A stretch of DNA of 64,000 nt, from contig ONEB01000004.1 in NCBI GenBank assembly GCA_900316745.1, positions 117,071 to 181,070 of the forward strand, in the 5' to 3' direction. Below, piece after piece: positions 1 through 64,000 of the stretch. The notes beneath the pieces are model-generated. The model searched no databases, was not told the DNA's origin, and saw only the letters and a program-made list of their open reading frames with translations. The translations under genes and the position numbers were made by a program. Origin of the DNA: an uncultured Eubacteriales bacterium. GTDB taxonomy: Bacteria; Bacillota; Clostridia; Oscillospirales; Oscillospiraceae. How positions within the stretch are numbered: the stretch's first letter is position 1; each line of letters begins with the position of its first letter.

Positions 1-151
1 CGTGAACGCCGCGAGACTCCGGCAGCTCGGCGTGCCGGAGGCGCAGATCAGCGTCTCCGACCTCTGCACGATGTGCATGCCGGACGTCTTCTGGTCGCAC
101 CGTGCAACCCACGGCGCGCGCGGCGTACAGGCCGCAATCATTACCCTGTAA
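1..151 (+). CDS. pgeF: PgeF/YfiH-family laccase-domain protein, C-terminal end (partial)
   Basis: The reading frame enters at base 2 and stops with TAA at 149-151, so only about the last 49 residues are present. The visible tail holds VSDLCTMCMPDVFWSHRATH followed by GARG, the C-terminal signature of the DUF152/YfiH (YlmD, PgeF) family, with its cysteine and histidine metal/active-site residues. Family members act as purine nucleoside phosphorylase/adenosine deaminase-like enzymes and are also described as polyphenol oxidases and as cell-wall editing factors. The 5' part lies outside the window. The next gene starts 19 nt after the stop and is probably cotranscribed. Confidence 0.8.
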   Translation, partial: VNAARLRQLGVPEAQISVSDLCTMCMPDVFWSHRATHGARGVQAAIITL

Positions 152-170
152 GGGAGGGTTCGATCCCCCT

Positions 171-1739
171 ATGAAACGAAAACGCTATCTCGTTGCCGCG
201 CTGGCGCTGAGCATGTCGCTCGCGATCTTCGGCTGCGGCAGGGAGGAAACCAAACAGCAGGAGGAGACGCACGACAGCAGCGTCGTTGCCGAGGTCATCT
301 CGGACGGGAAGTTCACGCTGAACTATACCCCGAACGCCTCCATGAACCCCTACACGACGACGAGCGAATTAAACCGCGTCGTCTCCGAGCTTGTCTATGA
401 GACGCTCACCGTCGTGGACGGCACGTTCCTCGTCCAGCCGGGGCTGTTCACCAAGTGGAGCAGCGAGGACGGCGTCCACTGGACGTTCACGGTCGATACA
501 GCGCGGCAGTTCCACGACGGGCATGCGATGTCCGCCGCCGACGCCGCCTATTCGATCCAGTGCGCCATGGAGTCCGAGACCTACGCTGCGCGTCTGCGCC
601 ATGTCGTGAGCGCCGAGCTCGGCGAGGAAGAGGGCACGGTCACGGTCACGATGGACGCCGCGAATACGCAGCTGCCGGCCCTGCTGAACATTCCTGTCAT
701 CGCCAACAACTGCCTCGGCATGAATCTCGCGCCCGGCACGGGACCGTATCAGTTTGAGGGTGACGGCACGTCCCTGACCGTCTTTTCGGGACATCCGGAC
801 GCAGAGGAGATGCCGGTGGACCGGATCGAGCTCGCGTCCTTCCCGAACATGGAGGACATCGTGAATGCCTTCAGCTCCGGCACGCTCGATCTCGTCTGCA
901 ACGATCCGACTGGCGCCATCGACCTCGGCTTCGGCACGGTCAGCGAGGCGCGGCAGTACTCCACCACGAATCTGCAGTATGTCGGCTTCAATACCAACAG
1001 CCCGCTGTTTCTTGTGCCCGAGCGCCGCGCCGCGCTCACGCACCTGATCGACCGCGCCTATGCCGTCGCCATGCTCAACGACTCCGCCGTGGCAGCGCCG
1101 CTGCCGTTCCACCCCGTGAGCCCGTATTACGATGAGCAGCTCGCCGCAACCCTGACGTATGATCCCGAGCTCGGGAAAAAGGCGCTGGAAAACGCGCACA
1201 TCGTGGACTATGACGGCGATGACCAGCGCGAGTATCTGCTCGGAACGGACGAATCCTCCGCGCAGAAGATCAGCCTGACGTTCCTTGTGTGCAGCGACAG
1301 CACGCAGAAGACCGCCATCGCCAACAAGATCGCGGGCGATCTCACCGCGCTCGGCATCCATACCACGGTCAAGAGTCTGGCGTGGGAGGAGTACCTCGCC
1401 GCGCTCCAGAGCGGAAACTTCGATCTCTACTACGGCGAGGTGCGCCTCGGCGCGGACTTTGATCTCGCCCCGCTGCTCGCGCCGGGCGGCGCGCTGAGCT
1501 ACGGCGGCATCACGAACGGCGCCTACTCCGAGGCAAACACCGCCTATCTCTCCGCCTCGGACGCCGACCGCTCCGCCGCCGCCAAGACCCTTTTGCGTCT
1601 CGTCGCGGAAAACGCGCCCATCATCCCCGTCTGCTTTGAAAAGCATGAGGTCTGCGCGCACCGCGGCATCGTGGGCGGCTTCATGCCGACACAATATAAT
1701 ATCTTCAACAATCTCCCCGAATGGGTGATCCAGATCTGA
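171..1739 (+). CDS. ABC transporter substrate-binding lipoprotein, family 5 (peptide/nickel type)
   Basis: 522 residues when started at ATG 171, which follows GGGAGGG at 152-158. An upstream in-frame start at 102 would overlap the previous gene and hide the signal peptide, so it was not used. Residues 1-21 form a lipoprotein signal (KRKR, hydrophobic core, then IFGC), making Cys22 the lipidated residue. The body has SBP_bac_5 features: the NRVVSELVYETL segment, PGLFTKWSSEDG, FHDGHAMSAADAAYS and a C-terminal lobe resembling oligopeptide-binding proteins. It would capture oligopeptides or a similar ligand on the outer membrane face. No permease or ATPase gene lies next to it in the window, so the transporter partner and ligand are unknown. 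Confidence 0.8.
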   Translation: MKRKRYLVAALALSMSLAIFGCGREETKQQEETHDSSVVAEVISDGKFTLNYTPNASMNPYTTTSELNRVVSELVYETLTVVDGTFLVQPGLFTKWSSEDGVHWTFTVDTARQFHDGHAMSAADAAYSIQCAMESETYAARLRHVVSAELGEEEGTVTVTMDAANTQLPALLNIPVIANNCLGMNLAPGTGPYQFEGDGTSLTVFSGHPDAEEMPVDRIELASFPNMEDIVNAFSSGTLDLVCNDPTGAIDLGFGTVSEARQYSTTNLQYVGFNTNSPLFLVPERRAALTHLIDRAYAVAMLNDSAVAAPLPFHPVSPYYDEQLAATLTYDPELGKKALENAHIVDYDGDDQREYLLGTDESSAQKISLTFLVCSDSTQKTAIANKIAGDLTALGIHTTVKSLAWEEYLAALQSGNFDLYYGEVRLGADFDLAPLLAPGGALSYGGITNGAYSEANTAYLSASDADRSAAAKTLLRLVAENAPIIPVCFEKHEVCAHRGIVGGFMPTQYNIFNNLPEWVIQI

Positions 1740-1754
1740 CAGGAGGAACGCGAC

Positions 1755-2132
1755 ATGACAGACAAACAGCTCATCGATCTCGCCGTTGAGGCTTCCAAAA
1801 ACGCCTATGTGCCGTATTCGCACTTCGCCGTGGGCGCCGCGCTCGAGTGCGCCGACGGCACGGTGTTCACCGGCTGCAACGTCGAAAACGCGGCGCTGGG
1901 CAGCACGATCTGCGCCGAGCGCACCGCTGCCTGCAAGGCCATCAGCGAGGGGCATCGCGACTTCGTCCGCATCGCCGTCTACGGCGACGGGGAGGGATAC
2001 TGCTATCCCTGCGGCGCGTGCCGCCAGTTCCTCGCGGAGTTCGCGCCCGAGATGGAGGTGCTCTCCGCCAAGGCGGGGCGCTATGTGTCCAACAAGCTCT
2101 CAGAGCTCATGCCCTATACATTTAATTTCTAA
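1755..2132 (+). CDS. cdd: cytidine deaminase
   Basis: 125 residues, the usual size of a homotetrameric zinc cytidine deaminase, which converts cytidine and deoxycytidine to the uridine forms in pyrimidine salvage. The catalytic segment CAERTA puts the zinc Cys at 53 and the proton-shuttling Glu at 55. PCGACRQ supplies zinc cysteines 86 and 89. The substrate-binding NVENAALGS segment precedes them. AGGAGG at 1741-1746 fixes the ATG. It lies 15 nt after the solute-binding protein stop and 5 nt before the small LysR-like gene, so the three probably share a transcript. Confidence 0.95.
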   Translation: MTDKQLIDLAVEASKNAYVPYSHFAVGAALECADGTVFTGCNVENAALGSTICAERTAACKAISEGHRDFVRIAVYGDGEGYCYPCGACRQFLAEFAPEMEVLSAKAGRYVSNKLSELMPYTFNF

Positions 2133-2137
2133 AGACG

Positions 2138-2407
2138 ATGGAACTGGAGCATTTGCGCATGTTTCTGGCCGTGGCGGAGTGCGGCAGCTTCACCGAGGCT
2201 GCCAAACGCCTCTTTGTCAGCCACTCCACCACGAGCCGGGCTGTCTCCGCGCTGGAGCGGGAGCTGGGGGCGGAGCTTTTCCGCCGCCACAGCCGCAGCG
2301 TCATCCTCACCCCGGCGGGCGAGGTGCTTTCAGAGCGCGCCAAAGCCCTGCTGCACGAGGCGGAAGCGCTCGTCGAAGCCGTAAAAAACGCCGCGGAGAC
2401 CGATTAA
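2138..2407 (+). CDS. LysR-type winged-helix protein without effector domain
   Basis: 89 residues. The protein matches only the DNA-binding part of LysR regulators: MELEHLRMFLAVAECGSFTE, then AAKRLFVSHSTTSRAVSALE, a wing, and LTPAGEVLSERAKALLHEAE for the linker helix. Normal LysR proteins run to about 300 residues with a substrate-binding-like co-inducer domain; here the frame ends in TAA right after the linker helix. No continuation of an effector domain is seen in the following 360 nt, which hold the rpsJ promoter. It starts 5 nt after cdd, with no strong ribosome site of its own, suggesting translational coupling. It may be a stable minimal regulator or a fixed truncation. Confidence 0.7.
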   Translation: MELEHLRMFLAVAECGSFTEAAKRLFVSHSTTSRAVSALERELGAELFRRHSRSVILTPAGEVLSERAKALLHEAEALVEAVKNAAETD

Positions 2408-2461
2408 GTGGTTTTTCACAAATTATTCGTAAAAATTTTTTGGAAAACAGAGAAAATCCCC
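2408..2461. other. A/T-rich stretch upstream of the rpsJ promoter
   Basis: Runs of A and T (TAAAAATTTTTTGG) sit directly upstream of the -35 box of the ribosomal-protein promoter, in otherwise GC-rich DNA. This resembles an UP element that binds the RNA polymerase alpha C-terminal domain. Inferred from composition and position only. Confidence 0.35.
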
Positions 2462-2490
2462 TTGACAACCGAGGGGATCTTTGTTATTCT
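2462..2490 (+). promoter_or_regulatory. sigma-A promoter for the rpsJ ribosomal-protein cluster
   Basis: TTGACA at 2462-2467 and TATTCT at 2485-2490 with a 17-nt spacer. This is the best promoter in the 366-nt gap before rpsJ and would give a leader of about 280 nt. A second TATAAT at 2518-2523 has no matching -35. Confidence 0.75.
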
Positions 2491-2496
2491 ATCAAA

Positions 2497-2773
2497 GCGC
2501 CTGTCAAAGAAAGGGCGTATAATGCGATGAAGCGGGAGATTGCAGCGATTCGCTGGTAACTTCCGTGGAGTATGTCCGCTGTCGGGCTGTTGTTCCGGCA
2601 GACAATCGGGCGGCTGAGCAATACCTGCACTTGCGTATATCACCTGTGTGGGACAACGCCGGCAAGCATGTTGCCGGTTTGTTTTTCGGACAGGGTTTGA
2701 TACGCACGGAACAGTGTATGGCTTTTTGCTCATCCGTACGAACCCACAAACATTCGTAACGGAGGAAAACACA
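2497..2773 (+). ncRNA. rpsJ-operon leader with attenuator-like hairpin (candidate)
   Basis: The untranslated leader between the promoter and rpsJ is about 280 nt. It contains a 7-bp stem at 2579-2601 (CTGTCGG / CCGGCAG, one G-U) and a terminator-like hairpin at 2659-2677 (CCGGCAA, loop GCATG, TTGCCGG). The second hairpin is followed by TTTGTTTTT at 2678-2686, about 87 nt before the rpsJ start. A terminator inside the leader of an S10 operon suggests attenuation by a ribosomal protein (L4 does this in enterobacteria). The regulator here is unknown. A 10-codon open frame at 2527-2559 is not supported. Confidence 0.45.
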
Positions 2774-3085
2774 ATGGCAAACAAGAAAATGATCCGCATC
2801 CGCCTCAAGGCTTACGATCATCAGCTGATCGACAAGGCCGCCGAGAAGATCGTCGAGACCGCAAAGCGCACCGAAGCGAAGGTCTCCGGTCCGATCCCCC
2901 TGCCGACCAAGACCGAGATCGTTACGATCCTGCGTGCTGTCCACAAGTACAAGGACAGCCGTGAGCAGTTTGAGCGCCGCACCCACAAGCGCCTGATCGA
3001 CATCATGAACCCGACCCAGAAGACGGTCGAGGCTCTCATGAACCTGGAGCTCCCCGCCGGCGTCGAGATCGACATCAAGCTCTGA
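2774..3085 (+). CDS. rpsJ: 30S ribosomal protein S10
   Basis: 103 residues, full length. [14 protein letters not shown] and the [12 protein letters not shown] loop are hallmarks of S10, a head protein of the small subunit that also serves as NusE in transcription antitermination. GGAGG at 2761-2765 fits ATG 2774. First gene of the S10 cluster; rplC follows after a 133-nt gap that includes its own ribosome site. Confidence 0.97.
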
Positions 3086-3218
3086 GACACCCACAAATTC
3101 ATCCATCACCCCAACCCACATATTAAAATAGGTGGGCGGGTCAAGTCAGAAGCCTCTGTCAGAGCACCCAATGGCTTTGTTACGCGGTCTGACCAATAAC
3201 CTGAAGGAGGAAAACCCA

Positions 3219-3938
3219 ATGAAAAAAGCCATCATCGGCAAAAAGGTCGGCATGACGCAGATCTTCGATGAAGCAGGCAAGGTCGTTCCGGTCACTGTGA
3301 TCGAGGCCGGCCCCTGCACGGTCACCGCGAAGGCGACCAAGGAAAAGGAAGGCTACGACGCGATCCAGCTCGGCTTCGAGGAAGTCGCTGAGAAGAAGCT
3401 GTCCAAGCCCGAGAAGGGCCACCTGGCGAAAGCCGGCGTCGGCAACCTCAAGCATCTCAAGGAATTCAGACTTGAAGATTGCGCATCCGTGAATGTTGGC
3501 GATGTCCTCAAGGCCGACACCTTCAAAGAAGGCGACAAGGTCGACGTTACGGGCATCAGCAAAGGTAAGGGCTACGCCGGCGTCGTCAAGCGCTTCGGCC
3601 AGGGCCGTACCCCCATGACCCACGGCGGCGGTCCTGTCCACCGTCACGCCGGTTCCATGGGCTCCAGCACCGATCCTTCCCGTATCTTCCCGGGCAAGAA
3701 GCAGGCTGGTCACATGGGCGTCGAGCAGGTCACCGTTCAGAATCTGGACGTTGTCAAGGTCGATCCCGAGCTCAACATGATCGTTATCCGCGGCGCGATC
3801 CCCGGCCCGAAGGGCGGCATCGTGTATGTCAAGAGCACCGTCAAGAAGCTCATCGAGAAGAAGGGCGACGCCGGTATCTCTTCCAACCCGCAGAAGGCCA
3901 GCGGCCGCAACCCGCAGAAGGCTTCCGCCAGAAAGTAA
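3219..3938 (+). CDS. rplC: 50S ribosomal protein L3
   Basis: 239 residues from ATG 3219, which follows GAAGGAGG at 3203-3210. An in-frame upstream start at 3132 lacks a ribosome site. [16 protein letters not shown] at the start and the long loop [20 protein letters not shown], which reaches the peptidyl transferase centre, identify L3. The C-terminus carries a short duplicated [16 protein letters not shown] tail not needed for the fold. Confidence 0.97.
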
Positions 3939-3956
3939 GGAAAGGAGAGTTAAGAA

Positions 3957-4580
3957 ATGCCGAAAGCAAATCTGTTCAACATGGCCGGCGAAAACGTCGG
4001 CGAGGTTACCCTCTCCGAAGCCGTTTTCGGGGTGGAACCCAACAAGTCCGTGCTGCACGATTCTGTCAAGAATCACCTCGCCAACTGCCGTCAGGGCACG
4101 CAGAGTGCTCTCACGAAGGGCGAAGTCAGCTACACCACCGCCAAGCCCTGGCGCCAGAAAGGCACCGGCCGCGCACGCGCCGGCTACAAGGGCTCCCCGG
4201 TGTGGACCCACGGCGGCGTCGCGTTTGCGCCGAAGCCGCGTGATTACAGCTACACGCTCAACAAGAAGGTTAAGCGTCTGGCTCTCAAGAGCGCTCTGAG
4301 CGCCAAGGCCGCCGAGGAGAAGATCCTCGTCATCGACGGTCTGGCTGTCGAAGAGATCAAGACCGCTCCCTTCAAGGCGTTCCTCGACAAGATCGGCGTT
4401 GACGGCAAGGCGCTCGTCATCACCGAGAACGTCGATGAGAAGGTCGTCAAGTCCGCCCGCAACATCCCCGGCGTGACCACCACCACCGCCACCATTCTCA
4501 GCCCCTATGCGATCCTGAACAACCGCGTTCTCGTCGTTGACAAGGCTGCGCTCCAGAAAATCGAGGAGGTGTTCGCATGA
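3957..4580 (+). CDS. rplD: 50S ribosomal protein L4
   Basis: 207 residues. The exit-tunnel loop is visible as KPWRQKGTGRARAGYKGSPV with the following WTHGGVAFAPKPRDYSY, typical of L4. The protein assembles early on 23S rRNA and in some bacteria feeds back on the S10 operon leader, which makes it the first candidate for reading the leader hairpin upstream of rpsJ. Its stop overlaps the start of rplW (ATGA at 4577-4580). Confidence 0.97.
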   Translation: MPKANLFNMAGENVGEVTLSEAVFGVEPNKSVLHDSVKNHLANCRQGTQSALTKGEVSYTTAKPWRQKGTGRARAGYKGSPVWTHGGVAFAPKPRDYSYTLNKKVKRLALKSALSAKAAEEKILVIDGLAVEEIKTAPFKAFLDKIGVDGKALVITENVDEKVVKSARNIPGVTTTTATILSPYAILNNRVLVVDKAALQKIEEVFA

Positions 4581-4873
4581 GAACCGCATACGACGTCATT
4601 CTCCGCCCGATCATCACCGAGCAGTCCATGGAAGACCTCGACATCAAAAAGTATGTCTTTGAAGTCGCCGTCGACGCCGGCAAGATCGAGATCAAGAAGG
4701 CGATCGAAGAGATCTTCGACGTCAAGGTCATCAAAGTGACCACCACCATGATCCACCCCAAAGAGAAGCGTGTCGGCGGCAACCCCTCCGGCATGACCGC
4801 CAAGCGCAAAAAGGCTGTGGTCAAGCTCTCCGCCGACTCGAAGAACATCGATATCTTCGAGGGCATGGTGTAA
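4577..4873 (+). CDS. rplW: 50S ribosomal protein L23
   Basis: 98 residues. YDVILRPIITEQSM and the C-terminal HPKEKRVGGNPSG loop are diagnostic of L23, which sits at the tunnel exit and docks trigger factor and SRP. The start overlaps the rplD stop by 4 nt, so translation is coupled. Confidence 0.97.
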   Translation: MRTAYDVILRPIITEQSMEDLDIKKYVFEVAVDAGKIEIKKAIEEIFDVKVIKVTTTMIHPKEKRVGGNPSGMTAKRKKAVVKLSADSKNIDIFEGMV

Positions 4874-4888
4874 GGGAGGTAAAAGAGT

Positions 4889-5725
4889 ATGTCTATTAAA
4901 ACTTACAAGCCCACTACTCCGGCGCGCCGTCAGATGACGGTCTCCGGCTTCGACGGCGTCGACAAGCACGCCAAGCCCCAGAAGGAGCTCGTCGAGGTTC
5001 TCAAGAAGCACGCCGGCCGCAACAGCTACGGCAAGATCACCGTCCGTCACCAGGGCGGCGGCAACCGCAAAAAGTACCGCGTCATCGACTTCAAGCGCAA
5101 CAAGCTGGACATGAGCGCCACCGTTCTGCGTCTGGAGTATGACCCCAACCGCAGCGCGTTCATCGCTCTGTGCGAGTATGAAGACGGCGAGCGCCGCTAC
5201 ATTCTCGCGCCTGTCGGTCTGAAGGCCGGCGACGTCATCGTCTCCTCCGCCTCCGCCGACATTAAGCCGGGCAACGCTCTGCCTCTGGCGAACATCCCCG
5301 TCGGTACCGTCATCCACGCCATCGAGCTCTATCCCGGCAAGGGTGCCCAGCTCGTCCGCTCCGCCGGCGTCGCCGCGCAGCTGATGGCCAAGGAGAACGG
5401 CATGGCGACCGTGCGTCTGCCCTCCGGCGAGTATCGCAAGGTCCGCATGAACTGCTTTGCCACGATCGGCCAGGTCGGCAACATCGATCACGCCAACGTC
5501 TCCATCGGCAAGGCCGGCCGCAAACGCCACATGGGCATCCGCCCGACGGTCCGCGGCTCTGTCATGAACCCGAACGACCACCCCCACGGCGGCGGCGAGG
5601 GCAAGAGCCCTGTCGGTCGTCCCGGCCCTGTGACCCCCTGGGGTAAGCCCGCGATGGGTTACAAGACCCGCAAGAAGAAAAACGCTTCTGACAAGTATAT
5701 TGTCAAGCGCCGCAACGCGAAGTAA
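4889..5725 (+). CDS. rplB: 50S ribosomal protein L2
   Basis: 278 residues, standard length. It contains the RNA-binding core with [20 protein letters not shown] and the C-terminal [20 protein letters not shown] segment with the conserved histidine near the peptidyl transferase centre. GGGAGG at 4875-4880 sets the ATG. Tight spacing to rplW (15 nt) and rpsS (14 nt). Confidence 0.98.
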
Positions 5726-5739
5726 GGAGGGTGACGTAA

Positions 5740-6015
5740 ATGAGCAGAAGTGTCAAGAAAGGCCCGTTCGCCGCGCCGGAACTCCTGAAGCGCGTCGACG
5801 AAATGAACAAGGCCGGCGACAAGAAGGTCATCAAGACCTGGAGCCGCGCCAGCACGATTTTCCCGTCCTTCGTCGGACACACCATCGCTGTCCACGACGG
5901 TCGCCGTCATGTTCCCGTGTATATCACGGAGGATATGGTCGGTCACAAGCTCGGTGAATTTGCGCCCACGCGTACCTTCCGCGGTCACGCCGGCAGCAAG
6001 ACCGCCGGTAGATAA
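5740..6015 (+). CDS. rpsS: 30S ribosomal protein S19
   Basis: 91 residues. SRSVKKGPF at the start and the [19 protein letters not shown] core identify S19, which contacts the A-site tRNA side of the 30S head with S13. Preceded by AAGGAGGG at 5724-5731. Confidence 0.97.
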
Positions 6016-6027
6016 GGGGGAGGAACC

Positions 6028-6375
6028 ATGGAAGAAAAGAAAACTGCACGGGCACAGCTGATGTATGCCCGCATCGCTCCCCGCAAGGTTCAGATCGTCT
6101 GCGATATGATCCGCGGCAAGGACGTCAAGCTCGCCGAAGCTTATATGCAGCACACGCCGAAGGCGGCCTGCGAGCTTATGCTGAAGGTTCTCAAGAGCGC
6201 CTGCGCGAACGCTGAGAACAACTTCGAAATGGACCCCGACAACCTCTACGTCGCGGAAGCTTACTGCGGCGCCGGCCCCATCCTCAAGAGAGGCCGTCCG
6301 AGAGCTCAGGGTCGTATGTACCGCATCAACAAGCGCACCAGCCACATCACCATCGTCGTGGCTGAGAAAGAGTAA
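6028..6375 (+). CDS. rplV: 50S ribosomal protein L22
   Basis: 115 residues. [20 protein letters not shown] and the tunnel hairpin [20 protein letters not shown] mark L22, whose loop forms part of the exit-tunnel constriction. 12 nt after rpsS, with GGGGGAGG just upstream. Confidence 0.97.
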
Positions 6376-6390
6376 GGGAGGAGGCAGAAT

Positions 6391-7263
6391 ATGGGACAGA
6401 AAGTTCATCCGCACGGCATGCGCGTCGGCGTCATCAAGGATTGGGATTCCCGCTGGTACGCCCGTGACGAGAAGGTCGGCGATCTGATCGTCGAAGACTA
6501 CAAGATTCGTAATTATCTGAAGAAGACCCTGTATTCCGCAGGCGTCCCCACCATCGAGATCGAGCGCGACAGCGCGAAGGTCCGCATCTTCATCCACTGC
6601 TCCCGTCCCGGTGTTGTCATCGGCAAGGGCGGCACGGAGATCGAGCGCATCCGCCTCTCCGTCGAGAAGATGATCGGCAAGCCCGTCGCTCTCTCCATCG
6701 TCGAGGTCCGCACTCCCGATACGAACGCTCAGCTCGTCGCTGAGAACATCGCCGCGCAGCTCGAGAAGCGCATCGGCTTCCGCCGCGCGATGAAGAACGC
6801 CATGGGCCGCGCCATGCGCATGGGCGCCCGCGGCATCAAGATCATGTGCTCCGGCCGTCTGGGCGGCGCCGAGATCGCCCGCACCGAGTGCTATCACGAG
6901 GGCACCATCCCCCTGCAGACCATCCGCGCCGACATTGAGTACGGCTTCGCCGAGGCCGCGACCACCTATGGCCGCGTCGGCGTCAAGGTTTGGATCTACA
7001 AGGGCGAGATCCTCTCCCAGACTCTGCGCACCACCCCGCGCACGATGGATCTGAATCGCCGCGACGACCGTCGCCGCGACCGTCGTGACGGCGACCGCAG
7101 AGGCAGAGGCCGCGGCGGCTACAACCGCGACCGTCAGGGTAACGGCTACAACCGTGACCGCCAGGGCGCGCCCCGTCAGGGACAGGGCAACCGTCCGCAG
7201 GGCGGCTACAACCGCGGCCCGCGTCCGGCAGCTCCGGCTGCTAAGGAAGGAGGCAACAACTAA
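6391..7263 (+). CDS. rpsC: 30S ribosomal protein S3 with long Arg/Gly/Tyr-rich tail
   Basis: 290 residues against a usual 210-235. Residues 1 to about 208 are ordinary S3: [13 protein letters not shown], the KH-type RNA-binding segment with [13 protein letters not shown], and [16 protein letters not shown]. The last ~80 residues are an added low-complexity tail, first Arg/Asp-rich ([20 protein letters not shown]), then two GYNRDRQG repeats and further GGYNR units. The base composition and frame are continuous with the core, so this is not a frameshift. S3 lines the mRNA entry pore with S4 and S5, so the tail would project towards incoming mRNA (inference). Stop and next start overlap (TAATG at 7261-7265). 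Confidence 0.95.
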
Positions 7264-7691
7264 TGCTGATGCCCAAAAGAGTGAAGTACCGCAGAGTGCA
7301 GCGTGGTCGTATGACCGGCAAGGCCACCCGCGGCAATAAGGTCACCTACGGTGAGTTCGGCCTGCAGGCGCAGGAGCCCACCTGGATCACCTCCAACCAG
7401 ATCGAGGCGGCTCGTGTCGCCATGACGCGTTACACCAAGCGCGGCGGTCAGGTCTGGATCAAGATCTTCCCCGACAAGCCCGTTACGCAGAAGCCCGCCG
7501 AGACCCGTATGGGTTCCGGTAAAGGCTCCCCCGAGTACTGGGTCGCCGTTGTGAAGCCCGGCCGTGTCATGTTTGAGATCGGCGGCGTTTCCGAGGAAGT
7601 GGCGCGTGAGGCGCTGCGTCTGGCGAGCCACAAGCTGCCCTGCAAGACCAAGATCGTCTCCAAGGCAGATACTGAGAATGGTGGTGAATAA
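7263..7691 (+). CDS. rplP: 50S ribosomal protein L16
   Basis: 142 residues. [20 protein letters not shown], then the FGLQA and [16 protein letters not shown] segments and [19 protein letters not shown] are typical of L16, a late-assembling protein beside the A site. Its ATG shares bases with the rpsC TAA, so it is translationally coupled. Confidence 0.97.
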
Positions 7692-7692
7692 G

Positions 7693-7887
7693 ATGAAGGC
7701 AAGTGAAATTCGCTCCATGTCCGCCGAAGAGCTGCAGAGCAAGCTCGTCGAACTGAAGAAGGATCTGTTCATGCTCCGTATGCAGCACGCTACCAATCAT
7801 CTTGACAACCCCGTTAAGATCTCTGCCGTGCGTCGCGACATTGCCCGAGTCAAGACCGTGATCCGCGAAAAAGAGCTCGAGGCTTGA
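7693..7887 (+). CDS. rpmC: 50S ribosomal protein L29
   Basis: 64 residues from ATG 7693, 1 nt after the rplP stop; this gives the normal L29 start [20 protein letters not shown]. The two-helix coiled protein ends with [14 protein letters not shown]. Located by the tunnel exit next to L23. Upstream in-frame starts inside rplP would add unrelated residues and were rejected. Confidence 0.95.
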
Positions 7888-7901
7888 GGAGGTAAGTGAG
7901 A

Positions 7902-8165
7902 ATGAACGAGATTAGAAATACTTCCCGCAAGGTTCGCGTGGGCAAGGTCGTGTCCGACAAGATGGATAAGACCGTCGTTGTGACCGTGGCTGACCACGTC
8001 GCTCACAAGACCTATAAGAAGATCATCGGCCGGACCTATCGTCTGAAGGCGCACGACGAGAATAACGAGTGCCGCGTCGGCGATATCGTCCGCGTGATGG
8101 AGACCCGCCCCCTCAGCAAGGACAAGAGATGGCGCGTGGTCGAAATCGTTGAAAAGGCGAAGTAA
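7902..8165 (+). CDS. rpsQ: 30S ribosomal protein S17
   Basis: 87 residues from ATG 7902; AGGAGGT at 7887-7893 favours it over the GTG at 7896. [20 protein letters not shown] and the C-terminal [19 protein letters not shown] are S17 signatures (an OB-fold primary binder of 16S rRNA). Confidence 0.96.
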
Positions 8166-8178
8166 GGAGGTAACCTAA

Positions 8179-8550
8179 ATGATCCAGCAAGAATCTTTTC
8201 TGAAGGTTGCCGACAATACCGGCGCCAAGGAAATCAAGTGCATCCGCGTTCTGGGCGGATCCAAGCGCAAGTATGCCAGCATCGGTGATGTGATCGTCGC
8301 TTCCGTCCGCAAGGCTGCCCCCGGCGGCTCTGTGAAGAAGGGCGACGTCGTGAAGGCTGTCGTGGTTCGCACCGCGAAGAGCGTCCGCCGCGCCGACGGC
8401 ACCTATGTGCGCTTTGACGACAACGCCGCTGTCATCATCAACGGCGAAGACAAGAACCCCAAGGGCACCCGTATTTTCGGGCCCGTGGCGCGTGAGCTGC
8501 GTGACGCGGATTTCATCAAGATCCTGTCCCTGGCTCCGGAAGTGATTTGA
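8179..8550 (+). CDS. rplN: 50S ribosomal protein L14
   Basis: 123 residues. [20 protein letters not shown] and the [10 protein letters not shown] / [12 protein letters not shown] segments identify L14, which forms a subunit bridge and docks RsfS. 13 nt after rpsQ. Confidence 0.97.
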
Positions 8551-8563
8551 GGAGGACGCATCT

Positions 8564-8893
8564 ATGAATATCAGAAAAGACGATAAGGTCGTTGTCCTCT
8601 CCGGCAAGGATAAGGGCAAGGAGGGCACCGTCCTCAAGGCCGATCCGAAAAACGGCAAGGTCATCGTTTCCGGCGTGAACGTCGCCACCAAGCATCAGAA
8701 GCCCCGCAAGCAGGGCGAAGAGGGCGGCATCATCAAGGTTGAGACCCCCATCTACGCCAGCAAGGTGCAGGTCGTCTGCCCCAAGTGCGGCAAGGCCACC
8801 CGCGTCGGTCACGTGGTCCGCAAGGTCACCATCGCCGGCGAGGAGAAGAACAAATCCATCCGCGTCTGCAAGAAGTGCGGCGCTGATCTGTAA
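8564..8893 (+). CDS. rplX: 50S ribosomal protein L24
   Basis: 109 residues with an N-terminal KOW motif ([18 protein letters not shown]) and a C-terminal zinc-ribbon-like pair, CPKCGKAT and [11 protein letters not shown]24 initiates 50S assembly near the tunnel exit. Both CxxC pairs are present, so it is a zinc-binding form. Confidence 0.96.
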
Positions 8894-8910
8894 GGAAAGG
8901 AGAGACTGCT

Positions 8911-9456
8911 ATGCCTACTATGAAAACCAAGTATCAGCAGGAAGTCGCTCCTGCTCTGATGGAGAAGTTCCAGTATAAGTCCGTCATGCAGATCCCGAAG
9001 CTCGACAAGATCGTCGTCTCTGTCGGCTGCGGCGACTGCAAGGACAATGCCAAGGCACTCGACGCCGTCATCAAGGACATCACCGCGATCACCGGCCAGA
9101 AGGCTGTCGCCACCGTCGCCAAGAAGTCCGTCGCGAACTTCAAGCTCCGCGAAGGCATGCACGTCGGCGTCAAGGTCACCCTGCGTCAGGACCGCATGTG
9201 GGAGTTCCTCGACCGTCTGTTCAACATCGCTCTGCCCCGTGTCCGCGACTTCCGCGGCATCAGCGCCGACGCGTTCGACGGCCGCGGCAACTACAGCCTC
9301 GGCTTGAAGGAGCAGATCATCTTCCCCGAGATCGAGTATGACAAGATCGAGAAGCTCCGCGGCATGAACATCGCCATCATCACGACTGCGAAGTCCGATG
9401 AGGAAGCGCGCGAGCTGCTTCGTCTCATGGGCGCTCCGTTCGTGACCAACGCATAA
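8911..9456 (+). CDS. rplE: 50S ribosomal protein L5
   Basis: 181 residues. [33 protein letters not shown] and [20 protein letters not shown] are L5 hallmarks. It binds 5S rRNA and the P-site tRNA elbow. Ribosome site GGAAAGGAG upstream at 8894-8902. Confidence 0.97.
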
Positions 9457-9472
9457 AGGAGGAGGAAACACA

Positions 9473-9658
9473 ATGGCTAAGAAATCTATGATTCTCAAGC
9501 AGCAGGCCCCTGCGAAGTACTCCACCCGCCGCTACAACCGCTGCAAGATCTGCGGTCGTCCCCACGCTTACCTGCGCAACTACGGCATCTGCCGTATCTG
9601 CTTCCGCGAACTGGCTTACAAAGGCCAGATTCCCGGTGTGCGTAAAGCTTCCTGGTAA
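9473..9658 (+). CDS. rpsN: 30S ribosomal protein S14, zinc type
   Basis: 61 residues, the short C+ (type Z) S14 with [10 protein letters not shown] and ICRICF as the four zinc cysteines. GGAGGAGG lies just upstream. It is followed not by rpsH, as in most Firmicutes, but by a 573-nt non-coding insert, so expression of the downstream half may be reset there. Confidence 0.97.
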
Positions 9659-9820
9659 TCGCGTCATAATGCATGTACTCCCGCCGTTTGTGTCTCTGGC
9701 ACAACCGGCGGGCGTACGCACCTTTGGAAAACCGATGTATTTGCGTGAAAACGGCCCTGTTTTTGTACACTGTGCGCAGAATAGTATGACAATTGGTTAA
9801 ATTTTCTCCGTATTGGACAA

Positions 9821-9849
9821 ATGACAATGGCGGGCTGTCATGCTATAAT
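9821..9849 (+). promoter_or_regulatory. extended -10 promoter inside the spc cluster (rpsN-rpsH gap)
   Basis: ATGACA at 9821-9826 and TATAAT at 9844-9849, 17-nt spacer, with TG at 9841-9842 one base before the -10 (TGcTATAAT). This would start a transcript near 9856 carrying rpsH and the rest of the cluster behind a leader of about 375 nt. Confidence 0.7.
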
Positions 9850-9855
9850 AAATTG

Positions 9856-10231
9856 GTTTGACCTTTCAAGGTTTGATCACGCGTGTGCGCTTTCCGTCTG
9901 GATCTGCGGAAGGCGTTAACGTGCGTTCAAAAACGTTGCGAGGCAAGGACTTTTCGAGGTGTACAAGCCGCGGCACTCTCACGGCCGCGACCTGAAAAAA
10001 ACGGCAGATTGACTTATGGTCGAGGGACCGGACTTCCGGACGCTTGGCACCTCAGGTCGAGATACCGCACCGAGACAAGCTCCAATCTTCGTAACGCATA
10101 CAAAGTCTTTGCTTCTTTCTTTCAAGAAAGAAGAGGGATGGCGAAAGGCCGCAGGGAATCAGGTATTCATGCGGAACCTCGCCGCCCAAACCGGAACGTC
10201 CGGTATTTCTCAACAAGGAGGAAAACACATT
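9856..10231 (+). ncRNA. long structured leader ahead of rpsH (candidate)
   Basis: The stretch from the internal promoter to rpsH has no credible gene. It can form several hairpins. At 9893-9921 the pairing is CGCTTTCCG/CGGAAGGCG with one G-U. At 9957-9993 AGGT pairs with ACCT around CCGCGGC and GCCGCG. At 10112-10133 lies the perfect palindrome CTTCTTTCTT-TC-AAGAAAGAAG. At 10193-10207 ACCGGA pairs with TCCGGT, shortly before AAGGAGG. No known riboswitch core is recognised. Part of the region (10021-10133) is a repeat copy, so some of the folding belongs to that element. Confidence 0.4.
10021..10133 (-). repeat. dispersed palindromic element, family R1, copy 1
   Basis: Read on the minus strand from 10133, this starts with the perfect palindrome CTTCTTTCTT-GA-AAGAAAGAAG. 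It continues with matches to the + strand segment 15838-15990: GCGTTAC then AAG, GCTTGTCTCGGTGCGG against GCTCGACGAGTTGCGG, CTCG, and CCGGAAGTCCGGTCCCTC against CCGGAAGCCCGGCTCCCTC. The copy at 15838 has about 40 extra bases in the middle. Alignment by eye. Confidence 0.55.
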
Positions 10232-10630
10232 ATGCAGATCACTGATCCCATCGCAGACATGTTGACCCGTATCCGCAATGCCGGTTCGGCGAGACATGAC
10301 ACCGTGGATGTCCCCAGCTCCAAGATGAAGAAGGCGATCGCCGAGATTCTTCTGGAGGAAGGCTACATCAAGAGCTTCCAGCTGATTGATGATGGCACGC
10401 AGGGCGTTATCCGCATCACCCTCAAGTATCTCCCCGGCAAAGAGAAGGCTATCCAGGGCCTCCGTCGCGTTTCCAAGCCCGGCCTGCGTGTTTACGCCGG
10501 CGCTGACGAGCTCCCGCAGGTTCTGCGCGGTCTCGGCATCGCGATCATCTCCACTTCCAAGGGCATCATGACCGACAAGAAAGCGCGCGCAGCGCATGTC
10601 GGCGGCGAAGTCCTCGCGTTCGTGTGGTAA
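10232..10630 (+). CDS. rpsH: 30S ribosomal protein S8
   Basis: 132 residues from ATG 10232, set by AAGGAGG at 10215-10221. [18 protein letters not shown] and the C-terminal [14 protein letters not shown] motif are S8. Longer in-frame starts reach into the non-coding insert and carry no S8 sequence. S8 is a repressor of the spc operon in enterobacteria, which makes the unusual upstream leader noteworthy. Confidence 0.97.
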
Positions 10631-10643
10631 GGGAGGTACAGAT

Positions 10644-11183
10644 ATGTCTAGAATTGGTAGAGCTCCCATCGAGCTGCCCGCCGGCGTTGATTTCAAGGTC
10701 GAGGGCAAGCACGTCACCGTCAAGGGTCCCAACGGCGTCCTCGAGATGGACGTTGTCCCCGAGATCGACGTGAACGTCGAAGGCAATGTCGTCCATGTGA
10801 CGCGTCCCTGCGACGAGAAGAAGTATCGCGCTCTGCACGGTCTGACCCGTACGCTCCTGCACAACATGGTCGTCGGCGTTACCACCGGCTTCCAGAAGAC
10901 GCTGGAGATCAACGGTGTCGGTTACAGAGCCGCGAAGGAAGGCACCAACCTTGTCCTGAACCTTGGTTACTCCCATCCTGTCACCGTCGCTGAGACGGAC
11001 GACATCAAAATCGATGTTCCCAACCCGAACACCGTCGTGATCAAGGGTATCGACAAGCAGAAGGTCGGCCAGTTTGCAGCTGAAGTTCGTATGAAGCGTC
11101 CTCCCGAGCCGTACAAGGGCAAGGGCATCAAGTATGATTACGAGCATATCCGCCGCAAAGAAGGCAAGACCGGCGCGAAGTAA
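10644..11183 (+). CDS. rplF: 50S ribosomal protein L6
   Basis: 179 residues from ATG 10644 behind GGGAGGT. MSRIGRAPIELPAGVDFKVE and the C-terminal RRPPEPYKGKGIKY-type motif (here MKRPPEPYKGKGIKYDYEHI) identify L6, near the sarcin-ricin loop. 13 nt after rpsH. Confidence 0.97.
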   Translation: MSRIGRAPIELPAGVDFKVEGKHVTVKGPNGVLEMDVVPEIDVNVEGNVVHVTRPCDEKKYRALHGLTRTLLHNMVVGVTTGFQKTLEINGVGYRAAKEGTNLVLNLGYSHPVTVAETDDIKIDVPNPNTVVIKGIDKQKVGQFAAEVRMKRPPEPYKGKGIKYDYEHIRRKEGKTGAK

Positions 11184-11199
11184 TTGGAGGTGTGCCTGA

Positions 11200-11559
11200 A
11201 TGATTAAAAGACCCAACACGAAAGCGCAGCGCATGCAGCGTCATAAGCGCGTCCGCGGTAAGGTTTCCGGCACGGCTGAAAGACCGCGCCTGAGCGTTTT
11301 CCGCAGCGAAAATCACATTTATGCCCAGATCATCGACGATGTGGCGCAGAAGACTCTCTGCTCCGCTTCCTCCGTCGAGAAGGGCTTCGAAGGCTCCGGC
11401 GGCAACGTCGAGGGCGCGAAGAAGGTCGGCATGGCCGTCGCTGAGCGCGCTGTTGCCAAAGGCATCGAAGAGGTCGTGTTCGACCGCGGCGGCAACATTT
11501 ATCACGGCCGCGTGAAGGCACTGGCCGACGGCGCCCGCGAGGGCGGCCTGAAGTTCTAA
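11200..11559 (+). CDS. rplR: 50S ribosomal protein L18
   Basis: 119 residues. [32 protein letters not shown] and [20 protein letters not shown] are L18 features; it binds 5S rRNA with L5. Confidence 0.97.
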
Positions 11560-11578
11560 CGGGAGGAGGAAACGAATT

Positions 11579-12115
11579 ATGGCTTATAACAACGATAGAA
11601 ATGATCGCCGGGATCGCCGCAACCGCGACGAGGAGCCCCAGGAGTTCACCGAAACCGTCGTCTCCCTGAACCGCGTTTCCAAGACCGTTAAGGGCGGCCG
11701 CGTCATGAAGTTCTCCGCTCTGGTCGTCGTGGGCGACGGCAAGGGCCGCGTGGGCTATGGTCTCGGCAAGGCGGCTGAGGTTTCCGAAGCCATCCGCAAG
11801 GGCCTTGAGGATGCCAAGAAGAACCTCTGCACCATCACCCTGCAGGGCACGACCATTCCGCACGAGGTCATCGGTGCGTTCGGCGCCGGCCGCGTGCTCA
11901 TGAAGCCCGCTGCTCCCGGTACCGGCGTGATCGCCGGCGGCGCTGTCCGTGCCGTCGTCGAGGCTGCCGGCATCCAGGACATCCGTACGAAGTGCCTGCG
12001 CTCCAACAACCCTGCCAACGTCATCGCGGCTACCATGCAGGGTCTGAAGAGCCTGCGCAACGCCCAGCAGGTCGCCGTTTACCGCGGCAAGACCGCTGAA
12101 GAAATTCTGGGTTAA
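11579..12115 (+). CDS. rpsE: 30S ribosomal protein S5 with Arg/Asp-rich N-terminus
   Basis: 178 residues. The S5 core begins with [20 protein letters not shown] and includes [14 protein letters not shown] and the ribosomal ambiguity region. The first ~20 residues ([18 protein letters not shown]) form an Arg/Asp-rich extension similar in composition to the start of the S3 tail. S5 and S3 are neighbours at the mRNA entry pore. Confidence 0.96.
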
Positions 12116-12128
12116 GGAGGGCGCAGCA

Positions 12129-12311
12129 ATGGCAAATCTGAAGATTAAGCTCGTTAAGAGCCTCAACGGCAGACACGATAAGCACATCGCCACCGCCCAG
12201 TCCCTCGGCCTGCACAAGATCGGCAACGAGACCGTGCAGCCCGACAACCCGCAGACCCGCGGCAAGATCGCCAAGATCGGCTATCTCGTCCAGGTCACTG
12301 AAGTTGAATAA
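12129..12311 (+). CDS. rpmD: 50S ribosomal protein L30
   Basis: 60 residues. [20 protein letters not shown], then [20 protein letters not shown], is a standard L30. 13 nt after rpsE with AAGGAGGG upstream. Confidence 0.96.
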
Positions 12312-12325
12312 AGGAGGGCCCCGCA

Positions 12326-12766
12326 ATGTATATCCACGAACTGTCCCCCGTTAAGGGCTCCACCCACGTTGACAAGCGTAAAGGCCGTGGCCACGCCACC
12401 GGCAACGGCAAGACCGCAGGCCGCGGTCACAAGGGCCAGAAGGCCCGCAGCGGCGGCGGCGTCCGCATCGGTTTCGAAGGCGGCCAGATGCCTCTGGCGC
12501 GCCGCATCCCGAAGCGCGGTTTCAACAACATTTTCGCCAAGCCCCTGGAGGCCGTGAACGTCTCCGCGCTTGAGAAGTTCGAGGACGGCTCCGTCGTCGA
12601 CGCGCAGGCACTGCTGAACGCACGCGTTCTCTCCAAGTGCCGCTATGGCGTGAAGATCCTCGGCAATGGCGAGCTGACCAAGAAGCTCACCGTGAAGGCT
12701 TCCGCTTTCTCCGAATCCGCCAAGGCGAAGATCGAGGCAGCAGGAGGAAAGGCTGAGGTGGTGTAA
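12326..12766 (+). CDS. rplO: 50S ribosomal protein L15
   Basis: 146 residues. The glycine/arginine-rich N-terminal extension ([20 protein letters not shown], then [17 protein letters not shown]) and [10 protein letters not shown] are L15. It threads into 23S rRNA. Its stop is 1 nt before the secY start. Confidence 0.97.
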
Positions 12767-12767
12767 G

Positions 12768-14066
12768 GTGCTCCAGACACTCCGTAATGCATGGAAAATT
12801 GAGGACCTGCGCAAGAAGATCCTCTTTACGCTTCTCATTGTCCTGCTTTACCGTCTCGGCAATGCCGTACCCGTACCTTTCGTCGATGTGGAAAAGCTCC
12901 AGCAGTACTTCACTGCTTCGAACATGCAGGGCACCGTTTTCGGTCTCTACAACGTCATGTCCGGCGGCGCTTTCTCCCACGCAACCATCTTCGCGCTGAG
13001 CATTCAGCCGTATATCAACGCATCCATCATCATCCAGCTCCTCTGCATCGCCATCCCCGCGCTTGAGCGTCTGCAGAAGGAGGGCGGCGAGGAAGGCCGC
13101 AAGAAGATCGCCAGCATCACCCGTTACAGCACCGTCGTCATTGGTCTGATCCAGGGCTTCGCGTACTACATGATGCTCAAGAACTACCAGCTCATGGACA
13201 CCGGCTTCACCGGCAACATCTGGGCGGCGATCGTGATCATCCTCACCTTTACCTCCGGCTCCGCGCTCATCATGTGGCTCGGCGAGCAGATCACCGAGTT
13301 CGGCATCGGCAACGGCATCTCGATCATCCTGTTCGTGAGCATCGTCGCCCGCTTCCCGAGCGATGTTGCCCAGCAGATCCAGAACGTCGCCAACGGCACG
13401 CTGCCCTGGTGGCTCCTGGTGCTGACGTACCTCGGCGGACTGCTGCTCATCATGCTGATCGTTCTCGTGAACGACGCTGAGCGCCGCATCCCCGTGCAGT
13501 ACTCCAAGCGCGTGGTCGGCCGCAAGATGTACGGCGGCCAGTCGACGCATCTGCCGATGAAGGTGAACATGTCGGGCGTGCTCCCGATCATCTTCGCCCA
13601 GTCCATCGCCACCATCCCGGCGACGATCTGCATGTTCGTCTCCAAGTGGCAGGACAGCTGGCTGATGACGAACGTCTTCAACACCAACACCTGGCCGTAC
13701 GCGGTCATCTACCTGCTGCTGATCATCTTCTTCAGCTACTTCTACTCCACGATCCAGTTTAACCCGATCGAGGTTGCCAACAACCTGAAGAAGAACGGCG
13801 GCTTCATCCCCGGCTTCCGCGCCGGCAAGCCCACCAGCGACTTCATCCAGAAGGTGCTCAACAAGATCACGCTCTTCGGTGCGATCTACCTCGGCATCAT
13901 CGCCGTGGTCCCGATCATCATCAGCATGGTCTCCAATGTCGAGGCGCTCACGGGTCTGTCGCTCGGCGGCACGTCCATCATCATCGTTGTCGGTGTTGCG
14001 CTCGAAACCGTTCGTGCCCTCGAGGCGCAGATGGTCATGCGCAACTACAAGGGATTCCTCAACTGA
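12768..14066 (+). CDS. secY: protein translocase subunit SecY
   Basis: 432 residues, GTG start one base after rplO, giving MLQTLRNAWKIEDLRKKILF. Ten transmembrane segments are expected. The family features PVPFVD, SGGAFSHATIFALSIQPYIN, the cytosolic loop RRIPVQYSKR, and NPIEVANNLKKNGGFIPG are all present. It forms the SecYEG channel in the plasma membrane through which the signal-peptide proteins in this window would be exported. Confidence 0.97.
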   Translation: MLQTLRNAWKIEDLRKKILFTLLIVLLYRLGNAVPVPFVDVEKLQQYFTASNMQGTVFGLYNVMSGGAFSHATIFALSIQPYINASIIIQLLCIAIPALERLQKEGGEEGRKKIASITRYSTVVIGLIQGFAYYMMLKNYQLMDTGFTGNIWAAIVIILTFTSGSALIMWLGEQITEFGIGNGISIILFVSIVARFPSDVAQQIQNVANGTLPWWLLVLTYLGGLLLIMLIVLVNDAERRIPVQYSKRVVGRKMYGGQSTHLPMKVNMSGVLPIIFAQSIATIPATICMFVSKWQDSWLMTNVFNTNTWPYAVIYLLLIIFFSYFYSTIQFNPIEVANNLKKNGGFIPGFRAGKPTSDFIQKVLNKITLFGAIYLGIIAVVPIIISMVSNVEALTGLSLGGTSIIIVVGVALETVRALEAQMVMRNYKGFLN

Positions 14067-14083
14067 TTTAGGAGGCTTGTATC

Positions 14084-14719
14084 ATGAAGCTTGTTTTGTT
14101 GGGTGCGCCCGGTGCCGGCAAGGGCACGCAGGCTGAGATCCTCAGCCGGACGCTGAACATCCCCACCATCTCCACCGGTAACATTCTGCGCGCCGCGATG
14201 AAAAACGGCACGCCCGTTGGACTCAAAGCAAAGGAATTTGTGGAAAGCGGCAGACTCGTTCCCGACGATGTCATCATCGGCATCGTGCAGGAGCGTCTGG
14301 CTGAGCCCGATTGTGCGAATGGCTATATCCTCGACGGTATGCCGCGCACGATCCCGCAGGCGGAGGCGCTTGAGCAGTGCGGCATCGAGGTCGACTGTGC
14401 GCTGAGCCTTGAGGTGACCGACGCCGTCATCGTTGACCGCATGTCCGGCCGCCGCACCTGCAAGGACTGCTCCAGCACGTTCCACATTGTCTCCAATCCT
14501 CCGAAGGTAGCAGGCAAGTGCGACTTCTGCGGCGGCGAGCTCACCATCCGCAAGGATGATGCGCCCGAGACCGTGCAGGCCCGCCTCGCCACCTACCACA
14601 AGGAAACGGAGCCCCTGAAGGACTTCTACGCTGCGCGCGGCAAGCTCGTTTCGGTCGAGGGCCAGGATACCGTCGCCGAGACGACCGATGTGATCAAGAA
14701 AGCTCTGGGCATCGAATGA
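14084..14719 (+). CDS. adk: adenylate kinase (zinc LID form)
   Basis: 211 residues. The P-loop GAPGAGKGT is at residues 7-15, followed by the AMP-binding STGNILR and DGMPRT. The LID domain carries CKDC and CDFC, four cysteines that bind structural zinc as in many Firmicutes. It balances ATP, ADP and AMP. Its stop overlaps the map start (ATGA at 14716-14719). Confidence 0.97.
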   Translation: MKLVLLGAPGAGKGTQAEILSRTLNIPTISTGNILRAAMKNGTPVGLKAKEFVESGRLVPDDVIIGIVQERLAEPDCANGYILDGMPRTIPQAEALEQCGIEVDCALSLEVTDAVIVDRMSGRRTCKDCSSTFHIVSNPPKVAGKCDFCGGELTIRKDDAPETVQARLATYHKETEPLKDFYAARGKLVSVEGQDTVAETTDVIKKALGIE

Positions 14720-15471
14720 TTATCATCAAAACACCGCGCGAGATCGACCTGATGCGTCAGGCCGGCAAGATCACTGCCGGGGCGAGAACCATCGCCCGGC
14801 AGATGATCGAGCCCGGCGTCACGACGCTCCAGATCGATAAGGAAGTTCACCGCTTCATCAAAAAGTCCGGCGCCGTCCCCTCGTTTCTGGGGTATGGCGG
14901 TTTCCCAGGCAGCGCCTGCATCTCCGTCAATGACGAGATCATCCACGGCATCCCCGGTCCCCGGGTGATCCATGAGGGCGATATCGTCAGCGTGGACGTC
15001 GGCGCCAAGTACAAGGGATTTCACGGCGACTGCGCCGGGACGTATCCCTGCGGGGAGATCAGCGAGGACGCCAGAAAGCTCATTGAGGTCACGCGTCAGA
15101 GCTTCTTCGAGGGCATCAAATTTGCCCGCGAGGGCATGCGCATCGGCGACATCGGCCACGCCATTCAGGAATACGCCGAGAGCTTTGGCTACTCCATCGT
15201 GCGCGAGTACGTCGGTCACGGCGTGGGCGCGCAGCTCCATGAATCGCCCGAGGTTCCGAACTACGGCCATGCCGGTCACGGCGTGCGCCTGCGCAAGGGC
15301 ATGACGATTGCCGTGGAGCCGATGGTGAACGCCGGAGGCGTCGCAGTCCGCGTGCTGGACAACGACTGGACCGTAGTTACAGAGGACGGAAGCCTTTCCG
15401 CCCATTACGAAAACTCTCTTCTCATCACGGACGGTGAGCCCGAGATCCTCACGTTCGCAGACGACATTTGA
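14716..15471 (+). CDS. map: methionine aminopeptidase, type I
   Basis: 251 residues. Removes the initiator methionine from new proteins. Metal-site sequences are visible: the conserved histidine in [19 protein letters not shown], the aspartates in [18 protein letters not shown], and the glutamates in [10 protein letters not shown] and [13 protein letters not shown]. Four-nt overlap with adk. The KOW-domain gene often found between map and infA in clostridia is absent here. Confidence 0.97.
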
Positions 15472-15493
15472 CAATCACAGGAGGTTCATCACC

Positions 15494-15712
15494 TTGGCAA
15501 AAGACGATGTAATCGAGCTTGAGGGCACGGTAGTCGAATCCCTGCCCAACACGATGTTCCGGGTCGACATCGGCAACAACCATGTCATCCTGGCGCACAT
15601 TTCCGGAAAGCTCCGGCAGAATTTTATCAGAATCCTCCCCGGTGATAAGGTTACGATTCAGATGTCGCCCTATGACGTGACTCGCGGACGCATCACCTGG
15701 AGAAGCAAGTAG
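15494..15712 (+). CDS. infA: translation initiation factor IF-1 (TTG start)
   Basis: 72 residues starting at TTG 15494, placed 9 nt after AGGAGG (15479-15484). This gives the canonical [20 protein letters not shown] start, so the rare TTG codon is well supported. [16 protein letters not shown] and the ending RGRITWRSK complete an ordinary OB-fold IF-1. Confidence 0.96.
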
Positions 15713-15723
15713 GAGGTAAACAA

Positions 15724-15837
15724 ATGAAAGTCAGACCGAGTGTTAAGCCCATGTGCGAAAAATGCAAGATCATCAAGCGCAAGGGCAAAGTTATGGTTAT
15801 TTGCGAAAACCCCAAGCACAAGCAGCGCCAGGGCTAA
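15724..15837 (+). CDS. rpmJ: 50S ribosomal protein L36
   Basis: 37 residues ([20 protein letters not shown], then [17 protein letters not shown]). It has the C, C, C, H zinc-binding ligands of the zinc form of L36. AGGAGG at 15712-15717 precedes it. Too short for most gene finders. The stop codon is followed with no gap by the perfect palindrome at 15838. Confidence 0.97.
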
Positions 15838-15990
15838 GTTCCTTTTCTTGAAAGAAAAGGAACCAAAAGAACTGTCAAGCGTTACCAAGTCTGCTGCTCG
15901 ACGAGTTGCGGATGCTCGGCAACGAAAATGGGAGTTCGTCCTGCTGCACCACACATTGTAACATCCCGTGCCGGAAGCCCGGCTCCCTCC
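15838..15990 (+). repeat. dispersed palindromic element, family R1, copy 2
   Basis: Starts on the base after the rpmJ stop with a perfect 12-nt inverted repeat, GTTCCTTTTCTT-GA-AAGAAAAGGAAC (15838-15863). It continues through GCGTTACCAAG, GAGTTGCGGATGCTCGG and GTGCCGGAAGCCCGGCTCCC. It matches the minus strand of 10021-10133. There is no T-run after the palindrome, so it is not an ordinary terminator. The rest of the 243-nt gap to rpsM (15991-16080) is A/T-rich with a weak ribosome site GAAAGGA at 16062-16068. Confidence 0.55.
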
Positions 15991-16080
15991 GGCGGGAGTA
16001 AGCCGACTCCCATGAAATAGGCACTGGATAAAAATAGTCCCAATCATCCAAAAATAATTCGAAAGGAATGATCGCACAAC

Positions 16081-16449
16081 ATGGCACGTATCGCCGGCGT
16101 TGACCTGCCCAAGGACAAGAGAATTGAAATTGGCCTGACCTATGTTTACGGTATCGGCAGAACCAGCGCAAAGAAAATCATCGAAATGACCGGTATCAAC
16201 CCCGACACCCGCGTGAAAGACCTCACGGACGAGGAAGAAGCCAAGATCCGTGAGTGCATCGATCACAACTTCATCGTGGAAGGCGACCTCCGCCGCTCCG
16301 TCGCGCTTGACATCAAGCGTCTGACCGAGATCGGCTGCTATCGCGGCATGCGTCACAGACGCGGCCTGCCCGTCCGCGGCCAGCGCAGCAAGACCAACGC
16401 GCGCACCCGCAAGGGCCCGAAACGCACTATCGCCAATAAGAAGAAGTAA
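16081..16449 (+). CDS. rpsM: 30S ribosomal protein S13
   Basis: 122 residues. [20 protein letters not shown], the helix-two-turn-helix, and [19 protein letters not shown] are S13. It contacts S19 and the P-site tRNA. Its ribosome site (GAAAGGA) is weaker than those of neighbours. Confidence 0.97.
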
Positions 16450-16465
16450 GGGAGGGAACTGAATC

Positions 16466-16864
16466 ATGGCTGCACCGAAAGGTAAGAAAGTTAGAACGCG
16501 CCGTAAAGAGCGCAAAAATATCGAGAAGGGCGCCGTTCATATCAGCTCTTCCTTCAATAACACCATGGTGACCATCACCGACACGCAGGGCAACGCCATT
16601 TCCTGGGCGTCTGCGGGCGGCATGGGCTTCCGTGGAAGCAAGAAGTCTACCCCCTTCGCGGCTCAGACCGCTGCCGAAACCGCTGCCAAGGCGGCTATGG
16701 AGCATGGTCTGAAGACGGTCGAAGTCTTCGTCAAGGGTCCCGGCTCGGGACGTGAAGCTGCGATCCGCGCCCTCCAGACCGCCGGTCTCGAGGTCACGAT
16801 GATCAAGGACGTCACTCCCATCCCGCACAACGGCTGCCGTCCCCCGAAGCGCCGTCGTGTTTGA
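16466..16864 (+). CDS. rpsK: 30S ribosomal protein S11
   Basis: 132 residues. [20 protein letters not shown] and the C-terminal [17 protein letters not shown] are S11, on the platform of the small subunit. Confidence 0.97.
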
Positions 16865-16883
16865 TTGAAGGAGGTAAGATACA

Positions 16884-17483
16884 ATGGCAAGAAATATTCA
16901 GCCGATCGCAAAGCGCTGCAAGGCTCTGGGCATCTCTCCGGCCGAGCTGGGCTATGCCAAGAAGACCACCAAGCGCAACCCCAAGGGCCAGGTTCGCCGC
17001 AAGCAGTCCGAGTATGGCCGTCAGCTCAACGAGAAGCAGAAGGTCAAGTTCGTCTACGGTGTCCTCGAGCGTCAGTTCAAGGGCTACTATGAGATGGCCG
17101 AGCGCCGTCAGGGCAAGACGGGCGAGAACCTCCTGAGCATCCTCGAGAGCCGCCTCGATAACGTCGTTTATCGTCTGGGCTTTGCCATGACCCGCCCTGA
17201 GGCTCGCCAGCTTGTCTCTCATGGTCACATCACCGTCAATGGCCGCAAGGTCAACATCCCCAGCTTCCTCGTGAAACCGGGTATGGTTATTACGCTGAAG
17301 GACTCCAGCAAGAACCTCGAGAAGATCAAGGCGAATGTGGAGGGCAGCTCCTACCGCGCCACCCCGAAGTGGCTCGAGTATGACGCCAACAACATGGTCG
17401 CCAAGGTCGTCGCCGCTCCGGCGCGCGAAGACATCGATCTGCCTGTCGAGGAGCACCTCATCGTCGAGCTGTATTCCAAGTAA
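16884..17483 (+). CDS. rpsD: 30S ribosomal protein S4
   Basis: 199 residues. The C-terminal S4 RNA-binding domain ([20 protein letters not shown], then [20 protein letters not shown]) is clear. The N-terminal part lacks a CxxC zinc pair, so this is the zinc-free form. S4 is a primary 16S binder and in Firmicutes can repress its own expression. An 81-nt gap separates it from rpoA. Confidence 0.96.
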
Positions 17484-17564
17484 TATAGAGACCCTCAAAT
17501 TGGTAAGCTGACAATCACCGCGTCGGTAAGACGCAACAATTGAATTAGGAGGGTTTAGTCGATT

Positions 17565-18518
17565 ATGATTGAAATTGAAAAGCCGCGCATCGAATGCATT
17601 GAAACGCCCGAAGATCCGTCTTATGGCAAGTATGTAATCGAGCCTCTGGAGCGCGGTTACGGCACGACGCTGGGCAACTCTCTGCGCAGAGTTCTGCTCT
17701 CTTCTCTCCCCGGCACCGCTGCGACCTCCATCCGCATCAATGGTGTGCAGCACGAGTTTTCCACCATCCCCGGTGTGAAGGAAGACGTCACCGAGATCGT
17801 TCTGAACGTCAAGGGCATCATCGCCAATCTTCTCACCGACGGTCCCAAGACCGTATATATCGAAGCTGCTGGCGAAGGCGAAGTCACCGCCGAGGACATC
17901 AAGCCCGACGCTGACGTCGAGATCCTGAATCCCGAAAAGCACATCGCCACGCTCGGCCCCGACGGCGCGCTCTCCATGGAGATCACGCTCGACAAGGGCA
18001 GAGGCTACGTTCCCGCCGACAAGAACAAGAGCGCCCAGCAGGTCATCGGCACGATTCCCGTTGACTCCATCTATGCGCCGGTTCTCAAGGTGAACTATGC
18101 CGTGGAAAACACCCGCGTTGGCAACCAGACCGACTTCGACAAGCTTACGATCGAAGTCTGGACGGACAACACCATCTCCGCGCGGGATGCGCTGTCCCTG
18201 GGCGCCAAGATCCTCTGCGACCACTTCACGCTGTTCACGGATCTGTCCGACTCCATCGGCAGCCGCAGCACCGTGGTGGAGAAAGAAGTCAAGCGTCCCG
18301 ACACGGTCATGAAAATGACCATCGAGGAGCTCGACCTTTCCGTCCGCAGCTTCAACTGCCTGAAGCGCGCGAACATCAACACCGTCGAGGATCTCACCAA
18401 CAAGACGCAGGAAGAGATGATCAAGGTGCGCAACCTCGGTCGCAAGTCTCTGGAAGAGGTCGAACACAAGCTCGCCATGATGGGCCTGTCCCTCGCGAGC
18501 GACGACTCTCAGCAGTAA
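17565..18518 (+). CDS. rpoA: DNA-directed RNA polymerase subunit alpha
   Basis: 317 residues. The N-terminal dimerisation domain shows [20 protein letters not shown]. The C-terminal domain (about residues 250-310) shows [20 protein letters not shown] and [15 protein letters not shown], which bind UP-element DNA and activators. GGAGGG upstream of ATG 17565. Standard position between rpsD and rplQ. Confidence 0.98.
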
Positions 18519-18549
18519 TAACAACCCTTATTAAGGAGGATAAACCGAT

Positions 18550-18891
18550 ATGCCCGGAACAAGGAAACTCGGTAAGACCAGCGATCAGCGCAAGGCGATG
18601 CTGCGTCAGCAGGTGACTGACCTGCTCGACAACGGCCGCATGGAGACCACGCTCTTCCGCGCCAAGGAGATCGCTCCCATGACCGAGAAGATGATTACCC
18701 TTGGCAAGAAAGGCGGCCTGAGCGCATACCGTCAGGCGCTGGCTTTCATCACCCGCGAGGATGTTGCCAAGAAGCTGTTCGACACCGTCGCCCCCGGCTA
18801 TGCCGAGCGCAACGGCGGCTACACCCGCATCACCCGCATCGGCACCCGTCGCGGTGACGCCGCGGAGATGGCGGTCATCGAGCTCGTGTAA
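18550..18891 (+). CDS. rplQ: 50S ribosomal protein L17
   Basis: 113 residues. [20 protein letters not shown] and the ending [14 protein letters not shown] are L17. Last gene of the supercluster, closed by the terminator at 18907-18937. Confidence 0.97.
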
Positions 18892-18906
18892 TCAATACAC
18901 AAAACC

Positions 18907-18937
18907 AAAAGCACCGAGATCCGTCTCGGTGCTTTTT
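18907..18937 (+). terminator. rho-independent terminator of the ribosomal cluster
   Basis: GCACCGAGA (18911-18919), loop TCCG, TCTCGGTGC (18924-18932), then TTTTT. A 9-bp GC-rich stem 15-20 nt after rplQ. Confidence 0.9.
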
Positions 18938-18954
18938 ATGCATGAGGAACACTT

Positions 18955-19395
18955 ATGGAGATTACTTACAGAAAAATGACCCGCGCGGACTTTGACGACG
19001 TGCTGGACATGATGCGCACCTTCTACACCTCGCCCGCCGTGGCGACCGACGGCTCGGAGGAGATCTACCGTGCCGATATCGAGGCGTGTCTCGATCCCGA
19101 ATCGCCGCTCACGGGCTATGTATTCACTGAGGCGGAAACGTGTGTCGGCTACGCCTTGACGTATCCCGGCTTTGCCACCGAGTACGGACGCCCCTGCGTC
19201 TGGATCGAGGATCTCTACCTGACGAGCGAGACACGCGGCAGGGGAGTGGGCAGGCGCTTTCTCACGGAGCTCGCCGCGGCGAACCCGAACGCCCTCCTGC
19301 GGCTCGAGGCTGAGGAGGAAAACAGGCCCGCCGTGCATCTGTACCGCAGCGTCGGCTTCACGGAGGTCCCGTATCTGGAGCTCTGGAAGCTGTGA
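18955..19395 (+). CDS. GNAT-family N-acetyltransferase
   Basis: 146 residues. The acetyl-CoA pyrophosphate-binding motif A reads ETRGRGVGRRFL after the DLYLTSETR strand, with the C-terminal LYRSVGFTEVPYLEL typical of the fold. Substrate cannot be told from sequence. It begins just after the ribosomal terminator with GAGGA as ribosome site, and no strong promoter was found, so it may depend on read-through. Confidence 0.8.
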   Translation: MEITYRKMTRADFDDVLDMMRTFYTSPAVATDGSEEIYRADIEACLDPESPLTGYVFTEAETCVGYALTYPGFATEYGRPCVWIEDLYLTSETRGRGVGRRFLTELAAANPNALLRLEAEEENRPAVHLYRSVGFTEVPYLELWKL

Positions 19396-19432
19396 CAGAC
19401 AGAGGCATCTGTGAGACAAAAAAAGAAATCAG

Positions 19433-19487
19433 AAAAATGTGCATGGAGTTTTCGCACAAAGCGGAAAGCTCTATGCACATTTTTGTT
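19433..19487 (+). terminator. terminator after the GNAT gene
   Basis: AAAAATGTGCAT (19433-19444) pairs with ATGCACATTTTT (19473-19484), with inner pairing of GGAG/CTC and TTTTC/GAAAG. The T-run TTTTTGTTTG follows. Confidence 0.75.
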
Positions 19488-19538
19488 TGTTATATTCACA
19501 AAAATGCATAAGCAATGAATAAACATGCAAATAACAGC

Positions 19539-19566
19539 TTGACAAATGCATACTTATGCGTATAAT
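19539..19566 (+). promoter_or_regulatory. promoter of the SLH-dipeptidase gene
   Basis: TTGACA at 19539-19544 and TATAAT at 19561-19566, 16-nt spacer. The spacer contains the small palindrome GCATA-CT-TATGC, and related ATGCAT words recur around it (19504, 19570), which could be an operator. Confidence 0.7.
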
Positions 19567-19616
19567 GATGCATGTAAGCACCCAACCTCAGCGTTATCAA
19601 AATGGAGGAAAACATC

Positions 19617-21755
19617 ATGACTACCGCGAAGAAATTTTGGGCATGCATTGCCGCTGTCGTCCTTACGATGGCAATGTTGGTGATCAGTGCCTCGGCCTGC
19701 TCCATGGTTTACGTGGGCTCGGATCTGACCGAGGACGGCGGGACGTACTTCGCGCGAAGCGAAGACACCTCCAGCCAGAATAAGGTCTTCTATGTCGCCA
19801 AGGCCGGCACGCACAAGGCGGGCGAGGTCTATGAGGGCTGTGAAGGCTTCAAGTATACCTTTACGCATGACAGCTACGCGTATACCGCGTTCAGCGACGA
19901 CAATCTCTCTGGCAAATGCCCCGACTGCGGCGGCACGCACAAGCACACTCCGTATGAGGAAGCCGGTACCAATGAAAAGGGCGTCACCGTCACTTCCACT
20001 GTCACGCTAAGCGCGAACAAGGCCATCAGCGCGGTCGATCCCAAAAACTATGAGACCGGCATCGAAGAAGCCGAGATCAACACCGTCCTCCTGAGCGAGG
20101 CCGCCACCGCCAAGGAAGCGCTGGATCTCCTGATGAACATCTATGATACGCTCGGCACCAAGGGCGGCAACGGCATCATCATTGCCGATCAGACCGAAGC
20201 GTACTTCATCGAAAACACCACCGGCAGCCAGTACATCGCCATCAAGCTCAATCCCGAGCTCGCCTTTGTGAGCCCCAACGTGAGCGCGATGGGTCTGCTC
20301 GATCTGGACGATCCGAACGTCTTCGCCTCTGAAAACCTGATCGCCAAGGCGCAGAAGGCCGGCACCTTTGTCGGCGACGCCGAGGCCAACACGATCAACT
20401 TCAAGGCGTCCTACTCCAACCCCGGCGCGAATGCCCGTGTTATCAACGGCGTTAACTACCTCACCGGCACGGACGCCCTCACGAGCGACAACATTCAGGA
20501 TTCCGATTTCACCATCTCCAACGTCAAGGACGGCGAGATCGTCCCGTTCTACACACCGTTCCAGCTCGCGCACAAAATGTCCGTCAAGGACATGGTAGAT
20601 TTCTATAAGGTGGACGGCATCGGCAACACCGGAAACCTTGAATATCATGTGTTCCAGGTCTATGCCGACGCTGCGCCTCAGCTCGCCACGGTCGAGTGGG
20701 TCGGCATGAGCCACGGCGCCTACGGCGTGATGGTCCCGTACTATCCGGCGATCACCGAAAACACCTACGCAGGCTATCAGCTCGGAACCGCCAAGGCGAC
20801 GACCGTCGCCGAGCAGCCGACCGAGGGCAACTACTATCCCACCACCAAGACGAACTACAAGACCGGCGAGATCACGACCGTCTACAAGGTTCTCCCCGAG
20901 AACTGGGCCGACTCCTACTTCTGGAGCTTTGAGAGCGTCTCGAAGCACATCACCTCCGGCCTTGCGAGCGCCGAGGACACTGCGCTCGTCCTGAGCACCT
21001 ATGCCGATCTCCAGCAGGAGATCTACGACGAATTTGCCGCCGAGCAAAAGGTCATGCCTGACGCGCTCGCAGTCGGCGCCGACCTCGCTGCCAAGTATGC
21101 CACTGCCAACAGCGCCGCCATGGCGGAGACCGCTCACAAGACTGCGGTTGCCCTCTATAACGCGATCGCCAATGACGCGGAGCTGACTGTTCCCGCGTTC
21201 CAGACCGCTGATAAGTCCATGCTCTTCCAGGATGTTGAAAAGGACTCCTACTATGAAGAGGCGGTCGCCTGGGCCGTGAACCACCAGCCGCAGATCACAG
21301 ACGGCAAGACCGGCACGTCGTTTGCCCCCGCTGATACCTGCACGCGTGAGCAGGCAGTCACGTTCCTGTGGCGGGCGGCAGGCTGCCCCGAGCCTACCGT
21401 GACCGAATGCCCGTTCACCGACGTCAGCTCCGACAGCTATGCCTACAAGGCCATCCTCTGGGCGGTCGAAAACGGCGTCACCGAGGGCATGACCGAGAAT
21501 ACGTTTGTCCCTGACGGGAAATGCACCAGGGCGCAGATCGTGACGTTCCTCTTCCGGGCGAACAAGGGCGAGGCTGCCAAGGACGCGGCCAATCCGTTCA
21601 GCGACGTCGCTGCCGGCAGCTGGTACACCGACGCCGTCCTCTGGGCGGTCGGGAACGGCGTGACCGACGGCGTCAGCGAAACCACGTTCGAGCCCGACAC
21701 CACCTGCACGAGAGCGCACATCGTGACGTTCCTCTTCCGGGCGGACGCGGAGTAA
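19617..21755 (+). CDS. secreted C69-family dipeptidase with three SLH domains
   Basis: 712 residues from ATG 19617, which follows GGAGGAAAACATC. The signal peptide ends in SASA so that Cys28 becomes the N-terminal nucleophile, as in family C69 (PepD-type) dipeptidases. The following SMVYVGSDLTEDGGTYFARS is the family's N-terminal signature (substrate contacts), and GVTVTSTVTLS and NGIIIADQTEAYFIENTTG also fit. The C-terminus has three SLH repeats at about 534-587, 598-648 and 660-710 (each with DV...YY/W, WAV, F.P...TR). It should be a peptidase anchored to cell-wall polymer outside the membrane. It has its own promoter and a bidirectional terminator. Confidence 0.88.
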   Translation: MTTAKKFWACIAAVVLTMAMLVISASACSMVYVGSDLTEDGGTYFARSEDTSSQNKVFYVAKAGTHKAGEVYEGCEGFKYTFTHDSYAYTAFSDDNLSGKCPDCGGTHKHTPYEEAGTNEKGVTVTSTVTLSANKAISAVDPKNYETGIEEAEINTVLLSEAATAKEALDLLMNIYDTLGTKGGNGIIIADQTEAYFIENTTGSQYIAIKLNPELAFVSPNVSAMGLLDLDDPNVFASENLIAKAQKAGTFVGDAEANTINFKASYSNPGANARVINGVNYLTGTDALTSDNIQDSDFTISNVKDGEIVPFYTPFQLAHKMSVKDMVDFYKVDGIGNTGNLEYHVFQVYADAAPQLATVEWVGMSHGAYGVMVPYYPAITENTYAGYQLGTAKATTVAEQPTEGNYYPTTKTNYKTGEITTVYKVLPENWADSYFWSFESVSKHITSGLASAEDTALVLSTYADLQQEIYDEFAAEQKVMPDALAVGADLAAKYATANSAAMAETAHKTAVALYNAIANDAELTVPAFQTADKSMLFQDVEKDSYYEEAVAWAVNHQPQITDGKTGTSFAPADTCTREQAVTFLWRAAGCPEPTVTECPFTDVSSDSYAYKAILWAVENGVTEGMTENTFVPDGKCTRAQIVTFLFRANKGEAAKDAANPFSDVAAGSWYTDAVLWAVGNGVTDGVSETTFEPDTTCTRAHIVTFLFRADAE

Positions 21756-21765
21756 ACCATGCATG

Positions 21766-21798
21766 AAAAAAACCTCTCCCGATCGGGAGAGGTTTTTT
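21766..21798. terminator. bidirectional terminator between convergent genes
   Basis: AAAAAACCTCTCCC (21767-21780), loop GATC, GGGAGAGGTTTTTT (21785-21798). Works for the dipeptidase on + and the pyrophosphatase on -. Confidence 0.9.
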
Positions 21799-21809
21799 GA
21801 TTGGTGTTC

Positions 21810-23417
21810 TTAACCCCAGAGAGCAGTCAGCATCGGAATGACCTGCTTCTTGCGGCTCATCACGCCGGGGAGGAAGAGCGTGTTGTCCTTCGGCTCCATC
21901 GAGAAGGCGCGGCGGATCGTGTCGTCGCTGCCGATGTAAATGAGTTGCGTGCCCTCGAGCAGCACGTCCGTGAGCATGAGGATCACCATGTCGTAGCGGC
22001 TGGCCTTGCGCATGCGGCGCATGACCTCGAGGAATTCCTCCTTGCGATCCAGCATCGCCTCGGAGTCGAGACAGGTGATCTGGCTGACGCCGAGGTACTG
22101 CTCTGCGATGTGGAATGCCTTGAAGTCCGACATGAAGAGCTCTTCGGCGGGCTTTTCCGCCATCGAGGCGGAGTACAGCTCGTGTCCCAATTCCTCCAGC
22201 GATACGTTTGCGATGCGCGCCATGCGTTCAGCCATGTCGATGTCGCGCTTGGTGCAGGTGGGGGACTTGAACATGACGGTATCCGAGAGGATCGCCGCCG
22301 CCATCAGCCCCGCCATCGCGGGCGTGGGCATGACGCCGAGCTCCTGATACATGCCGGTGATGATCGTCGTCGTGCTGCCGACGGGCTCGTTGCGCATGCG
22401 CACGGGCTGCGTCGTCTGGATGTCCGCGAGCCGGTGGTGGTCGATGATCTCCAGAATCTCTGCCTGCTCCAGACCGGGCACGGCCTGCGCGCGCTCGTTG
22501 TGGTCCACGAGGACGACGCGCTTGCGGCGCGGGCGCAGCAGGTGATAGCGCGAGAGCGTGCCGACCACGCGGTCGTTTTCGTCCAGCACGGGGTAGCTGC
22601 GGTAGCGGCTTTTGAGCACTTCCTCGCGCACATCGTCGATGTAGTCGTCCAGATGGAAGCTCACGAGCCCGTCCACCTGACTCGGACGCTCGATCGGGAT
22701 CGCCTGATACACAAGCCGCGCCACACGCGTGGCGTCGAACGGAGTGGAGATCACGCAGGTGCTGCCGGTGTTCTCGACCCACTCGGGCTCGATGTCCGTC
22801 TGGCAGAGGATGAGGCAGTTCACGCCGATGTCCAGCGCGCGGCGGATCATGTCCGGCTGGCTGCCGCAGATCACGATGCTGTCGGGATCGGAGAACAGGA
22901 GCGTCTCGCAGCTTTGCGGCACGGCGATCACGACGTTGCCGGATACGGTGTCGATCAGCTCCCCGCCGCCCTGCACGCGCCCCTCGAGGACGCTCAGCAG
23001 ATTGAACAGCGGCAGCGCGTCCACATGGGGATCCGTGATCGTGCGCATGTTGTAAGAGGCGATATCGCCTGCGGAGAGCATGCCGAACAGCTTGCCGTCC
23101 TCCTTCGTCACGGGCACGACGGAGAGACTCTGCTCGAGCATGATGTGCCACGCGCGGTCCATCGTCACGGAGGCGTCCAGCGCCGGGGGCGTGTCATAGT
23201 CCAGATCCCGCACCTGCGTGCGGACGTTCGGGATTGCGATCGGCGGCTCGAAGCCGAAGCGGTTCAGCATCCGGCGGGATTCGTCGTTGATATGGTCCAG
23301 GTGCGCTGCAACGTATTCGCGGTCGCCGAGCGCGTTGCGCAGGGCGGCATAGCTCATCGCAGCGACGATCGAATCGGTATCCGGGTTGCGATGCCCGGTC
23401 ACATAGATCTCATTCAT
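21810..23417 (-). CDS. ppaC: manganese-dependent inorganic pyrophosphatase with CBS-DRTGG-CBS insert
   Basis: 535 residues, much longer than a plain family II pyrophosphatase (~310). DHH-type catalytic residues are present at both ends of the insert: GHRNPDTDS (8-16), VDHNERAQA (304-312), EIIDHHRLAD (323-332) and SRKKQVIP in the C-terminal DHHA2 domain. Between them lie CBS1 (about 73-130), a DRTGG domain (about 135-245) and CBS2 (about 246-300), an adenine-nucleotide-sensing module that regulates the enzyme in clostridia. Hydrolyses pyrophosphate from biosynthesis in the cytoplasm. Start ATG 23417 has AGGAGG just upstream. Confidence 0.95.
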   Translation of the reverse strand: MNEIYVTGHRNPDTDSIVAAMSYAALRNALGDREYVAAHLDHINDESRRMLNRFGFEPPIAIPNVRTQVRDLDYDTPPALDASVTMDRAWHIMLEQSLSVVPVTKEDGKLFGMLSAGDIASYNMRTITDPHVDALPLFNLLSVLEGRVQGGGELIDTVSGNVVIAVPQSCETLLFSDPDSIVICGSQPDMIRRALDIGVNCLILCQTDIEPEWVENTGSTCVISTPFDATRVARLVYQAIPIERPSQVDGLVSFHLDDYIDDVREEVLKSRYRSYPVLDENDRVVGTLSRYHLLRPRRKRVVLVDHNERAQAVPGLEQAEILEIIDHHRLADIQTTQPVRMRNEPVGSTTTIITGMYQELGVMPTPAMAGLMAAAILSDTVMFKSPTCTKRDIDMAERMARIANVSLEELGHELYSASMAEKPAEELFMSDFKAFHIAEQYLGVSQITCLDSEAMLDRKEEFLEVMRRMRKASRYDMVILMLTDVLLEGTQLIYIGSDDTIRRAFSMEPKDNTLFLPGVMSRKKQVIPMLTALWG

Positions 23418-23486
23418 GATCGGAACCTCCTGAAGTGGTCGACATTATCTTACCATTGCCTGCGAGAAAGTCAAGCCCGGCGGGGC

Positions 23487-23515
23487 TTGCATTTTCAGGC
23501 GCGATCCGTTAAGAT
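23487..23515 (+). promoter_or_regulatory. promoter of the 52-residue protein gene
   Basis: TTGCAT at 23487-23492 and TAAGAT at 23510-23515, 17-nt spacer, about 25 nt before the ribosome site. Confidence 0.5.
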
Positions 23516-23552
23516 AGTGGCAAGATATTCAATGCAAACGGAGGAAGCCGCA

Positions 23553-23711
23553 ATGCTGGAAACCAAAACCGAACGCTACAACCGCAATACCGTCAGCGCC
23601 GGCGCGCTGGCAGACGCCCTCGCCGCCGAGGGCGAGGCGGGTTGGATCGTGCAGAGCGCCGAATATGAGGGCGATGATTTCGTCGTTACGTTCGAGCGCG
23701 AAAAAGCCTGA
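23553..23711 (+). CDS. small acidic protein, 52 residues, unknown function
   Basis: ATG 23553 follows GGAGGAA at 23540-23546. The product begins MLETKTERYNRNTVSAGALA and ends in EGDDFVVTFEREKA. It is acidic, with no signal peptide, membrane segment or cysteine. An even shorter frame would be ignored, but it has a plausible promoter, a good ribosome site and a very strong terminator 3 nt after its stop, so it looks like an independent gene. Function not recognised. Confidence 0.6.
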   Translation: MLETKTERYNRNTVSAGALADALAAEGEAGWIVQSAEYEGDDFVVTFEREKA

Positions 23712-23713
23712 AA

Positions 23714-23758
23714 GAAAACATGCAGCCGCCCTCTCGGAGAAAGCGGCTGCATGTTTTC
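23714..23758 (+). terminator. terminator of the small-protein gene
   Basis: GAAAACATGCAGCCGC (23714-23729) pairs perfectly with GCGGCTGCATGTTTTC (23743-23758): a 16-bp stem with a 13-nt loop. Confidence 0.85.
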
Positions 23759-23768
23759 TGTCCTATAA

Positions 23769-23779
23769 GTTAACATAAT
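23769..23779 (+). repeat. GTTNACATAAT motif copy
   Basis: GTTAACATAAT after the small-protein terminator. One of six exact copies (GTTNACATAAT) in the window; see findings. Confidence 0.5.
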
Positions 23780-23881
23780 ACAATATTCTCGACAGATTTC
23801 TGCGAAACGGAGTGATATCCTGCGGTTATTGCGCATCTAAAGTTACCATAATCCACAATTCCAACAGGGTTATCAACAACC

Positions 23882-23912
23882 AAAAAGCCGCACCGAAAGG
23901 TGCGGCTTTTTT
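23882..23912 (-). terminator. terminator of the TetR gene (works in both directions)
   Basis: AAAAAGCCGCACC (23882-23894), GAAA tetraloop, GGTGCGGCTTTTT (23899-23911). It begins at the TetR stop codon. Confidence 0.9.
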
Positions 23913-24472
23913 CAGGCTTCCGTTGTTTTTTCGATGTGGCCGATCACATAGGGGAGTCCGGAGAGGGCGATATCCAGCGTGCGCTGATAATCGATCTGGG
24001 TCATGCTGTGCTCCAGCCAATCCACGAGCATGCCGAAGAGCATGTACTCATACATGTGGATCACAGGCTCAAGCTGCTGCGCCGTGAGCTCGTGCCCCTC
24101 GGAGTAGAGGGAGATGAAGCGGTTGGTGTAGAATGTGGTGGTCTGCCAGGTGAAGTGCTGCAGCTCCTGCTTGCCGTAGCCGTGGAACATGTTCAGCACG
24201 ACCTGTCGGTGCTCGTTGAGATAGTTCACAAGCGCAAGGAACGTGTCACGCACACCCTCAACACCGCTGGCGATGCCCATGAACGTCTGCACATGATTAT
24301 CGCAGACGAAGCGCGTCAGCTCATAAACGTCCGTAAAGTAATAATAAAACGTTTTGCGGCTGCATCCGACGGCATCCGTGATCATCTTGACCGTGATCTT
24401 ATCGATGGTGTTTTCATTGAGCAACTGAATGAAAGCGTCGGCGATTGCGATCTTGGTGCGATTGCGCTTCAT
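23912..24472 (-). CDS. TetR/AcrR-family transcriptional regulator
   Basis: 186 residues from ATG 24472, chosen because GGGAGGGT lies just upstream and MKRNRTKIAIADAFIQLLNE is the natural start of the helix-turn-helix domain. The HTH reads KITVKMITDAVGCSRKTFYY, followed by YFTDVYEL. The C-terminal ligand domain resembles the group that includes DhaS-like regulators (DTFLALVNYLNEHRQVVLNM). Divergent from the VanX-like gene with 240 nt between, so it could control that gene or itself. Ligand unknown. Confidence 0.85.
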   Translation of the reverse strand: MKRNRTKIAIADAFIQLLNENTIDKITVKMITDAVGCSRKTFYYYFTDVYELTRFVCDNHVQTFMGIASGVEGVRDTFLALVNYLNEHRQVVLNMFHGYGKQELQHFTWQTTTFYTNRFISLYSEGHELTAQQLEPVIHMYEYMLFGMLVDWLEHSMTQIDYQRTLDIALSGLPYVIGHIEKTTEA

Positions 24473-24712
24473 GGTACCCTCCCTTGTATGCCGTATCCAT
24501 TTAAACCCTTGAAACTTTTTACATTTTAACCCATTTTCAAGCAAGAATCATCACCCAAACTATGGGATGTGTAACATTTTCGGACAAATGCGAAAAAAGT
24601 AAGCGCTGATGTCTGACACACAAGAGGGATTGACAAAGAAAGCGCTGCGGTGCATGATAAAATCATAAATCGACAGGGATCGAACGATCCGGGAAAGAGA
24701 AGTGGATTTGCG

Positions 24713-25459
24713 ATGAAGAAGAACGGATGGGGCTGGATTATAGCCTTGATCCTGACCGCGGCGCTGCTGGCGGGCGGCGCGTTTTTCCTGCACCGGCTGC
24801 AGCTGCGCAGCGCGGAGCCGGAGGATGCGCAGGTCACGGCCGCACCCGCGCCTGCGACGCCGACGCCCACGCCGAGCCCGACGCCCACGCCGAGCCCGAC
24901 GCCCACACCGAGCCCGACGCCGGAGCCGGAGGCCGGAGATCTCGTCTTTGTGCAGGATTATATTCCGTCTGTATTTGTCGAGCTGCGTTATGCCACGGCG
25001 AATAACTTCACCGGGCAGGTGATCTATGATTTCACCGAGGCGCGCCTGCGCTACGGGACCGTGCAGAAGCTCGCGCGCGTACAGCAGACGCTCCTGCAGG
25101 CCGGTTACAGCCTGAAGATCTGGGACGCCTACCGACCGGTGCATGCGCAGTTCAGGCTCTGGGAAGTCTGCCCGAACAGCGCCTATGTCGCGAATCCGAA
25201 CAACGGCTATTCCTCGCACAGCCGCGGCAACACGGTTGATCTCACGCTCGTGAAAGCGGACGGGACGCAGATCCCGATGCCGAGTGACTTCGATACGTTC
25301 TCCGCGCTCGCGGACCGGGATTACAGCGACGTCTCTCAGACCGCGCGGGAGAATGCCGCCATGCTCGAGCAGGCCATGCTGGCCGAGGGCTTCGTCGGAT
25401 ACAGCGCCGAGTGGTGGCATTACAGCGACAGCACGGTCTACGAGGTCGTAACGGAGTGA
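24713..25459 (+). CDS. membrane-anchored D-alanyl-D-alanine dipeptidase (VanX/M15D family)
   Basis: 248 residues. ATG 24713 gives a short cytosolic start, a membrane segment (about 7-27), then a Pro/Thr linker (49-73) of TPTPSP repeats and a VanX-like catalytic domain. Active-site residues can be placed: Arg141 in DAYRP, His169 and Asp176 in SSHSRGNTVDLTL, Glu233 and His236 in EWWHYS, the zinc and base residues of M15D enzymes. It would trim D,D-dipeptides or muropeptides outside the membrane. No vanH/vanA-type genes are nearby, so a housekeeping wall role is more likely than glycopeptide resistance. The upstream TTGACA at 24630 lacks a convincing -10 at normal spacing. Confidence 0.85.
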   Translation: MKKNGWGWIIALILTAALLAGGAFFLHRLQLRSAEPEDAQVTAAPAPATPTPTPSPTPTPSPTPTPSPTPEPEAGDLVFVQDYIPSVFVELRYATANNFTGQVIYDFTEARLRYGTVQKLARVQQTLLQAGYSLKIWDAYRPVHAQFRLWEVCPNSAYVANPNNGYSSHSRGNTVDLTLVKADGTQIPMPSDFDTFSALADRDYSDVSQTARENAAMLEQAMLAEGFVGYSAEWWHYSDSTVYEVVTE

Positions 25460-25478
25460 CAAAAATCCGCCATACTTA

Positions 25479-25507
25479 TAGACAAACAGGACAGCAAGTG
25501 TTAAAAT
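25479..25507 (+). promoter_or_regulatory. promoter of the SLH-lipase gene
   Basis: TAGACA at 25479-25484 and TAAAAT at 25502-25507, 17-nt spacer, about 45 nt before the start codon. Confidence 0.55.
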
Positions 25508-25553
25508 GTTACCATCCTGATGTGTATTTTATACCAGATAAGGAGGAGATCGG

Positions 25554-27437
25554 ATGAAAAAATCGAGAATTCTCAGCATTCTGCTTGCTTTGTGTCTCGC
25601 GTGCAGTCTGCTCGTCCCGACTGCGGCGGCAGCAGGAGCATTTGTTGATGTGCCTGCCGATGCCTATTATAAAGACGCCGTGGACTGGGCCGTCACGCGC
25701 GGCATCACGGACGGCACCACCGCGACGACGTTTTCGCCGAACGCAAGCTGCACCCGCGCGCAGATGGTCACGTTTCTGTGGCGCATGAACGGCTCGCCCG
25801 TCGTGCAAAACAAGACCGTGCCGTTTGTGGATGTGGCTCCGACAAGCTACTATTATAACGCCGTCCTATGGGCGACCACGCAGGGTATCACCGAGGGCAC
25901 GGACGACACGCACTTCAGCCCGAACGACAAGGTCACCCGCGCGCAGGCCGTCACATTCCTGTGGCGCGCCGACGGCTCGAAGAAGCCCACCGGAAGCTCC
26001 GGCTTTGCCGATGTCCCGGCAGACGCCTACTACGCCGACGCTGTGGCATGGGCAAAGGAGCAGGGCATCACCGACGGCAAGGACGCGCAGCACTTCGCGC
26101 CGAACGACGACTGCACCCGCGCGCAGATCGTCACGTTCCTGTACCGCTATGCCTGCGGAAGCGGTTCCGTGCTCACGACCACGAAGTATCCGGTCATCCT
26201 CGTCCACGGTCTGCTCGGCTGGGGTGAGTATGACGACATCAACGGCCTGATCCCGTATTTTGGCATGACGGCGACGAATACCGTGAAGTATCTGCGCAGT
26301 CTGGGCGTCGAGGCTTATGCGGCGTCCGTCGGACCGCTCTCCAGTGCATGGGATCGAGCCTGCGAGCTCTATGCGCAGCTCACCGGTACCGTCACCGATT
26401 ACGGCGCTGCCCACTCTGCCAAATACGGTCATGACCGCTACGGCCGCGACTATTCCGGCGGACAGTATTCCAAGCTCATCGACGGCGTCTGGGATGCCAA
26501 GCACCCGATCAACCTCGTCGGCCACAGCTTCGGCGGCGCGACGAGCCGTCTGATGCTCGATCTGCTGGCCGAAGGCAGTGCCGAGGAACAAGTCTACATG
26601 AAGGCACACCCCGAGTGCGGCAGAATCTCCCCGCTCTTCACGGGCGGCAAGGCGGATTGGATCCATTCCATCACGGCACTGGCCGCACCGTCGAACGGCA
26701 CGACGTTCATCGAAGCCAACAACGTCTTTACCTTTACCATCGCGCAGCTCGGCGAGGAGCTGTCTAAGATCCTCGGCCTCAGCTCGTTTAAAGGTCTTTA
26801 TGATTTCCAGCTCGAGCATTTCGGCCTTCAGCCGACGCCGGGTGAGGACTTTACGACCGCGCTGAAGAACGCTTTGACGTCCAAGTTCCTGAACCATAAC
26901 GACAACGCGTTCCACGACCTTACGATCGACAAGGCACTGTATATCAACAAGGATATCCAGATGCAGCCGAACGTCTACTACTTCTCGTACTACGGCAACC
27001 GCATGCTGAACGACCCGATCGCCGGCGTGATGCGCCCGTCTCCGCGTATGTGGTTCGTGGTTCAGATCCAGGCTGCCAGAATGGGACAGTACATCGGCAC
27101 CACCGAGGGCAAGTTTGCCGACGGCTACGGCGACTACCGCAAGCTTGTTTCCGTGACGCCCACCACGACGGATTCCTCCTGGTGGCCGAACGACGGACTT
27201 GTGAACGTTGTCTCCGGACGCTGGCCGGCGCATTGGGACAACGGCCGCTGGGTCGAGGACCCGCATGTGGCGGCAAACGTCGGCGTGACCGGCGCGCGTC
27301 CCGGGACCTGGTACGTCATGCCGGAACTGTTCTTCGATCATCTGAGCTTCTGCGGCGGACTGCTGAACGAAAACAGTTTTGAGATCACGCATTTCTACGA
27401 CGGCATGATCTCCAACATCGTCAACTGCGGCGGATAA
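25554..27437 (+). CDS. cell-surface lipase with three N-terminal SLH domains
   Basis: 627 residues. A signal peptide ends near residue 26 (PTAAAAG). Three SLH repeats follow at about 28-80, 89-140 and 149-200. The rest is an alpha/beta hydrolase resembling staphylococcal/Geobacillus (family I.5/I.6) lipases: oxyanion segment PVILVHGLLGWGEYDD at 213-228 and nucleophile elbow GHSFGG with Ser325. Later SSWWPNDGLVN and the LFFDHLSF stretch supply likely Asp and His of the triad. It would act on lipid or other esters at the cell surface. GGAGGAG upstream sets the ATG. Confidence 0.85.
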   Translation: MKKSRILSILLALCLACSLLVPTAAAAGAFVDVPADAYYKDAVDWAVTRGITDGTTATTFSPNASCTRAQMVTFLWRMNGSPVVQNKTVPFVDVAPTSYYYNAVLWATTQGITEGTDDTHFSPNDKVTRAQAVTFLWRADGSKKPTGSSGFADVPADAYYADAVAWAKEQGITDGKDAQHFAPNDDCTRAQIVTFLYRYACGSGSVLTTTKYPVILVHGLLGWGEYDDINGLIPYFGMTATNTVKYLRSLGVEAYAASVGPLSSAWDRACELYAQLTGTVTDYGAAHSAKYGHDRYGRDYSGGQYSKLIDGVWDAKHPINLVGHSFGGATSRLMLDLLAEGSAEEQVYMKAHPECGRISPLFTGGKADWIHSITALAAPSNGTTFIEANNVFTFTIAQLGEELSKILGLSSFKGLYDFQLEHFGLQPTPGEDFTTALKNALTSKFLNHNDNAFHDLTIDKALYINKDIQMQPNVYYFSYYGNRMLNDPIAGVMRPSPRMWFVVQIQAARMGQYIGTTEGKFADGYGDYRKLVSVTPTTTDSSWWPNDGLVNVVSGRWPAHWDNGRWVEDPHVAANVGVTGARPGTWYVMPELFFDHLSFCGGLLNENSFEITHFYDGMISNIVNCGG

Positions 27438-27448
27438 GCCTTCGGCTT

Positions 27449-27645
27449 CACAGGAAGTCCTCAAGAGGACTTCCTGTGAGGAGAACTGCATAAAACCGGA
27501 CGCTCTTGGACGAAAGTGCGACTTTCGCGAAAAGAGCGTCCGGTTTCATGATAGCTATTTTTGCACGCCCGGCGAAGCCGCGCGGCAAAAAAGATTCGAT
27601 TCTATTTGCCGCTGCGGCGGCAAACTCTGCGAGGCAGAATAACGA
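27449..27645 (+). repeat. dispersed palindromic element, family R2, copy A
   Basis: Begins 11 nt after the lipase stop with a perfect palindrome CACAGGAAGTCCTC-AA-GAGGACTTCCTGTG (27449-27478). Next come AGGAGAACTGCA, then a 15-bp outer stem AAACCGGACGCTCTT (27493-27507)/AAGAGCGTCCGGTTT (27532-27546) enclosing CGAAAGT-GCG-ACTTTCG. Near the end are the GC-rich palindrome-like TTTGCCGCTGCGGCGGCAAA (27605-27624) and TGCGAGGCA. The same order of parts is found on the minus strand at 28851-29063. Confidence 0.75.
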
Positions 27646-27647
27646 AA

Positions 27648-27686
27648 AAAACAGGCTGTCCGATTCGGACAGCCTGTTTTGGTGTG
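27648..27686 (-). terminator. terminator of the rplJ-rplL operon
   Basis: AAAACAGGCTGTCC (27648-27661), loop, GGACAGCCTGTTTT (27667-27680). On the minus strand the stem is followed by TTTTTTTCG. Confidence 0.9.
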
Positions 27687-27696
27687 TAAGGTTTTC

Positions 27697-28074
27697 TTAC
27701 TTGAGTTCGACGGTGGCGCCGACAGCCTCGAGCTGCTTCTTGAGCTCTTCGGCCTCGTCCTTGGAGACAGCTTCCTTCAGGACAGCGGGCACGCCCTCGA
27801 CCTTCGCCTTCGCCTCGGCGAGGCCCAGGCCGGTGATGCCGCGGACTTCCTTGATGACCTTGATCTTCTGATCGCCGAAGCCGGTCAGAACGACGTCAAA
27901 CTCGGTCTTCTCCTCAGCAGCGGCAGCAGCGCCGGCGCCAGCGGCGGGAGCGGCAACAGCAGCAGCGGCGGAAACGCCGAAGACATCCTCGATTTCGTGA
28001 ACGAGCTCGGACAGCTCGAGAACGGACATAGCCTTGATCTCTTCGATCAGAGCAGTGACTTTTTCGCTAGCCAT
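27697..28074 (-). CDS. rplL: 50S ribosomal protein L7/L12
   Basis: 125 residues. N-terminal dimerisation helix region, Ala/Gly-rich hinge ([20 protein letters not shown]), then the C-terminal domain [20 protein letters not shown] and [20 protein letters not shown] that recruits translation GTPases. 48 nt downstream of rplJ. GGAGG upstream. Confidence 0.97.
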
Positions 28075-28122
28075 TTGTAATTTCCTCCTAATAATTGTTT
28101 TGAGTGGGGTTGCCGGTGAGAT

Positions 28123-28665
28123 TTACTCGGCAGCTTCTTCAGCAGCGGGCTCCGCGCTCTCGAGAGAGCCGCCCTTCTGCTCGACGACCTGACCCAGAGC
28201 GACGGCCAGGCTGGTGATGGGTGCGAGCATGGTGCCAAGCACCTTGGCAAGCAGCGCATCCTTGTTGGACAGAGCGGAGATCTCGGCGATCTCGGCCTCG
28301 GAGAGAATCTTACCCTCCAGGAACGCGCCCTTGATGGTGAACTTGTCCTTCATCTTCTCAGACGCCTCGTGGATGAGACGGATGGGAACGATGGGATCGC
28401 TCGTGCTGGTTGCGAGAGACGTGGTACCGTTCAGGATACCGTCGAGCTCTTCGAGGCCGCACTTGTCGAGAGCGAAGCGGACGAGGGTGTTCTTCACGAC
28501 GGAATACTCAACCTCATTCTGACGCAGCTCGGAACGCAGCGCGGTATCTTCGGCGACGGTGATGCCCTTGTAATCGACAAACACGCCAGAGGCTGCGTTC
28601 TGCAGACGCTCGGTAAGCGCTGCGACGACCGCCTGTTTCTCGCTGAGGACTTTTGCGTTCGGCAT
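28123..28665 (-). CDS. rplJ: 50S ribosomal protein L10
   Basis: 180 residues. VFVDYKGITVAEDTALRSEL and VVKNTLVRFALDKCG are L10, the base of the L7/L12 stalk. C-terminus ends in an acidic helix (SAEPAAEEAAE). Controlled by the L10 leader upstream, which L10 (with L7/L12) binds. Confidence 0.97.
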   Translation of the reverse strand: MPNAKVLSEKQAVVAALTERLQNAASGVFVDYKGITVAEDTALRSELRQNEVEYSVVKNTLVRFALDKCGLEELDGILNGTTSLATSTSDPIVPIRLIHEASEKMKDKFTIKGAFLEGKILSEAEIAEISALSNKDALLAKVLGTMLAPITSLAVALGQVVEQKGGSLESAEPAAEEAAE

Positions 28666-28707
28666 TTGTGTGTTTCACCTCCAAGTGATAGATCAAACAC
28701 GCCCAAG

Positions 28708-28740
28708 AAAAAACTCCGGAACAGACTGCTCCGGAGTTTC
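28708..28740 (-). terminator. attenuator terminator in the rplJ leader
   Basis: AAACTCCGGA (28711-28720) pairs with TCCGGAGTTT (28730-28739). On the minus strand it is followed by TTTTTTC, 42 nt before the rplJ start, and lies between the L10 binding element and the gene. Confidence 0.85.
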
Positions 28741-28812
28741 AATAGATCATCAATAAATTGATGCATCCTCGGCAGGCTTTACACCTTTCGGCTACCTACT
28801 GTCTTTGGAGCG
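28741..28812 (-). ncRNA. ribosomal protein L10 leader RNA
   Basis: The minus strand reads AAAGACAGTAGGTAGCCGAA, then AGGTGTAAAGCCTGCCGAGG, the conserved kink-turn-containing core of the L10 leader family (known from Firmicutes). It is followed by TGCATCAATTTATTGATG and the terminator stem. When L10-L7/L12 is in excess it is expected to stabilise the form that terminates. Confidence 0.88.
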
Positions 28813-28819
28813 CCCAATT

Positions 28820-28848
28820 AATATAACAAATACAGATTCAGATGTCAA
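28820..28848 (-). promoter_or_regulatory. promoter of the rplJ-rplL operon
   Basis: On the minus strand TTGACA (28848-28843), 17-nt spacer, TATATT (28825-28820), a few bases upstream of the L10 leader core. Confidence 0.85.
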
Positions 28849-28850
28849 GC

Positions 28851-29063
28851 GTTTTTTCAAGAAAAAACAAGGGAAAATGCCTCGCATGCGTTTGCCGCCG
28901 CAGCGGCAAATGAAATCTGATCCGTTCTCCCGGCGCGGATTCGCCGCGGCGTGGAAAACACTCTACACGAAACGGCTTCCTCTTTTCGCGAAAGTCGTAC
29001 TTTCGTCCAAGAGAAAGCCGTGCAGTGCAGTCTCTTCCATCCAAAAGCATGGCTTTTGGATGG
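28851..29063 (-). repeat. dispersed palindromic element, family R2, copy B
   Basis: Read on the minus strand from 29063 (2 nt after the MarR stop), it opens with the palindrome CCATCCAAAAGC-CAT-GCTTTTGGATGG. It continues with AAGAGACTGCA, an outer stem CGGCTTTCTCTT/AAGAGGAAGCCG around GGACGAAAGTACGACTTTCG, then ATTTGCCGCTGCGGCGGCAA and TGCGAGGCA. It ends at the palindrome GTTTTTTC-TT-GAAAAAAC (28851-28868). Same parts in the same order as 27449-27645; the stem arms differ in sequence but still pair. Confidence 0.75.
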
Positions 29064-29065
29064 AC

Positions 29066-29503
29066 TCACATCTCCGTTTCCGGCATGAGCTCGTCGGCGA
29101 TCACGCCGAGCATGCTGGCGAAGGTCTGCACCTCGTCGGGCGTGAAGCGCTCGTCGATGCGCTGCATGACGGTGTCCACATAGCCTTTCATGAGGCCGTT
29201 GTAGTTGTAGTATTTCTCGGTGAGCTTCAGGTGGTACTCGCGGCGGTCAATGTCGGAGTTTTCCTTCATGATATAGCCTTTTTTGATGAGGCTGTTGACC
29301 TTGTAGGTGGCGTTGGACTGCGAGATGCCGAGAAAGTCGGCAAACTGGCTGATGGTGGGGCTCTGCATCTGGTGGATGATCTCCACGGCAAACGCCTCCA
29401 TTGCGCTCAGCGAGCCCTCGCGCTCCTTGACCAGACCGAACAGACGGCGGAAAAACTCGATCTTGAACTTATCGTATACGCGGATGAAATTGGTTTCCAG
29501 CAA
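29066..29503 (-). CDS. MarR-family transcriptional regulator
   Basis: 145 residues. Winged helix visible as MQSPTISQFADFLGISQSNA, then TYKVNSLIKKGYIMKENSDI and DRREYHLKLTEK. Third gene of a minus-strand operon behind the LUD and DUF308 genes, so it probably regulates that operon. Ligand unknown; the LUD partner hints at a redox or organic-acid signal. Confidence 0.85.
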   Translation of the reverse strand: MLETNFIRVYDKFKIEFFRRLFGLVKEREGSLSAMEAFAVEIIHQMQSPTISQFADFLGISQSNATYKVNSLIKKGYIMKENSDIDRREYHLKLTEKYYNYNGLMKGYVDTVMQRIDERFTPDEVQTFASMLGVIADELMPETEM

Positions 29504-29535
29504 TGCAGTATCCTCCTGAAAGATGTCTCTTTTTC

Positions 29536-30183
29536 TCAGTCGTCGGAAATGACCTCGCCGGTGGTCTCGATGGCGGTGGCGTCGTCAATGGCGTCCTGCA
29601 CGGCGGACTTCACGCCCTTGACGACGGTTGTGACGTAAAAAATGGTGAACAGATCGACCAGCGCTTCAAAGATGAGCGCGCAGCCCATGATGATGGAGAG
29701 CACGGCCTGCCCTCTGAACGTGTCGAACACGAGCAGGACGCCCAGCAGCAGTGACACGCAGGCGAGCAGCATCATCATGCCCCAGGAGGAGACGCCGGTG
29801 CGGCGCGCGTCAAGCGCGATCTGGAGCTTGAACACGCTGTCGATGAGAATGAAGATGCCGACGATCACGGACAGGATCGCCGCGACCTCGCGCGCGCGGA
29901 AAATGAGCAGCGCCGCGATGAACAGGCAGAACAGCCCGCCCGCGAGATCATAGCGCTGACCGATGCCGTCCGGCGCGCGCAGAATGTACTGCAGCACACG
30001 GATCACGCCGAAGACCGCCGTGAGGATGCCGAGTCCCCGGCAGATCACCGTGAGGGATGCCTCCGGGCGCACGAGCAGCAGAATGCCGAGCACGAGGAAG
30101 AACACGCTCACGATCACATAGGCCCATTTGATGCGCGTGAAAAACTGCGCGACGGCGCTGGGCCGCCTTTCGGCTCTGCTCAT
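29536..30183 (-). CDS. HdeD/DUF308-family membrane protein
   Basis: 215 residues from ATG 30183, which overlaps the LUD stop (ATGA at 30183-30180). Six hydrophobic segments arranged as repeated pairs (for example YVIVSVFFLVLGILLLV, ICRGLGILTAVFGVIRVLQY, DLAGGLFCLFIAALLIF, LSVIVGIFILIDSVFKL) match the HdeD acid-resistance membrane family. The soluble tail is acidic (DAIDDATAIETTGEVISDD). Role in this operon is unknown. Confidence 0.75.
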   Translation of the reverse strand: MSRAERRPSAVAQFFTRIKWAYVIVSVFFLVLGILLLVRPEASLTVICRGLGILTAVFGVIRVLQYILRAPDGIGQRYDLAGGLFCLFIAALLIFRAREVAAILSVIVGIFILIDSVFKLQIALDARRTGVSSWGMMMLLACVSLLLGVLLVFDTFRGQAVLSIIMGCALIFEALVDLFTIFYVTTVVKGVKSAVQDAIDDATAIETTGEVISDD

Positions 30184-30782
30184 AGACCCATCTCCTCGTC
30201 GATGAGGATGACCTCGAGCTTCGCCATGTCGAACATCTTGCCCCAGAGAACGAGCAGCGCGTTGCACCCGCGGCCCTGCGCGCGGCAGTCATAGCACTTG
30301 CCGCCCTTAGGTCCCTGACATGGCTGATCGCTGGCAAAGCGCGCCATGTTCTGCACGGCGGCGGTGTTGCGCGCGCGGAAGAGGGCGGCGTCAAAGTCGG
30401 GCGCGATCTTGTTTTTGCCCGCGACGATGTAGACGGTCTTGCCCGGGCCGTAGACCATGGAGGCGAGGCGGTTGCCGCGCCCGTCGATGTTGATGATCTC
30501 GCCCTGCTCGGTGATGGCGTTCGCGCTGGAGAGATAGACCTCGGCGGTCAGCGCCTTGTCAAGCGTCGGGATGCCGGGCTCGCGCCAGTGCCAGTATACG
30601 GTGTTGTCCTGCGTCAGCCGGTCATAGACGCCGAGCGCGTCGAGCGTCTTGCTGCCGCCCATGCCGACGGTCTTGCCGTGGATTTGGCTGCAAAGGTAGT
30701 CGGCGGCTTCTTCCTTGGTCGCAAACTGCGTAACGTCGAATTTCCTGCTTTTGAGAGCGCGGACGGTTTTTTCCAGATCCAT
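30180..30782 (-). CDS. LUD-domain (LutC-like) protein
   Basis: 200 residues from ATG 30782, 8 nt after GGAGGT; a GTG at 30797 is closer to the promoter but has no ribosome site. LUD features: VGMGGSKTLDALGVYDRL, SSANAITEQGEIINIDGRGN and YIVAGKNKI. A C-terminal cluster CQGPKGGKCYDCRAQGRGC has four cysteines that could hold metal. Relatives take part in lactate oxidation or an unknown redox step; no lutA/lutB partner is present here. Confidence 0.8.
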   Translation of the reverse strand: MDLEKTVRALKSRKFDVTQFATKEEAADYLCSQIHGKTVGMGGSKTLDALGVYDRLTQDNTVYWHWREPGIPTLDKALTAEVYLSSANAITEQGEIINIDGRGNRLASMVYGPGKTVYIVAGKNKIAPDFDAALFRARNTAAVQNMARFASDQPCQGPKGGKCYDCRAQGRGCNALLVLWGKMFDMAKLEVILIDEEMGL

Positions 30783-30823
30783 TTTGAAAACCTCCACAAT
30801 AAATGTCTGTTTTTACACCTGTT

Positions 30824-30852
30824 ATTTTAGCATTCTGCTCGCAGTTCGTCAA
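30824..30852 (-). promoter_or_regulatory. promoter of the LUD-DUF308-MarR operon
   Basis: Minus strand TTGACG (30852-30847), 17-nt spacer ending TGC, TAAAAT (30829-30824). Its -35 lies 7 nt from the -35 of the divergent PAP2 promoter, so one regulator could act on both. Confidence 0.65.
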
Positions 30853-30859
30853 TTCGGAA

Positions 30860-30888
30860 TTGTATCTCGTCGAATTATTTGCTATAAT
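30860..30888 (+). promoter_or_regulatory. promoter of the PAP2 phosphatase gene
   Basis: TTGTAT (30860-30865), 17-nt spacer ending TGC, TATAAT (30883-30888): extended -10 type. Confidence 0.75.
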
Positions 30889-30921
30889 TGTGTTCATCAA
30901 GCAAGGGAGGTTTTTTCCGGT

Positions 30922-31851
30922 ATGCAACTGTTATATGCCCTGGAGCAGATCCGCGTGCCCTGGCTGACGGAGCTGCTCTCTTATCTGACCTATTTCGGCG
31001 GGCTGTATGGCTTTATGGTGCTCAGCATCATCATGTTCTGGTGCATTGATAAGCGCTGCGGCTACTTCATGCTGTCGCTGGGCTTTATCGGCACGGTGCT
31101 GAACCAGTTTTTGAAGATCCTTTTCCGAATTCCGCGCCCCTGGGTGCTGGACCCGAATTTCCAGCCGGTTGAGGCGGCGGTGCCGGACGCCGGGGGCTTT
31201 TCGTTCCCGAGCGGGCATACGCAGAATGTGTTCGCCACGTTCGGCGGCGTCTTTGCGTGGACGAAAAGGGCATGGCTGAAGGTCCTCTGCGCCGTGATGA
31301 TCCTGCTTGTCGCGTTCTCGCGCATGTATCTCGGCGTGCACACGCCGCTGGACGTGGGCGTGTCCGTCGTGCTCGGCATCATCCTGCTCGTGATCCTCTG
31401 TCCCGTGTTCCGCTCGCTGGACGAGCACCCGAACCGCATGTACGGCTTTCTCGCCGTGCTGGCGGTGCTCCTGATCGGGTTTTTGCTGTATTCCTATCTC
31501 GCGCCGTATCCCGACTGGATGTATGTCGAGGAGCACTTCGTGAATATCACCGAGGCGCGCCACAACGCAAGCCTCCTTGCCGGCGCGCTCGTCGGCCTCA
31601 CGATCGCCTATACGCTGGATCTGCGCGTCACGCATTTTGATACCAAGGCCGTCTGGTGGGCGCAGATCATCAAGGTCGTCGTTGGCCTCGTGATCACGCT
31701 CGCCGTCATCGAGGGGCTGAAAAAAGTCCTCGGGCACAGCGACGCCGTCACCTGCCTGCGCTATGGGCTGGGCGTGCTCTTCGCCGCGGGCATCTGGCCG
31801 ATGACGTTCGGCTGGTTTGCCAGACTCGGCGGACGCGCCGTGAAGCGTTGA
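30922..31851 (+). CDS. PAP2-family membrane phosphatase
   Basis: 309 residues from ATG 30922 behind GGGAGG. The three phosphatase motifs are complete: KILFRIPRP (65-73), PSGH (96-99) and SRMYLGVHTPLD (133-144). About eight membrane segments follow the PAP2 plan, with a C-terminal extension of four more helices. Likely dephosphorylates undecaprenyl pyrophosphate or phosphatidic acid at the outer face of the membrane. Its stop codon is inside the -35 of the next promoter. Confidence 0.88.
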   Translation: MQLLYALEQIRVPWLTELLSYLTYFGGLYGFMVLSIIMFWCIDKRCGYFMLSLGFIGTVLNQFLKILFRIPRPWVLDPNFQPVEAAVPDAGGFSFPSGHTQNVFATFGGVFAWTKRAWLKVLCAVMILLVAFSRMYLGVHTPLDVGVSVVLGIILLVILCPVFRSLDEHPNRMYGFLAVLAVLLIGFLLYSYLAPYPDWMYVEEHFVNITEARHNASLLAGALVGLTIAYTLDLRVTHFDTKAVWWAQIIKVVVGLVITLAVIEGLKKVLGHSDAVTCLRYGLGVLFAAGIWPMTFGWFARLGGRAVKR

Positions 31852-31876
31852 CTTTCCATGCGATTTGTGGTACGAT
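31848..31876 (+). promoter_or_regulatory. promoter of the pseudokinase-lectin gene
   Basis: TTGACT (31848-31853, overlapping the PAP2 stop) and TACGAT (31871-31876), 17-nt spacer. GTTAACATAAT (31884-31894) lies just downstream. Confidence 0.5.
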
Positions 31877-31883
31877 AAGATTT

Positions 31884-31894
31884 GTTAACATAAT
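31884..31894 (+). repeat. GTTNACATAAT motif copy
   Basis: GTTAACATAAT in the 5' leader of the pseudokinase-lectin gene. Confidence 0.5.
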
Positions 31895-31927
31895 CCCACC
31901 TTTCCAGTCGAAAGGAGATGTACACCA

Positions 31928-33616
31928 ATGGCACAGATTCCGAACGTACTGGGCGAGCGGCTGTATCAGCTCGACCGCGGGAAGCTCACCGCGCTTGCAG
32001 AGACGATCTGCAGCGAGCTGACCGCGCGCGGCGGCTTTTTCGGCGGCGTCCGCCCGGATAATATCGGCTACACAGACGACGGCAACGTCACGCTGGGCGA
32101 GCCCGCAGGGGCGAACGCCGACCAGCGCAGCACCGGAGAGCTGGAGTTCATGGCGCCGGAGGTCTTCTGGAGCGGAGCGCAGTCCCCGGCGGCGGACGTC
32201 TATTCCATCGGTCTGCTGCTCTTTGCGGGCGTGTCCAACGGTCTGCTGCCGTTCTATCCCGAGAAGCCTGCGCCGAGCGACCGCGCCGACGCGCTCAAGC
32301 GCCGCATGAACGGCGACGAGCTGCCCATCCCGCGCTCTGCCGGCAAAGAGCTTGCCGCCATCATCCGCAAGGCGACGGCGTTCCGTCCGGCTGACCGCTA
32401 TCAGACACCGGAGGAGCTGCGCGCAGCGCTTTTGCAGTACCGCGCAGATCTGCGCGCCGCCGTTCCCACGGCGAAGGAGATGTTCGATAAGCCCGAGCAG
32501 GAGCTCTCGGACGTCGAGCGCATGATGCTGAATATCCTCGCCGCCCGCGCCGCCGAGATGGGTGAGCCGGAAGTCGAGAAAATGGAGCAGCCCGCTCCTG
32601 AAGAGGAAGATATTGAGGTCGAAGTGGTGGAGATGGAGCCGGAGGAACAGCCCCTTCCGCCCGAAGTGGAGGAGGCTGCCGCCGCAATCGAGCGCCGTCA
32701 GTCTAAGCCGCAGGAGACCATCATCGTCGTGCCGCACCCGAAGGCGCAGCTCCCCGAGGAGCCCGTGCCCGAGGAGCCTGCTGAGGAGCCGAAGGCAGCG
32801 CCGACGTTTACGCCCGCGCCGGAGGCGAGCGCGCCCAAGAAGCCGGAAAAGGAGAGCGCACCCGCGCACAAGACCGCGCCCGAGCGTCCCACCGACGCCC
32901 AGCGCGAGCGCGACCGCAAGGCGCCTGAGGTCTCCGACCGCGTCGAGGAACTCGGCTGGCTCGGCAAGGACAAGGAGAAGAAGAAACGCTCCGGTCAGAT
33001 CGCCGTCATCGTTGTGCTGCTGCTCGCGGCAGTGGCGCTCGCGGCGCTGATCCTGAATCAGCTCGGCTACATCAGCTTCGGCGGCGGCGACGACGGCGCC
33101 GTCGTGATCGAGAGCACGCCTCCGACCGCGGACGTGACCGCGGAGCCGGAGCCCACCGAGAGCGCGGAGCCCACGCCGACCGCGACGCCGGAGCCGACGC
33201 CCACGCCGGTGCCGACCTCGACCTATGAGATCGTCGTCTCGAACGCCCCGTGGGAGCAGGCCAAGACCGAGGCCGAGGCCAAGGGCGGCCACCTCGTCGT
33301 CATCGACAGCGCCGAGGAGCTGCAGGAGGTCACGCAGCTGGCAGCCGGCAGCGGCGCGCAGTATGTGTGGCTGGGTCTCTACCGCACCCAGACGGGCGAG
33401 CTTGCCTGGGTGGTCCCGAGCGAGAGCCCCGTGTACAACTGGGCGCAGGGCGAGCCGACCGTGACCGACAGCGCGACCGGCGCGCCGGAGAACTATGTGA
33501 TCCTGCGCAACTACGGCGGCGCATGGTACTATAACGATATCATGGGCGACCCCGTCACGAACTATCCCGCCATCTTCGGCGGCCGTGTGGCGTATATCGT
33601 GGAGTATCAGGAGTAA
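31928..33616 (+). CDS. kinase-C-lobe-like / membrane / C-type-lectin fusion protein
   Basis: 562 residues. Residues ~18-172 resemble only the C-lobe of a Ser/Thr kinase: GGVRPDNIGYTDDGNVTLGE (39-58) sits where HxDxKPxN and DFG should be, MAPE (75-78) is the APE motif, AADVYSIGLLLF (89-100) is subdomain IX, and RPADRYQTPEEL matches the C-terminal Arg region. There is no glycine loop, no ATP lysine, no HRD and no DFG, so catalysis is not expected. An acidic, Pro-rich segment (215-350) precedes a membrane helix (357-378). Outside, a PTPTP linker leads to a C-type-lectin-like domain (436-561: WEQAKTEAEAKGGHLVVIDS, YVWLGLYR, NWAQGEP, WYYNDI). It could signal carbohydrate or protein binding inward. 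Own promoter and terminator. Confidence 0.75.
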   Translation: MAQIPNVLGERLYQLDRGKLTALAETICSELTARGGFFGGVRPDNIGYTDDGNVTLGEPAGANADQRSTGELEFMAPEVFWSGAQSPAADVYSIGLLLFAGVSNGLLPFYPEKPAPSDRADALKRRMNGDELPIPRSAGKELAAIIRKATAFRPADRYQTPEELRAALLQYRADLRAAVPTAKEMFDKPEQELSDVERMMLNILAARAAEMGEPEVEKMEQPAPEEEDIEVEVVEMEPEEQPLPPEVEEAAAAIERRQSKPQETIIVVPHPKAQLPEEPVPEEPAEEPKAAPTFTPAPEASAPKKPEKESAPAHKTAPERPTDAQRERDRKAPEVSDRVEELGWLGKDKEKKKRSGQIAVIVVLLLAAVALAALILNQLGYISFGGGDDGAVVIESTPPTADVTAEPEPTESAEPTPTATPEPTPTPVPTSTYEIVVSNAPWEQAKTEAEAKGGHLVVIDSAEELQEVTQLAAGSGAQYVWLGLYRTQTGELAWVVPSESPVYNWAQGEPTVTDSATGAPENYVILRNYGGAWYYNDIMGDPVTNYPAIFGGRVAYIVEYQE

Positions 33617-33637
33617 TCACAATCGCGTAACGCAAAA

Positions 33638-33677
33638 CCCCGCCTCTTTCGGGCTTCCGAAAGAGGCGGGGCTTTTT
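33638..33677 (+). terminator. terminator shared by convergent genes
   Basis: CCCCGCCTCTTTCGG (33638-33652), loop GCTT, CCGAAAGAGGCGGGG (33657-33671), CTTTTT: 15-bp perfect stem. Confidence 0.92.
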
Positions 33678-33700
33678 ATGCTGTATGGTTTTGTGTGCGC

Positions 33701-34531
33701 TTATTTCTGCGCGGCGCGGAGGATCTTTGCGATCTCGGCGACGTCCTTGAGCACATAGTCGGGCTTGACGTCACTTGCCTCGATGTCGGCCTCGCTGCTC
33801 TCGCCGGAGAGCACGCAGACCGAGACGCTGCCCGCGTTCTTCGCCACGGCGATATCGGTATACAGGCGGTCGCCCACGGCGCAGATCTGCTCGTTCGGGA
33901 TGCCGGTCATCTTGGAGATGACGTCGATCATGTTGCGGTTGGGCTTGCCGATGTAGTTCGGCTTCACGCCGGAGGAGGCGGTGAGCAGCGCGCAGATGCT
34001 GCCGCAGTCGGGCAGGACTTCGTTTGCGGGCATGGGGCAGACCCAGTCGGGGTTTGCCGCGATGAACGTCGCGCCGCGGCGCAGGAAGTGGCAGGCAAGA
34101 TCCAGCTTTTCATACACGAGCTCGGTGTCGAAGCCCTGCACGACAACGTCAACGTCCATGACGTCGGTGTGACCGTTCTCGTCGTTTACAAGGTCGATGC
34201 CGTAGCTCTTCAGCTCACGGTAGAAGGCTTTCGTGCCGGCGAGATAGACCTTTGCGCCGGGATGGTTCTGGTTGAGGTATTCGCCCGTCGCCATGCCGGA
34301 GGTGAACACGTTCTCCGCCTCGCAGGGGAAGCCCAGCTTGCGCAGGCGGGTGATGTAGTCCGTGCCCGCGCGGGAGGAGTTGTTCGTCAGATAGATGAAG
34401 TTGCGGCCGGTCTCCGTGATGGAGTGGATAAAATCGACCGCGCCGGGAAACACGTCGTCGCCCAGATACAGCGTGCCGTCCATATCCAGCAGGAACAGGC
34501 GGGTGTTGATGAGTCTGTCATAGTTGTTCAT
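33701..34531 (-). CDS. HAD-IIA family sugar/aryl phosphatase (NagD-like)
   Basis: 276 residues. HAD motifs: LLDMDGTLYLG (motif I), YLTNNSSRAG (motif II), IGKPNRNM (motif III lysine) and GDRLYTDIAVAKNAG (motif IV). The cap between motifs II and III is the IIA type of NagD/AraL enzymes, cytosolic phosphatases of sugar or aryl phosphates. Substrate not determined. Own promoter at 34583-34611. Confidence 0.88.
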   Translation of the reverse strand: MNNYDRLINTRLFLLDMDGTLYLGDDVFPGAVDFIHSITETGRNFIYLTNNSSRAGTDYITRLRKLGFPCEAENVFTSGMATGEYLNQNHPGAKVYLAGTKAFYRELKSYGIDLVNDENGHTDVMDVDVVVQGFDTELVYEKLDLACHFLRRGATFIAANPDWVCPMPANEVLPDCGSICALLTASSGVKPNYIGKPNRNMIDVISKMTGIPNEQICAVGDRLYTDIAVAKNAGSVSVCVLSGESSEADIEASDVKPDYVLKDVAEIAKILRAAQK

Positions 34532-34582
34532 TGGGGCTCATTCCTCTCTCTGTATGTTTCGTTTCCATTTTGATACACAATA

Positions 34583-34611
34583 ATTATATACTAAAAACTG
34601 GTTTCAGACAA
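34583..34611 (-). promoter_or_regulatory. promoter of the HAD-IIA gene
   Basis: Minus strand TTGTCT (34611-34606), 17-nt spacer, TATAAT (34588-34583). Confidence 0.7.
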
Positions 34612-34635
34612 GTGGAGAATGTGCCAAATGCAAGG

Positions 34636-34664
34636 TTGAAAAATGGAAGACGGTGGTGTATAAT
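34636..34664 (+). promoter_or_regulatory. promoter of htpG
   Basis: TTGAAA (34636-34641), 17-nt spacer, TATAAT (34659-34664). No CIRCE inverted repeat or CtsR-type site is seen, so heat control, if any, must come another way. Confidence 0.75.
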
Positions 34665-34727
34665 AATCTAGTTAATGGGATAGTGCGCCCATTTTTGATT
34701 TGTATTTAATGATTTGGAGGCATATAT

Positions 34728-36644
34728 ATGGCAAAGAAACAATTCAAAACCGAGTCCAAAAAGCTGCTGGACATGATGATCAACTCGATCTACACGCACA
34801 AGGAGATCTTCCTGCGTGAGATCATCTCGAACGCGTCCGACGCGATCGACAAGCTCTGCTACCGCTCGCTGACGGACGAGAACGTCGGCATGGAGCGCTC
34901 GGACTTCCGCATCCGCATCACCGTCGACAAGGAAAACCGCATCATCACCGTGTCCGACAACGGCATCGGCATGACGAAGGAAGAGCTGGAGAACAACCTC
35001 GGCGTCATCGCACGCTCGGGCTCTCTGAACTTCAAGGACGGTCTTGACGAGGAGGAGCAGGAGAACGCCGCCATCGATATCATCGGCCAGTTCGGCGTCG
35101 GCTTCTATTCCTCGTTCATGGTGGCGGACCGCGTCACCGTCATAACGAAGGGCTACGGCTCCGACGAGGCGTTCAAGTGGGAATCCACCGGCGTGGACGG
35201 CTACACGATCACGTCCGCTGAGAAAGAAACCGTCGGCACCGACGTCATCATGCACATCAAGGAAGATGACGAGACCGAAAAGTACAGCACCTACCTCGAA
35301 AACTGGAAGCTCATGATGCTCATCAAGAAGTATTCCGACTACGTCCGCTGGCCGATCGTCATGGACGTGGAGCGCAGCCAGATGGTCGAGCTCGATGAGA
35401 AGGACGAAAACGGCAATCCCAAGACGAAGATGGAGAACATCACCGTCGAGGAGACCGTCAACTCCATGATCCCCATCTGGCAGCGCAGCCGTCAGGAGGC
35501 CACCGACGAGGAATGCATCGCGTTCTATAAGGAAAAGTACCACGATCAGGACGATCCGCTCGCCGTGATCCGCGTCAACGCCGAGGGCCTGATCAGCTAT
35601 CGCGCGCTGCTGTTCATCCCGTCCAAGACGCCCCAGCAGTTCTACACCCGCGAGAGCGAGCCGGGTCTGGAGCTTTACAGCTCCGGCGTCATGATCATGG
35701 ATAAGTGCACCGAGCTTCTGCCCGACTGCTACGCGTTCGCGCGCGGCGTCGTGGACAGTCCGGATCTGACGCTGAACATCTCCCGCGAGACCCTGCAGCA
35801 CGACCGCCAGCTCAAGCTCATCGCCACGAACCTCGGCAAGAAGATGAAAAACGAGCTCGTCAAGCTCATGCGCAACGACCGCGAGAAGTATGAGAAGTTC
35901 TACAACGCGTTCGGCATGGTGCTGCGCGCCGGCGTCATCAGCGAATATGGCGACAAGATCGACGATATCAAGGACCTGCTGCTGTATAACGTCAGCGAGT
36001 CGAAGCTCGTCTCGTTCAGGGAGTATGTGGACGCCATGCCCGCTGAGCAGGAGAAGATCTACTATGCCTGCGGCGACAGCGTGCGCCGTCTGCTGAGCCT
36101 CCCGCAGGCTGAACTGCTGAAGGAAAAGGGCTACGAGATTCTCTGCATGACCTCGCAGTTTGATGAATATCTGGTCGATACGCTCAAGCGCTATGACGAC
36201 AAGCCGTTCTGCAACATCGCCACCGAAGACCTCGGCCTGGAGACCGAGGAGCAGAAGAAAGAAACCGAACAGAAAGAGGCGGAGGCCAAGGATCTGCTGG
36301 CCTTCGTCAAGGAGACGCTCGGCGACGCCATCGAGCGCGCCGTGCTGAGCCACAAGCTCGTCTCCGGCGCCGTGTGCCTGTCGACCGAGGGCGGCGTCAC
36401 GCTCGAGATGGAGCGCTATTTCCGCAGTATGCCCGGCGCGCCGGAGCATCTGAAAGCCATCCGCATCCTGGAGTTCAACGCCGAGCACCCGGCCTACAAG
36501 GCCATGGCGGAGGCGTTTGCCGCCGACGACAAGGAGAAAGCCGCCAAAATCGCCAAGATCCTGCACGCGCAGGCGCTGCTGATGGCGGGCGAGACGCTGG
36601 ATGATCCTGCGGAGTATTCCGAAATGGTCTGCTCGCTGATCTGA
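34728..36644 (+). CDS. htpG: molecular chaperone HtpG (Hsp90)
   Basis: 638 residues. The GHKL ATPase domain has EIFLREIISNASDAIDKLCY, SDNGIGMTKEEL, and GQFGVGFYSSFMVAD; the middle domain has NISRETLQHDRQLK; and the C-terminal dimer domain is complete. Folding and stress chaperone in the cytoplasm. GGAGG at 34716-34720 precedes ATG 34728. Confidence 0.97.
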   Translation: MAKKQFKTESKKLLDMMINSIYTHKEIFLREIISNASDAIDKLCYRSLTDENVGMERSDFRIRITVDKENRIITVSDNGIGMTKEELENNLGVIARSGSLNFKDGLDEEEQENAAIDIIGQFGVGFYSSFMVADRVTVITKGYGSDEAFKWESTGVDGYTITSAEKETVGTDVIMHIKEDDETEKYSTYLENWKLMMLIKKYSDYVRWPIVMDVERSQMVELDEKDENGNPKTKMENITVEETVNSMIPIWQRSRQEATDEECIAFYKEKYHDQDDPLAVIRVNAEGLISYRALLFIPSKTPQQFYTRESEPGLELYSSGVMIMDKCTELLPDCYAFARGVVDSPDLTLNISRETLQHDRQLKLIATNLGKKMKNELVKLMRNDREKYEKFYNAFGMVLRAGVISEYGDKIDDIKDLLLYNVSESKLVSFREYVDAMPAEQEKIYYACGDSVRRLLSLPQAELLKEKGYEILCMTSQFDEYLVDTLKRYDDKPFCNIATEDLGLETEEQKKETEQKEAEAKDLLAFVKETLGDAIERAVLSHKLVSGAVCLSTEGGVTLEMERYFRSMPGAPEHLKAIRILEFNAEHPAYKAMAEAFAADDKEKAAKIAKILHAQALLMAGETLDDPAEYSEMVCSLI

Positions 36645-36676
36645 TCAACGATGGAACGAATACGGAGGAATTGATT

Positions 36677-37960
36677 TTGTCCGATACGCTAGGCATTTAC
36701 ATTCACATACCGTTTTGCGCCAGTAAGTGCGGCTATTGCGATTTCTATTCCTCCGCCGCGTGCGAAAAGGAGATGCCGCGCTACCAGCGCGCGCTCCTGG
36801 CACACATTGAGGAGACGATGGAGCAGCTGCCGCCGGCGCTGATCGACACGGTCTATTTCGGCGGCGGCACGCCGAGCTATTACGGCGCGCGCCGCATCGC
36901 GGAGCTGCTCGACGCGCTCAAAAGCAGCGGCCGCCTGCTCAAAGACGCCGAGATCACCATGGAGGCGAATCCCGACAGCATGCGCCCCAAGGATCTGCGG
37001 GCTCTGCGCCGCGCGGGCGTCAACCGCCTGAGCATCGGCATGCAGTCGGCAAACAACGATATCCTGAAGCTGATCGGCCGGCGCCACAACTTCAAGCAGG
37101 TGCAGATGGCGATGCACGCCGCCCGCGCCGCGGGGTTTGATAACGTCAGCCTCGATCTCATTTACGGACTGCCGAGCCAGACGCGCTCCGACTGGGAAGA
37201 GACGCTCATGCGCGCTCTGCAGCTGCACCCGGAGCATATCTCCGGCTACGGACTGAAGCTCGAGCCCGGCACGCCGATGGCGGAGGAATATGAGGGCAGC
37301 CCGCTCATCCCGGACGATGATACGCAGGCGGATATGTATCTCTCAATGGTAGAGACGCTGCGCCAGTACGGGTATCAGCATTACGAGATCTCGAATTTCT
37401 GCATTCCCGGCTATCACTCCCGCCATAATATGAAATACTGGCGGCTGGAGGACTACGTCGGCTTCGGCCCCGGCGCGCATTCCTGCATCGGCAATCTCCG
37501 TTACAGCTATGTCCGCGACCGCGAGCGGTATGTGCGCTGCGTGCTCGGCGGGCAGGGGAGCGGCGATATCCTCGATGAATATGAAAAGATCGGTGATTTT
37601 GAGCGCGCGTCTGAGTATCTCATGCTCGGCATGCGCACGATGCTCGGCGTTTCGCGCGAGGAATACACCGCGATCTATAACAGCAGCTTCGACGGCATCG
37701 CTGAGATGCTTGGCGAATTTGTCCGCCGCGGCTGGGCCGTGGAGGAGAACGAACGCTGGCGGTTCACGCCGTCGGGCTTTCTCATCTCCAATACGCTCAT
37801 AAACGCCATGCTCGAGGCGCAGACCGTTGAGCTCGCGGAGCGCACGCCCTGGATGCAGCAGACGCTCGACCGCGTCGAGCGGCAGGAACTGCCTGAGAGC
37901 GTGGACGAGGCGTTTGAGGACGCCTACCGCAAGAGCGTGCTACTGAAGGAACAGGGTTGA
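36677..37960 (+). CDS. hemW: radical SAM heme chaperone HemW (TTG start)
   Basis: 427 residues from TTG 36677, 8 nt after GGAGG (36664-36668); a TTG at 36671 is too close to that site. The [4Fe-4S] motif CASKCGYC is at 14-21, followed by TVYFGGGTPSYYGARRIAEL and GYGLKLEPGTPM, and the C-terminal HemW domain with GFGPGAHS. HemW-type proteins hand heme to enzymes; true coproporphyrinogen dehydrogenase HemN has an extra N-terminal region that is absent here. 3 nt before the VanW gene. Confidence 0.88.
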   Translation: MSDTLGIYIHIPFCASKCGYCDFYSSAACEKEMPRYQRALLAHIEETMEQLPPALIDTVYFGGGTPSYYGARRIAELLDALKSSGRLLKDAEITMEANPDSMRPKDLRALRRAGVNRLSIGMQSANNDILKLIGRRHNFKQVQMAMHAARAAGFDNVSLDLIYGLPSQTRSDWEETLMRALQLHPEHISGYGLKLEPGTPMAEEYEGSPLIPDDDTQADMYLSMVETLRQYGYQHYEISNFCIPGYHSRHNMKYWRLEDYVGFGPGAHSCIGNLRYSYVRDRERYVRCVLGGQGSGDILDEYEKIGDFERASEYLMLGMRTMLGVSREEYTAIYNSSFDGIAEMLGEFVRRGWAVEENERWRFTPSGFLISNTLINAMLEAQTVELAERTPWMQQTLDRVERQELPESVDEAFEDAYRKSVLLKEQG

Positions 37961-37963
37961 TAT

Positions 37964-39640
37964 ATGAAAAAAGATAATAAGGGCAAAAAGAAAAGCGCAA
38001 AACAGCCCAAGGCGCCCGCGAAGAAAAAGCTGCCCGCCTCCAAGATCACCGCGATCGTTGTCATGAGCCTGGCGGCGGTGCTGGTGCTGGCAATGCTCGT
38101 TGGCGCGATGACGGTCAACGACAAGCACGTCATTCTCCCGAACGTGACGCTCGACGGGGTGGAGCTCTCGGGTCTCACGCAGGAGCAGGCGGAGGAGGCG
38201 ATCCGCGCCGCCGGCTTCGAAAACGGAGAGGCGACCGTGCTCACCGTGACGCTGCCCGGCAGCGTGCAGGCGAACATCACCGCCGCCGACACGGGCTTTC
38301 ACTCGACGGCCGCCGAGGCCGCCGAGGCCGCCTATGCCTACGGACACGACGGCACGATGCTCACGAATTTCTTCACCTGGCTGTACGCCTGTATCGCGCC
38401 GAAAGACATTGCCGATGACCTCGTCGGCGAGCGCGACGACGCCTCCATTCGCGCAAAGGCGGAGGCGGCGGCAACCGAGTCCAACCGGCTGGCGGAGGCC
38501 GGCGGCTTTGAGATCGATGAGGAGGCCTCCGAGCTTCTGATCATCAAGGGCGCTGCCAACGCCATCGTGGACACCGAGAGCGTCTATGATTTCATTCTCG
38601 AAAATCTGAAAAAGAACGTCCGCGAGGCGGCCTACGCGCTGCCTGAAAATGAGGACCTTTCCATTGATATGCAGGCGCTGCATGACAGCGTGTGCGGCGA
38701 GCCGATCAACGCCCGCTATGACACCGAGACCAAGCAGATCGCCGAAGCCAAACCCGGCGTCGAGTTCGACGTCGCCGAGGCGCAGAGACTCTGGGACGCC
38801 GCGGAAAACGGCGAGACCGTGCACATTCCCGTCACGCTCACGCCCGCTGCCTTTACGGCGGACAAAGTGACGGAGCTCTATGCCGACCTCCTTGCCAAGA
38901 AGTCCACCTCACTCGGCGGCAGCAGCGCCAACCGCGTGAACAACATCACGCTTGCGGCGCAGAAGATCGACGGCGTGATCCTCGAGCCCGGCCAGAGCTT
39001 CAGCTATAACGGCACCGTCGGTCAGCGAACAGCCGCCAACGGCTTCAGGGAGGCCGGCGCCTATGCCAACGGGCAGGTCGTGCAGGAGCTCGGCGGCGGC
39101 ATCTGCCAGGTGTCCTCCACGCTGTATTACTGCACGCTGCTCTCCAATCTCCAGATCACGAGCCGCACGAACCACTATTTCTCCGTCGGCTATATCGAGC
39201 CCGGTCTCGACGCCACAGTGAGTTGGGGCTCTCCGGACTTCGTGTTTGTGAACAACCGCACGTTCCCCATCAAGATTCACGCTTACGTTTCGGGCGGGAT
39301 GGTCACGGTGGAGATCTACGGCACGAACGTGGACGGAAGCTACGTCAAGATGGAGTCCGCCGTGAGCGGCCTGAATGTGACGACCTACCGCTGCGTCTAT
39401 GCCGCCGACGGCACGCTCATCAGCCGTGAGCGCGAGGCAGCGAGCACCTACCATTCGCACGATGAGGCGCCCAAGCCCACGCCCGCGCCGACTGCGGCGC
39501 CGACGCCTACACCCGAGGCGCCTACGCCGACGCCGGCACCCGAAACACCCGCCTCGGTCGAACCCACGCCGGTCGAGCCCGCGCCTGTGGAGAGCGCACC
39601 CACTGAGCCCGATCCCGGAGACGCCGGTATTATTTTGTAA
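37964..39640 (+). CDS. VanW-family membrane-anchored protein
   Basis: 558 residues. A Lys-rich cytosolic start, a membrane segment (about 28-50), a YoaR-type putative peptidoglycan-binding domain with TLDGVELSGLTQEQAEEAIR, then the VanW domain with ELGGGICQVSSTLYYCTLLS and SVGYIEPGLDATVSWGSPDF. It ends in a Pro/Thr-rich tail with TPTPEAPTPTPAPETP. VanW is an accessory of some vancomycin clusters but is common as a lone wall protein in clostridia; its activity is unknown. 3 nt after hemW, so cotranscribed. Confidence 0.85.
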   Translation: MKKDNKGKKKSAKQPKAPAKKKLPASKITAIVVMSLAAVLVLAMLVGAMTVNDKHVILPNVTLDGVELSGLTQEQAEEAIRAAGFENGEATVLTVTLPGSVQANITAADTGFHSTAAEAAEAAYAYGHDGTMLTNFFTWLYACIAPKDIADDLVGERDDASIRAKAEAAATESNRLAEAGGFEIDEEASELLIIKGAANAIVDTESVYDFILENLKKNVREAAYALPENEDLSIDMQALHDSVCGEPINARYDTETKQIAEAKPGVEFDVAEAQRLWDAAENGETVHIPVTLTPAAFTADKVTELYADLLAKKSTSLGGSSANRVNNITLAAQKIDGVILEPGQSFSYNGTVGQRTAANGFREAGAYANGQVVQELGGGICQVSSTLYYCTLLSNLQITSRTNHYFSVGYIEPGLDATVSWGSPDFVFVNNRTFPIKIHAYVSGGMVTVEIYGTNVDGSYVKMESAVSGLNVTTYRCVYAADGTLISREREAASTYHSHDEAPKPTPAPTAAPTPTPEAPTPTPAPETPASVEPTPVEPAPVESAPTEPDPGDAGIIL

Positions 39641-39694
39641 ACGCAGATGACCCCCACTGTTACCAGCAGATTCTTTTCAGAGGAGACGATCCCA

Positions 39695-41647
39695 ATGAGC
39701 CAAGAAAACACCTTCTTCATCACCACACCCATCTATTACCCCTCCGACAAGCTGCACATCGGCCACACCTACTGCACGGTCGCGACCGACTCCTTTGCGC
39801 GCTATAAGCGCCTGCGCGGCTATGACGTCATGTTCCTCACCGGCACCGATGAGCACGGTCAGAAGATCGAGGAAAAGGCGAAAGAGGCCGGCGTCACGCC
39901 GAAGCAATTCGTCGACCACATCGTCGAGGGCGAGGGCGGCATCCTGGACCTGTGGAAGCTGATGAACGTCTCGAACGACCGCTTCATCCGCACCACGGAC
40001 GACTATCATGTCGAATCGGTTCAGCGCATCTTCCGCAAGATGTACGACAACGGTGATATCTACAAGGGCAAATACTCCGGCATGTACTGCACGCCGTGCG
40101 AGAGCTTCTGGACCGAGAGCCAGCTCGTGGACGGCAAGTGCCCCGACTGCGGCCGCGAGGTCAAGTATGCCGAGGAGGAGGCCTATTTCTTCCGCCTCTC
40201 AAAGTACGCGCAGCCCGTGAAGGAGCTGCTGCTGTCCGGTGAGTTCCTGCAGCCGATGAGCCGCGTCAACGAGATGATCAAGAACTTCATCGACCCCGGT
40301 CTGGAGGATCTGTGCGTCAGCCGCACGAGCTTCTCCTGGGGCATTCCCGTGGACTTTGATCCGGGTCACGTCGTCTATGTCTGGATCGACGCTCTGACGA
40401 ACTATATCACGGCTCTGGGCTATATGAACGACAAGTATGACGATTATGAGAAGTACTGGCCCGCCGTGCATATCGTCGGCAAGGAGATCGTCCGCTTCCA
40501 CTCCATCATCTGGCCCGCCATGCTCATGAGTCTGGGCCTGCCTCTGCCGAAGAAGGTCTACGGACACGGCTGGCTGCTCATTGACGGCGGCAAGATGTCC
40601 AAGTCCAAGGGAAACGTCGCTGATCCCTATCTGCTGGCGGAGCGCTACGGCGTGGACGCGCTGCGCTTCTTCCTGCTGCGCACGTTCCCGTTCGGCTCTG
40701 ACGGCAACTTCTCCAATGAGCTTCTGATCAACTGCATCAACGCCGACCTTGCCAACGACCTCGGCAATCTGGTCAGCCGCACGACCGCCATGGTGAAGAA
40801 GTACTTCGGCGGCAAGCTCCCGATGGAGCAGGAGGCCGACGACGCGATGGACGCCGAGCTCATTTCGATGGCAGGCGGACTGCACGCCGCCTACGCCGAG
40901 CAGATGGACAAGTTCCAGCCGCAGAACGCCATCGGCGAGATCTTCAAGGTGCTCTCCCGCGCCAACAAGTATATCGACGAGAACGCCCCGTGGCTCCTTG
41001 TCAAGGACGAGAGCAAAAAGCCGCGCCTTGCCCGTGTGCTGTATAACCTCCTCGAGACCATCCGCATCTGCGGCGGCCTGCTCGTGCCGTTCATGCCCGA
41101 CACCTCCGCCGAGATCGCAAAGCGCCTGAACACCGCTGCCGTGGACTGGGACAGCCTCACGAAGTTCGGCGTCCTCGCCGCGGACACCGAGGTCGTGATC
41201 GGCGACGCGCTCTTCCCGCGCATCGACGCGAAAAAGGAGCTTGAGGAGCTCGAAGCCATCCATGCCGCGCAGATGGCCGCCAAGGCCGCCGCGGAAAACC
41301 ACTTCGTGCCCGTGCGCGAAAATGTCTCTGTGGATGACTTCTACAAGGCAGACCTCCGCGTGTGCAAGATCCTCGCGGTGGAAAAGGTCAAGAAGTCCGA
41401 TAAGCTCCTGAAGTTCACGCTGGACGACGGCAGCGGCTCTGACCGCCAGATCCTTTCCGGCATGCAGCCGTTCTATCCCGATCCGCAGATCCTCGTGGGC
41501 AAAAAGGTGCTCGCGATTTTGAATCTGCCCACGCGCAAGATGGCCGGCGAGCCGTCCAACGGCATGCTGCTCTCCGCCGAGAAGGACGACACCGTCAAAC
41601 TCACGCTGGTCGACGATGCCATCCCCACCGGAGCGCAGCTCAGCTGA
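39695..41647 (+). CDS. metG: methionyl-tRNA synthetase
   Basis: 650 residues from ATG 39695 behind GAGGAG. HIGH at 21-24 and KMSKS at 300-304 are the class I ATP motifs. The CTPCESFW and CPDCGR cysteines form a zinc knuckle. A C-terminal EMAP-II-like tRNA-binding domain (from VSVDDFYKADLRVCKILAVE onward) is fused, as usual in Firmicutes. Only 54 nt separate it from the VanW gene and no T-box is seen. Confidence 0.97.
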   Translation: MSQENTFFITTPIYYPSDKLHIGHTYCTVATDSFARYKRLRGYDVMFLTGTDEHGQKIEEKAKEAGVTPKQFVDHIVEGEGGILDLWKLMNVSNDRFIRTTDDYHVESVQRIFRKMYDNGDIYKGKYSGMYCTPCESFWTESQLVDGKCPDCGREVKYAEEEAYFFRLSKYAQPVKELLLSGEFLQPMSRVNEMIKNFIDPGLEDLCVSRTSFSWGIPVDFDPGHVVYVWIDALTNYITALGYMNDKYDDYEKYWPAVHIVGKEIVRFHSIIWPAMLMSLGLPLPKKVYGHGWLLIDGGKMSKSKGNVADPYLLAERYGVDALRFFLLRTFPFGSDGNFSNELLINCINADLANDLGNLVSRTTAMVKKYFGGKLPMEQEADDAMDAELISMAGGLHAAYAEQMDKFQPQNAIGEIFKVLSRANKYIDENAPWLLVKDESKKPRLARVLYNLLETIRICGGLLVPFMPDTSAEIAKRLNTAAVDWDSLTKFGVLAADTEVVIGDALFPRIDAKKELEELEAIHAAQMAAKAAAENHFVPVRENVSVDDFYKADLRVCKILAVEKVKKSDKLLKFTLDDGSGSDRQILSGMQPFYPDPQILVGKKVLAILNLPTRKMAGEPSNGMLLSAEKDDTVKLTLVDDAIPTGAQLS

Positions 41648-41722
41648 CCGTAAACCGCAGCTTCTTCCGGACGCCGGAAACGGCGCCCGGAGGAAACCCG
41701 ACAAAAGGAGCAAGTTTTCGCT

Positions 41723-43138
41723 TTGAACAACGATACTACCAATCGCATACCCGAGAGCGGCTTCCACCCGGATTTCGCCCCGGCGACCATGGAACCCGAG
41801 GGAGGCTTCCGCCCGGACGCTCCCGCGGCGACTTTCGTGCCGGAGGAGGAATTCATCGCCGAAAAGCTCATGCGCGAACCGCCCAAGCCGAAGGAACCGA
41901 AGAACGGACGCCGGAAAAAGAAACGCAGCGTCTGGGTGCACCTCGGCCGTCTGGTCGTCGTGCTTGCGATCCTGTTCGGGCTGTATCTCACGGCGGTTTT
42001 CTCCGATATCCCGTTTATCGCGAAATGGAGAACGATCTATATCCAGACCGCCATGGCGACGATGCGCCACCAGTGGCTCGCGACGTATTTCATCCCCGGC
42101 TTCGTCATTGACGACGCCATGGCGGAGCTCGAGCAGTCCCGCCAGATGCAGATCGGCGTCAACAGCACCTGGAAGAACCATACGGCCGACAAAGAACGCG
42201 ATGAGCGCGTCATTCGCAACCCGACGCTGAAAAGCACCGCCGGCATGTCGGACGACCAGATCGATTTTTACAATGACTTCTGGGAGATCGACGTTGAGAC
42301 CATGGAGGACTATGTGCGCGAGCACCCCGACGTGATCAAAAAGGGCTGGGACAAGATCAACATCAACGAGGCCAGTCTCAGCAAGGACGGGACCACGATC
42401 CGCACGCACATGGGCGAGAAAGTGCTTGCCGTCAACGCGCCGGAGCGCATACTCATCGTCCGCGAGCAGGGGACCAACTTCCGCGGACTCATGGCCATCT
42501 GCAAGGATCCCTCGCGCATCAGCATGCAGTATGCCTCCACGCTCGGCATCGTCGGGCAGCGGTGCGGCGAGATCGCCGCGGCGCATAACGGCATCATCGG
42601 CGTCACGGCGTCCGGCTTCCTGGATGCGGGCGGCGTCGGCAGCGGCGCGGAGCCCGTCGGCTTCAGCATGTGCAACGGCGAGCCTTACGGCTACCACATG
42701 CCGTCTGGCTACAAGCGGCTGGAGCTGCACGAGGACGACCGCATGTACATCCGCGATTCGCAGGATCCGGTGGACCCCACCACGACAGACTGCGTGGAGT
42801 TTTCGCCCGCGATTATCGTCGACGGCGTGTCCGTACTGGAGGGCAACGGCTGGGGCTGGTCGGATCTGCAGCCGCGCGCGAACATCGGTCAGTCGGAGTA
42901 CGGCGAAGTGCTCATGCTCCTCATTGAGGGACGTCGTCCCGGTATCTCCATCGGCCTGAGCGTCGGCTCGTGCGCCGAGATCCTGCTGCAGCACAAGTGC
43001 ATGCAGGCACTGAACGTCGACGGCGGCACGACCGCGATGATCTGGTATGACGGTGAGTACATCATGGAAAGCTCCAATCCCGTCATGACGCAGGGCAGAC
43101 AGCTCCCCAACGCGTTTGTCTATGAACGCGCGCATTGA
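41723..43138 (+). CDS. membrane-anchored phosphodiester glycosidase (NAGPA) domain protein
   Basis: 471 residues from TTG 41723, 12 nt after AAAGGAG. A Pro-rich, charged cytosolic region (1-70), a membrane helix (about 72-95) and an external domain ending in a NAGPA/DUF2233 module: GVTASGFLDAGG, VEFSPAIIVDGVSV, and ALNVDGGTTAMIWYDG. Members release N-acetylglucosamine 1-phosphodiester groups or process exopolysaccharide and wall polymers. Between metG and a terminator at 43161-43200. The TTG start is less certain than the frame. Confidence 0.82.
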   Translation: MNNDTTNRIPESGFHPDFAPATMEPEGGFRPDAPAATFVPEEEFIAEKLMREPPKPKEPKNGRRKKKRSVWVHLGRLVVVLAILFGLYLTAVFSDIPFIAKWRTIYIQTAMATMRHQWLATYFIPGFVIDDAMAELEQSRQMQIGVNSTWKNHTADKERDERVIRNPTLKSTAGMSDDQIDFYNDFWEIDVETMEDYVREHPDVIKKGWDKININEASLSKDGTTIRTHMGEKVLAVNAPERILIVREQGTNFRGLMAICKDPSRISMQYASTLGIVGQRCGEIAAAHNGIIGVTASGFLDAGGVGSGAEPVGFSMCNGEPYGYHMPSGYKRLELHEDDRMYIRDSQDPVDPTTTDCVEFSPAIIVDGVSVLEGNGWGWSDLQPRANIGQSEYGEVLMLLIEGRRPGISIGLSVGSCAEILLQHKCMQALNVDGGTTAMIWYDGEYIMESSNPVMTQGRQLPNAFVYERAH

Positions 43139-43160
43139 TTTTCCGCATTCCGATACCATC

Positions 43161-43200
43161 AAAATGGGTGTCAGCAGAACACTGCTGGCGCCCATTTTTT
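43161..43200 (+). terminator. terminator after the NAGPA-domain gene
   Basis: AATGGGTGTCAGCAG pairs with CTGCTGGCGCCCATT (two G-U pairs) around AACA at 43178-43181, followed by TTTT. Confidence 0.85.
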
Positions 43201-43280
43201 GTAAAATGCCGACTGAAAGTGATCGAAATTGTACAACATCACGAAACTGTGTCATTAGTTCGCCTATTTTTGAACAAAGC

Positions 43281-43309
43281 TTGTATTTTTTTACATTACC
43301 GATTATAAT
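43281..43309 (+). promoter_or_regulatory. promoter of the SLH-lipase-like gene
   Basis: TTGTAT (43281-43286), 17-nt spacer of A/T-rich sequence, TATAAT (43304-43309). Confidence 0.75.
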
Positions 43310-43346
43310 GAATTTGATTACGGATAAATACAGAGGAGGAAAACAC

Positions 43347-45386
43347 ATGAAGAAAAAACTGCTGAGTCTTCTGCTGTGTGTTGTGCTCGTGGTATCGCTC
43401 TCGATCCCTGCACTCGCAGCGAATAAGTCCAGTTACAAGACCGTGAGCGGCACCTACACCTACTGCCCGTCTCTCGGCTTCCTGGACATTGTCGGCAATT
43501 CGCAGCTGTCCTTCCAGTACAGCGACGAATGGTTCACGAAGTCGGCATACAAGTACAACCATGCGCTTGCCACGACGTCTATGGCGCTTACGCAGTGCAG
43601 CTTCGCTGCCGCTGACTCCGCCACGGACTTCTCTGATGCATGGAAGAATGCCAAGGATCTGCTCACGCAGTGCGGCTTCGTGAAGTTCATGGCGAACAAC
43701 GATGCCAAGACCATGCCCGGCGGGCACACGATCGGCGCTGTTGCCGCGAGCAAACCGCTCGTCGATAACGGCGGCAACTACACCCTGATCGCGCTCGGCA
43801 TCCGCGGCCATAACTATGGGCAGGAGTGGGCGAGCAACTTCCTGGTCGGCTCCGAGGGCGACCACGTCGGTTTCGTCGATGCGCGCGACAAGGTGCTTTC
43901 TTTCCTGCGCCAGTACATTGCCTCCATGGGCATCACCGGCCGTGTGAAGATCTGGACGACGGGCTTCAGCCGCGGCGCTGCCACGGCGAACATGCTCTCC
44001 GCCCAGCTGGACAACGGCATTGATCTCGGCAATGGCGTGACCACCACGCCGCACGACGTGTATTGCTACACGTTCGAGACCCCGCAGGGCACCGTCGATC
44101 CGAACGCCCGCGCGCCGATCTATCGCAATATTAAGAACATCATGAACCCCAACGACCTCGTCCCGCTGGTCGGACCTGACGCGTGGGGCTTCAGCCGCTA
44201 CGGCGAGGACTATTTCGTCCCCTGCCGCCAGAAGGACGCGAACTATCAGCCTATGGCCGACGCCATGTGGAAAGAGCTCAGCAGCATGGGCTGGTCCCGC
44301 TTCTATCTGATCGATGATTTCCACTATCTGACGCTTCAGGGCGAGAACAAGGACATCACCCAGCTTGAGTACTTCGATCTCCTGTTTGACGCCATGTTCA
44401 AGAGCCTTGCGCCCAGCCGCCAGGCCTATGTGGACAACCTTCAGGCGGATCTGATGGAGCTCAGCGCTTCGCTGCTCGGCTTCCACACCTCTCAGATTAT
44501 GAAGGGTCTGATGAACTTCGCAGGCAACCTCGTTGCGGGAGACCTGCTGAAAGCCGCGGCCAACCCGCTGAATCTGGCGAATGTACTGGAGCAGTCTCTG
44601 ATCGAGGCGTTCAACAGAGCCGGCGTCATCAACTATGACAATGCCGAGCAGGTCAATGCGATGGTGAAGAACCTCGTGCAGCTGATGCTCCCGTTCATCG
44701 TTGCCAACCCCGAGCTCGCGGTGAACCTCGTTCTGAACCTGATGCAGATCATCAACGCGCACTTCTCCGAGGTCACGAACGCATGGCTGCGCTCGCTGCC
44801 CGCCTCCTATATGGAAGCGCAGACGCAGCCCTTCCAGTACAGCGGTCTCTACAAGGATGTGAACACCGGCAACTGGTTTGTTGATGAGGTCGACTATGTC
44901 ACCTACGGTAAAATGATGAACGGCATGAGCGAGGGAATGTTCGTTCCCAATCGCAATACTACGCGTGCCGAGTTCGTCACGGTTCTGTATCGCCTTGAGG
45001 GCGAGCCCGCCGCGAACGGCGTCGCTCCGTTTGTGGACGTCAAGCGTGACAGCTGGTATGCCAACGCTGTCAACTGGGCGTATGCCAACGGCGTTGTGGA
45101 CGGCATGACCGCCACGACCTTTGCGCCGAACCAGAACATCACCCGCGAGCAGATGGTCACCATGCTCCAGCGCTATGCCTCCCGCGTCGGCGACTGCACC
45201 GGCAGCGCCTCCGCGCTCAATGGCTTCACCGACGCCTCCAGGGTCTCCTCCTGGGCCAAGGAAGCCATGCAGTGGGCGGTCCAGACCGGCACTGTGCAGG
45301 GCATGACCGACACCACGCTTGTCCCGCAGGGCGTTGTCACCCGCGCGCAGATCGCCGCGCTGATGAACCAGTTCTGCGAGAGCTAA
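43347..45386 (+). CDS. secreted lipase-like (class 3 type) protein with three C-terminal SLH domains
   Basis: 679 residues from ATG 43347 behind GAGGAGG. Signal peptide ends near residue 24 (PALAA). The catalytic-type region has WTTGFSRGAATANMLSAQ with GxSxG Ser208, and YTLIALGIRGHNYGQEW ahead of it, like class 3 (fungal-type) lipases. Histidine and aspartate partners are plausible around NPNDLVPLVGP. About residues 510-679 hold three SLH repeats (YKDVNTGNWFVDEVDYVTYG, FVDVKRDSWYANAVNWAYAN, FTDASRVSSWAKEAMQWAVQ). Surface hydrolase; substrate unknown. A bidirectional terminator follows. Confidence 0.78.
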   Translation: MKKKLLSLLLCVVLVVSLSIPALAANKSSYKTVSGTYTYCPSLGFLDIVGNSQLSFQYSDEWFTKSAYKYNHALATTSMALTQCSFAAADSATDFSDAWKNAKDLLTQCGFVKFMANNDAKTMPGGHTIGAVAASKPLVDNGGNYTLIALGIRGHNYGQEWASNFLVGSEGDHVGFVDARDKVLSFLRQYIASMGITGRVKIWTTGFSRGAATANMLSAQLDNGIDLGNGVTTTPHDVYCYTFETPQGTVDPNARAPIYRNIKNIMNPNDLVPLVGPDAWGFSRYGEDYFVPCRQKDANYQPMADAMWKELSSMGWSRFYLIDDFHYLTLQGENKDITQLEYFDLLFDAMFKSLAPSRQAYVDNLQADLMELSASLLGFHTSQIMKGLMNFAGNLVAGDLLKAAANPLNLANVLEQSLIEAFNRAGVINYDNAEQVNAMVKNLVQLMLPFIVANPELAVNLVLNLMQIINAHFSEVTNAWLRSLPASYMEAQTQPFQYSGLYKDVNTGNWFVDEVDYVTYGKMMNGMSEGMFVPNRNTTRAEFVTVLYRLEGEPAANGVAPFVDVKRDSWYANAVNWAYANGVVDGMTATTFAPNQNITREQMVTMLQRYASRVGDCTGSASALNGFTDASRVSSWAKEAMQWAVQTGTVQGMTDTTLVPQGVVTRAQIAALMNQFCES

Positions 45387-45397
45387 AGCTTCAAAAG

Positions 45398-45429
45398 AAA
45401 AAACCGCAGCCATTTGGCTGCGGTTTTTT
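45398..45429. terminator. bidirectional terminator between convergent genes
   Basis: AAAAAACCGCAGCC (45398-45411), loop ATTT, GGCTGCGGTTTTTT (45416-45429). Confidence 0.92.
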
Positions 45430-45444
45430 TATCTGAATTCGGAC

Positions 45445-46086
45445 TTATAATAGCTCTTCCCAGCTGAGAATCGTCTCATCACAGATGCGCTGCATGTCTT
45501 TCCAGTGGCGGTCGCTGTCCGGGTCATAGACGCCGACGACATAAAAGCCCGCCGCCTTGGCCGTGCGCGCGGCATAATAGGCGTCCTCAAACACGGCAAT
45601 ATCCTCCGGCTCGGCGGCGAGCCGCCATGCGCATTCCAGAAAGATATCCGGACGCTCCTTGCTGGCGTTCACATCATCACAGCTCAGAATAAAGGCAAAG
45701 CAGTCCGCCACACCCAGACGTTCGAGACAGGCGCGCGCGAGAGGCTCGGGCGTCGCGGTCGCAACGCACAGCCAGACATCCTCCTCCCGGAGCATGCGCA
45801 GGTATTCCACCGCGTGCGGCTTGAGCGGGATATCCGTGAGATAGTGGCCTGCGATCATGTCCTCCATTTCCGCTTCGATCGATCGCGGGGTTCCGGGGAG
45901 GTCGAATTCCTCCTTAAAGCAGGTGGCGGACTCCAGCATGGACATCCGCTGCACACGCTCGAGCAGCTCCTCGTGATCGCCGGTCACGCCCTTGCGCTCG
46001 AGATACTCCCGTCCGATGTCGCGCCAGTAGTGCATCGAATCGATGAGCGTACCGTCCATGTCAAAGATCACCCACAGATGGTCCAT
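45445..46086 (-). CDS. HAD-superfamily hydrolase (beta-phosphoglucomutase-like)
   Basis: 213 residues. FDMDGTLIDSMHYW holds the nucleophile and acid/base aspartates; VATATPEPLAR is motif II; VNASKERPDIFLECAW carries the motif III lysine; VFEDAYYAARTAKAAGFYVV is motif IV. The small helical cap is the beta-phosphoglucomutase/phosphoglycolate phosphatase type. Likely a sugar-phosphate phosphatase; substrate unknown. Promoter at 46128-46156. Confidence 0.86.
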   Translation of the reverse strand: MDHLWVIFDMDGTLIDSMHYWRDIGREYLERKGVTGDHEELLERVQRMSMLESATCFKEEFDLPGTPRSIEAEMEDMIAGHYLTDIPLKPHAVEYLRMLREEDVWLCVATATPEPLARACLERLGVADCFAFILSCDDVNASKERPDIFLECAWRLAAEPEDIAVFEDAYYAARTAKAAGFYVVGVYDPDSDRHWKDMQRICDETILSWEELL

Positions 46087-46127
46087 GTCGTTCCACCTCC
46101 TTTGTTTTCATCGTTTAAAGCATGAAC

Positions 46128-46156
46128 ATTATAGGACAGATGCGCCGGAATGTCAA
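46128..46156 (-). promoter_or_regulatory. promoter of the HAD gene
   Basis: Minus strand TTGACA (46156-46151), 17-nt spacer, TATAAT (46133-46128): consensus boxes. Confidence 0.85.
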
Positions 46157-46163
46157 GAATAGC

Positions 46164-46195
46164 AAAGCTCCACGGGGTTGCCCGTGGAGCTTTTT
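46164..46195 (-). terminator. terminator of the thioredoxin-flavodiiron operon
   Basis: AAAGCTCCACGGG (46164-46176), loop GTTG, CCCGTGGAGCTTT (46181-46193), directly downstream of the flavodiiron gene. Confidence 0.8.
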
Positions 46196-46209
46196 GACGG
46201 TGTTGATGC

Positions 46210-48186
46210 TTACTCGAGCGGCTTGAAATCGGCCTTGGTGTGGTTGCAGAGGGGGCAGACGAAGTCGTCGGGGATGGTCTCGCCCTCGTAGACGTAGCCG
46301 CAGACGGAGCAGACCCAGCCCACGCGGTCGTCGCCCGGGGTGGCTTCGCGCTTGGTGAAGTCGCTGGCGGGGTGCTTGCAGAGCGGGCAGACGAAGTCGG
46401 CGGGAATCTCCTCGCCCTCGTAGACGTAGCCGCAGACGGAGCAGACCCAGCAGGCGCTCTCGGCCTTGGCGAGCGGCTTCGGCGCGGGCTTGATGTTGGA
46501 GCGGTAGTAGTCGTAGGTCACGCCCTCGTCGTTGGAGAAGACCTTGCTCTCCACGATCTCGGCGATGAACATACGATGGCTGCCCTGGTCATAGCTCTCG
46601 AGCACGTTGCAGGAGAACATGGCGTTGATGTAGCGGTTGGGATACACGATGCCTCTGCCGCAGCGGTCGATATAGGGGAAGTCCGCGAGCTTGTCGGTGT
46701 CCGCGCCGGACTGGAAGCCGAACTGCTGGAAGAAGCTGAACGGCACTTCCTTCGTGAGGATGCCGAGCGTGAACTTGCCGGTGCGCTCGATCATGCCGCA
46801 GGTGTAGTTGGCCTTGATGACGGAGATGGAGATGCGCTCGGGCTTGTTGGCCATCTGCTGGGCGGTATTGATGACGCAGATGTTGTCCTTGTCGCCCTCT
46901 TTCGCGCCCAGCGCGTAGAGACCGTAGGTGAACTTGAACAGCGCCGCGGGGTTCTGCGCGCCCTCGTTCACAATCGGACGCGGCTTCGGGATGCTCTCGC
47001 AGATCGCGTCGGCCAGGGCGGAAAGCTCGCCGAGCTGGCTCTCCTTGAGAGAGGACTTGATGGTGAACTTGTCGTTCAGGAACTCGATGCCCTTGAGGGG
47101 CTTGAGGATGTTGCGCATCAGGCCGCCGCTGGTGGGCGCCCAGGAGCCGTTCTCGATGATGGCGACCTTGCGGTTGAGCACGTTGTGCGCCGCGATATCG
47201 TGCAGGGTGTTCTCCATGTTCACGAAGATGCCTGCGTTGTAGGTCGTGGAGGCGAACACGAGGTGGCTGCAGCGGAAGGACTCCGCGACGATCACGCTCG
47301 CGTGCGTCTGGCTGACGTCGTACATGGCGATATTGCGCACGCCGCGCTCAGCGAGCATGGAGGCGAGCACATGGGCGGTGTTCTCCGTGTTGCCGTAGAC
47401 GGAGGCATAAGCGATCATGACCGCGTTGTCCTCAGGCGTGTAGGAGCTCCACTTGTCGTACTTGTCGACGAACCAGCCGATGTTCTTGCGCCACACAGGA
47501 CCGTGCAGCGGGCAGATCACGCGGATGTCGAGCGTGGAGGCCTTCTTGAGAAGCGCCTGTACCTGCGTGCCGTACTTGCCGACGATGTTCGTGAAGTAGC
47601 GCCTCGCGTCGGGCAGCCAGTCGTGCTCGAAGTCGTACTCATCGGCAAAGAGGTTGCCGTTGAGCGCGCCGAAGGTGCCGAAGGCGTCCGCGGAGAAGAG
47701 CGTGCCGGTGGTGACGTCGAAGCTCACCATGACCTCGGGCCAGTGGACCATCGGCGCCATGACGAACGCGAGGGTGTGCTTGCCAAAGCACATCGTGTCG
47801 CCCTCTTTCATGAGAATGGCGCGGGAGTCGATGTCAAAGGTGAAGTAGTTTTTGATCATCTCGGCGATCTTTTCGTTGCAGATGATCTTCGCGTCGGGAT
47901 AGCGCAGCACGGTGTCTGCCAGCGTCTTGGCGTGGTCGGGCTCCATGTGGTGAACGATGATGTAGTCGAGCGGACGGCCGTTCAGGGCATAGGCCACGTT
48001 CTCAAAGAACTGACCGGCGACTGAGTGATCGACGGTGTCGAGCAGAACGGTCTTCTCATCGAGCAGAACATAGGAGTTGTAGCTCACGCCGCGGGGGATG
48101 GGATAGACGCTCTCAAACAGCGCAAGTCTGCGATCGGAAGCGCCGACCCAAAGCAGATCGTCATAGATCTTCATGGTGCAATGCAT
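46210..48186 (-). CDS. flavodiiron protein fused to flavin reductase and two rubredoxins
   Basis: 658 residues. Order of domains: metallo-beta-lactamase-type diiron domain (1-260), with HxExDH at 80-85, MVHWPEV, SADAFG and CPLHGP supplying the iron ligands; flavodoxin domain (about 262-405; YASVYGNTENTAHVLASML); a flavin-reductase-like domain (about 420-575); and two rubredoxins (580-610 and 624-656), each with CSVCGYVYEG and CPLC. Such proteins reduce O2 or NO to water or N2O and protect anaerobes. Two rubredoxins plus a flavin reductase would let one chain take electrons from NAD(P)H to the diiron site. Start ATG 48186 follows AGGAGG. Downstream of trxA by 31 nt. Confidence 0.93.
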   Translation of the reverse strand: MHCTMKIYDDLLWVGASDRRLALFESVYPIPRGVSYNSYVLLDEKTVLLDTVDHSVAGQFFENVAYALNGRPLDYIIVHHMEPDHAKTLADTVLRYPDAKIICNEKIAEMIKNYFTFDIDSRAILMKEGDTMCFGKHTLAFVMAPMVHWPEVMVSFDVTTGTLFSADAFGTFGALNGNLFADEYDFEHDWLPDARRYFTNIVGKYGTQVQALLKKASTLDIRVICPLHGPVWRKNIGWFVDKYDKWSSYTPEDNAVMIAYASVYGNTENTAHVLASMLAERGVRNIAMYDVSQTHASVIVAESFRCSHLVFASTTYNAGIFVNMENTLHDIAAHNVLNRKVAIIENGSWAPTSGGLMRNILKPLKGIEFLNDKFTIKSSLKESQLGELSALADAICESIPKPRPIVNEGAQNPAALFKFTYGLYALGAKEGDKDNICVINTAQQMANKPERISISVIKANYTCGMIERTGKFTLGILTKEVPFSFFQQFGFQSGADTDKLADFPYIDRCGRGIVYPNRYINAMFSCNVLESYDQGSHRMFIAEIVESKVFSNDEGVTYDYYRSNIKPAPKPLAKAESACWVCSVCGYVYEGEEIPADFVCPLCKHPASDFTKREATPGDDRVGWVCSVCGYVYEGETIPDDFVCPLCNHTKADFKPLE

Positions 48187-48217
48187 GGATGAATCCTCCT
48201 GTAATATTTTATAATAT

Positions 48218-48532
48218 TCAAATGTGCTTCTTTACCAATGCCAGGATGGCGTCCTTCGGCTGCACGCCGACGGTTTTCTCCACGAGCTCGCCGCCCTTGA
48301 ACACAAGCAGCGTCGGGATGGACATGATGCCGAACTGCTGCGCAAGCTGCCCCTCTTCGTCCACATCGACCTTGCAGACCTTGATATCGGCGTTCTCCTC
48401 GGCGATCTGGTCCACGACAGGGGAGAGCATCTTGCAGGGGCCGCACCAGACGGCCCAGAAGTCAATCAGAACGGGCTTGTCGGCCTCGAGCACTTCGGCC
48501 TGGAAGTTATCCTTTGTTACGACAGTTACCAT
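48218..48532 (-). CDS. trxA: thioredoxin
   Basis: 104 residues. VLIDFWAVWCGPCKMLSPVV gives the WCGPC redox centre and the MSIPTLLVFKGGE cis-proline loop. Cytosolic disulfide reductase. Expressed with the flavodiiron gene, fitting an oxidative-stress operon. GGAGAC upstream of the ATG is a moderate ribosome site. Confidence 0.96.
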   Translation of the reverse strand: MVTVVTKDNFQAEVLEADKPVLIDFWAVWCGPCKMLSPVVDQIAEENADIKVCKVDVDEEGQLAQQFGIMSIPTLLVFKGGELVEKTVGVQPKDAILALVKKHI

Positions 48533-48695
48533 GTTGTTGTCTCCTTTTTCAGTGTCGCCTGCGCAGCGCGCAGAGTTAGAATTTTACTATATCCAGTCTA
48601 CCACGAAAACGCCAACGCGAAAAGACTAAAATTCGGTTTTTCGTGAAAAAATGTACGATAGGCAAAAAAATACAGGCATACTGTCCCGTGCCCGC

Positions 48696-48724
48696 TTGAC
48701 AAACAGTTCAAAGACTTGTAAGGT
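48696..48724 (+). promoter_or_regulatory. promoter of the PP2C gene
   Basis: TTGACA (48696-48701), 17-nt spacer, TAAGGT (48719-48724). The start codon at 48732 is only 7 nt after the -10, so the mRNA would be nearly leaderless unless another promoter is used. Confidence 0.5.
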
Positions 48725-48731
48725 TAAAGAT

Positions 48732-49829
48732 ATGAAAATGCAATGCTATGCGCAGACGAATATCGGTTCTGTGCGAAAGAACAACGAGGATAACTACTAC
48801 TGCAACGGCTCGTTCAAGCTCTCCGCGCGTTCACCGCAGGAGGAGCTGATCAGCGCGCCCGAGGGCAGCGAATTTCTGTTCGGCGTGTTCGACGGCATGG
48901 GCGGTGAGGCGCATGGAGAGGAGTGCGCCATGCTCTGCGCGACGACGCTTTCGCAGTTTCAGGGCCGCGAGCAGCCGTTTGAGGCGCCCGCGTTCTACCA
49001 GAAAGCGAACGAGGTCGTCTGCGAGCTGGAAGCGCGCACGCAGGAGACCGGCGGCTCTACTGCTGCCGTGGCGCAGGTGCGCGGCAACCGCGTCTTTGCC
49101 AGCAACGCCGGCGACAGCCGCGTGTATCATCTGCGCGGCACGGAGCTGAAGTGCCTCACGCGCGACCACACCCGCTATCAGCAGATGATCGAGGCGGGCG
49201 TTCCCGACCCCGATCCGGCAGAGCGCCATGTGCTGACGAAGTTCATCGGCATGGACAACCGCCGCCCGCTCACACCGAACTTCGCCGTCTCGGTCAAGCT
49301 CGAGGAGGGCGACCGGATCATCCTCTGCTCCGACGGGATCACGGGCGTTTTGAGCGATGCGCAGATCATTGAAACGCTCTCGCAGCCGCAGCTGCCGGAG
49401 GTGGTCGGACGTGCGCTCGTGCAGCAGGCGCTGGACTGCGGCTCGCGCGACAATGTGACGCTGGTGCTGGCCGAGGTCATCACGCTGGACGAGGAGACTC
49501 TCCCGGAGGAGGAGAGCGCTGCACCTGCCGCCGCGCCGGAGGGGGAGACGACCAAGGAGTTCGGCGCTGTCACGCCGGCGCAGATCATCGAGCGGGAGCA
49601 GGAGATCCGGAAAGAGCAGAAGCGCGAGACGCGCCGCGAGCTGCGCATGATCATGGCGGTCATCCTCGCCGTGCTTCTCATCGTCGGCTCGATCATCTAT
49701 CTGGCGCTGCGCCGCTCCATCCACAACGATTCCACCCGCATCACGCCCGGGACCGTGTGTGTGATCGCACCGGAAGCCGCCGCTTCCGCGTATACCACAG
49801 AAAAGGAGAATGCCCATGTCCGCTCGTGA
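48732..49829 (+). CDS. PP2C-type Ser/Thr protein phosphatase with membrane anchor
   Basis: 365 residues from ATG 48732; ATG 48738 is an alternative. PP2C metal and catalytic motifs: GSVRKNNEDNYYC, FGVFDGMGGEAHGEECA, VFASNAGDSRVYHLR, IILCSDGITGVLSD and SRDNVTLVLAEV. After a short linker, a single membrane helix (about 320-340; MIMAVILAVLLIVGSIIYLA) anchors it with the phosphatase inside the cell. It removes phosphate from Ser/Thr kinase targets. No complete Ser/Thr kinase is in the window; the kinase-like protein at 31928-33616 has lost its catalytic residues. Confidence 0.9.
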   Translation: MKMQCYAQTNIGSVRKNNEDNYYCNGSFKLSARSPQEELISAPEGSEFLFGVFDGMGGEAHGEECAMLCATTLSQFQGREQPFEAPAFYQKANEVVCELEARTQETGGSTAAVAQVRGNRVFASNAGDSRVYHLRGTELKCLTRDHTRYQQMIEAGVPDPDPAERHVLTKFIGMDNRRPLTPNFAVSVKLEEGDRIILCSDGITGVLSDAQIIETLSQPQLPEVVGRALVQQALDCGSRDNVTLVLAEVITLDEETLPEEESAAPAAAPEGETTKEFGAVTPAQIIEREQEIRKEQKRETRRELRMIMAVILAVLLIVGSIIYLALRRSIHNDSTRITPGTVCVIAPEAAASAYTTEKENAHVRS

Positions 49830-50025
49830 TCTCTCTCTGCGTCTGGCAAACCGCCCGCTGCTGCGCGCCCTGCAGGAGCGCAGACGGCCTGCGCCCGTCT
49901 ATGAGGCCGTGCTCGTCGAGCCGGAGACGAATGACGACCGGATGCTCACTCTGCTGATGGCGCTTGCGCCGATGGCATTCGCGTTTTTCTATCTTGCGTT
50001 CCTGTCGGCGTTCCTGTTCCGATGA
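49816..50025 (+). CDS. small membrane protein overlapping the PP2C gene
   Basis: 69 residues. ATG 49816 sits 7 nt after AAAGGAG (49802-49808) and 14 nt inside the end of the PP2C gene in another frame, so translation is coupled. It starts with a basic, helical segment (SARDLSLRLANRPLLRALQE) and ends in a hydrophobic helix (about 46-69; LTLLMALAPMAFAFFYLAFL). Not recognised. Position suggests a partner of the phosphatase. Confidence 0.6.
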   Translation: MSARDLSLRLANRPLLRALQERRRPAPVYEAVLVEPETNDDRMLTLLMALAPMAFAFFYLAFLSAFLFR

Positions 50026-50027
50026 CA

Positions 50028-50074
50028 AAAACAAATTCCCCGGAAACCGTTTTGGTTTCCGGGGAATTTGTTTT
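50028..50074. terminator. bidirectional terminator
   Basis: 21-bp perfect stem: AAAACAAATTCCCCGGAAAC C (50028-50048) with its complement at 50054-50074, loop GTTTT. Shared by the small membrane protein (+) and the lysozyme gene (-). Confidence 0.93.
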
Positions 50075-50080
50075 CTCTGC

Positions 50081-51484
50081 TCAGGCGCCGATGTGCACCT
50101 CCGGCAGGGAGAGAATCACGCCGTAGCTGGGGTCCGGCGTCTCCTGAACGGGAGGCGCTGGAGGCTCGAGCTCGCCGTGCGCGTAGCGATACAGGCGGGC
50201 GAGCACCGTGCTGCCCTCGGCGCGAGTGGCGGTGCCGGCGGGGACGAAGCAGCTGTCTCTGCCATTCAAGAGACCGACGCTGTAACAGAAGCGCACGTCG
50301 TTCAGCGCCCAATCGCCGATGGCGTTCAGGTCTGCGATCTGGCCGTCGACCGAGGCGCCCTGCACGGCGGTGTCTTTGCCGATGTGCTTGAGATACAGCG
50401 CCATGATGTGCGCCATCTGCTCGCGCGTGATCTGCTCGGCGGGATGGAACATGCCGTCCGGGAATCCGGAGATGATGCCGCTGCTGACCGCCCAGGCGAC
50501 GCTCGCAGCGTAGTATTGATCCGCAGGCACGTCCGGGAATACGCCTGCCGCGGCTTGGGCGATCGTCTCGCCGCTGAGACGGGCAAGCATCGTCACGAAG
50601 TCTGCGCGGGTGAGGGTGTTCGAGGGACGGAACGTGTTGTCGGGATAGCCGTCAATCCAGCCTTTCATGACGGCGGTGCGCAGATCCAGATACGCCCAGT
50701 GCGTCGACGGGACGTCTGAAAAGCGCATCACCGGCGCCGGCGCGGCGCTTCCGGCAAACCAGAAGTTCAGGTCCACATCTGTGCCGATGCCGGGAATCCT
50801 GCCCGTAGCGCTGCACTGCCAGAACTCATAGGGGCCGTTGTATTTCGCGGAGGTGTCGAAGCACGCCAGCCACAGTCTGCCCAGCTGATCGGGGTAGAGG
50901 TGGGACGTGAGCATGAACGGATTGGAGTAAACCATGCTCTGATAGCCCAGGCGCTCGACCTCCGCGCAGAACGCGTTGCAGATATCGGTCATCTCCTGCT
51001 TGGAGAGCTGCGCGCTGTACAGGCGGCCGATATAGCTTGCGCCCTGCTCGGCAAACTCCTGATCGATCACGAGCGGCAGATCGATCTGATAGTCTTTCAC
51101 GCAGTTGACGAGATACTGCGCCTCCTCGCGCGCCTCTTCAAGCGTGGTGGCCTGCGAATAGATGTATGCGCCGACGTGGATGCCGTATTTGTGCGCCTCG
51201 GTGAGATTTTCCCGGAAGCGCGTGTCCTCCAGCAGACGCCCCTCAGCGCCCCATCCGCGCAGCGCGGCGCGGATGATGGCAAAGTCCACGCCGCTTTCCG
51301 CGACGGTCTTCCAGTCGATTTTGCTCTGGAATTGGGATACGTCGATGCCGTAGCGCAGCGTTTCGCCGTCAGCGAGCGCGCGGGGCGAAAAGTCTTTGTA
51401 GCTGCTGCCGCCCTCCGCTGCCGCGGTGACGCAGAGCGTCACCGCGAGCGAAAGCGCGAGCAGCACGGAAATCAGACGTTTCAT
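50081..51484 (-). CDS. secreted GH25 lysozyme with three SLH domains
   Basis: 467 residues from ATG 51484. Signal peptide ends near residue 23 (VTAAAE). GH25 muramidase domain (about 43-260): YGIDVSQFQSKIDWKTV with Asp48, and VIDQEF with Asp141 and Glu143, the catalytic carboxylates. SLH repeats follow (FSDVPSTHWAYLDLRTAVMK, FPDVPADQYYAASVAWAVSS, IADLNAIGDWALNDVRFCYS). It cleaves the glycan strands of peptidoglycan at the surface. 28 nt downstream of the amidase gene; the two form a wall-lysis operon. Confidence 0.92.
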   Translation of the reverse strand: MKRLISVLLALSLAVTLCVTAAAEGGSSYKDFSPRALADGETLRYGIDVSQFQSKIDWKTVAESGVDFAIIRAALRGWGAEGRLLEDTRFRENLTEAHKYGIHVGAYIYSQATTLEEAREEAQYLVNCVKDYQIDLPLVIDQEFAEQGASYIGRLYSAQLSKQEMTDICNAFCAEVERLGYQSMVYSNPFMLTSHLYPDQLGRLWLACFDTSAKYNGPYEFWQCSATGRIPGIGTDVDLNFWFAGSAAPAPVMRFSDVPSTHWAYLDLRTAVMKGWIDGYPDNTFRPSNTLTRADFVTMLARLSGETIAQAAAGVFPDVPADQYYAASVAWAVSSGIISGFPDGMFHPAEQITREQMAHIMALYLKHIGKDTAVQGASVDGQIADLNAIGDWALNDVRFCYSVGLLNGRDSCFVPAGTATRAEGSTVLARLYRYAHGELEPPAPPVQETPDPSYGVILSLPEVHIGA

Positions 51485-51512
51485 TTGTAAGCTCTTCTTT
51501 CTGCCGAATGGC

Positions 51513-52979
51513 TCAGGCAACCGGCTCGTTGGGCATTACGCCTTCATAGATCGGCGTATGCAGCGACGCGGGCACGGCGGGCGTCTCAGGCTCGACCGGC
51601 GTTACCGGCTCGACGGGCTGTTCGGGCGTCTCGGACGCCGACTGCGCGTTCACATAGTCGTACAGGCGCAGCAGCACGGTCGCGGCCTCTGCGCGGGTGG
51701 CGGTGCCGGCGGGCACGAAAGCGTTGTCGCGGCCCTCCAGGAGCCCCGCTCCATAGCAGAAGCGTACGTCGTCGCGCGCCCAATCGCCGATCTCGTTCAG
51801 ATCGGAGATCTTGCTGTCGATCGCGGGATCGATTTCAGACACGTCGATGCCCTTGTGGGTCAGATACAGACGCATGATGTGCGCCATCTGCTCGCGGGTG
51901 ACGTTCTCCGTGGGTCTGAACGTGCCGTCCGGGAAGCCGTCGAGGATGCCGGCATCCGTCGCCCAGGCAACGCTCTTGCAGTAGTAGGCGTCATCCTTCA
52001 CGTCCGGGAAGCCGGAGGTCTTGTAGACGGAGTAATCCTCACTGCTCATGCGCGACAGGAGCGTCACGAAGTCGGCGCGGGAGAGCGTCGCGTTGGGCTT
52101 GAAGGTGTGGTCGGGATAACCGTCCACCCAGCCGTGCGCGATGGCGGTGGTGATGCTGGCTGCCGCCCAGTGGCCCGGCACATCGTTCAGACGCAGGGGC
52201 GCTTGCTCGGGCGCTGCATCCGGCTGATTCTTCTCCAGACCGAAATACTGCACGAGACCCGCGGCGTCCGCTCTGGCGACGGCGCGGAGCTTCTCTTCGC
52301 TGGACAGCATCGTGCGGAAGTCATGCTCGTTGCGGATGTAGCCGTGCTCGATGAGCGTGGAGGGGATATTCATCAGAATGCCGTAGCGCACGATGCCGTA
52401 ATAATCGGCGAGCGCGCCGTTGGGATAGCGCGTGTTGTCCTCAGAGCTGCGGAACAGGAAGCCCTCGTTCTTCACGCCGAGCTTTTCCAGCTCCGCGAGC
52501 GCGACGGCAGCCACAGCCTTTCCGGCTTCGGCAATTTCAGGGCGATAGCTGCCTCTGCTCACGAGCGCGCAGACGCCGTTTCGCACCGACGCGTTCGGAG
52601 CAACGTCATTGATGTGGAGGCTGATGAGAAAGTCACAGCACTCCTGCACGGCATATTCCATGCGGAACTTCAGCTCACCGCTGGGGAGCTGAGACCAGGG
52701 CGTGTCCGGGGTGCGCGTGAGGAAAACCTTTACATGCCGGTAGCTTTCAAGCTCCTCTTTCAGATACAGGCCGAGCTGCATGCAGATGTCGCGCTCGGTG
52801 TACTGCTTGCCGTCGTATGTGGCGACGCAGCCGGAGTCAATGCCGCCGTGGCCGGGGTCGATCGCAATGAAGACCCAGTCGTCGTTGTACTTGGACGTCT
52901 GCGCTGCAAACGCGGGGACGGCGAGCGCCGCGGCGAGCACCGCCGAGAGCAGCAGCGAAAGGATGCGTTTTCGGTTCAT
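51513..52979 (-). CDS. N-acetylmuramoyl-L-alanine amidase (Amidase_3) with three SLH domains
   Basis: 488 residues. Signal peptide ends near 26 (AVPAFAA). The zinc amidase domain has FIAIDPGHGGIDSG (His44), YTERD (Glu62), LISLHIND (His122) and TLIEHGYIRNEHDF (Glu211, catalytic). SLH repeats from about residue 275 (LNDVPGHWAAASITTAIAHG, FPDVKDDAYYCKSVAWATDA, ISDLNEIGDWARDDVRFCYG) closely resemble those of the lysozyme downstream, so the two anchoring parts probably share an ancestor by duplication. Cleaves the sugar-peptide bond of murein. Confidence 0.93.
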   Translation of the reverse strand: MNRKRILSLLLSAVLAAALAVPAFAAQTSKYNDDWVFIAIDPGHGGIDSGCVATYDGKQYTERDICMQLGLYLKEELESYRHVKVFLTRTPDTPWSQLPSGELKFRMEYAVQECCDFLISLHINDVAPNASVRNGVCALVSRGSYRPEIAEAGKAVAAVALAELEKLGVKNEGFLFRSSEDNTRYPNGALADYYGIVRYGILMNIPSTLIEHGYIRNEHDFRTMLSSEEKLRAVARADAAGLVQYFGLEKNQPDAAPEQAPLRLNDVPGHWAAASITTAIAHGWVDGYPDHTFKPNATLSRADFVTLLSRMSSEDYSVYKTSGFPDVKDDAYYCKSVAWATDAGILDGFPDGTFRPTENVTREQMAHIMRLYLTHKGIDVSEIDPAIDSKISDLNEIGDWARDDVRFCYGAGLLEGRDNAFVPAGTATRAEAATVLLRLYDYVNAQSASETPEQPVEPVTPVEPETPAVPASLHTPIYEGVMPNEPVA

Positions 52980-53050
52980 AGATGTATCGGCGGCGCGGAT
53001 TTGCCCCGCCTGACCTCCTTTGTTTGGATATGCAGGTTACATAATCCAAT

Positions 53051-53079
53051 ATTATAAGGTATTTTTCCTTATTTGTAAA
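53051..53079 (-). promoter_or_regulatory. promoter of the amidase-lysozyme operon
   Basis: Minus strand TTTACA (53079-53074), 17-nt spacer, TATAAT (53056-53051). Confidence 0.75.
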
Positions 53080-53143
53080 TGGTAAAAGTATACATAAAAA
53101 CACGCTGCCGAAGGAGATCGGCAGCGTGTGCATGGTATTCGGT

Positions 53144-53653
53144 TTATTCCAGCAGGAATCCTGCCGCTCTGAGCGCGTCGCGGGTGCGCCGGAAGGCGGC
53201 CTCGTCGGGGCAGAGCAGCGTGTGCAGGTGGATGCCGTCGGTGAGGGAGCTGAGAGGCTTGGCGCCGTCCAAGATCAGGCGCTCCATAAACTGCGCCACG
53301 TCATAGCGGCTGCGGATCTGGAGCTGTCCGGTGAGCTGACCGTAGACCGCGTGCTCCACGACCACGTCCAGCACGGTGCAGCCGTTGTCCACCATGATCT
53401 GCAGCTCCTGCTCAGTGCCCTCGATGGGATGGCGGCAGGCGACGGTGCGCGTGATGCCCTGCTCGGCGCGCTCGAGCACATAGCCGCGCGGCGTCGCGGA
53501 GATGGCCTCGCCGGCAGCGCGCAGCAGCGCTACGTCGCCCACAATGATCTGGCGGCTGACGGAAAACTGCGCCGCCAGCGCGGAGGCGCTGATGGGACTG
53601 TCCGCTGCGGTCAGCGCGCGGAGTATGGCGCTGCGCCGGGTGCTTGCTTCCAT
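53144..53653 (-). CDS. niaR: nicotinate-responsive transcriptional repressor NiaR
   Basis: 169 residues. An HTH_11 domain (RRSAILRALTAADSPISASA, then LAAQFSVSRQIIVGDVALLR) is followed by a 3H domain whose three histidines appear in CRHPIEG, VVEHAVYGQL and GIHLHTLLCPD. These bind metal and nicotinate. It lies 15 nt after pncB, so the regulator and the salvage gene it should control form an operon. Confidence 0.92.
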   Translation of the reverse strand: MEASTRRSAILRALTAADSPISASALAAQFSVSRQIIVGDVALLRAAGEAISATPRGYVLERAEQGITRTVACRHPIEGTEQELQIMVDNGCTVLDVVVEHAVYGQLTGQLQIRSRYDVAQFMERLILDGAKPLSSLTDGIHLHTLLCPDEAAFRRTRDALRAAGFLLE

Positions 53654-53668
53654 GGGCGTTGCCTCCGG

Positions 53669-55120
53669 TCAGGGGCGACCCTTGTTGAGCAGATCCATCT
53701 TGATGCCCAGCAGCTTGTACGACAGATCCACATAGTAGTTGTGCGGGTTGTCAAAGCGCAGCACCTCGGGCCAGAGCGTGGCGATCTGCTCCTTGCAGTA
53801 TTGCTTGATCTCCGGCAGGGTGGGGGAGGTGTAAACCTGCTTGCCGCCGAGGAAGATGGGTACCTGCAGCTCCTTGGCGACGAAGTTCGTCATGAGCTTC
53901 TTTTTCCACGTCGCATCGGGATCGCAGATCTCGAGCGGCTGTGTGTCGTCCACGACCTCGTCATAGACCGTGATATAGTCGGCCTCGGCCATGCCGGTGT
54001 CTCTGCCGTAGAAGCGATAGACGCGCTTGTAGTGCGGGTTTGTGATCTTGCCGACGTTTTCGCTGATCTTGATCTTCGGCACGACCGTGCCGTCCTCGCG
54101 CTCGATGGCGCAGAGCTTGTACACGCCGCCGAACACGGGCTCGCTCTTGGCGGTGATCAGACGCTCGCCGACGCCGAAGGCGTCGATCTGTGCGCCCTGA
54201 TCCAGAAGCCCCTTGATCAGACGCTCGTCCAGCGAGTTGGAGACCGTGATCTTGCACCCGGGCCAGCCGGCGTCGTCGAGCATCTTGCGCGCCTTCTTCG
54301 TGAGATAGGCGATGTCGCCGGAGTCGAAGCGGATGCCGCAGCTCGTGATGCCCTGCGGGCGCAGGACCTCGTCGAAGACGCGGATCGCGTTCGGCACGCC
54401 GGAGTGGAGACTGTCGTAGGTGTCCGCGAGCAGCGTGGCGTTCGTGGGATAGGTCTCGCAGTAGGCCTTGAAGGCTTCATACTCCGAGTCGAACATCTGC
54501 ACCCAGGAGTGCGCCATCGTGCCGCCGGCGGGTACGCGGTAGAGCTGGTCGGAGATCGTGCAGGCCGTACCGGCGCAGCCGCCGATGTAGGCTGCGCGCG
54601 CGCCGACGATCGCACCGCCAGAGCCCTGCGCGCGGCGGGAGCCGAACTCCAGCACCGTGCGCCCCTCGGCAGCGCGGCAGACGCGGTTTGCCTTGGTGGC
54701 GATCAGGCTCTGGTGGTTGAGCTGCAGCAGGACATAGGTCTCGATCAGCTGCGCCTCAATGGCGGGCGCGCGCACCGTCAAAAGCGGCTCGCGCGGGAAG
54801 ACCGGCGTGCCCTCGGGCACCGCCCAGATATCGCCGGTGAAGCGGAACGTGCGCAGGTATTCCAGAAACTCCTCCTTGAAGAGCTTGCGGGAGCGGAGAT
54901 ATTCGATGTCCTCCTCAGAGAAGTGCAGGTTGTTGATATAGTCGATCACCTGCTCCAGTCCTGCCGCGATGGCGACACCGCCGCCGTCGGGAACCTTGCG
55001 GAAGAACATGTCGAAATAGGTGATGCGGTCTTTGAGTCCGTGGTCAAAGTAGCCGTTGCCCATCGTCAGCTCATAAAAATCGCAGAGCATGGTCATGTTC
55101 AGGGGTTCGTGCAGATCCAT
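53669..55120 (-). CDS. pncB: nicotinate phosphoribosyltransferase
   Basis: 483 residues from ATG 55120, 10 nt after AGGAGG; longer in-frame starts have no ribosome site. MTMLCDFYELTMGNGYF, FEFGSRRAQG-type VLEFGSRRAQGSGGAIVGAR, and GIRFDSGDIAYLTKKARKML identify it. Converts nicotinate and PRPP to nicotinate mononucleotide in NAD salvage. First gene of the pncB-niaR operon. Confidence 0.95.
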   Translation of the reverse strand: MDLHEPLNMTMLCDFYELTMGNGYFDHGLKDRITYFDMFFRKVPDGGGVAIAAGLEQVIDYINNLHFSEEDIEYLRSRKLFKEEFLEYLRTFRFTGDIWAVPEGTPVFPREPLLTVRAPAIEAQLIETYVLLQLNHQSLIATKANRVCRAAEGRTVLEFGSRRAQGSGGAIVGARAAYIGGCAGTACTISDQLYRVPAGGTMAHSWVQMFDSEYEAFKAYCETYPTNATLLADTYDSLHSGVPNAIRVFDEVLRPQGITSCGIRFDSGDIAYLTKKARKMLDDAGWPGCKITVSNSLDERLIKGLLDQGAQIDAFGVGERLITAKSEPVFGGVYKLCAIEREDGTVVPKIKISENVGKITNPHYKRVYRFYGRDTGMAEADYITVYDEVVDDTQPLEICDPDATWKKKLMTNFVAKELQVPIFLGGKQVYTSPTLPEIKQYCKEQIATLWPEVLRFDNPHNYYVDLSYKLLGIKMDLLNKGRP

Positions 55121-55165
55121 AGTGGTCTTGCCTCCTGTCAATACATATAATGAGAAGATGCTTTC

Positions 55166-55194
55166 ATTATAATATTCTTCCCCGAACAAAGCAA
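55166..55194 (-). promoter_or_regulatory. promoter of pncB-niaR
   Basis: Minus strand TTGCTT (55194-55189), 17-nt spacer, TATAAT (55171-55166). A NiaR operator is expected near here; no clear palindrome was recognised. Confidence 0.65.
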
Positions 55195-55222
55195 CGATTA
55201 TTAATTAAATAACAACCGGAGC

Positions 55223-55930
55223 TCATGTCTGCATCTGCTTTTGCATCTCGCCGCGCAGGTGCCGGATGATGCGCTTTTCGAGTCTGCTGATGTAGCTCTG
55301 GGAGATGCCGAGCATCTGGGCGACCTCTTTTTGCGTTAAGTCCTCCTCGCGCCCGATGCCGAAGCGCAGGAGGATGATCTTGCGGTCGCGCTCGGAGAGC
55401 GTCGCAATGGCGCGCATGAGCATTTCGCGGTCGGCATCGTCCTCCAGCGGACGGCTGATCTCTTCGCCGTCTGTGCCGAGAATGTCCGAGAGCAGCAGCT
55501 CGTTGCCGTCCCAGTCCGTGTTCAGCGGCTCGTCGATCGAGACCTCCGCGCGCTGGGACGAGATCTTGCGCAGGTGCATCAGAATTTCGTTTTCGATGCA
55601 CCGCGAGGCGTAGGTCGCGAGCTTGATCTTCTTGTCCGGGTCAAAGGAGCGGATCGCCTTAATCAGCCCGATCGTCCCGATGGAAATGAGATCCTCCATG
55701 CCGACGCCTGTGCTCTCAAAGCGCTTGGCGATGAACACCACGAGCCGGAGATTGTGCTCGATGAGCAGCGCGCGCGCCGCCGGGTCTCCCGCGCGCAGCG
55801 CCTCGATCGCCTCGCGTTCCGCTTCCCGCTCCAGCGGCGGCGGCATCCGGTCGCTCCCGCCGATATAGTGCACCTCCGCCGGAGGAAAGAGCCGACCGAG
55901 CAACCGCCGCAGAAACAGGAAAAAGCGCAT
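55223..55930 (-). CDS. sigE: sporulation sigma factor SigE
   Basis: 235 residues. An N-terminal pro-sequence ([17 protein letters not shown]) ahead of [17 protein letters not shown], then sigma-70 regions: [40 protein letters not shown] and a region 4 HTH ([20 protein letters not shown]). The pro-sequence and the spoIIGA gene 31 nt upstream identify it as SigE, the early mother-cell sigma factor. In many spore formers sigG follows sigE; here the next gene is pncB. AGGAGGT precedes the ATG. Confidence 0.93.
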
Positions 55931-55946
55931 GAAATACCTCCTATTA

Positions 55947-55970
55947 GTTTACATAAAGAGTTTACATAAT
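55947..55970 (+). repeat. two GTTTACATAA motif copies in tandem
   Basis: GTTTACATAAA (55947-55957) and GTTTACATAAT (55960-55970), 13 nt apart, at the spoIIGA stop and just upstream of the sigE ribosome site. Confidence 0.55.
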
Positions 55971-56783
55971 TGGATCTGGCGGGAGCAGCAGCTCGTATTC
56001 GCCCTCCGCAGAGACCGGGGTGGGGGAGAGCGCCACGAGCAGCGCCTGCGACTTGCCCGCCACCACGAGAGACGTCGGGCGAAATGCCGCGAGAAGTCCG
56101 CCGGGAACGCCGACGGATGTGTAGGGCAGCAGACGCGCGCCCTCCGCCTTGCCCTGCAGGCACTCCAGGATGGCGGTCGGATCGCGCGGCAGCGCGCCGA
56201 ACACCGACTCCATGGCTTTGGCGTCCACGACGGCGGCGCGCATCCCGGTCGCAGGATCGCGCAGGGCGTTGCCGCTGTCGCGTATGGCGCGGAGCGTGAG
56301 CGCCTGTCCGTTCACGGTCAGCACTGCGGCAACTGCGCCGCGCTCAGCGCTGCGCAGCCGCGCGCGGAACACGGTAGCGACGACGGCGTAGCACAGCGCG
56401 AATGTCGGAATCAGCACTCTGCCGGTCACATGGCGGAGCGCCTGCCCGGGCGTGCCGCCCGCCGCTGCCGAGAGCGCGAACACCGCCCCGCCGAAGAGCG
56501 CCGCGGTGCCAAAGAAGATCACCGCGCACCGCCAGAACCGCCGCTCACTGCCGAATGCGATGAGCGCCATCACGAGCCCCGCCGCGGCTTTCACCGGCAG
56601 GAGCGCGAGCCAGCCGAACCCCGGCAGCACCGTGAGCGCGGCATAGACCGCGCCCGCGAGCGCCGCGAGGACATACCGTCCGCGCTGCAGGATCACGTCC
56701 GACACGCGCGCCGCAGCGAGCACGATGCAATAGTCCACCAGAAAATTTACGGCGAACACCTGATCGAGATAAACGACTTCCAT
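55962..56783 (-). CDS. spoIIGA: sporulation sigma-E factor processing peptidase SpoIIGA
   Basis: 273 residues. Start MEVVYLDQVFAVNFLVDYCI followed by five membrane helices to about residue 140, then an aspartic-protease domain with the active-site DSGN at 169-172. It cleaves the SigE pro-sequence after a signal from the forespore. The ribosome site is poor (GGGGC). Its promoter candidate is at 56790-56823. The C-terminus ends in DPIM with its stop inside a GTTTACATAAT motif copy. Confidence 0.92.
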   Translation of the reverse strand: MEVVYLDQVFAVNFLVDYCIVLAAARVSDVILQRGRYVLAALAGAVYAALTVLPGFGWLALLPVKAAAGLVMALIAFGSERRFWRCAVIFFGTAALFGGAVFALSAAAGGTPGQALRHVTGRVLIPTFALCYAVVATVFRARLRSAERGAVAAVLTVNGQALTLRAIRDSGNALRDPATGMRAAVVDAKAMESVFGALPRDPTAILECLQGKAEGARLLPYTSVGVPGGLLAAFRPTSLVVAGKSQALLVALSPTPVSAEGEYELLLPPDPIM

Positions 56784-56789
56784 GCCCCG

Positions 56790-56823
56790 AGCATACCACG
56801 GCAGACTGCCAAAAACCCGTCAA
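56790..56823 (-). promoter_or_regulatory. spoIIGA promoter candidate with 22-nt spacer
   Basis: Minus strand TTGACG (56823-56818) and TATGCT (56795-56790) are 22 nt apart. The Bacillus subtilis spoIIG promoter is known for a 22-nt spacing and needs Spo0A. TTTGACGG also loosely resembles a Spo0A box. The -10 is only 7 nt from the start codon, which weakens the call. Confidence 0.3.
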
Positions 56824-56866
56824 AGGCAGGTTCAGACAAAAAGAACAGTACATTTACCATAATAAT

Positions 56867-56877
56867 ATTATGTAAAC
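56867..56877 (-). repeat. GTTNACATAAT motif copy
   Basis: GTTTACATAAT on the minus strand, just past the LysR terminator in the spoIIGA upstream region. Confidence 0.5.
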
Positions 56878-56879
56878 AG

Positions 56880-56912
56880 AACAGACGGACGATGATTTGT
56901 CGTCCGTCTGTT
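56880..56912 (-). terminator. terminator of the LysR gene
   Basis: AACAGACGGACGA (56880-56892), loop TGATTTG, TCGTCCGTCTGTT (56900-56912). The stem starts inside the LysR stop codon. Confidence 0.8.
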
Positions 56913-57783
56913 ATCCGAGCAATCCCGTCTCTCTCGCCGTACGCAAAAACGCTTTCGCGGCGGGAGAGCGCTGCGCCTCCGGCGGCATCACCGCGCCGAT
57001 CTCCACGATGGTCTCGGGCGCGAGCGGGCGAACGGCGATCCCGGTGAGATCCAGCCCCTCGGCTAGTATGCCGTTGTTCATGCTGATCCCGAGCCCCGCC
57101 CGCACGAGCGCGGCGGTGGCGCGGTCGTCGATTGTCGCAAAGCGTGTCTTCGGCTCAATCCCGTGCGCATGCAGAATCCGGTCGTTGTCGGTGTTCTGGG
57201 CGGGATAGGTCGCGATATAGGGTTCGGCTGTGAACGCCCGGATCGGAACGGCAGGCAGCTTGGCGAGCGGGTGCGCCTCCGGCAGCCAGACCGTCATCGG
57301 GTCGCGCAGGAGGGGCAGGAAATCAAAATCGCCCTCGCGGCGGCTCACGATGCCGAAGTCCAGCTCCCGCGCTGCTATTGCCGCGCAGAGCTTGCTGCTG
57401 CTCCCTTGGAGAATCTGCACGTCGATGCCCGGGTGCGCCGCGCTGAACGCCGCGACGGTCTCGGCAAGGTGCGCGTAATACGCCCCGTAGGCGCTGCCGA
57501 CGCAGACCGAGCCGACCTCCACGCCGCGAATCGCCGCCGCCGCTTCCCCGATGCGTCTTCCGGCGTCCGCCATGTCGCGCACGACCGGGAGCAGCCGGGC
57601 GCATGCCGTCGTTGCCCTGACGCCGCCGCGCCCGCGCTCCAGCAGGGGAAAGCCGACCTCCTCCTCCAGCGCCGCCATCATGCGGCTCACGCCCGACGGG
57701 GTATAGCCCAGTTTCTCCGCCGCCGCGGTGAGACTGCCCGTCTCCAGCACGCAAAGCAGCGCGCGGCATTTTTCGGTGTCCAT
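56911..57783 (-). CDS. LysR-family transcriptional regulator
   Basis: 290 residues from ATG 57783, 7 nt after GGAGGT; the upstream in-frame extension has no ribosome site. HTH: CRALLCVLETGSLTAAAEKL followed by GYTPSGVSRMMAALEEEVG. The effector domain has VCVGSAYGAYYAHLAETVAA and GISMNNGILAEGL. Divergently oriented to the EamA transporter with 121 nt between, the usual layout for a regulator and its target. Confidence 0.9.
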   Translation of the reverse strand: MDTEKCRALLCVLETGSLTAAAEKLGYTPSGVSRMMAALEEEVGFPLLERGRGGVRATTACARLLPVVRDMADAGRRIGEAAAAIRGVEVGSVCVGSAYGAYYAHLAETVAAFSAAHPGIDVQILQGSSSKLCAAIAARELDFGIVSRREGDFDFLPLLRDPMTVWLPEAHPLAKLPAVPIRAFTAEPYIATYPAQNTDNDRILHAHGIEPKTRFATIDDRATAALVRAGLGISMNNGILAEGLDLTGIAVRPLAPETIVEIGAVMPPEAQRSPAAKAFLRTARETGLLG

Positions 57784-57904
57784 CTGCGCACCTCCATATA
57801 TTTGATAAAATGTCAAGGAAAGAATGAAATAATATCGCTTTACGCAAGGATAACACGGTGCTATTCTGCTGTCAAGAAACGAAATCCTCAGGGAGGCATG
57901 CGAT

Positions 57905-58807
57905 ATGGAACAACGACTCAGCCGCCGTGCGTCGGAGGCTTTGCTCGCGCTCGTGGTCATGGCGCGCGCGACGGGCTATCTCTTCTCCAAGCTCGGTATG
58001 ACGGGACTCGGCATATTCAATCTGCTGGCGCTGCGGTTTCTCATCGCGTCGATGCTGCTCAGCGCCGTGTTCGCGCCGCGCCTGCGCCGGATCGACAGGC
58101 GCAGTCTGCGCGCGGGGCTCATCATGGGCGGGCTGTATTTTCTCGTCATGACAGCGGAGCTCTCGGGGCTCAAGCGCACCGCCTCCAGCACCGTCTCGTT
58201 TCTGGAAAACACCGCCATCGTGCTCGTGCCGCTGTTTGCCGCGGCGGCCTTTCGCCGCGCCCCGGGCGGAAAGGCAATCCTGTGCGCGGCTGTGACGCTC
58301 GCGGGCGTGGGCTTGCTCACGCTGGGCGGCGGCGTCCGCTTCGGCCTCGGCGAGGCGTTCAGCCTCCTGGCGGCCACGCTCTATGCCTGCGCGATCCTCG
58401 CGACGGATCGTCTCACGCACAAGGGCGGTCTCGACACGCTTGCAGCCGGGATCGTTCAGGTCGCGACGATCGGCGCTCTGAGTCTCATTGCCTCCTGCGC
58501 CGTCGAGACGCCGCGCCTGCCGCAGGGCGGCACGGAGTGGGGGAGCGTGCTTGCGCTGGCCGTCGTGTGCAGCGGCTTCGGCTTTACACTCCAGCCGGTC
58601 GCGCAGGCGGGTACTACCGCCGAGCGGGCGGGCATGTTCTGCGCGCTCAATCCGCTGGTGGCCTCCGTGCTCGGCGTCGTGTTTTTGCACGAGCGCATCG
58701 GCGCGCAGGGCATCCTCGGCGCGGCGCTCATCCTCTCAGGGATCCTGCTCTCGTATGCCAGACTCTCGGACAGATGGTTCCGCAGGCATCAAAAGCAGTT
58801 GACATAA
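57905..58807 (+). CDS. EamA/DMT-superfamily transporter
   Basis: 300 residues. Ten hydrophobic segments in two EamA halves (LLALRFLIASMLLSAVFAPR; SFLENTAIVLVPLFAAAAF; GMFCALNPLVASVLGVVFLH; ILGAALILSGILLSYARLSD). Metabolite or drug exporter in the plasma membrane; substrate unknown. Probably controlled by the divergent LysR protein. Its stop TAA is part of a GTTGACATAAT motif copy. Confidence 0.88.
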   Translation: MEQRLSRRASEALLALVVMARATGYLFSKLGMTGLGIFNLLALRFLIASMLLSAVFAPRLRRIDRRSLRAGLIMGGLYFLVMTAELSGLKRTASSTVSFLENTAIVLVPLFAAAAFRRAPGGKAILCAAVTLAGVGLLTLGGGVRFGLGEAFSLLAATLYACAILATDRLTHKGGLDTLAAGIVQVATIGALSLIASCAVETPRLPQGGTEWGSVLALAVVCSGFGFTLQPVAQAGTTAERAGMFCALNPLVASVLGVVFLHERIGAQGILGAALILSGILLSYARLSDRWFRRHQKQLT

Positions 58808-58808
58808 T
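58798..58808 (+). repeat. GTTNACATAAT motif copy
   Basis: GTTGACATAAT spanning the EamA stop codon; a shorter AACATAAT follows at 58811-58818. Confidence 0.5.
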
Positions 58809-58822
58809 TGAACATAATAGAA

Positions 58823-58867
58823 AAAACAGACGCAGACCAGCATCAAATAATGGCCTGCGTCTGTTTT
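58823..58867. terminator. terminator between convergent genes
   Basis: AAAACAGACGCAG (58823-58835) pairs with CTGCGTCTGTTTT (58855-58867). It is flanked by direct copies of GTTNACATAAT at 58798-58808 and 58869-58879. Confidence 0.85.
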
Positions 58868-58868
58868 A

Positions 58869-58879
58869 GTTTACATAAT
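58869..58879 (+). repeat. GTTNACATAAT motif copy
   Basis: GTTTACATAAT directly after the nucleoside-kinase stop and the shared terminator. Confidence 0.5.
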
Positions 58880-59817
58880 TAGTAATCGTACACGCCGCCG
58901 CCGATGAACTCGCGCAGCAGACTTTCCGGAGCGAGCAGCTCCGGATCGACGTCCGCAAAGCGGTCGAGCATGGGGAGGATCTTCCGCAGCTCGTCGTAGC
59001 GCTCGGCGGTCTCCGGCAGCGCCTCCAGCAGGGGCTTTACAAACTGCTTCATGATGCTGACCTCGCTGGCAAACGCGGTGTCGAACTTCAGGTCGGCGCG
59101 CTCCTTGAACGGGGAGATGTATTTCTTCTCGCCGCGGCGCACGTTCGCCCACATCTCCATGGTGGCGGCGGGGTTCGTGCCGCGGAAGTTGTTGTCGCGC
59201 ACGAGACGGCGCATCAGGCGCATCCACGTTCCCTTGAAGATCATCTTGCCGTCGTCGTCCAGCACGTTCGAGCGCGCGGAGATATACAGCCGGATCGCGC
59301 CGGGGCAGTGGGAGACGATCTCGTCGTTCAGCGCGTGGATGCCCTCGCAGACTACGACCTCGTTTTTCTTCAGCTTCATGCGCTTGCCGATGGGACCTGC
59401 CTGGATCTGCGTGATGAAGTTGTAGATCGGGAGCCTGATCTGCTTGCCCTGCGCCAGCGCGTTCAGATGCTCGCCCAGCAGATCCAGATCGAGACACCGG
59501 GGAGACTCGAGGTCGAGCTTGCCGTCCGGTGTGCGCGGGCTGGTCTTGGGGTCCACGGTGCGAAAGTAGCTGTCCATGGCGAGACTCTTGCTGCCGACGC
59601 CGAGCTCGGAGAGCGCCTCGGCGATCTTCATGGCGGTGGTCGTCTTGCCGCTGCCGGAGGGGCCGGAGAGCAGCACGATCGGGCAGTCCTCGGCGCGCTC
59701 GGCGATCGTCTTGGCGGCGCGGCGAACCTTGACGTTATAGGCCTCGTCGCATGCGTCCAGAAATGCTTTGGGGTCGCGCTCGAGCGCGGCGTTGATCTCA
59801 GAAAGCTGATAACTCAT
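58879..59817 (-). CDS. uridine kinase-like nucleoside kinase
   Basis: 312 residues. Walker A GPSGSGKTT at 52-60 after a strand IVLLS; later AMDSYFRTVDPKTSPRTPDG, FDLES-type DLESPRCLDLDLL, VVVCEGIHALND and the arginine-rich lid RRLVRDNNFRGTNPAATMEM place it in the uridine kinase/phosphoribulokinase family. The Oscillospiraceae-type kinase often follows HemZ. Exact nucleoside unknown. ATGA overlap with hemZ at 59814-59817. Confidence 0.87.
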   Translation of the reverse strand: MSYQLSEINAALERDPKAFLDACDEAYNVKVRRAAKTIAERAEDCPIVLLSGPSGSGKTTTAMKIAEALSELGVGSKSLAMDSYFRTVDPKTSPRTPDGKLDLESPRCLDLDLLGEHLNALAQGKQIRLPIYNFITQIQAGPIGKRMKLKKNEVVVCEGIHALNDEIVSHCPGAIRLYISARSNVLDDDGKMIFKGTWMRLMRRLVRDNNFRGTNPAATMEMWANVRRGEKKYISPFKERADLKFDTAFASEVSIMKQFVKPLLEALPETAERYDELRKILPMLDRFADVDPELLAPESLLREFIGGGVYDY

Positions 59818-61301
59818 GTTGCTGCTCCTTCCTGTGTCGATGAAAACCAGTCGCAGATGGCCGATTTCTCGGCGCAGATGCGGTCGATGTTTTCGATATA
59901 TTCCTTGGGGTACTTGGGATCGAAGCTGCGGCGGATCCTGCCGCCGGGCGCGACGAGCTTCGTGCTCGCGCCGCCGCCCATGGCGAGAATGCTGCAGAGC
60001 TCCTCCATGATGCAGATGTTGTAGAGATTTTCAAATCCCGGCTTCGTCCAGCCCACGTTTTCAAACCCGCCGGACATGAATTTCTGCCGGTAGAGATAGT
60101 AGGGCGCGTAGCCCGCTCCGGCGAGCTTTTCGGCGGCGTAGTCAAGCATGGCGCTCACGTCCTCGGCGCTCGGCAGGGGCGCTTCGTTTTCCGAGAGACT
60201 GCTGCCGCGCTTGCGCGAGAGCGTGTGCACGGTGATGTTTTCGGGGCAGAGCTCCAGCACGCGGTCGATCGTGCGGCAAAAGCCCTCCGTCGTGTCGCCG
60301 GGGAGCCCCGCGATGAGATCCATGTTCACGGCAAAGCCGCCCACCTCACGCGTGAGTGCGAGCGCGTCCACGATGTCCTGCGCCGAGTGACGGCGCCCGA
60401 TCACGTCCAGCACGCGGTCGTCCATCGTCTGGGGGTTTACGCTGATGCGCCCGACATTGTGGCGGCGCAGCACGCGGAGTTTGTCTTCCGTGATCGTGTC
60501 GGGTCTGCCCGCCTCGACGGTGATCTCCCGCAGATCGGCGCCGGAGAAGCGCTCCTCGAGCTTCTGGAACAGGGCGTCCAGCTGCTGCGCCGAGAGCGTC
60601 GTCGGCGTGCCGCCGCCGAGATAGAGCGATACGCACCGCAGTCCGGCTTCCTGCACGGCCTGCGCCGTCGCCTCCACCTCCCGCAGCAGCGCGTCGAAAA
60701 ACGGCTGGATGAGCTTCATGCTCTTTTCCACGCTCTGGCTGACAAAGCTGCAATAGGCGCAGCGCGTCGGGCAGAACGGAATGCCGATGTAGAGGCAGAC
60801 GTCCTTCTCCGAGAGCGTCTCAGCGGCGGCGAGCGTGGCGTGCGCAGTCTCAAGGCAGAGCGCCGCGCGCTCAGAGCTTACGTCGAACTCTCCGCGAAAG
60901 CGCCGGAGCGCCTGCGCGTCCGTGCAGCCCTCGAGCAGGAGCTTTTCCATGAGCTTTCCCGGTCTCACGCCCGTGAGCGCGCCCCAGACGGGCTTTTTCA
61001 CGCCGAGCTGCAGCGCCGCGTGGTAAAACGCGCGCTTCACCGCGCGGGAAATGAGCCGCCCCTCGGTCTGGTCGTCTGTCAGCGCCGCGATCGGCACGGC
61101 TGCGCGCCCGAGCGCCGTTTTCCCGTCCCTGCGCAGACGGCAGGTCACGGTGGCGTTCTGCGCTCCGCGCGAGAGCGTCAGAACCGCGCAGTCGCCGTCC
61201 GTCGGCGCGTCCGGGTACTCCGGGCGCTCTTCGGGAAACAGCGTCAGCAGCATCTGCTCGGCGGCGTACCGCTGGTCATGATTGACAAGATAAAGCTTCA
61301 T
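59814..61301 (-). CDS. hemZ: coproporphyrinogen dehydrogenase-like radical SAM protein HemZ
   Basis: 495 residues from ATG 61301 behind AGAGGA. An N-terminal domain (1-165) specific to HemZ precedes the radical SAM core: GIPFCPTRCAYCSF with Cys177, 181 and 184, SLYLGGGTPTTLSAQQLDAL, TVEAGRPDTIT, and HTLSRKRGSSL. The C-terminal part has YLYRQKFMSGGFENVGW. HemZ acts in anaerobic heme/porphyrin chemistry; this cell also has hemW in the window. Promoter at 61338-61366. Confidence 0.88.
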   Translation of the reverse strand: MKLYLVNHDQRYAAEQMLLTLFPEERPEYPDAPTDGDCAVLTLSRGAQNATVTCRLRRDGKTALGRAAVPIAALTDDQTEGRLISRAVKRAFYHAALQLGVKKPVWGALTGVRPGKLMEKLLLEGCTDAQALRRFRGEFDVSSERAALCLETAHATLAAAETLSEKDVCLYIGIPFCPTRCAYCSFVSQSVEKSMKLIQPFFDALLREVEATAQAVQEAGLRCVSLYLGGGTPTTLSAQQLDALFQKLEERFSGADLREITVEAGRPDTITEDKLRVLRRHNVGRISVNPQTMDDRVLDVIGRRHSAQDIVDALALTREVGGFAVNMDLIAGLPGDTTEGFCRTIDRVLELCPENITVHTLSRKRGSSLSENEAPLPSAEDVSAMLDYAAEKLAGAGYAPYYLYRQKFMSGGFENVGWTKPGFENLYNICIMEELCSILAMGGGASTKLVAPGGRIRRSFDPKYPKEYIENIDRICAEKSAICDWFSSTQEGAAT

Positions 61302-61337
61302 GTCGTGTCCTCTTACATTGATATGCGTGATAGTGTT

Positions 61338-61366
61338 ATTATAGCAAGCTTTCCGATCTTTGTCCA
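61338..61366 (-). promoter_or_regulatory. promoter of hemZ
   Basis: Minus strand TGGACA (61366-61361), 17-nt spacer ending TGC, TATAAT (61343-61338): extended -10 type. Confidence 0.75.
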
Positions 61367-61374
61367 TAGCGAAA

Positions 61375-61409
61375 CACGCGGACGCTTTGCGTATAAAAGC
61401 GTCCGCGTG
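61375..61409 (-). terminator. stem-loop between the lipase gene and hemZ
   Basis: CACGCGGACGCTTT (61375-61388) pairs perfectly with AAAGCGTCCGCGTG (61396-61409), 7-nt loop. No long T-run, so termination of the lipase transcript is possible but not certain. Confidence 0.5.
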
Positions 61410-61500
61410 CAGGCGTACCGGGGATGATCTTTTCTGAAACAGATTTGATAGACTTTTCCGAAATGGGGTTTATAGCGAACGATAGGGGTGCAAATTTCCC

Positions 61501-62325
61501 TTAAAAACCGCGTTCAGCCAAATCCTTTACGATTGCTTTATAAACATCACAGATATCTGCTATACCGTCTCCACCGCTCTTTGAGGAGAGAGGAGAACGC
61601 CTGAAATCAATCTCATCGTAATGAGAGACGCCTCTGTTTGTTCGGCCTGTCAGAAGCGTAAAAGACGCTCCCCATTTTGCGGATTCAACGCTGACCAGGC
61701 CGTCATTTTCACCTTCTATTAATTTGACAATCGCATTTGCGGTGGAGAGGTTAATATCTGAAAGAGGATTCTTCATTACTCCGGCAAAACTCTGATAATA
61801 GACGCCCGGAACATCGGGGTTCTCTTTATTAAAGATTGCGGCATACTCCGTGGAGAAATCTTTGCAAACGGCGTAGAAATTCGGCTTTGTATCCCCAAGG
61901 AGACCGATCCAGTTGTCAACGGCAAAGGATGCAATATTAAATAAAGAATCCGGTGCTTTCAATAATTTGTCAATCGTTTTAGAGCCGCGGTGCGGTGTCC
62001 CAATCGTGGTGATGCTTGCAATTTGACCGCCCATTCCCAGAGAGGATGCAGCCATTCGAGCCTCCAGCCCGCCTTTGGAATGCGCAATGATATTCACTTT
62101 CCCGGAGCCTGTTTCATCCAGAACCTGTCTGATCCTTGCCTTGATTGATTTGGCATTGTCCTCAATCCGCGCCCAGCAGTCCTGCTGGCCATAGGACAAA
62201 ACTGCCCCTGTGCCGGCAAGCGCTGTCGGTATCCGCCCCCAATATAAGGGCCATTTTAAATCTCTGAAACCGACTCCATGAATCATCAAAATAGGATACT
62301 TTGTGCCGTGATCTTGGTTTTCCAT
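61501..62325 (-). CDS. alpha/beta-hydrolase, lipase type
   Basis: 274 residues. PILMIHGVGFRD is the oxyanion segment and NIIAHSKGGLEARM the nucleophile elbow (Ser in HSKGG); GENDGLVSVESAKWG supplies the acid and RGVSHYDEIDF the histidine. No signal peptide is seen, unlike the SLH-lipase at 25554-27437, which it otherwise resembles in its catalytic half. Its codon use is visibly A/T-richer than its neighbours, suggesting later acquisition. Confidence 0.82.
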   Translation of the reverse strand: MENQDHGTKYPILMIHGVGFRDLKWPLYWGRIPTALAGTGAVLSYGQQDCWARIEDNAKSIKARIRQVLDETGSGKVNIIAHSKGGLEARMAASSLGMGGQIASITTIGTPHRGSKTIDKLLKAPDSLFNIASFAVDNWIGLLGDTKPNFYAVCKDFSTEYAAIFNKENPDVPGVYYQSFAGVMKNPLSDINLSTANAIVKLIEGENDGLVSVESAKWGASFTLLTGRTNRGVSHYDEIDFRRSPLSSKSGGDGIADICDVYKAIVKDLAERGF

Positions 62326-62819
62326 ATCACCACTCCTATCTTGTATTACGAATGAAACACCAATGGAGGATGCTGACGACTATGCTTGCACGCTCATCAT
62401 ATCATCTTTCTTTGTTCCCACTCGCCAAGCAAATCCCGACTATAACTGCTTTTGTTTAGGGGATTTATCTCGACGTGACTCCAATTGACTGCCATTATCC
62501 TCAACCCATGGGGTCCACGGACTTTTGCTATCAAAAAGCTATCAATGCAGCTATCACAGGTCCAAATCGTTGGGGCTGTTAACAGTGGCTTTGACGATCA
62601 ACAGGAATGCTTTGACCGTTTGTTATACGCTTTTTGATGTGGTTACTATAGCATGAAATCGGCCGGATTTCAATGCTGTCCTTATTGAAAAACTCTATGA
62701 AATCAAGTGGAACCAGCATGCGGCCGGGCCAGCCAAAGAAAGGACAAGCAGCGTGAAAGCGCATGGAAAAGAAGGCCTATAGAGCATGTAAGGACTTCCT
62801 CCTTTCCTCGCCCGTCATC
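62326..62819. other. A/T-richer non-coding stretch without recognised features
   Basis: About 490 nt upstream of the lipase gene and the rrf2 promoter. Short frames only; none has a good start and ribosome site or recognisable protein. A 61-codon minus frame (62579-62764) was not accepted. Lower GC than the rest of the window, like the lipase gene, so it may be remnant DNA from the same insertion. Confidence 0.4.
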
Positions 62820-62848
62820 TTGAAATCCAATAACCCCCGCGATATAAT
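62820..62848 (+). promoter_or_regulatory. promoter of the Rrf2 gene
   Basis: TTGAAA (62820-62825), 17-nt spacer, TATAAT (62843-62848), followed by CAGGAGG. Confidence 0.8.
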
Positions 62849-62878
62849 AGGTTAAAAACCATACAGGAGGATAACCAC

Positions 62879-63292
62879 ATGATGATCTCTACCCGCGGGC
62901 GCTATGCACTGAGAATTCTTGTGGATTTGGCTGAGAACCAGAACGAGGGATACATCACGCTCAAGGAAGCTGCCGACCGGCAGGAGATCTCCGAAAAATA
63001 TTTGGAGAGCATCGTAAAGGATCTGGTGAAAGGGCAGTTCATAGAAGGCGTGCGCGGGAAAGGCGGCGGCTATCGGCTTTCCAGACCGGCTGAAGAGATC
63101 AGTGTTTTGGATGTCCTGCAATCGGCAGACGGTACGATCGCTCCCGTAGCCTGCCTCGAGGAGGGCAGCGCGCCCTGCTCACGTGCGGCGGTCTGCAAGA
63201 CACTCCCGCTCTGGAAAGGGCTGGACAGAGTTGTCAGCGAATATCTCAGCGGCTTTACCGTGCGGGATCTGGCAGAAGACAAAGTACAATAA
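62879..63292 (+). CDS. Rrf2-family transcriptional regulator
   Basis: 137 residues. HTH MISTRGRYALRILVDLAENQ, then LKEAADRQEISEKYLESIVK and RGKGGGYRLSRP, the Rrf2 signature. Cysteines 92, 100 and 106 (CLEEGSAPCSRAAVC) sit where IscR-type members hold an Fe-S cluster, although spacing differs from IscR (7 and 5 residues between them instead of 5 and 5). Its neighbour is cysK, so a CymR- or IscR-like role in cysteine/Fe-S control is likely. A second ATG at 62882 is possible. Confidence 0.88.
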   Translation: MMISTRGRYALRILVDLAENQNEGYITLKEAADRQEISEKYLESIVKDLVKGQFIEGVRGKGGGYRLSRPAEEISVLDVLQSADGTIAPVACLEEGSAPCSRAAVCKTLPLWKGLDRVVSEYLSGFTVRDLAEDKVQ

Positions 63293-63306
63293 CGAATGCA
63301 GCTTAA

Positions 63307-63343
63307 AAGAGCTTCCGGGATCAGGCAGATCCCGGAAGCTCTT
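63307..63343. terminator. bidirectional terminator between rrf2 and cysK
   Basis: AAGAGCTTCCGGGATC (63307-63322), loop AGGCA, GATCCCGGAAGCTCTT (63328-63343), then CTTT: 16-bp perfect stem. Confidence 0.9.
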
Positions 63344-63357
63344 CTTTACACGATTGC

Positions 63358-64000
63358 TCAATCCGAAAAGAGCGGGGTGGAGAGATATCGGTCGCCGGTG
63401 TCGGGCAGCAGGGCCACGATGACCTTGCCCTTGTTTTCCGGCCGTTTGGCCAGATGGATCGCAGCCCAGACCGCGGCGCCAGAGGAGATGCCGACCAGCA
63501 CGCCCTCTTTCCGTCCGACCAGCTTGCCGGCGGCAAAAGCGTCCTCGTTCTCCACGGCGATGATCTCATCATAAACGGCGGTGTTCAGCACGTCCGGGAC
63601 AAAGCCTGCGCCGATGCCCTGGATCTTGTGGGTGCCTGCCGTCCCCTTGGAGAGGACCGGCGAACCTGCGGGCTCTACCGCCACGACCTTTACGGCGGGA
63701 TTCTGCTCCTTGAGGTATTCGCCCACGCCGGTGATCGTGCCTCCGGTCCCGACGCCTGCGATGAAGATGTCCACCTTTCCATCTGTGTCTGCCCAGATCT
63801 CCGGGCCGGTGGTGGCCTTGTGGACGGCGGGATTCGCCGGGTTTACAAACTGCCCGGGGATGAAGGCGTTTGGGATCTCTTTCGCCAGCTCGTCAGCTTT
63901 GGCAATGGCGCCCTTCATGCCCTTGGAGCCCTCGGTGAGCACCAGCTCCGCGCCGTAGGCCTTCATCAGCTGTCGGCGTTCGACGCTCATGGTCTCGGGC
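63358..64000 (-). CDS. cysK: cysteine synthase A, C-terminal two thirds (partial)
   Basis: The frame runs off the window end; the ATG at 63990 is internal (PETMSVERR). Visible O-acetylserine sulfhydrylase features: [37 protein letters not shown], the PLP-phosphate loop [15 protein letters not shown] and [10 protein letters not shown]. Joins sulfide to O-acetylserine to make cysteine. Convergent with the Rrf2 gene and sharing its terminator. The N-terminal part with the PLP lysine is outside. Confidence 0.94.

Follow-up and report, generated by a model that had tools for sequence, protein, structure and literature searches.

A gene-less, MITE-like element on both sides of rplJ-rplL in an Oscillospiraceae genome, probably mobilised by IS1182-type transposases and inserted at terminator hairpins

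The bcr1 repeats of the Bacillus cereus group are mobile, about 150 nt long and share a conserved fold. The element described here can be likened to bcr1 by description only, and its host group differs. MITEs are mainly derived from insertion sequences (ISs) (PMC10969869). QMITE2 of Coxiella resembles the present element in being short (about 190 bp) and gene-less, with inverted-repeat ends, direct repeats and a stable fold (PMC10969869). Unlike MITEs of IS origin, the element has a tail that was not seen at the ends of two candidate partner ISs, and conservation of both its fold and its tail extends over many genera of a single family. The small intergenic repeats SPRITE, RUP and BOX of pneumococcus are a further parallel; some are terminator-like, and some insert into one another, as an insert nested within the present element seems to do (PMC10969869). 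In the portion of that paper drawn on here, no palindrome duplication of the element's kind is described for these repeats (PMC10969869).

Among insertion sequences, IS1272 of Staphylococcus, a member of the IS1182 family, is directed to inverted repeats, which it presumably replaces (PMC5678879). The model proposed for it includes replacement or duplication of the stem-loop, and IS1272 itself is reported to lack target duplications (PMC5678879). The element and IS1272 are alike in the family of the transposase, which for the element is that of its presumed partner (IS1182, NF033551), and in taking inverted-repeat structure, not sequence, as the target (PMC5678879). IS1272 targets measure 21-85 bp under model A of that paper (PMC5678879), compared with 21-42 bp for the duplications beside the element. 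The two differ in that IS1272 carries its own transposase (PMC5678879), whereas the element has no gene and often duplicates the palindrome.

No description of the element was found in the open literature, most subscription journals being outside coverage. We conclude that the two segments flanking rplJ-rplL are very probably old copies of a gene-less, MITE-like element that is moved by an IS1182-type transposase and inserts at intrinsic terminators. The element is MITE-like and terminator-seeking, with an unusually conserved fold and a presumed dependence on IS1182-type transposases.

Two copies in the window and their relatives

The window, meaning the whole 64,000-nt stretch of DNA analysed here, contains two adjacent genes that we take, from their protein sequences, to be rplJ and rplL. 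They are flanked by two copies of one structured element in inverted orientation, both about 188 nt long and without a transposase gene; the listed ORFs that cross the copies extend into neighbouring sequence. Copy A (27450-27637, + strand) and copy B (28877-29063, - strand) are short forms with an identical order of parts, which the earlier note had described from the letters and which is present in both copies as read here. The parts are a variable palindrome (H1), a purine-rich CTGCA linker, a long stem (H2) whose outer part varies and whose inner hairpin, GGACGAAAGTNCGACTTTCGCG, is fixed, then H3, H4 and a tail that terminates in TGCGAGGC.

On the + strand in copy A, H1 (27446-27481) lies shortly 3' of the stop codon of the upstream gene, which ends at 27437, and corresponds to a diverged counterpart of the terminal-inverted-repeat hairpin seen in younger copies. 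H2 (27486-27554) combines a variable outer stem with the conserved inner hairpin GGACGAAAGTGCGACTTTCGCG at 27508-27529, and H3 (27558-27591) has an apical part that is the position of inserts in longer forms. The H4 palindrome TTTGCCGCTGCGGCGGCAAA (27605-27624) is followed by the tail CTCTGCGAGGC (27625-27635), one of the most conserved stretches of the family. In copy B, H1 starts 2 nt past the stop codon of a MarR-type gene (29066-29503, - strand). A covariance model of the 3' half (R1) matches copy A at 27545-27637 (+) with 75.2 bits and copy B at 28877-28971 (-) with 57.4 bits.

The core GGACGAAAGTNCGACTTTCGCG is found at 27508-27529 (+) and 28987-29008 (-); with up to three mismatches it occurs at no third place in the window. 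In 100 shuffles the core had 0 matches. The TTTGCCGCTGCGGCGGCAAA palindromes at 27605-27624 (+) and 28891-28910 (-) also match the opposite strand with two mismatches. No inverted repeats in the window are longer than the two that copies A and B form, of 48 nt (85%) and 43 nt (81%), and both copies fold far better than dinucleotide shuffles, with z-scores of -9.85 for copy A and -6.74 for copy B (0/200 shuffles as good in each case).

Beyond the window, the core with up to three mismatches marks eight places in the window's genome. Six are short forms and two are long forms (L007 and L008) with roughly 180 extra nt within H3; a third long form (L089) is without the core. The 3'-half covariance model, built from 42 sequences, finds 26 matches in this genome. 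Every one of the 10 genus genomes yields matches, 70 in G201, 47 in G079 and 1-14 in the others. The genome-wide search for further copies that the earlier note had proposed thus bears out its dispersed non-coding element. The note would have given the idea up had there been no more copies in the genome and an alignment no better than shuffled sequence; the eight core places and the 26 model matches contradict that condition.

Of 101 family genomes, 32 contain the exact tail pattern, GCNAACTCTGCGAGGC, compared with none for the reversed control. In a class-wide draw of 291 genomes it was found in two, the only rows marked as own or same family, and in 0 of the 289 class genomes outside the family. 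A longer tail pattern matched at least 118 stretches among named genomes. Among the 80 matches listed, the labels are Oscillospiraceae, Ruminococcaceae, Clostridia, Eubacteriales, Bacillota and single genera, the last including Papillibacter, Flavonifractor, Pseudoflavonifractor and Oscillibacter. This tail search of named genomes succeeded where the exact core pattern gave none; the exact core had 0 matches in the genome contig collection, from which the window's own genome was possibly left out. With up to two mismatches, the core was detected in 3 of 200 family genomes, namely the window's own and two with a single match.

Several observations concern variation within the family. Within H3 of L007 (1561-1755), L008 and L089 lies a second dispersed palindromic family of about 185 nt (CGTCAGAAGAAACTCGCTCC...CATTCCGACG). 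This family has partial matches elsewhere in the window's genome (G000), at C23:25602, C34:81481, C27:39174, C31:10250, C28:56278 and C20:107868, and dozens of partial matches in G079. Two other inserts, AGAAGGTGAATTGCCCC... and CTACGACTCGC..., are each found repeatedly in relatives (L103, L186, L191, L212, L214; L133, L206, L217) at the GTACA apex of H3, as if the apex itself were a landing site. A variant tail, with CTGCTGAGAGC / CTGCCGAGAGC replacing CTGCGAGGC, is common to L085 (G000) and L094 (G201). At L287 (G000:C26:53300-54300) the upstream gene's stop codon seems to form part of the 5' arm of H1.

Ends, palindromic duplications and a candidate transposase family

Younger copies, in G079 and in named relatives, have boundaries like GAGACTGTCGAAAAA...TTTTTTGACAAGCTG, often with the same hairpin just outside on both sides. 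Terminal inverted repeats are clear in these young relatives and are not recognisable at both ends of the window copies. A flanking direct repeat with a score of at least 40 accompanies 51 of 146 distinct elements, a set that includes related copies and in which G079 supplies 14 of the 51 positives; the other 95 are without a duplication at this score. The control gave 1 of 730 mismatched flank pairs, the partner being any other element, possibly from the same genome. On inspection 49 of the 51 repeats stand, with lengths of 21-42 bp, and most are a terminator-like palindrome. The two that were dropped are at L116 (wrong geometry, among tRNA genes) and at L076, where the supposed repeat is an H1-type hairpin belonging to the element itself. 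At L074 the left copy of the duplication abuts the H2 region directly and there is no H1.

Perfect stems of at least 8 bp are present in 42 of the 51 repeats and in 3 of 1020 shuffles, with nine repeats below 8 bp. This perfect-stem test was used instead of minimum-energy folding, which alone was uninformative (hairpins of seven pairs in 51/51 repeats and in 263/510 shuffles). A cruciform mechanism could show itself as loops inverted between the two palindrome copies; the loops have the same orientation in 46 of 51 cases, are inverted in three and ambiguous in two.

Gene context was scored with a rough codon score (threshold 15) for 154 elements. Of these, 59 lie between two gene ends and 4 between two gene starts. 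A gene end is found on the H1 side only in 33 and on the tail side only in 15, a modest orientation bias, and one or both neighbours are unclear in 43. Because the duplications are palindromic and the context is that of gene ends, the preferred target is taken to be the terminator-like hairpin of a gene. As for a replication-direction bias, oriented GC skew was positive in 79 of 140 elements (binomial p 0.15, t-test p 0.04).

Empty and occupied sites among relatives were seen at rplL and pnp. Six relatives, judged by eye, have a terminator-like hairpin shortly past the pnp stop codon and no element in 330 nt. In the window's genome, H1 lies directly past that stop codon with no separate hairpin, as if the hairpin had been replaced by the element, and G201 holds a copy with a terminator-like hairpin as its H1.

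Seventeen copies in the window's genome, copies A and B among them, were tested for a flanking duplication; none has one (scores 10-19), and the ends of the tested copies have diverged. A search of this genome for an IS1182 gene likewise gave none. With both the duplications and a detectable IS1182 gene missing, the window copies appear to be old.

Full insertion sequences with ends like those of the element were found in relatives. The transposases at L223 (308 bits), L222 (397 bits) and L229 (385 bits) exceed the IS1182 family cut-off (NF033551, 270). The IS at L223, in a genome that also holds elements L124 and L181, is bounded by GCCTGTCGAAAAA/TTTCTCGACAAACTG and flanked by a palindromic duplication of 25 bp; its reading frame covers profile positions 81-488 only, with the first 80 missing, and the transposase gene may be incomplete. 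The IS at L229 has the ends CAGACTGTCGAAAAAC/GGTTCTTCGACAGTCTG and a 35-bp duplication with an inverted loop. Ends of the element type also lie beside palindromes at L222, L228 and L230, without a matching duplication. In total, 5 of the 14 IS loci inspected (L221-L234) have such an end beside a palindrome, and two have both ends and a duplication. A broken copy under the cut-off (L236), outside the 14, has such ends as well, and none was seen at L239, a locus whose frame also took in its neighbours. Neither the L223 IS nor the L229 IS showed the conserved element tail in its end sequences. Among the loci fetched before the IS1182 loci, no IS-sized end pair with duplications was found. A DDE match in G079 (L219) was rejected as a partner; it is closest to an IS5-type model and has no such ends.

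Across the family, 9 of 101 genomes have an IS1182 match over the cut-off (L227-L234 and L239). The exact tail occurs in 2 of these 9 and in 30 of the 92 others, and there is no co-occurrence at this level. Eight IS loci over the cut-off were fetched from this sample; such ends are present in L228, L229 and L230 (G011, G066 and G071), and the tail is present in G011 and G066. The five loci without such an end beside a palindrome are all in genomes without the tail.

The element is too short for a transposase gene and is therefore not itself an IS1182 member. The earlier note had suggested a transposase encoded elsewhere, and this idea gains support, the ends and duplications pointing to the IS1182 family as the likely class. 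We infer from sequence both that IS1182-type transposases move the element and when they did so. Dispersal, defined ends, palindrome-long duplications, ends matching those of IS1182 ISs and polymorphic sites are directly apparent on comparing the sequences.

In the proposed mechanism, a full insertion sequence would provide an IS1182-family transposase that recognises the ends GAGACTGTCGAAAAA / TTTTTTGACAAGCTG, and the element would insert at a palindrome, usually the intrinsic terminator behind a gene. In young copies a whole terminator hairpin is indeed found on both sides; each neighbouring gene thus retains one, and the cost of insertion should be small. An element that seeks out terminator hairpins and leaves one on either side would reach nearly harmless sites. 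Replacement of the hairpin may be a second outcome, suggested at pnp only. The roughly 49 cases of a hairpin-duplicating outcome, all in one bacterial family, correspond to a branch of the IS1272 model.

Fold, covariation and strand bias

The interior fold is conserved across genera, and something beyond end recognition may therefore keep the interior. In 13 genus sequences, 96.4% of cells are paired and 32 of 49 pairs have changed on both sides. The covariation score is 0.498, compared with 0.187 for shuffles (0/500) and at most 0.11 for slid structures, although relatedness of the copies weakens these statistics. Further pair types show no excess over shuffles (209/500). A covariance model, which the earlier note had called for, was built for the 3' half.

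The two kinds of mismatch are unequal in number. On the H1-to-tail strand, 144 elements contain 142 A.C and 22 G.T mismatches, a count from which 59 of 203 candidate tails with an unrecognisable H4 were left out. Counted by distinct contexts, A.C against G.T is 18 to 1 in H1 and 39 to 5 in H3, the latter largely at one position, compared with 13 to 9 in H2 and 2 to 2 in H4. The mean advantage of the tail-to-H1 strand in folding is 3.7 kcal/mol after shuffle correction, and 88 of 120 non-redundant elements show it. Copy B runs against this trend (-91.1 and -86.4 kcal/mol, the H1-to-tail strand being lower), and single copies thus need not follow it. The bias suggests that the tail-to-H1 strand is under selection, whether as RNA or single-stranded DNA; part of the asymmetry might instead be due to the terminal repeat being kept in the 5' arm of H1. 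With a clade-wide fold, strong covariation and a strand bias, RNA-level selection on the interior of a MITE becomes testable.

The covariation score, the double-changed pairs, the A.C excess and the better folding of one strand would also fit a structured RNA or single-stranded DNA, folded from the tail-to-H1 strand, that has a cellular or element-specific job and uses the mobile ends as a vehicle. We regard this as possible but rather unlikely, given that the asymmetry is largely one recurrent H3 position plus H1, with little or none in H2 and H4, that the 5' arm of H1 doubles as a terminal repeat, and that further pair types do not rise above shuffles. At the gathering score, no Rfam family covers the elements, either in the window or at 14 related loci, which also speaks against such an RNA. 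A permissive Rfam search, run on copy A alone, returned sub-threshold matches, the best (E 0.012) to SR1 and over the rplL terminator. Nor does either copy contain a match to a sigma-70-like promoter, a further point against this reading. A weak terminator-like match at the tail of copy B (28867-28885, - strand) is no commoner than in shuffles.

Palindromes can be corrected by template switching during DNA replication. If the stems were perfect only through such correction, the fold itself would be unselected, and this could explain why both sides of H1 and of the outer H2 stem evolve rapidly, even between sister-genome copies that share a site (L015/L018, L016/L017), yet remain largely paired. 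Template switching should show no preference for A.C over G.T, however, and should not preserve motifs such as CTCTGCGAGGC across genera. As a full account of the fold we consider it doubtful, although conceivable.

A mobile structured RNA gene, family-wide and read from tail to H1, might instead have captured IS1182 ends, with duplicated host terminators giving it a nearly harmless place to land and also the boundaries of its own transcription; we think this unlikely. REP/REPIN-type palindromes, tagged with GTAG or CGTC and moved by a RAYT transposase, would likewise be short, intergenic, palindromic and dispersed, but the inverted-repeat ends, the 21-42-bp palindromic duplications and the IS1182 ends suit a DDE transposase better, and a REP origin is highly improbable. 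Of the earlier note's choice between a REP/MITE-like element and a structured RNA, the MITE-like character, with a conserved fold, is supported, and the ends and duplications point away from the REP type.

Neighbourhood of copies A and B

The MITE-like copies occupy different gene contexts. An S-layer/lipase-like gene and rplL converge on copy A, which lies between their ends, and copy B lies behind the MarR-type gene. Between the copies, and outside the element, are rplL (27697-28074) and rplJ (28123-28665), both on the - strand. The terminator-like hairpin of rplL (27648-27680, -) is retained between rplL and copy A. On the other side, the L10 (rplJ) leader identified by Rfam (L10_leader, RF00557; 28698-28826, -) lies between copy B and rplJ, and a promoter-like site for rplJ-rplL (TTGACA-17-TATATT; 28820-28848, -) lies 28 nt past the copy B tail. 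An S10-Clostridia leader (RF03136) at window positions 2519-2605 (+) is, like L10_leader, an ordinary ribosomal-protein leader.

Among relatives, the rplL site holds a near-full copy in G153 and G200, in the orientation opposite to copy A, and remnants in G202 (30.1 bits) and G204 (28.5 bits). No model match was found there in G201, G079 or G205, of which G079 retains an H1-like hairpin. The MarR site carries the element in one of nine relatives examined (L024, G202), oriented as copy B, and the two may represent a common old insertion; the other eight relatives are without a model match at this site. Most genes next to rplJL vary across the genus genomes examined; rplL of G201 is followed by a TetR-type gene (51% identical), oriented relative to it as in the window.

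The two copies around rplJL are best interpreted as products of separate insertions. With differing gene contexts and two sites occupied in different sets of genomes, the flanking of an essential operon, which the earlier note had pointed out, looks like coincidence. Its suggestion that copies A and B, inverted relative to each other and about 1.3-1.4 kb apart, could recombine so as to invert rplJ-rplL is scarcely credible, as the homology is imperfect and extends over 48 and 43 nt only, the two insertion contexts differ, and no inverted form was seen among relatives, most of which have different flanks.

At L016 and L017, the remnants at the one site 3' of rplL in G202 and G204, the H2 stems are rewritten on both arms, and the flanking terminator and genes are nearly identical.
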